DNA of 11,362 nucleotides from Comamonadaceae bacterium (lineage in GTDB: Bacteria; Pseudomonadota; Gammaproteobacteria; Burkholderiales; Burkholderiaceae). This document shows, one piece after another, positions 1 to 11,362 of the stretch; positions within the stretch are counted from its first letter, which is position 1; each line of letters opens with the position of its first letter. The position numbers and the translations under genes were made by a program. Below the pieces are notes generated by a model. The model had not been told where the DNA came from and searched no databases. It saw nothing but the letters and a program-made list of their open reading frames with translations. The DNA is taken from NCBI GenBank assembly GCA_947455875.1, contig CANGSD010000011.1, forward strand, positions 1 to 11,362. The letters are read 5' to 3'.

Positions 1-41
1 ACGCGGTGGTACGCGACATCCGCATCGTCGAAGGCGTTTAA
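1..41 (+). CDS. possible C-terminal end of a rightward gene (partial)
   Basis: The reading frame starting at base 3 is open to a TAA at 39-41 and encodes AVVRDIRIVEGV, which reads like an ordinary protein tail. It would converge on tadC, with only 7 bp between the two stop codons. Twelve codons are too few to name a family, and an open frame this short can occur by chance. No terminator hairpin lies in the gap. Confidence 0.35.
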   Translation, partial: AVVRDIRIVEGV

Positions 42-48
42 GCCACCC

Positions 49-1005
49 TCACCCCACCTTCACAAATTGCCGCGCCAGCATGATCACCACAGGACCCAGC
101 AGGACGGTGAGCAGAGCGGGGAAGACGCAGAAGATCAGTGGGAAGAGGAGTTTGACGGGGAGTTTGGCGGCGGCTTCTTCGGCGCGCAGGCGACGTTGGG
201 TGCGCAGGGCGTCGGCATAAACCGTGAGCGATTCAGACACGCTGGTGCCAAAACGGTCGGCCTGTATGAGCATGGAGACCAGGGCGTCGATATCTTTGAG
301 GCCCACACGCTGCGACAGGTTGCGCAGCGCTTCGGCCCGCGATGCGCCAGCCCGCAGGGCCAGTCCGGTGAGGGCGAATTCTTCGGACAGCACAGGTCGG
401 GCGTGGCGCATTTCGCGTCCTACGCGTTCGATCGCCGCGTCCAGCCCGAGGCCGGCTTGTACGCACAGCCGCAGCAGATCCAGCGCGTCCGGAAAGGCAT
501 GCATCAGTTCCCGTTGTCGGTGCCGGATGCGCAGACTGAGTACCGCCTCGGGCAGGTAGTAGCCTGCGGCGGCGGCCGCAACGACGAGGACCATGCGCAG
601 CATGGTGTTGGCGGGCCAGCCTTGGGCATTGAGCACGCTCCAGATCAGGGCGGGCAGCAGCACGGTGAGCAGGGTTTTGCTGACGAAATAAATCTGCCGC
701 GCAACGGGTGAGCGCCAGCCCGCGTGCCCAAAGCGCAGGCGCAGCGCAGAGGGGGTGTCGCCTTCGCCGCCCGACAGGCCCGCTGTCCAGGGGCCGATCC
801 ACGTCAGGGCCGCCAACAGTCGGGCTTCGGCTCGTTGCCAGGCGCTGGCCTGCACCGCTGGGCCGCCGTCCTGGGCGTTCAGTTCGGTCAGGCGGGCCAG
901 CCGGTCGCGGCCTGGGTCGGGCAGCCAACGGCTGATCACCGCCAGGCTGAGCGTCAGGACCACAGCGAATACGAGTGCCGAAAAAATCAGGGTGGCAGAG
1001 GTCAT
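49..1005 (-). CDS. tadC: TadC, inner-membrane platform protein of the Flp pilus
   Basis: A 318-aa polytopic membrane protein of the GspF/T2SSF superfamily. With TadB it should form the inner-membrane platform on which the TadA ATPase acts. Hydrophobic segments lie near residues 5-25, 107-125 and 136-155, with a C-terminal pair near 284-312. The cytoplasmic T2SSF domain (about 170-300) opens with FPDALDLLRLCVQAGLGLDA, a family hallmark, and carries EEAAAKLPVKLLFPLIF before the last helices. I chose ATG at 1003-1005. The frame is open to 1134, but the extra 43 residues are polar, read as antisense of tadB, and would overlap tadB by 100 bp. The gene follows tadB after 29 bp and is the last of the operon here. 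No strong Shine-Dalgarno is visible. Confidence 0.93.
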   Translation of the reverse strand: MTSATLIFSALVFAVVLTLSLAVISRWLPDPGRDRLARLTELNAQDGGPAVQASAWQRAEARLLAALTWIGPWTAGLSGGEGDTPSALRLRFGHAGWRSPVARQIYFVSKTLLTVLLPALIWSVLNAQGWPANTMLRMVLVVAAAAAGYYLPEAVLSLRIRHRQRELMHAFPDALDLLRLCVQAGLGLDAAIERVGREMRHARPVLSEEFALTGLALRAGASRAEALRNLSQRVGLKDIDALVSMLIQADRFGTSVSESLTVYADALRTQRRLRAEEAAAKLPVKLLFPLIFCVFPALLTVLLGPVVIMLARQFVKVG

Positions 1006-1034
1006 GGGTGGCAGGGCGAGTGGTTGGAGAACGA

Positions 1035-2018
1035 TCAAGCGCGGATCTGGATCAGTCGCCACATCCACAGGATGCCGATGGCCATCAGAGTCAGCGAGAC
1101 ATACATCCACTGCAAGCCCATGGGGTCGGTCCACAGGCGCGAGATGAAGCCAGGGTTCATCACGCCCAGGAGGGCAGCCAGCGCAAACGGCAGAAGCGAT
1201 AGGACGACGGCCGAGATTCGCCCTTCGGCCGAGAGCACGCGCACGGTACCCGCGATTTTCTGGCGTTCGCGGATCAGGTGTGCGGTGTTTCTCAGAATCT
1301 CGGCCAGGTTGCCGCCCGTCTCGCTTTGAATGACGACGGCCACCGCAAAGTAGCGCATATCGTCGCTGGCCACCCGCATGGCCAAGCTTTGTAGGGCCTG
1401 CGCGGTGCTGATGCCAAAGTTGATTTCCTCAAACACCGCACGCAGCTCGATTGACAGGGGGGGCGGACAGTCTTTTGCCGCCACATGCAAGGCGCTGGTG
1501 AAGGCATGCCCTGCTTGCATGGAGCGGGCCATCAGTTCAAGCGCGTCGGGCAGGGCCTGGCTGATCAGGGTCATGCGTCGGGCGCGGCGTTGTTGCAAGA
1601 AGGCGATCAACAGCAGCGGCCCCAGCACCGCCACCACTAGACTCAGCAGCACCGGCCAGCCCAGGCTGGCTCCGAGCGCCAAGGCCACGAGCACCAGGGC
1701 TGCAGCCAGTAACAAGGCCTGCGCCAGGCTGAGTGCCAGGCCGGTTTGCAGCAAAAAATGGTCGAATGCGGCTGCGCCGGGCAGGGTCTGCAGCCAGCGC
1801 TCGGCCCAGTCCCATTGGCTCAGCATTCGCCTGGGACGCAGTTTGAGCGCGGGTTCGGCCATTTCATCTGGGCTGTTGAGCGCCGCCGCTTGCAGTCTTT
1901 GCGCCAGGGCTTGTTGGCGCGGGTCCAGGTGTTGCCGCCACAGTCCGTACAGGCTCCAGACCAGAGCGCTGATGCTCAGGGCAGCCAGCACGGCAATCGT
2001 CCAAAAGGGTGTGCTCAT
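1035..2018 (-). CDS. tadB: TadB, inner-membrane platform protein of the Flp pilus
   Basis: A 327-aa integral membrane protein, partner of TadC and a second GspF-like platform subunit. It has an N-terminal helix at about residues 7-27, a polar stretch, a hydrophobic pair at about 95-140, and a T2SSF domain at about 150-285. That domain opens with ALPDALELMARSMQAGHAF and contains QSETGGNLAEILRN at 231-244. C-terminal helices lie at about 268-288 and 302-322. The ATG at 2016-2018 is only 3 bp after the tadA stop. A GGAG lies about 9 nt upstream, inside the end of tadA, so the two genes are probably translationally coupled. The length is normal for the family. Confidence 0.95.
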   Translation of the reverse strand: MSTPFWTIAVLAALSISALVWSLYGLWRQHLDPRQQALAQRLQAAALNSPDEMAEPALKLRPRRMLSQWDWAERWLQTLPGAAAFDHFLLQTGLALSLAQALLLAAALVLVALALGASLGWPVLLSLVVAVLGPLLLIAFLQQRRARRMTLISQALPDALELMARSMQAGHAFTSALHVAAKDCPPPLSIELRAVFEEINFGISTAQALQSLAMRVASDDMRYFAVAVVIQSETGGNLAEILRNTAHLIRERQKIAGTVRVLSAEGRISAVVLSLLPFALAALLGVMNPGFISRLWTDPMGLQWMYVSLTLMAIGILWMWRLIQIRA

Positions 2019-2021
2019 GGC

Positions 2022-3458
2022 TCAACTCCAGCGCTGGGCCGATTCGAACAGGTCATCGCTGAGCACAATGCCGCGGGTCACCAGGCGCTGTGCAAATTTA
2101 GGTCGGATGCCGGTCGCCATAAAGTGACCCTGCACGCAGCCATCGGGGTTCAGGCCGGTTTGCTCGAATCGGAAGATCTCTTGCATGCTGATGACGTCGC
2201 CCTCGATGCCAGTGATCTCTTGCAGGCTGGTGATCTTGCGTTGCCCATCCGACAGGCGAGAGACCTGAATCACCACCGACAGAGCTGCGGCAATTTGCTG
2301 GCGCAGGGCGCGCGATTCGGCCTTCAGACCTGTCATGCCCAGCATGTGTTCGAGCCGGGTGAGTGCGTCGCGCGGGGAGTTCGCGTGAATGGTGGTCATG
2401 GAGCCGTCGTGTCCCGTGTTCATGGCCTGCAGCATGTCCAGTACTTCGCCCCCACGCACCTCGCCCATGATGATGCGATCAGGCCGCATGCGCAGGCTGT
2501 TGCGAAGCAGATCACGCTGCGAGATTTCGCCTTTGCCCTCGATGTTGGGTGGCCGCGTCTCCAGGCGCACCACATGGGGCTGCTGAAGTTGGAGCTCGGC
2601 CGCGTCTTCGATGGTGATGATGCGCTCGTCACCCGGGATGCTGGCCGACATGACATTGAGCAGCGTGGTCTTGCCGCTGCCCGTACCGCCCGAGACGAGC
2701 ACATTCAGACGGGCCCGCACCAGTCCCTGGAGCAGCTCGGCCATGCCCGCGGTGAGCGAGCCCATGCTGATGAGATCGTCCACGCTGAAGGGCACGACAG
2801 CAAAGCGGCGGATCGACAGCAAGGGCCCGTCCATGGCCAGGGGCGCGATTACCGCGTTCACGCGCGAACCGTCGGGCAGCCGCGCATCCACCATGGGGCT
2901 CATCTCGTCCACCCGCCGCCCGATGCGCGAGACGATGCGGTCGATCACCCGCAGCAAGTGGGCTTCGCTGTCAAACTGCACATCGGTATGCACGATCTTG
3001 CCGTGCCGCTCGGCATAGACCTGAAACGGGCCGTTGACCAGGATGTCTGACACAGAGGGGTCAGACAGCAAGGACTCGATGGGACCCAGGCCCAGCATTT
3101 CATCCTGAATGGCCTGGATGATCAGGCGGTGCTCGGTTTCATTGAGTGCCAGTTTGTGCGTGGAAATCAGCTCTTCGGTAAGAGCCTTGAGTTCGGTGCG
3201 CAGACGATCGGGGGGCATGCTCTCCATGCGCTGCCAGTCCATGCGCGACAGGATCTCCTGGTGGATGCCCGTCTTGATCTCGTCCAGGCGAAGGCCTTGT
3301 GCGCTGGGGCTGGGCGCCAATTCAGCGGGCGAAACGGGTTTCGGAGCGGGGGTGAGGGGCCAGGGGTCGGACGCATGGTTGAGCTTCACGAGGGCAGGGC
3401 CCAACAGCGCGGTCGCATGACTGCCGTTTTCAAACTGGTCGCGCAGTTTCGGGTTCAA
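2022..3458 (-). CDS. tadA: TadA/CpaF, Flp pilus assembly ATPase (TTG start)
   Basis: A 478-aa secretion ATPase of the VirB11/PulE (type II/IV) superfamily that hydrolyses ATP to drive pilus assembly at the cytoplasmic face of the TadB/TadC platform. Landmarks: Walker [10 protein letters not shown] (257-265), Asp box [13 protein letters not shown] (279-291), Walker B region RIIMGEVRG (328-336) and His box [12 protein letters not shown] (349-360). The N-terminal domain at 105-220 includes [12 protein letters not shown] and [19 protein letters not shown] Pro/Ala-rich region (33-55) precedes it. The start is TTG at 3456-3458: AGGAG lies 6 nt upstream, a stop is in frame just upstream, and the next in-frame ATG is about 72 codons in. 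An out-of-frame ATG at 3460-3462 is only 2 nt from the AGGAG. A 55-bp gap separates it from tadZ. Confidence 0.96.
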
Positions 3459-3513
3459 ACATCTCTCCTGTGGAGGTCACAACGCAAGGTGGGAGGCGGG
3501 CGGTTCCATCGGT

Positions 3514-4767
3514 TCAGGCGGTCTGGCCCATCCAGCGCTGAATCCAGTGGCGTTGTTTATGGGGAGCGCTTTCCAGCAGTGCGCTTGCAGCCTCCCGCAA
3601 TGCGTCGATCACGGCGTTGTGGTCGTTCACCGCTGACAGGGGCTGACCGATATGCAGGGACTCTTCCACCCATTCGGGACCGCTCGGAATGCTTTGCTGC
3701 ACCTTCAGGCCGACGGCTTCCTCCAGCTCGGTCAGGCTGACCCAGCCTCTGGGTTTGTAGCGGTTGACCAGCAGGCGAAGCTTGGTTTCTTTCAAACCCA
3801 AGGCGCGCATGATGTTCACTAGGCGCTGAGCGTCGCGTACATCGGGGGTCTGGCTTTGCATCACGATATAGACCACATCCGCCATGTCCAACACCTTGAG
3901 CGTCAAGGCGTTCAGGTTACGCGGCAGGTCGACCACCACATGCTCGTGCAGACTTTGCACCAGAGCCAAGACTTTTTCGATGTCTTGAGGGCTGATGGCC
4001 ATGGCATTTTCCAGCGAGTGGGGCGCGGCCAGCAGATTCAGCCGGGGTGTCACCGCGTGCAGGCAACTCGCCAGCAGCTGCACATCGAGCCTGTCAATCT
4101 GCCGCGTCAAGTCGCCCAGGCTGTGTTTGTTGGTTCCACTGCCCAGGTAGAAAGCGGCGTCGCCGCACTGCAGGTCCAGGTCGACAAAGGCGCATTTCTT
4201 GCCAAATTCATCGGCCATGATGTGAGCCATATTGGCCGCCACAAAGCTGGTGCCGTTACCGCCTTTGCAGCCCATGAAAGCCACCAGTCGACCGGGGTGA
4301 TCTTGGGCAGTGGGGGTGGAGGCCGCCGCTGACGTGTTCCCTGTGCCTGTTCCGTTGTTGGGCCCTGTTGAGGTCGGGGCGCGATCGCTCCAGCGCTGCA
4401 GGGTCTGCGCCAGCTCGGCCGGGTTGATCGGGAGCGGAATGACTTCGCGTACGCCGGCTCGCATGGCCCGGGTCAGCAGGGCTTTGCTGTTGTCTTCACT
4501 CAATAGCAGAACGTTCAATTGGGGTCGCTGTCGCAGCCAGCCATCGAGTACGGCCAGGTCGTCGTTGGCTGCGCCCGCCATGCCGATAGGACTGTCCAGC
4601 AGGACGATGGTGCCCGGCGGAGCATCGTCTAGGGCCTGTAGCGATGCGCGCAAATTGCTGCCGGGTGTGCGCAGCCTGGCGCTGTCCACGGACAGCTTGT
4701 TTTGTTGCTGGCTGCTGCGCAGCGAGGCCAGAAGGGTTTCGTTGGAGGCGATCACATGGATGGACAT
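3514..4767 (-). CDS. tadZ: TadZ/CpaE, receiver-like and ParA/MinD-like pilus localisation protein
   Basis: A 417-aa cytoplasmic protein that, in the family, places the Tad machine at a cell site. Residues 1-130 resemble a degenerate response-regulator receiver: TIVLLDSPIG (53-62) around the usual phospho-acceptor strand, then VLLLSEDNSKALLTRAMRAG and EVIPLPI. A low-complexity Thr/Gly/Ala linker (131-158) leads to a MinD/ParA ATPase domain with deviant Walker A GCKGGNGTS (166-174), FVDLDLQCGD (194-203) and the Walker B-like VVVDLPRNL (277-285). The signature lysine K168 is kept, but the second P-loop lysine is replaced by T173, as in other TadZ/CpaE proteins. I chose ATG at 4765-4767: AAAGG lies about 7 nt upstream and the gap to the lipoprotein gene is 10 bp. 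The frame extends to 4797, but those residues look unlike protein and overlap the gene before. Confidence 0.94.
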   Translation of the reverse strand: MSIHVIASNETLLASLRSSQQQNKLSVDSARLRTPGSNLRASLQALDDAPPGTIVLLDSPIGMAGAANDDLAVLDGWLRQRPQLNVLLLSEDNSKALLTRAMRAGVREVIPLPINPAELAQTLQRWSDRAPTSTGPNNGTGTGNTSAAASTPTAQDHPGRLVAFMGCKGGNGTSFVAANMAHIMADEFGKKCAFVDLDLQCGDAAFYLGSGTNKHSLGDLTRQIDRLDVQLLASCLHAVTPRLNLLAAPHSLENAMAISPQDIEKVLALVQSLHEHVVVDLPRNLNALTLKVLDMADVVYIVMQSQTPDVRDAQRLVNIMRALGLKETKLRLLVNRYKPRGWVSLTELEEAVGLKVQQSIPSGPEWVEESLHIGQPLSAVNDHNAVIDALREAASALLESAPHKQRHWIQRWMGQTA

Positions 4768-4777
4768 GGCAAGCCTT

Positions 4778-5065
4778 TCAAGGTGCGCTGACCGCACCGA
4801 TACCGATGTTGAAAACGGAGACCGGTGCGGGCGGGGTCTGGAAACTTTGCTGGTACCGCGTCACAGCGCCCAGGGCGGATGCGCCATCGATTTCGCGGTC
4901 GGTCTGTGGCGCGCCAGGAGCCAGCAGTCGTTGCTGGGTCTGGGCGCTTTGTACGGCCAGACCAAATTTTTGGTCGACCAAAGTGGGGGGGGTATCGCAG
5001 GCGGCCAGGGCGAGGCTCAGGCCGACGATGCTCAGGTAGCGAAGAGGTTGGGGTAGTAGCTTCAT
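4778..5065 (-). CDS. small lipoprotein of the tad locus, in the rcpB/cpaD position
   Basis: A 95-aa protein with a clear lipoprotein signal: a hydrophobic stretch at 11-22 ending in lipobox LAAC, so the lipidated residue should be C23. The mature part, about 73 residues, is mainly polar, with QSAQTQQRLLAPGAP and a C-terminal FNIGIGAVSAP. I recognise no domain. Residue +2 after the cysteine is Asp, which in E. coli favours retention in the inner membrane, although such rules vary between species. Its ATG overlaps the rcpA stop (ATGA), so it is coupled to the secretin gene. By position it could stand in for RcpB or CpaD as a secretin-associated lipoprotein, but it is far shorter and I see no sequence match. 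The lipoprotein call is firm; the role is inferred. Confidence 0.82.
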   Translation of the reverse strand: MKLLPQPLRYLSIVGLSLALAACDTPPTLVDQKFGLAVQSAQTQQRLLAPGAPQTDREIDGASALGAVTRYQQSFQTPPAPVSVFNIGIGAVSAP

Positions 5066-6531
5066 GGTGTGGAGGGCGGTGTTGCCCCGGGCTGGCTTTC
5101 GGGCTGGGTCTGGGGTCGGGTCTCTGGCTGTGCGGGGTTGGGGGCTGTGGGCGCAGGCTCGGGCGGTTTTCCTTCGAGCTGGCCGTTCCAGAAGTACTCG
5201 CGGCGGGTGGGCGGGATGTAGCTGTCGGTCGGCAGCGCGTAGTCAGGCGGCAAGACGCGGGCCAGGCGCGGGGTCACCACAAACAGCAGCTCGGACTTGT
5301 CGGTCTGGAAAGCGGTGCTGCGAAACAAGGCCCCCAGAATCGGCAGCTCACCCAGAACTGGAAAGGCTTTGATGGTCTGAGTGACGTTGTTCTTGACCAG
5401 CCCACCAATGGCAAAGCTCTCGCCATCGCGCAGCTGCACCGTCGTAGAGGCACGCCGCGTCGTGATGCTGGGCAACAAGCTGCTTTGGTCACCCAAGCCT
5501 TTGACGATGGTGCCCACTTGCGACAGCTCCGAGACCTCAGGCGTCACACGCAAGTTGATCAGCCCGTCTTCCAGCACGGTGGGTAAGAAACGCAAACCTA
5601 CGCCGAACTCCTTTTCTTCCAGCGTGATGGTGGTGCCGCCCGTGGCGCTGGTCCGGGGAATGGGGATGTAGATCTTGCCGCCCGCTAAAAATGAACCCTC
5701 CTGTCCGCTGACGGCCGTGATGGTGGGCTCGGCCAGTATCTTCACCAGGCCTTTCTTCATCTCGGCGGTCAGCGTGACGGTGGTCAGTCCGTTGGCACGC
5801 GCGGCGGTGAGCGCGGTCGATCCTTCGCTGAGCAATTGCGAGAGCAGGCTGACCGAGGTGTTACCGAAGCTGCGGGTCAGGTTCAAGTCCACCCCCAGCT
5901 CGTCGAGCAGGGTTTTGGAAACCTCGGCCACCTTGACTTCAAGCATGACCTGCTGCGCGCCGTGCACACGCAGCAGGTTGATGACTTTCTTGTTCCCGTT
6001 GAAAGCCTCGGTCAAGGCCATGAGGCGCTGCACTTTCATGCCGTCGCTCACGCGACCGCTCAGCACCAGGGTATCGGCCACGCTGTCGACGCGCAGATTC
6101 TCAGCGCTGGGCACGTACTCGCGAAGTTTGGCGTAGAGGCTGTCGGTGTCGGATCCGACACTGATGTCGCGCAAGGTGGTGCTGCCCTCGGCCGTCCAGA
6201 CCAGCAGATTGGTATGGCCTGATTTTTTTCCCAGCAGGTAAATCTCGCGCGGGTTGATCAGCATCACATCGGCCACTTCGGGGTTGCCCACCGACAGACG
6301 CTCGGCGCTTTCGGGCAACTGCAGCAGCATGGACTTTCCGGCCGTCAGGCGCAGGGGCGGGGCGATGCGCACCGGGCCTTGGGTTTGCACTTCGGGCTTG
6401 CTCGACGATTTGGCTGCGCTGCGGGTCGCGTCAGAGGGAGAGGCAGCGGCAGAGGCTGCATGCGCCGCTTGAGACCCTACACAGGCGATGGACAAGACAA
6501 GGGACAGTGTGATGGGCGGGATGGCTCGCAT
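5062..6531 (-). CDS. rcpA: RcpA/CpaC, outer-membrane secretin of the Flp pilus
   Basis: A 489-aa secretin that should form the outer-membrane pore for the pilus. Domains: a Sec signal peptide with likely cleavage after AHA (about residue 25); an N-terminal pilus-secretin domain at about 58-125 (KSMLLQLPESAERLSVGNPEVADV, then INPREIYLLGKKSG); a BON-like segment at about 130-190; and a secretin core at about 255-420. The core includes KILAEPTITAVSGQEGSFLAGG and the hallmark PVLGELPILGALFRS (391-405), then LLFVVTPRL. A Pro/Gln/Thr-rich tail (455-489) is unusual and may be a periplasmic or surface extension. I chose ATG at 6529-6531 because it gives a canonical signal peptide and has a purine-rich AAAGAGAG upstream. 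A GTG at 6571-6573 that overlaps the rcpC stop would add 14 residues and is the alternative start. Confidence 0.95.
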   Translation of the reverse strand: MRAIPPITLSLVLSIACVGSQAAHAASAAASPSDATRSAAKSSSKPEVQTQGPVRIAPPLRLTAGKSMLLQLPESAERLSVGNPEVADVMLINPREIYLLGKKSGHTNLLVWTAEGSTTLRDISVGSDTDSLYAKLREYVPSAENLRVDSVADTLVLSGRVSDGMKVQRLMALTEAFNGNKKVINLLRVHGAQQVMLEVKVAEVSKTLLDELGVDLNLTRSFGNTSVSLLSQLLSEGSTALTAARANGLTTVTLTAEMKKGLVKILAEPTITAVSGQEGSFLAGGKIYIPIPRTSATGGTTITLEEKEFGVGLRFLPTVLEDGLINLRVTPEVSELSQVGTIVKGLGDQSSLLPSITTRRASTTVQLRDGESFAIGGLVKNNVTQTIKAFPVLGELPILGALFRSTAFQTDKSELLFVVTPRLARVLPPDYALPTDSYIPPTRREYFWNGQLEGKPPEPAPTAPNPAQPETRPQTQPESQPGATPPSTP

Positions 6532-6569
6532 GGGGCTCTCTTTGAAGGGGCAAACGGACAGGCTGGGGC

Positions 6570-7424
6570 TCACTCTCGCGACAGAGACAGGCCCCGGATG
6601 ACCTCCAACCGACTGGGTTCCGGTGCAGGCGGGGCTGGGGCTGGGGCTGCGGCGGCAGCCGGGGGCGCAGGGCGGGCAGCCCGCGGACGCGCCGGGGCAG
6701 GCTTGGCGGCAGAGCTCGCCACAACCGCAGCGGGCACCTGGGGCAGTAAGTCCAGCTTGCGCGAACCCGCTGTTTGCACCGGGATGATGTCGCTGTAGCT
6801 GCGCAGCACCAGCGACAAGGTGCCGACGCTGCGGGCCAGGTCGATCTGCTCGGCCTGTTGCGGGCTGACCTGCAAAGTCACGGCGTTGACCACACGGGGC
6901 TTGCTCTCGTTCGTGGACACGTCTTGCGCCACGGCCAGCACCCGGATGCGTTCGATGACGATCTTGGAGACGGGTTGATTTTCACCGTCAGGCATGTTGA
7001 CCATCACGTCCACAAAATTTCCGGGCAGCGCGAAACCGGCGACGCCCATGATTTCATTGACCTTCACGGTCACCGCACGTTGCCCAGGCGCGAGCACCGA
7101 GGACAGACCGCCTTTCTCGCCCTCCGCTGCGAGCTTGCTTTGCAGCAAGGGTTCGCCGCGCAGCACGGGCATGTGGATGACCCGACCGACCGCTTGGTCC
7201 AGCGTGGTCAAGGGGTCCTGAATGCCCGCAGCTTTAGGCCAAGCCAGGGTTTGCAGCATGTCCGGTTGCAGCCGGGTCCCCATTTGCAGATCGCGTTGGG
7301 CCACGATCACTTGCAAGGTGTTGGAAGCGCTTTGCTGTTGCAGCCAGATGGCCGCATAAGCAGCAGTCGCCAGGCCCAGCACCAAGGCCAGAAGAAGTGC
7401 ACCCAAGGGCCGAATGTTTCTCAT
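6570..7424 (-). CDS. rcpC: RcpC/CpaB, Flp pilus assembly protein with SAF domain
   Basis: A 284-aa periplasmic protein anchored by an uncleaved or signal-like N-terminal helix (about residues 7-29). The SAF-like domain (about 37-100) starts VIVAQRDLQMGTRLQPDML. The RcpC/CpaB core (about 110-228) includes LAPGQRAVTVKVNEIMGVAGFALPGN and VDVMVNMPDG, both typical of the family, and TLQVSPQQAEQIDLARSVGTLSLVLRS. The family works with the secretin. The tail (230-270) is a low-complexity Ala/Pro/Arg run, plausibly a flexible or envelope-spanning linker. The ATG at 7422-7424 has AAGGA about 9 nt upstream. The gene is 29 bp from tadV and its stop overlaps the alternative GTG start of rcpA. Confidence 0.94.
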   Translation of the reverse strand: MRNIRPLGALLLALVLGLATAAYAAIWLQQQSASNTLQVIVAQRDLQMGTRLQPDMLQTLAWPKAAGIQDPLTTLDQAVGRVIHMPVLRGEPLLQSKLAAEGEKGGLSSVLAPGQRAVTVKVNEIMGVAGFALPGNFVDVMVNMPDGENQPVSKIVIERIRVLAVAQDVSTNESKPRVVNAVTLQVSPQQAEQIDLARSVGTLSLVLRSYSDIIPVQTAGSRKLDLLPQVPAAVVASSAAKPAPARPRAARPAPPAAAAAPAPAPPAPEPSRLEVIRGLSLSRE

Positions 7425-7453
7425 GGAAGAAAGTCCTTGAAAGGCTCAGGAGT

Positions 7454-7996
7454 TCACGAAAAGGGCGACAGCTTGAGAACATGCACGGCAGTTCCCGCGC
7501 CAATCGCCAGGGCGTAGGGCATGCGTGTCGCGCTCAAGGGAAAGGTCGTGCGCTGCGCGCTCTGCCCGTCTGGGCGGCCACGCCACACGTGCGTCAAGCC
7601 TCTGCTCAGGTTGTTCAGCGTCTGGGTCAGTTGACCGCTGACTACAGCCCATGTGATGGACAGAAGGCCCCCAGCCAACAAGATCAGCACGCTGACCCAG
7701 AGCATGTCGGGATGACCCACAAAAAGGCCCGTGGCGGTGGCGAGCTTCACATCGCCAGCGCCTAAAGCCCGCAGCAGGTAGAGCACCAGAAAACCTAAAA
7801 AGCCCACCATGCCCCCCGCGAGCGCCGAACCCAGGCCGATGCCGTGTGGCGACAGTGAAAGCCCGATGGCCGTCAAGGAGCCCGACAACACCAGTGCGTT
7901 GGGAATGCGGCGCGTTGCGGTGTCGAGCCACATGGCCGCCAAAAGCATGGCGGCCAATGCGGCCAGATGTGTCCAGTCAAAAAGGCTCAGGGGCAT
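7454..7996 (-). CDS. tadV: TadV/CpaA, Flp prepilin peptidase
   Basis: A 180-aa membrane aspartic protease of the type IV prepilin peptidase (A24) family, of the short form lacking the methylase domain. It should cleave Flp and probably TadE after the glycine of their leader. Catalytic aspartates are visible: D25 in LDTATRRIPNAL, and D82 in the GxGD motif GAGDVK (79-84). Hydrophobic segments lie at about 10-24, 35-50, 56-77, 97-117 and 157-175. The C-terminal region TRMPYALAIGAG matches the usual end of the family. The ATG at 7994-7996 has only a weak Shine-Dalgarno, and a hairpin lies in the 47-bp gap from flp. Both features could lower its output relative to the pilin. Confidence 0.94.
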   Translation of the reverse strand: MPLSLFDWTHLAALAAMLLAAMWLDTATRRIPNALVLSGSLTAIGLSLSPHGIGLGSALAGGMVGFLGFLVLYLLRALGAGDVKLATATGLFVGHPDMLWVSVLILLAGGLLSITWAVVSGQLTQTLNNLSRGLTHVWRGRPDGQSAQRTTFPLSATRMPYALAIGAGTAVHVLKLSPFS

Positions 7997-8011
7997 GGGG
8001 GTGCTTCAGAT

Positions 8012-8032
8012 CGAATGTGTGACAAGCATTCG
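8012..8032 (-). repeat. inverted repeat between flp and tadV
   Basis: CGAATG (8012-8017) and CATTCG (8027-8032) form a perfect 6-bp stem with a 9-nt loop in the flp-tadV gap. No U-run follows on the minus strand, so it is not a classic terminator. It could protect the flp end of the mRNA or cause partial termination, which would suit a pilin gene that needs far more product than its downstream partners. Confidence 0.5.
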
Positions 8033-8043
8033 TGGGGTCTTTA

Positions 8044-8232
8044 TCAAGGCGTCAGAACGCCATCCAGCGTCGTCGACACCGTGTTGAATAAGTCATTGAT
8101 GGAACCGCCCAGAGCAGTGGCGCCGCCCACAATCGCCAGTGCGATCAGCGAGGCCAGCAGGCCATATTCAATGGCGGTTGCACCCTCTTCATCGGCCCAA
8201 AATGTCTTGAAAAATTGAGAAAAGTTTTTCAT
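8044..8232 (-). CDS. flp: Flp prepilin, major pilin of the type IVc pilus
   Basis: A 62-aa prepilin that is assembled into the Flp fibre. It has a 17-residue leader rich in Phe and Lys that ends in DEEG, with cleavage expected between G17 and A18. The mature protein begins ATAIEYGLLASLIALAIVGG, with Glu at +5 and the Flp-specific Tyr at +6, followed by a hydrophobic helix at about 25-41. The C-terminal part, about 20 residues, contains no Cys. The length is typical for Flp. The ATG at 8230-8232 has a GGAG 7 nt upstream, and that GGAG lies inside the small palindrome at 8238-8249. It is the first gene of the leftward operon, next to the divergent control region. Only one flp copy is present here. 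Confidence 0.97.
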   Translation of the reverse strand: MKNFSQFFKTFWADEEGATAIEYGLLASLIALAIVGGATALGGSINDLFNTVSTTLDGVLTP

Positions 8233-8237
8233 GTGCT

Positions 8238-8249
8238 AACTCCAGAGTT
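8238..8249 (-). promoter_or_regulatory. palindrome holding the flp ribosome binding site
   Basis: On the minus strand the sequence is AACTCTGGAGTT, a perfect palindrome whose right half contains the flp Shine-Dalgarno GGAG, 7 nt before the ATG. As RNA it could close a 4-bp stem with a CUGG loop, which is weak alone. Confidence 0.4.
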
Positions 8250-8383
8250 GAAAAGTGAGGGAGAGCTTCAAGCCTGTGGGTTCGCGCCACGCACCGGGGG
8301 TGTCTTCGTGTAGCGGCCATCGGGCTCTGCAGCGGTCCGGATGTCTCCAAACCGCCAGGCCACTTTAAAAAATTGGGCCGACT

Positions 8384-8410
8384 TGCACAGTGCGGTACAG
8401 CACCTAAGCA
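8384..8410 (+). repeat. direct repeat copy 1, candidate regulator site
   Basis: This 27-bp element starts TGCACAGTGCG and ends GCACCTAAGCA. It matches the element at 8434-8460 at 21 of 27 positions without gaps, exactly 50 bp apart. At its centre is the dyad GTGCGG-TA-CAGCAC (8390-8403), with one mismatch per half-site. The repeat is seen directly; a role as operator is inferred from its position between divergent genes. Confidence 0.65.
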
Positions 8411-8433
8411 TCGGTTTTGATGCCTGCAACGCA

Positions 8434-8460
8434 TGCGCAGTGCGCCAGCGCACCGAAGCA
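8434..8460 (+). repeat. direct repeat copy 2, candidate regulator site
   Basis: Second copy of the 27-bp element, starting TGCGCAGTGCG and ending GCACCGAAGCA. Its centre is a perfect dyad, GTGCGC-CA-GCGCAC (8440-8453), at the same offset as the imperfect dyad of copy 1. The perfect symmetry suggests a dimeric DNA-binding protein. Confidence 0.65.
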
Positions 8461-8528
8461 AGCCGCATGCATCTCTAAGGTCGGGTTCTCCCAATTGACC
8501 CCGTCGGACCCCGCTCAGGAGATTGCCC

Positions 8529-8984
8529 ATGACATGGCTTCAGGACCCCAAACGCCAGACCCGTAGGCGACCCAAGACGCAGATGCAGCGCGGTGCGGCT
8601 GCGGTCGAGTTCGCGCTCATCCTGCCCATCTTGCTCGCCTTGCTGGTGGGCGGTATTGATGCGAGCCTGGCTTTGTACGACAAGGCCGTGATCACCAATG
8701 CCAGCCGCGAAGGCGCGCGTGCGGGCATCGTGGCGCGCAATCCGCTACTGACCGATGAGCAAATCAGACAGGTGGTCCGCCAATACGCCCAAAGTGCGCT
8801 GGTCAGCTTTGGCGCCAGTCCGGTACAGCCCACCGTGCTCATTCAAAAAGGCAGCCTGGGCGGTGACCCCACGCTGCAGGTCACCGTGAGCTACACATTT
8901 CACGGCATAGGCCTGGGCAGCTTGTTCCAAAGCCTGGGCAGGCCCTGGGTGTTGCAGGCCAGCACCGTGATGGTTTACGAGTGA
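8529..8984 (+). CDS. tadE: TadE, pseudopilin-like protein of the Tad system
   Basis: A 151-aa TadE-family protein. The N-terminus is basic (KRQTRRRPKTQMQRG), followed by a type IV prepilin-like site: cleavage is expected between G22 and A23, and AAAVEF places Glu at +5 and Phe at +6. The membrane helix spans about 27-49 (EFALILPILLALLVGGIDAS), then comes the TadE hallmark ITNASREGARAGIV. In Aggregatibacter TadE is processed by TadV, so the same is likely here. I chose ATG at 8529-8531 because AGGAG is 7 nt upstream. A TTG at 8523 is in frame but only 1 nt from that AGGAG. The gene is transcribed away from flp and is followed at once by tadG. Confidence 0.93.
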   Translation: MTWLQDPKRQTRRRPKTQMQRGAAAVEFALILPILLALLVGGIDASLALYDKAVITNASREGARAGIVARNPLLTDEQIRQVVRQYAQSALVSFGASPVQPTVLIQKGSLGGDPTLQVTVSYTFHGIGLGSLFQSLGRPWVLQASTVMVYE

Positions 8985-8995
8985 AGGACACGGCG

Positions 8996-10048
8996 ATGGA
9001 AAAAACAAACCGGGTTTCCAGATTCCAAAAAGGCGCAGTCAGCGTGCTGGTGGCCCTGACCTTGCCCGTGCTGGTGGGCGCAGGTGCCTTGGCGGTGGAT
9101 CTGGCTTATTTGCATGTGGTGCGCAGCGAGTTGCAAAACGACGCGGATGCTGCCGCTCTGGCCGGGGCGCGCAAGCTTTACGCCAGTGGGGCCGCTGCGC
9201 TGGATTGGTCGGGTGCTGCCACCACAGCCAGCAACGCCATCGCCTTGAATAGCGCGGCAGGGCACACGCTGACCGACGGACAGGTGCTCACCGGCTACTG
9301 GGACACAACCCAGACAACCGCGGGCTTGCAAGGCTTGCCCATGACACCCGGCCCCAACGACGCCCCCGCTGTGCAGGTGAGCCTGGGTAAAAGGGAGGGT
9401 CAGAACCAGGGGCCTGTCCGCACTTTTTTGGCCAGTATCTGGGGCGTGTATGCCAAGCCGGTGCGAGTCACGGCGGTGGCGGGGGTGAGCAGTCCTGGGA
9501 CCATCCAGCCAGGCGGCTTGTTTCCCTTCGCCATTTCAAAATGCATGTACGACAAGTTTTGGAATGTGAATGCGCAGCCTGCCGCACCGCGTGTAGACCC
9601 GCTGACCGGTCTGGTGCCCGAGTTCAAGATCGGATCGGTGTACAAGTATTCCAACTGTGACTCGGGCGAATGGACATCGCTGGACACACGATTCTCAGGG
9701 GCCAACACCATTGAGCAACTGATGGCGCAGGGCAACCCGGTCAGCATGTCGGTGGGCGATATGGCCTGGATACAGACAGGCGTCAAAGCCAGTTTGTTCA
9801 CCGATGTCAAGAAATGCAGCGCAGCAGGCGATCGGCAGTGCGAATTCGTGGTGGTGCCCGTACTGGCTCAGATGGTCTCGGGCGCGTCGTCCGCCATCGT
9901 CGGCTTTGCGTGTCTGCAGATGTTGAACGCGGAGACCGGCAAGGACAAATACATCCTGGCCAAAATGAGCAACCAATGTCCCCCGCCCCTGTCTGGGGGG
10001 GTGGGGCCGAATTACGGTGTGATCTCACCGCCGAGTTTGTTTAACTGA
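8996..10048 (+). CDS. tadG: TadG-like envelope protein of the Tad system
   Basis: A 350-aa protein with the TadE/TadG-type N-terminal domain: QKGAVSVLVALTLPVLVGAG around a membrane helix (about 14-35), then VDLAYLHVVRSELQNDADAAALAGARKL, typical of the family. The Glu expected at +5 of a processed pseudopilin is absent, so it probably stays as a membrane-anchored protein with a large periplasmic or surface part. That part has six cysteines (183, 221, 274, 282, 306, 328) and could be disulfide-bonded. No von Willebrand A domain is evident, unlike in many longer TadG proteins. ATG at 8996-8998 has AAGGA 7 nt upstream. A GTG at 8981 that overlaps the tadE stop is the alternative, adding 5 residues. 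The two genes are almost certainly co-transcribed. Confidence 0.88.
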   Translation: MEKTNRVSRFQKGAVSVLVALTLPVLVGAGALAVDLAYLHVVRSELQNDADAAALAGARKLYASGAAALDWSGAATTASNAIALNSAAGHTLTDGQVLTGYWDTTQTTAGLQGLPMTPGPNDAPAVQVSLGKREGQNQGPVRTFLASIWGVYAKPVRVTAVAGVSSPGTIQPGGLFPFAISKCMYDKFWNVNAQPAAPRVDPLTGLVPEFKIGSVYKYSNCDSGEWTSLDTRFSGANTIEQLMAQGNPVSMSVGDMAWIQTGVKASLFTDVKKCSAAGDRQCEFVVVPVLAQMVSGASSAIVGFACLQMLNAETGKDKYILAKMSNQCPPPLSGGVGPNYGVISPPSLFN

Positions 10049-10088
10049 TGTCGGCTCGTAGGCTGCGTAGGTGGTGGAGGCGGTCATG

Positions 10089-10421
10089 TCAGGCGCCGAG
10101 GAGTCGACGCGCCAGAAGTGATTGCATGTCCCGACGCCCGTCGGCCACGACATACACCACGACATCACGCCCAATGACCCGGTAAATGAGTCGATAGGGC
10201 TTGAAGAAGACTTGGCGGTACTCCTTGATGCCGAGGGCCAGGAGCTCCCTGGGGTAGCTTCCCCGCTGTGGCATCACGGCCAGTTTTTCTGCAGCAGCCA
10301 TCAGGCTATCGAGCACATGATCCGCACGCAGGGGGCCATCAACTTCTGTGATGTAGTCGTGAATCGACTGAATGTCCTGCTCCGCACCTTGTGTGAGCAG
10401 GACCCGCAAGCGGGTCGCCAT
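10089..10421 (-). CDS. ParE/RelE-superfamily toxin of a type II toxin-antitoxin pair
   Basis: A 110-aa basic protein of the ParE/RelE fold. Family features: an N-terminal strand then AEQDIQSIHDYI, a central helix ending MPQRGSYPREL (50-60), then EYRQVFFKPYRLIYRVIGRDVVVYVVADGRRDMQSLLARRL. This matches the ParE-type pattern better than canonical mRNA-cutting RelE, so DNA gyrase is a plausible target; that is inferred from the family. The ATG at 10419-10421 overlaps the antitoxin stop by one base (TGATG) and lacks a good Shine-Dalgarno, so translation probably depends on the antitoxin gene. It converges on tadG with a 40-bp gap and no obvious terminator. Confidence 0.88.
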   Translation of the reverse strand: MATRLRVLLTQGAEQDIQSIHDYITEVDGPLRADHVLDSLMAAAEKLAVMPQRGSYPRELLALGIKEYRQVFFKPYRLIYRVIGRDVVVYVVADGRRDMQSLLARRLLGA

Positions 10422-10696
10422 CAGGACACGGATTTTTTGGACTTCAGTCGTGTGACCACATCGGCGATGGGTCTGAGCTTGCCCTGCTCAATTTCCTGGT
10501 TGCCCAGCGCCAGCAGCTTCAGCAGTGCGAGAGTCTCCTGGGTCTCCTCGAAACTGGCGACATCCTGAAGAACGGCCTTGGCCTCGCCGTTTTGCGTGAT
10601 GACAAACGGTTCACGCTGTTCGCCCAGAGAGGCCAAGACCTCGGCGGCATGCGCCTTGAGGTAGCTGATGGGTTTTACTTGAGATGAGTAACGCAT
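10421..10696 (-). CDS. Phd/YefM-family antitoxin
   Basis: A 91-aa antitoxin. The N-terminal half is the Phd/YefM DNA-binding domain: VKPISYLKAHAAEVLASL (7-24), then EPFVITQNGEAKAVLQDVASFEE. The C-terminal half (about 52-91) is a charged helical segment that in this family wraps and neutralises the toxin. I chose ATG at 10694-10696, with GGGAGG 6 nt upstream. The frame is open to 10840, but that extension runs through the promoter, the terminator and the tRNA. It is the first gene of the pair, which is the usual order for phd/yefM types, and it probably represses its own promoter at 10718-10738. Confidence 0.9.
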   Translation of the reverse strand: MRYSSQVKPISYLKAHAAEVLASLGEQREPFVITQNGEAKAVLQDVASFEETQETLALLKLLALGNQEIEQGKLRPIADVVTRLKSKKSVS

Positions 10697-10717
10697 GGAG
10701 GCCCTCCCGGAGGACCG

Positions 10718-10738
10718 AATATAGACCATAAAAGGTCT
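10718..10738 (-). promoter_or_regulatory. toxin-antitoxin promoter -10 box with overlapping operator dyad
   Basis: On the minus strand a TATATT (10718-10723) lies about 20 bp upstream of the antitoxin ATG and is a good -10 box. Overlapping its start is a perfect dyad, AGACC-N6-GGTCT (10723-10738), well placed for antitoxin binding. No strong -35 is visible 16-18 nt upstream; the nearest hexamers resemble CGAGAC or CCGAGA. Confidence 0.55.
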
Positions 10739-10764
10739 TGTCTCGGCACTGTGAGGGCGCCCAA

Positions 10765-10792
10765 GAAAAAGGCCTGGGAAACCCAGGCCTTT
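10765..10792 (-). terminator. rho-independent terminator of tRNA-Thr
   Basis: A perfect 11-bp stem, AAAGGCCTGGG (10768-10778) and CCCAGGCCTTT (10782-10792), with a 3-nt loop. On the minus strand it runs straight into TTTTTC. It begins 9 bp after the tRNA CCA end and insulates the toxin-antitoxin pair from tRNA transcription. On the plus strand the T-run is only three bases, so it should act mainly leftward. Confidence 0.93.
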
Positions 10793-10801
10793 GGAAAAAT
10801 G

Positions 10802-10877
10802 TGGTGCCGGAGAGATGAATCGAACACCCGACCTTCTCATTACGAATGAGCTGCTCTACCGACTGAGCTACACCGGC
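10802..10877 (-). tRNA. tRNA-Thr, anticodon CGU
   Basis: A 76-nt tRNA including encoded CCA. Acceptor GCCGGTG pairs with CTCCGGC except for a U6-U67 mismatch; D arm GCTC/GAGC; anticodon arm GCTCA-TTCGTAA-TGAGA, with anticodon CGU at 10842-10844; variable region AGGTC; T arm GGGTG-TTCGATT-CATCT with two G-U pairs. The anticodon arm, including the unpaired 27-43 position, has the same layout as E. coli thrW, which supports Thr identity. It is transcribed leftward from the -10 box at 10892-10897 to the terminator at 10765-10792. Confidence 0.97.
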
Positions 10878-10891
10878 AACCGAAGCCGCAG

Positions 10892-10897
10892 ATTATA
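10892..10897 (-). promoter_or_regulatory. -10 box of the tRNA-Thr promoter
   Basis: A perfect TATAAT on the minus strand, 14 bp before the mature tRNA 5' end. At 17-bp spacing the -35 position falls in the G-run formed by the 12-C tract (10911-10922), so no standard -35 hexamer exists. A GC-rich discriminator, CTGCGGC, follows the -10, as often seen in stable-RNA promoters under stringent control. Confidence 0.6.
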
Positions 10898-10910
10898 GCG
10901 GCGGCGCCGA

Positions 10911-10922
10911 CCCCCCCCCCCC
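10911..10922. repeat. run of 12 C (poly-G on the minus strand)
   Basis: A homopolymer of 12 C between the tRNA-Thr -10 box and the hairpin ahead of the synthetase gene. Tracts of this length are prone to slipped-strand length change and also to sequencing error. It sits where the tRNA -35 box would be, and about 80 bp upstream of the synthetase ATG. Confidence 0.8.
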
Positions 10923-10926
10923 GTTC

Positions 10927-10956
10927 GGGCCATGCCTGAAACGCTCAGGCAGGCCC
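10927..10956. repeat. 12-bp bulged inverted repeat upstream of the synthetase gene
   Basis: GGGCC (10927-10931), a single bulged A, TGCCTGA (10933-10939), loop AACGC, then TCAGGCA (10945-10951) and GGCCC (10952-10956). This gives 12 pairs around one bulge. No T-run follows on either strand, so it does not look like an intrinsic terminator. It may be an operator for a dimeric regulator or an mRNA leader structure of the rightward gene. Confidence 0.65.
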
Positions 10957-11002
10957 AGCCCGGCGCATCCCGGTGCTAAGGTCGTTCGCGAAGGGGGATG
11001 CC

Positions 11003-11362
11003 ATGCCGCGACGACCGTCCGAAGACCTGACTGCGTTCGTCCAGGTGTTCGCTCAGGCCACGGGTCTGGCGCTGGACTCGCCGGCCGACCTGCAGGCCGC
11101 CAGCGTGACCCACTGGCGCACCTTCTGGCGCTGCCTCGCCGCCTGGGCAGGGCCAGCCCTGGGGTGGTCGGGCGCCCTGGATCCGGTGTGCGTAGGCCAA
11201 GACGGCGAGCACGCGCAGTTTTTTCCAGCGCTGCGCCTGAACTACGCGGCGAGCCTACTGAGTCCCGGTGTCGCGCCGGACGAGACGTACGCGCTCACCG
11301 ACTGCCGTGCGGACGGTACGCGAGTTCGCTGGACACGGGGCGCGCTGCGCGCCGAGGTCGCG
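11003..11362 (+). CDS. acyl-CoA synthetase, acetoacetyl/acetyl-CoA synthetase type (N-terminal part)
   Basis: An open frame of 120 codons running off the right edge. The protein starts MPRRPSEDLTAFVQ and carries the N-terminal cap pattern of the acetyl/acetoacetyl-CoA synthetase family: THWRTFWRCLAAW, then AQFFPALRLNYAASLL (compare the usual F-P-x-x-x-L-N-Y-A-x-N-L-L). The Asn normally found three residues before LL is Ser here. It ends in RWTRGALRAEVA, which resembles the T-x-x-E-L-x-x-x-V segment. Such enzymes activate a carboxylic acid as an acyl-adenylate and transfer it to CoA. The adenylate-forming motifs lie outside the window, so the substrate cannot be told. ATG at 11003-11005 has an AGGGGG about 5-7 nt upstream. 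An ATG at 10998 is in another frame. Confidence 0.75.
   Translation, partial: MPRRPSEDLTAFVQVFAQATGLALDSPADLQAASVTHWRTFWRCLAAWAGPALGWSGALDPVCVGQDGEHAQFFPALRLNYAASLLSPGVAPDETYALTDCRADGTRVRWTRGALRAEVA

Follow-up and report, generated by a model that had tools for sequence, protein, structure and literature searches.

Divergent class II CRP/FNR-type promoters predicted between flp and tadE in a Comamonadaceae tad locus

The region between the pilin gene flp and tadE in the tad locus of a Comamonadaceae bacterium very probably contains, judging by its sequence and by related loci, a pair of divergent class II CRP/FNR-type activator-dependent promoters, one for the genes from flp to tadC and the other for tadE-tadG. 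In the analyzed stretch of DNA (the window, 11,362 nucleotides), the open reading frames and Pfam matches place flp leftward and tadE rightward, 296 bp apart; the control region between them is divergent, with nine genes running leftward on one side and tadE-tadG on the other. The leftward run, all on the minus strand, starts with flp (PF04964, 8044-8232) and continues with genes for a prepilin peptidase (7454-7996), CpaB/RcpC (6570-7424), a secretin (5062-6573), a small open reading frame without a Pfam match (4778-5065), a CpaE/TadZ-like protein (3514-4797), the TadA ATPase (2022-3458), TadB (1035-2018), and TadC (49-1134); from gene order and strand, the run downstream of flp (49-7996) is taken as a probable single operon. 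On the plus strand, tadE (PF07811, 8529-8984, ATG at 8529) is followed by a tadG-like gene (PF13400 and PF09977, 8981-10048). Past tadG there is a PhdYeFM antitoxin / ParE toxin pair (10089-10840), followed by a minus-strand tRNA-Thr gene (10802-10877) and, just past the latter, by a run of twelve C (10911-10922), possibly of variable length. In the closest relative, L001, an acetoacetyl-CoA-synthetase-like gene (so called from its likeness) comes after tadG, and no open reading frame of at least 130 amino acids is listed between the two.

Two 27-bp elements (8384-8410 and 8434-8460) lie between flp and tadE, as the original prediction had it, and direct comparison confirms their ungapped match at 21 of 27 positions, at a place (8384-8460) where a repeat search run with default parameters detected nothing. 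This is the top ungapped 27-mer match in the intergenic region; none of 1000 dinucleotide-preserving shuffles reached 21, the shuffle maximum being 20. The dyad ascribed to each element is present as well: the second is the perfect GTGCGC-CA-GCGCAC (8440-8453), whereas the first, GTGCGG-TA-CAGCAC (8390-8403), has five of six pairs. Both carry all six fixed bases of GTG-N8-CAC. The 27-mer pattern had no matches among viral contigs, and a plasmid search gave only three weak matches, each covering at most 16% of the query.

To define related regions, an alignment of 30 TadE proteins was used, which found 110 relatives in named genomes; the best 80 of these were considered. A minus-strand flp upstream of tadE was sought in 30 of the best 80 and was recognized automatically in 25. 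Direct reading of the frames showed that L003, L004, L019, L022, and L024, missed by the strict motif, also have a divergent flp. After exclusion of a distant arrangement with an 803-bp gap (L059) and of two near-duplicates (L015 and L021), the scan set comprised the window and 22 relatives, that is, 23 regions, mostly of the Limnohabitans type. When 19 regions were aligned, the short conserved blocks were the dyad, TAnnnT boxes flanking it on both sides, and, in the direction of flp, an inverted repeat.

The position of each dyad relative to the adjacent box is constant. In the window, the centres of the first dyad (8396.5) and of ACTTTA (8362-8367, minus strand), which reads TAAAGT towards flp, are 32.0 bp apart, as are those of the second dyad (8446.5) and of TAAGGT (8476-8481, plus strand), directed towards tadE. 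If these boxes are -10 elements at -12 to -7, both dyads are therefore centred at -41.5 with respect to the predicted starts. We scanned centre distances of 20-44 bp on both strands of the 23 regions. At a distance of 32, at least five of the six fixed bases were found in 22 of 23 regions on the tadE strand and in 22 of 23 on the flp strand, and all six in 16 and 12 regions, respectively; since most of the loci are related, these counts are not independent. The other distances gave from zero to two regions each, except 34 (11 on the tadE strand and four on the flp strand), where the excess is largely due to self-overlap of GTGTG. The two misses are slight shifts, to 31 bp for the tadE dyad of L038 and to 33 bp for the flp dyad of L008. 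Among 5000 shuffles of the window region, none had both composites (dyad plus -10 box) together, while the plus-strand composite alone occurred in four and the minus-strand one alone in two.

Outside the scan set, complete composites (6/6) were found in both directions in L003 and L004; in L237 and L024 the flp-directed composite is likewise complete, and the tadE-directed one has 5/6. The divergent flp-tadE regions L019 and L022 have one 5/6 match each and no pair, so the fixed geometry is not universal among divergent loci, and these two may be controlled differently. In L235 (genome G129), the tadE composite is present and no flp was recognized beside tadE. The original suggestions that operator-like dyads suited to a dimeric regulator are present, with GTG-N8-CAC conserved in related tad loci, and that a single factor may govern the two operons are supported.

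The distance between the two dyads behaves differently. In the 20 regions where both sites could be placed, it is 48-50 bp in 12 and 54, 63, 79-82, or 473 bp in the other eight, an approximately tenfold range (48-473 bp), while each dyad stays fixed to its own -10 box. What relatives retain is the dyad, the nG(A/T) after it, and the -10 box, whereas in the 19-region alignment conservation does not extend to the outer parts of the 27-mer. Conservation in related tad loci had been set beforehand as the test of the original prediction, and it holds for the dyads but not for the 27-mer flanks, nor for L019 and L022, which lack the paired composite. In the original prediction, the elements formed a direct-repeat pair about five helical turns apart, which a dimeric regulator could bind on one face of the DNA; taken as a model, this means cooperative binding with the spacing essential. 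Despite the 21/27 match in the window and the 48-50 bp spacing in the majority of regions, this model is highly improbable given the eight regions that keep both sites at other distances and the unconserved flanks, and the fixed 50-bp spacing was rejected. By sequence, the conserved unit is rather the GTG-N8-CAC dyad, which has CRP geometry, and the direct repeat is best regarded, because of the variable spacing and the unconserved flanks, as two similar putative operators, each tied to its own promoter. Thus a striking direct repeat can be a side effect of two operators that resemble one another, each anchored to its own promoter. The third site proposed at 8284-8296 (GCGCCACGCACCG) was also rejected: it falls within the predicted flp leader and lacks a GTG-N8-CAC dyad, and by eye this block is poorly conserved beyond the closest relatives.

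The promoter elements around the two dyads are similar. Operator 1 (8390-8403, minus strand) overlaps the -35 region of flp, CTGTGC (8385-8390, minus strand), and operator 2 (8440-8453, plus strand) overlaps that of tadE, CCGAAG (8453-8458, plus strand); the -10 boxes TAAAGT and TAAGGT described above correspond to TAnnnT in relatives. The tadE start is predicted from its -10 box at 8488 (plus strand), giving a 41-nt leader. In promoter orientation, the logos of both sites read GTG-N8-CAC-N-G-(A/T). The G two bases after CAC occurs in 20 of 22 flp sites (L005 left out) and in 20 of 21 tadE sites (L010 and L038 left out); the sites had been selected on the GTG and CAC columns, and not on the G column that follows. 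This G at -33 and the A/T at -32, constrained in both logos, coincide with the GA of TTGACA, and 17 bp separate the -35 region from the -10 box. Immediately before CAC, the tadE sites usually read C (20 of 21) and then G (15 of 21). A scan of 8200-8560 gave no consensus sigma-70 promoter, which is weak evidence, as shuffles average only 0.1. The dyad geometry, the centre near the predicted -41.5 over the -35 region, and the weak -35 combined with a recognizable TAnnnT -10 box correspond to the layout of class II CRP/FNR promoters, as far as sequence can define it. The -10 boxes, the CRP geometry, and the 5' hairpin of flp described below were no part of the original prediction.

Similar composites precede other genes. 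A search of four genomes for the pattern GTGN6CGCACCNAA gave 19 matches versus 23 in the control, hence no excess; the -10 box was therefore added to the pattern. The composite GTGN6CGCAC-N22-TANNNT was then sought in 27 genomes with the reversed pattern as control. Without nG(A/T), there were 80 matches versus 59 in the control, which is not a strong excess, and with nG(A/T), 69 versus 14. Coordinate reading showed 19 of the 69 to be tad promoters, leaving 50 elsewhere, many of them orthologous, versus 14; since nG(A/T) was chosen after the tad logos and the first match list had been seen, 50 versus 14 is the fairer figure. In 20 genomes of the family without this TadE or CRP-PAS (the candidate regulator discussed below), the nG(A/T) composite occurred nine times versus four in the control.

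The downstream genes were read at 15 of 30 composite loci, those with a plus-strand site, and seven of the names were checked with Pfam, the rest being given by likeness. They are three tadE, two CBS-domain, two BON-domain, two DUF4148, two LonB-like AAA, and one CRP-family gene, and three others. Orthologues of the CBS-domain gene, present in 14 of the 27 genomes, have a 6/6 composite at 32 bp in 11 cases, a 5/6 composite in one more, and none in two. For DUF4148, the best locus in each of 14 genomes has a composite in nine, four of these being of the CCAC type, which the search pattern would not select. The CBS gene itself was found in two of 200 genomes and so is uninformative as a test in genomes without CRP-PAS. 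Composites were also observed within a few kb of other CRP-family paralogues (L163 in G019:C61, G002:C12, G003:C8, G012:C79, G024:C69, and G025:C94), directly upstream of the paralogue gene in L163. This recurrence suggests that members of this CRP subfamily regulate themselves or one another.

The likely reader of the sites, as predicted from their sequence, is an activator of the CRP/FNR family, for which the best candidate is a tad-linked CRP-PAS protein or a paralogue from the same subfamily. Other potential readers are available, since the 12 genomes first searched contain 7-20 Crp-HTH matches each. Directly behind tadG in L011, from the cultured strain Limnohabitans sp. Rim28, a gene (L011:10694-12109) encodes a CRP-HTH protein whose C-terminal domain is PAS-like. 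It matches PF00027 (cNMP_binding) with 31.7 bits versus a cut-off of 27.5 and PF13545 (HTH_Crp_2) with 58.7 versus 27, and the C-terminal PAS match (PF00989) has 20.6 bits, under the cut-off of 22.6, with E 0.00047. A near-complete CRP-PAS gene occurs in 22 of the 27 genomes and fragments of it in three; G001 and G021 have none. The gene starts approximately 1.8 kb from the tadE promoter in six of the 27 (G007, G010, G016, G017, G022, and G023), and in seven more (G002, G003, G006, G008, G011, G014, and G018) it shares the contig at a distance of 9-21 kb. In L152 (G013:C82:30215-30742), a shortened CRP-PAS gene is situated approximately 3 kb from tadE on the same contig, its open frame beginning near the recognition helix. 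In a sample of 200 genomes of the family, CRP-PAS (E 1e-60) was found in three of the four genomes with this TadE (E 1e-15) and in none of the other 196. The chance of three of three falling among four of 200 is 4/1313400, in a sample of related genomes that includes G002 (the centre). The fourth TadE genome, without CRP-PAS, is G129, a 1.7-Mb assembly.

The recognition helix of CRP-PAS is VRRES(V/I)TQ, which retains the R-E pair of the CRP helix. The true starts of the CRP-PAS genes are uncertain, and no 6/6 site of their own was found from 250 bp before to 200 bp after the open-frame start in any of the 22. Genome G001, the closest to the window by TadE among the best 80 of 110 relatives, keeps both tad sites and has no CRP-PAS gene; because of this absence from the closest relative's assembly, CRP-PAS is put forward as an inferred candidate. 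Within the class II interpretation, there is a considerable, though less than even, chance that the reader is instead another CRP/FNR paralogue with a wider role. Together with G001, the same composite upstream of the CBS, DUF4148, BON, and LonB-like AAA genes and of one crp gene agrees with this variant, as does the (V/I)RRE start of the recognition helix, which is common to several CRP paralogues; the tracking of this tad locus by CRP-PAS, both in linkage and in the 200-genome sample, argues against it.

A CRP/FNR-type activator is not the only kind of protein that could occupy such sites. In P. aeruginosa, the pprB gene is linked to the tad locus. PprB is reported to be the regulator of a two-component system that acts on flp/tad genes, with GGCTAATAC as a putative recognition site at pprB (PMC6821963). 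The window would resemble these PprB-controlled promoters in having one regulator for the Tad pilus genes; PprB differs from the predicted reader in belonging to a two-component system and having a recognition sequence unlike the window sites. The dyads could accordingly serve a repressor or a dimeric regulator from outside the CRP family, for instance, a response regulator, as a site covering the -35 region can block polymerase and a known Tad regulator is of another type (PMC6821963). We consider this unlikely: the predicted -41.5 position is fixed on two promoters and at unrelated genes, the -35 elements are poor, and both the GTG-N8-CAC geometry and the co-occurrence with a CRP-family gene point to the activator-dependent promoters proposed here.

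The type of site is known in its geometry, which is that of a class II CRP/FNR operator, and its core differs from that of cAMP-CRP. The consensus of the cAMP-CRP regulon proper is TGTGA-N6-TCACA, with T next to CAC, from which the logo GTG-N8-CAC-N-G-W departs; unlike E. coli CRP sites, the window has the core GTGn6CGCACnG(A/T) and two such promoters back to back. As in the class II promoters of E. coli CRP and Herbaspirillum Fnr, the putative dimer site covers the -35 region, with a predicted centre of -41.5 here; class II CRP sites are centred at -41.5 in ChIP-exo data (PMC5957442), and the Fnr site of the Herbaspirillum fnr1 promoter at -42 (PMC5934665). No report of this operator was found in a literature search covering titles, abstract openings, and some passages, mostly from outside the subscription journals, and the literature searched yielded no paper on Limnohabitans tad pili, on flp-promoter regulators of the tad pilus, or on a stem-loop or mRNA stability of Flp pilin.

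The predicted start of flp, seven bases past the -10 box, is 8355, which is also the first base of a perfect hairpin with a 10-bp stem and a 4-nt loop (8332-8355, minus strand), so that the flp mRNA is predicted to begin with a 5'-terminal stem-loop. The hairpin energy is -15.8 kcal/mol, and none of 200 shuffles was as low. In 22 of 23 regions (not L020), the stem begins at +1 to +3, including regions of unrelated sequence such as L034. Since this hairpin begins at the predicted +1, it provides independent support for the promoter assignment. In the 14 of 23 regions with the same 24-nt layout, the covariation score is 0.385 versus 0.159 in shuffles and was reached by none of 500; 90% of cells are paired, versus at most 51% in slid versions, and 15 cells are changed on both sides versus 5.4 in shuffles. 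The number of pairs with a double change (five versus 3.8 in shuffles, reached by 116 of 500) does not stand out. The use of G-U pairs points to RNA. In E. coli, a 5'-terminal stem-loop stabilizes the ompA mRNA, the message of an abundant envelope protein. The flp hairpin, likewise strong, at or next to a predicted 5' end, and in the mRNA of an abundant envelope protein, likely protects its message by analogy; it differs from ompA in that its role is a prediction and in that Rfam gave no family match for the leader, only one chance match (E 0.92).

We propose that a CRP/FNR-family dimer would bind each GTG-N8-CAC dyad at -41.5 and contact RNA polymerase in the class II manner, the two sites acting independently at promoters with a weak -35 (G at -33 and A/T at -32), a 17-bp spacer, and a TAnnnT -10 box. 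In response to its presumed signal, it would activate, rather than repress, flp to tadC leftward and tadE-tadG rightward together. The most likely reader would be the tad-linked CRP-PAS or a paralogue of the same subfamily, and the flp transcript would begin with the 5'-terminal stem-loop, probably protecting the abundant pilin mRNA. Taken further, the system may be a dedicated Tad-pilus switch, in which CRP-PAS drives both class II promoters and a small stress-type regulon via GTGn6CGCACnGW, and the flp message carries a stabilizing hairpin at its predicted start; this fuller scheme is put forward tentatively, as somewhat short of an even chance.

Limnohabitans is an abundant freshwater genus, and Variovorax belongs to the same family as the window organism. 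The flp/tad locus of Variovorax is reported to be strongly downregulated in biofilms, and no regulator is named in the passages on this locus in that report (PMC7494200). The present analysis supplies two exact operators, two predicted transcription starts, a predicted regulon, and a ranked candidate regulator, all of which could be tested in cultured Limnohabitans.
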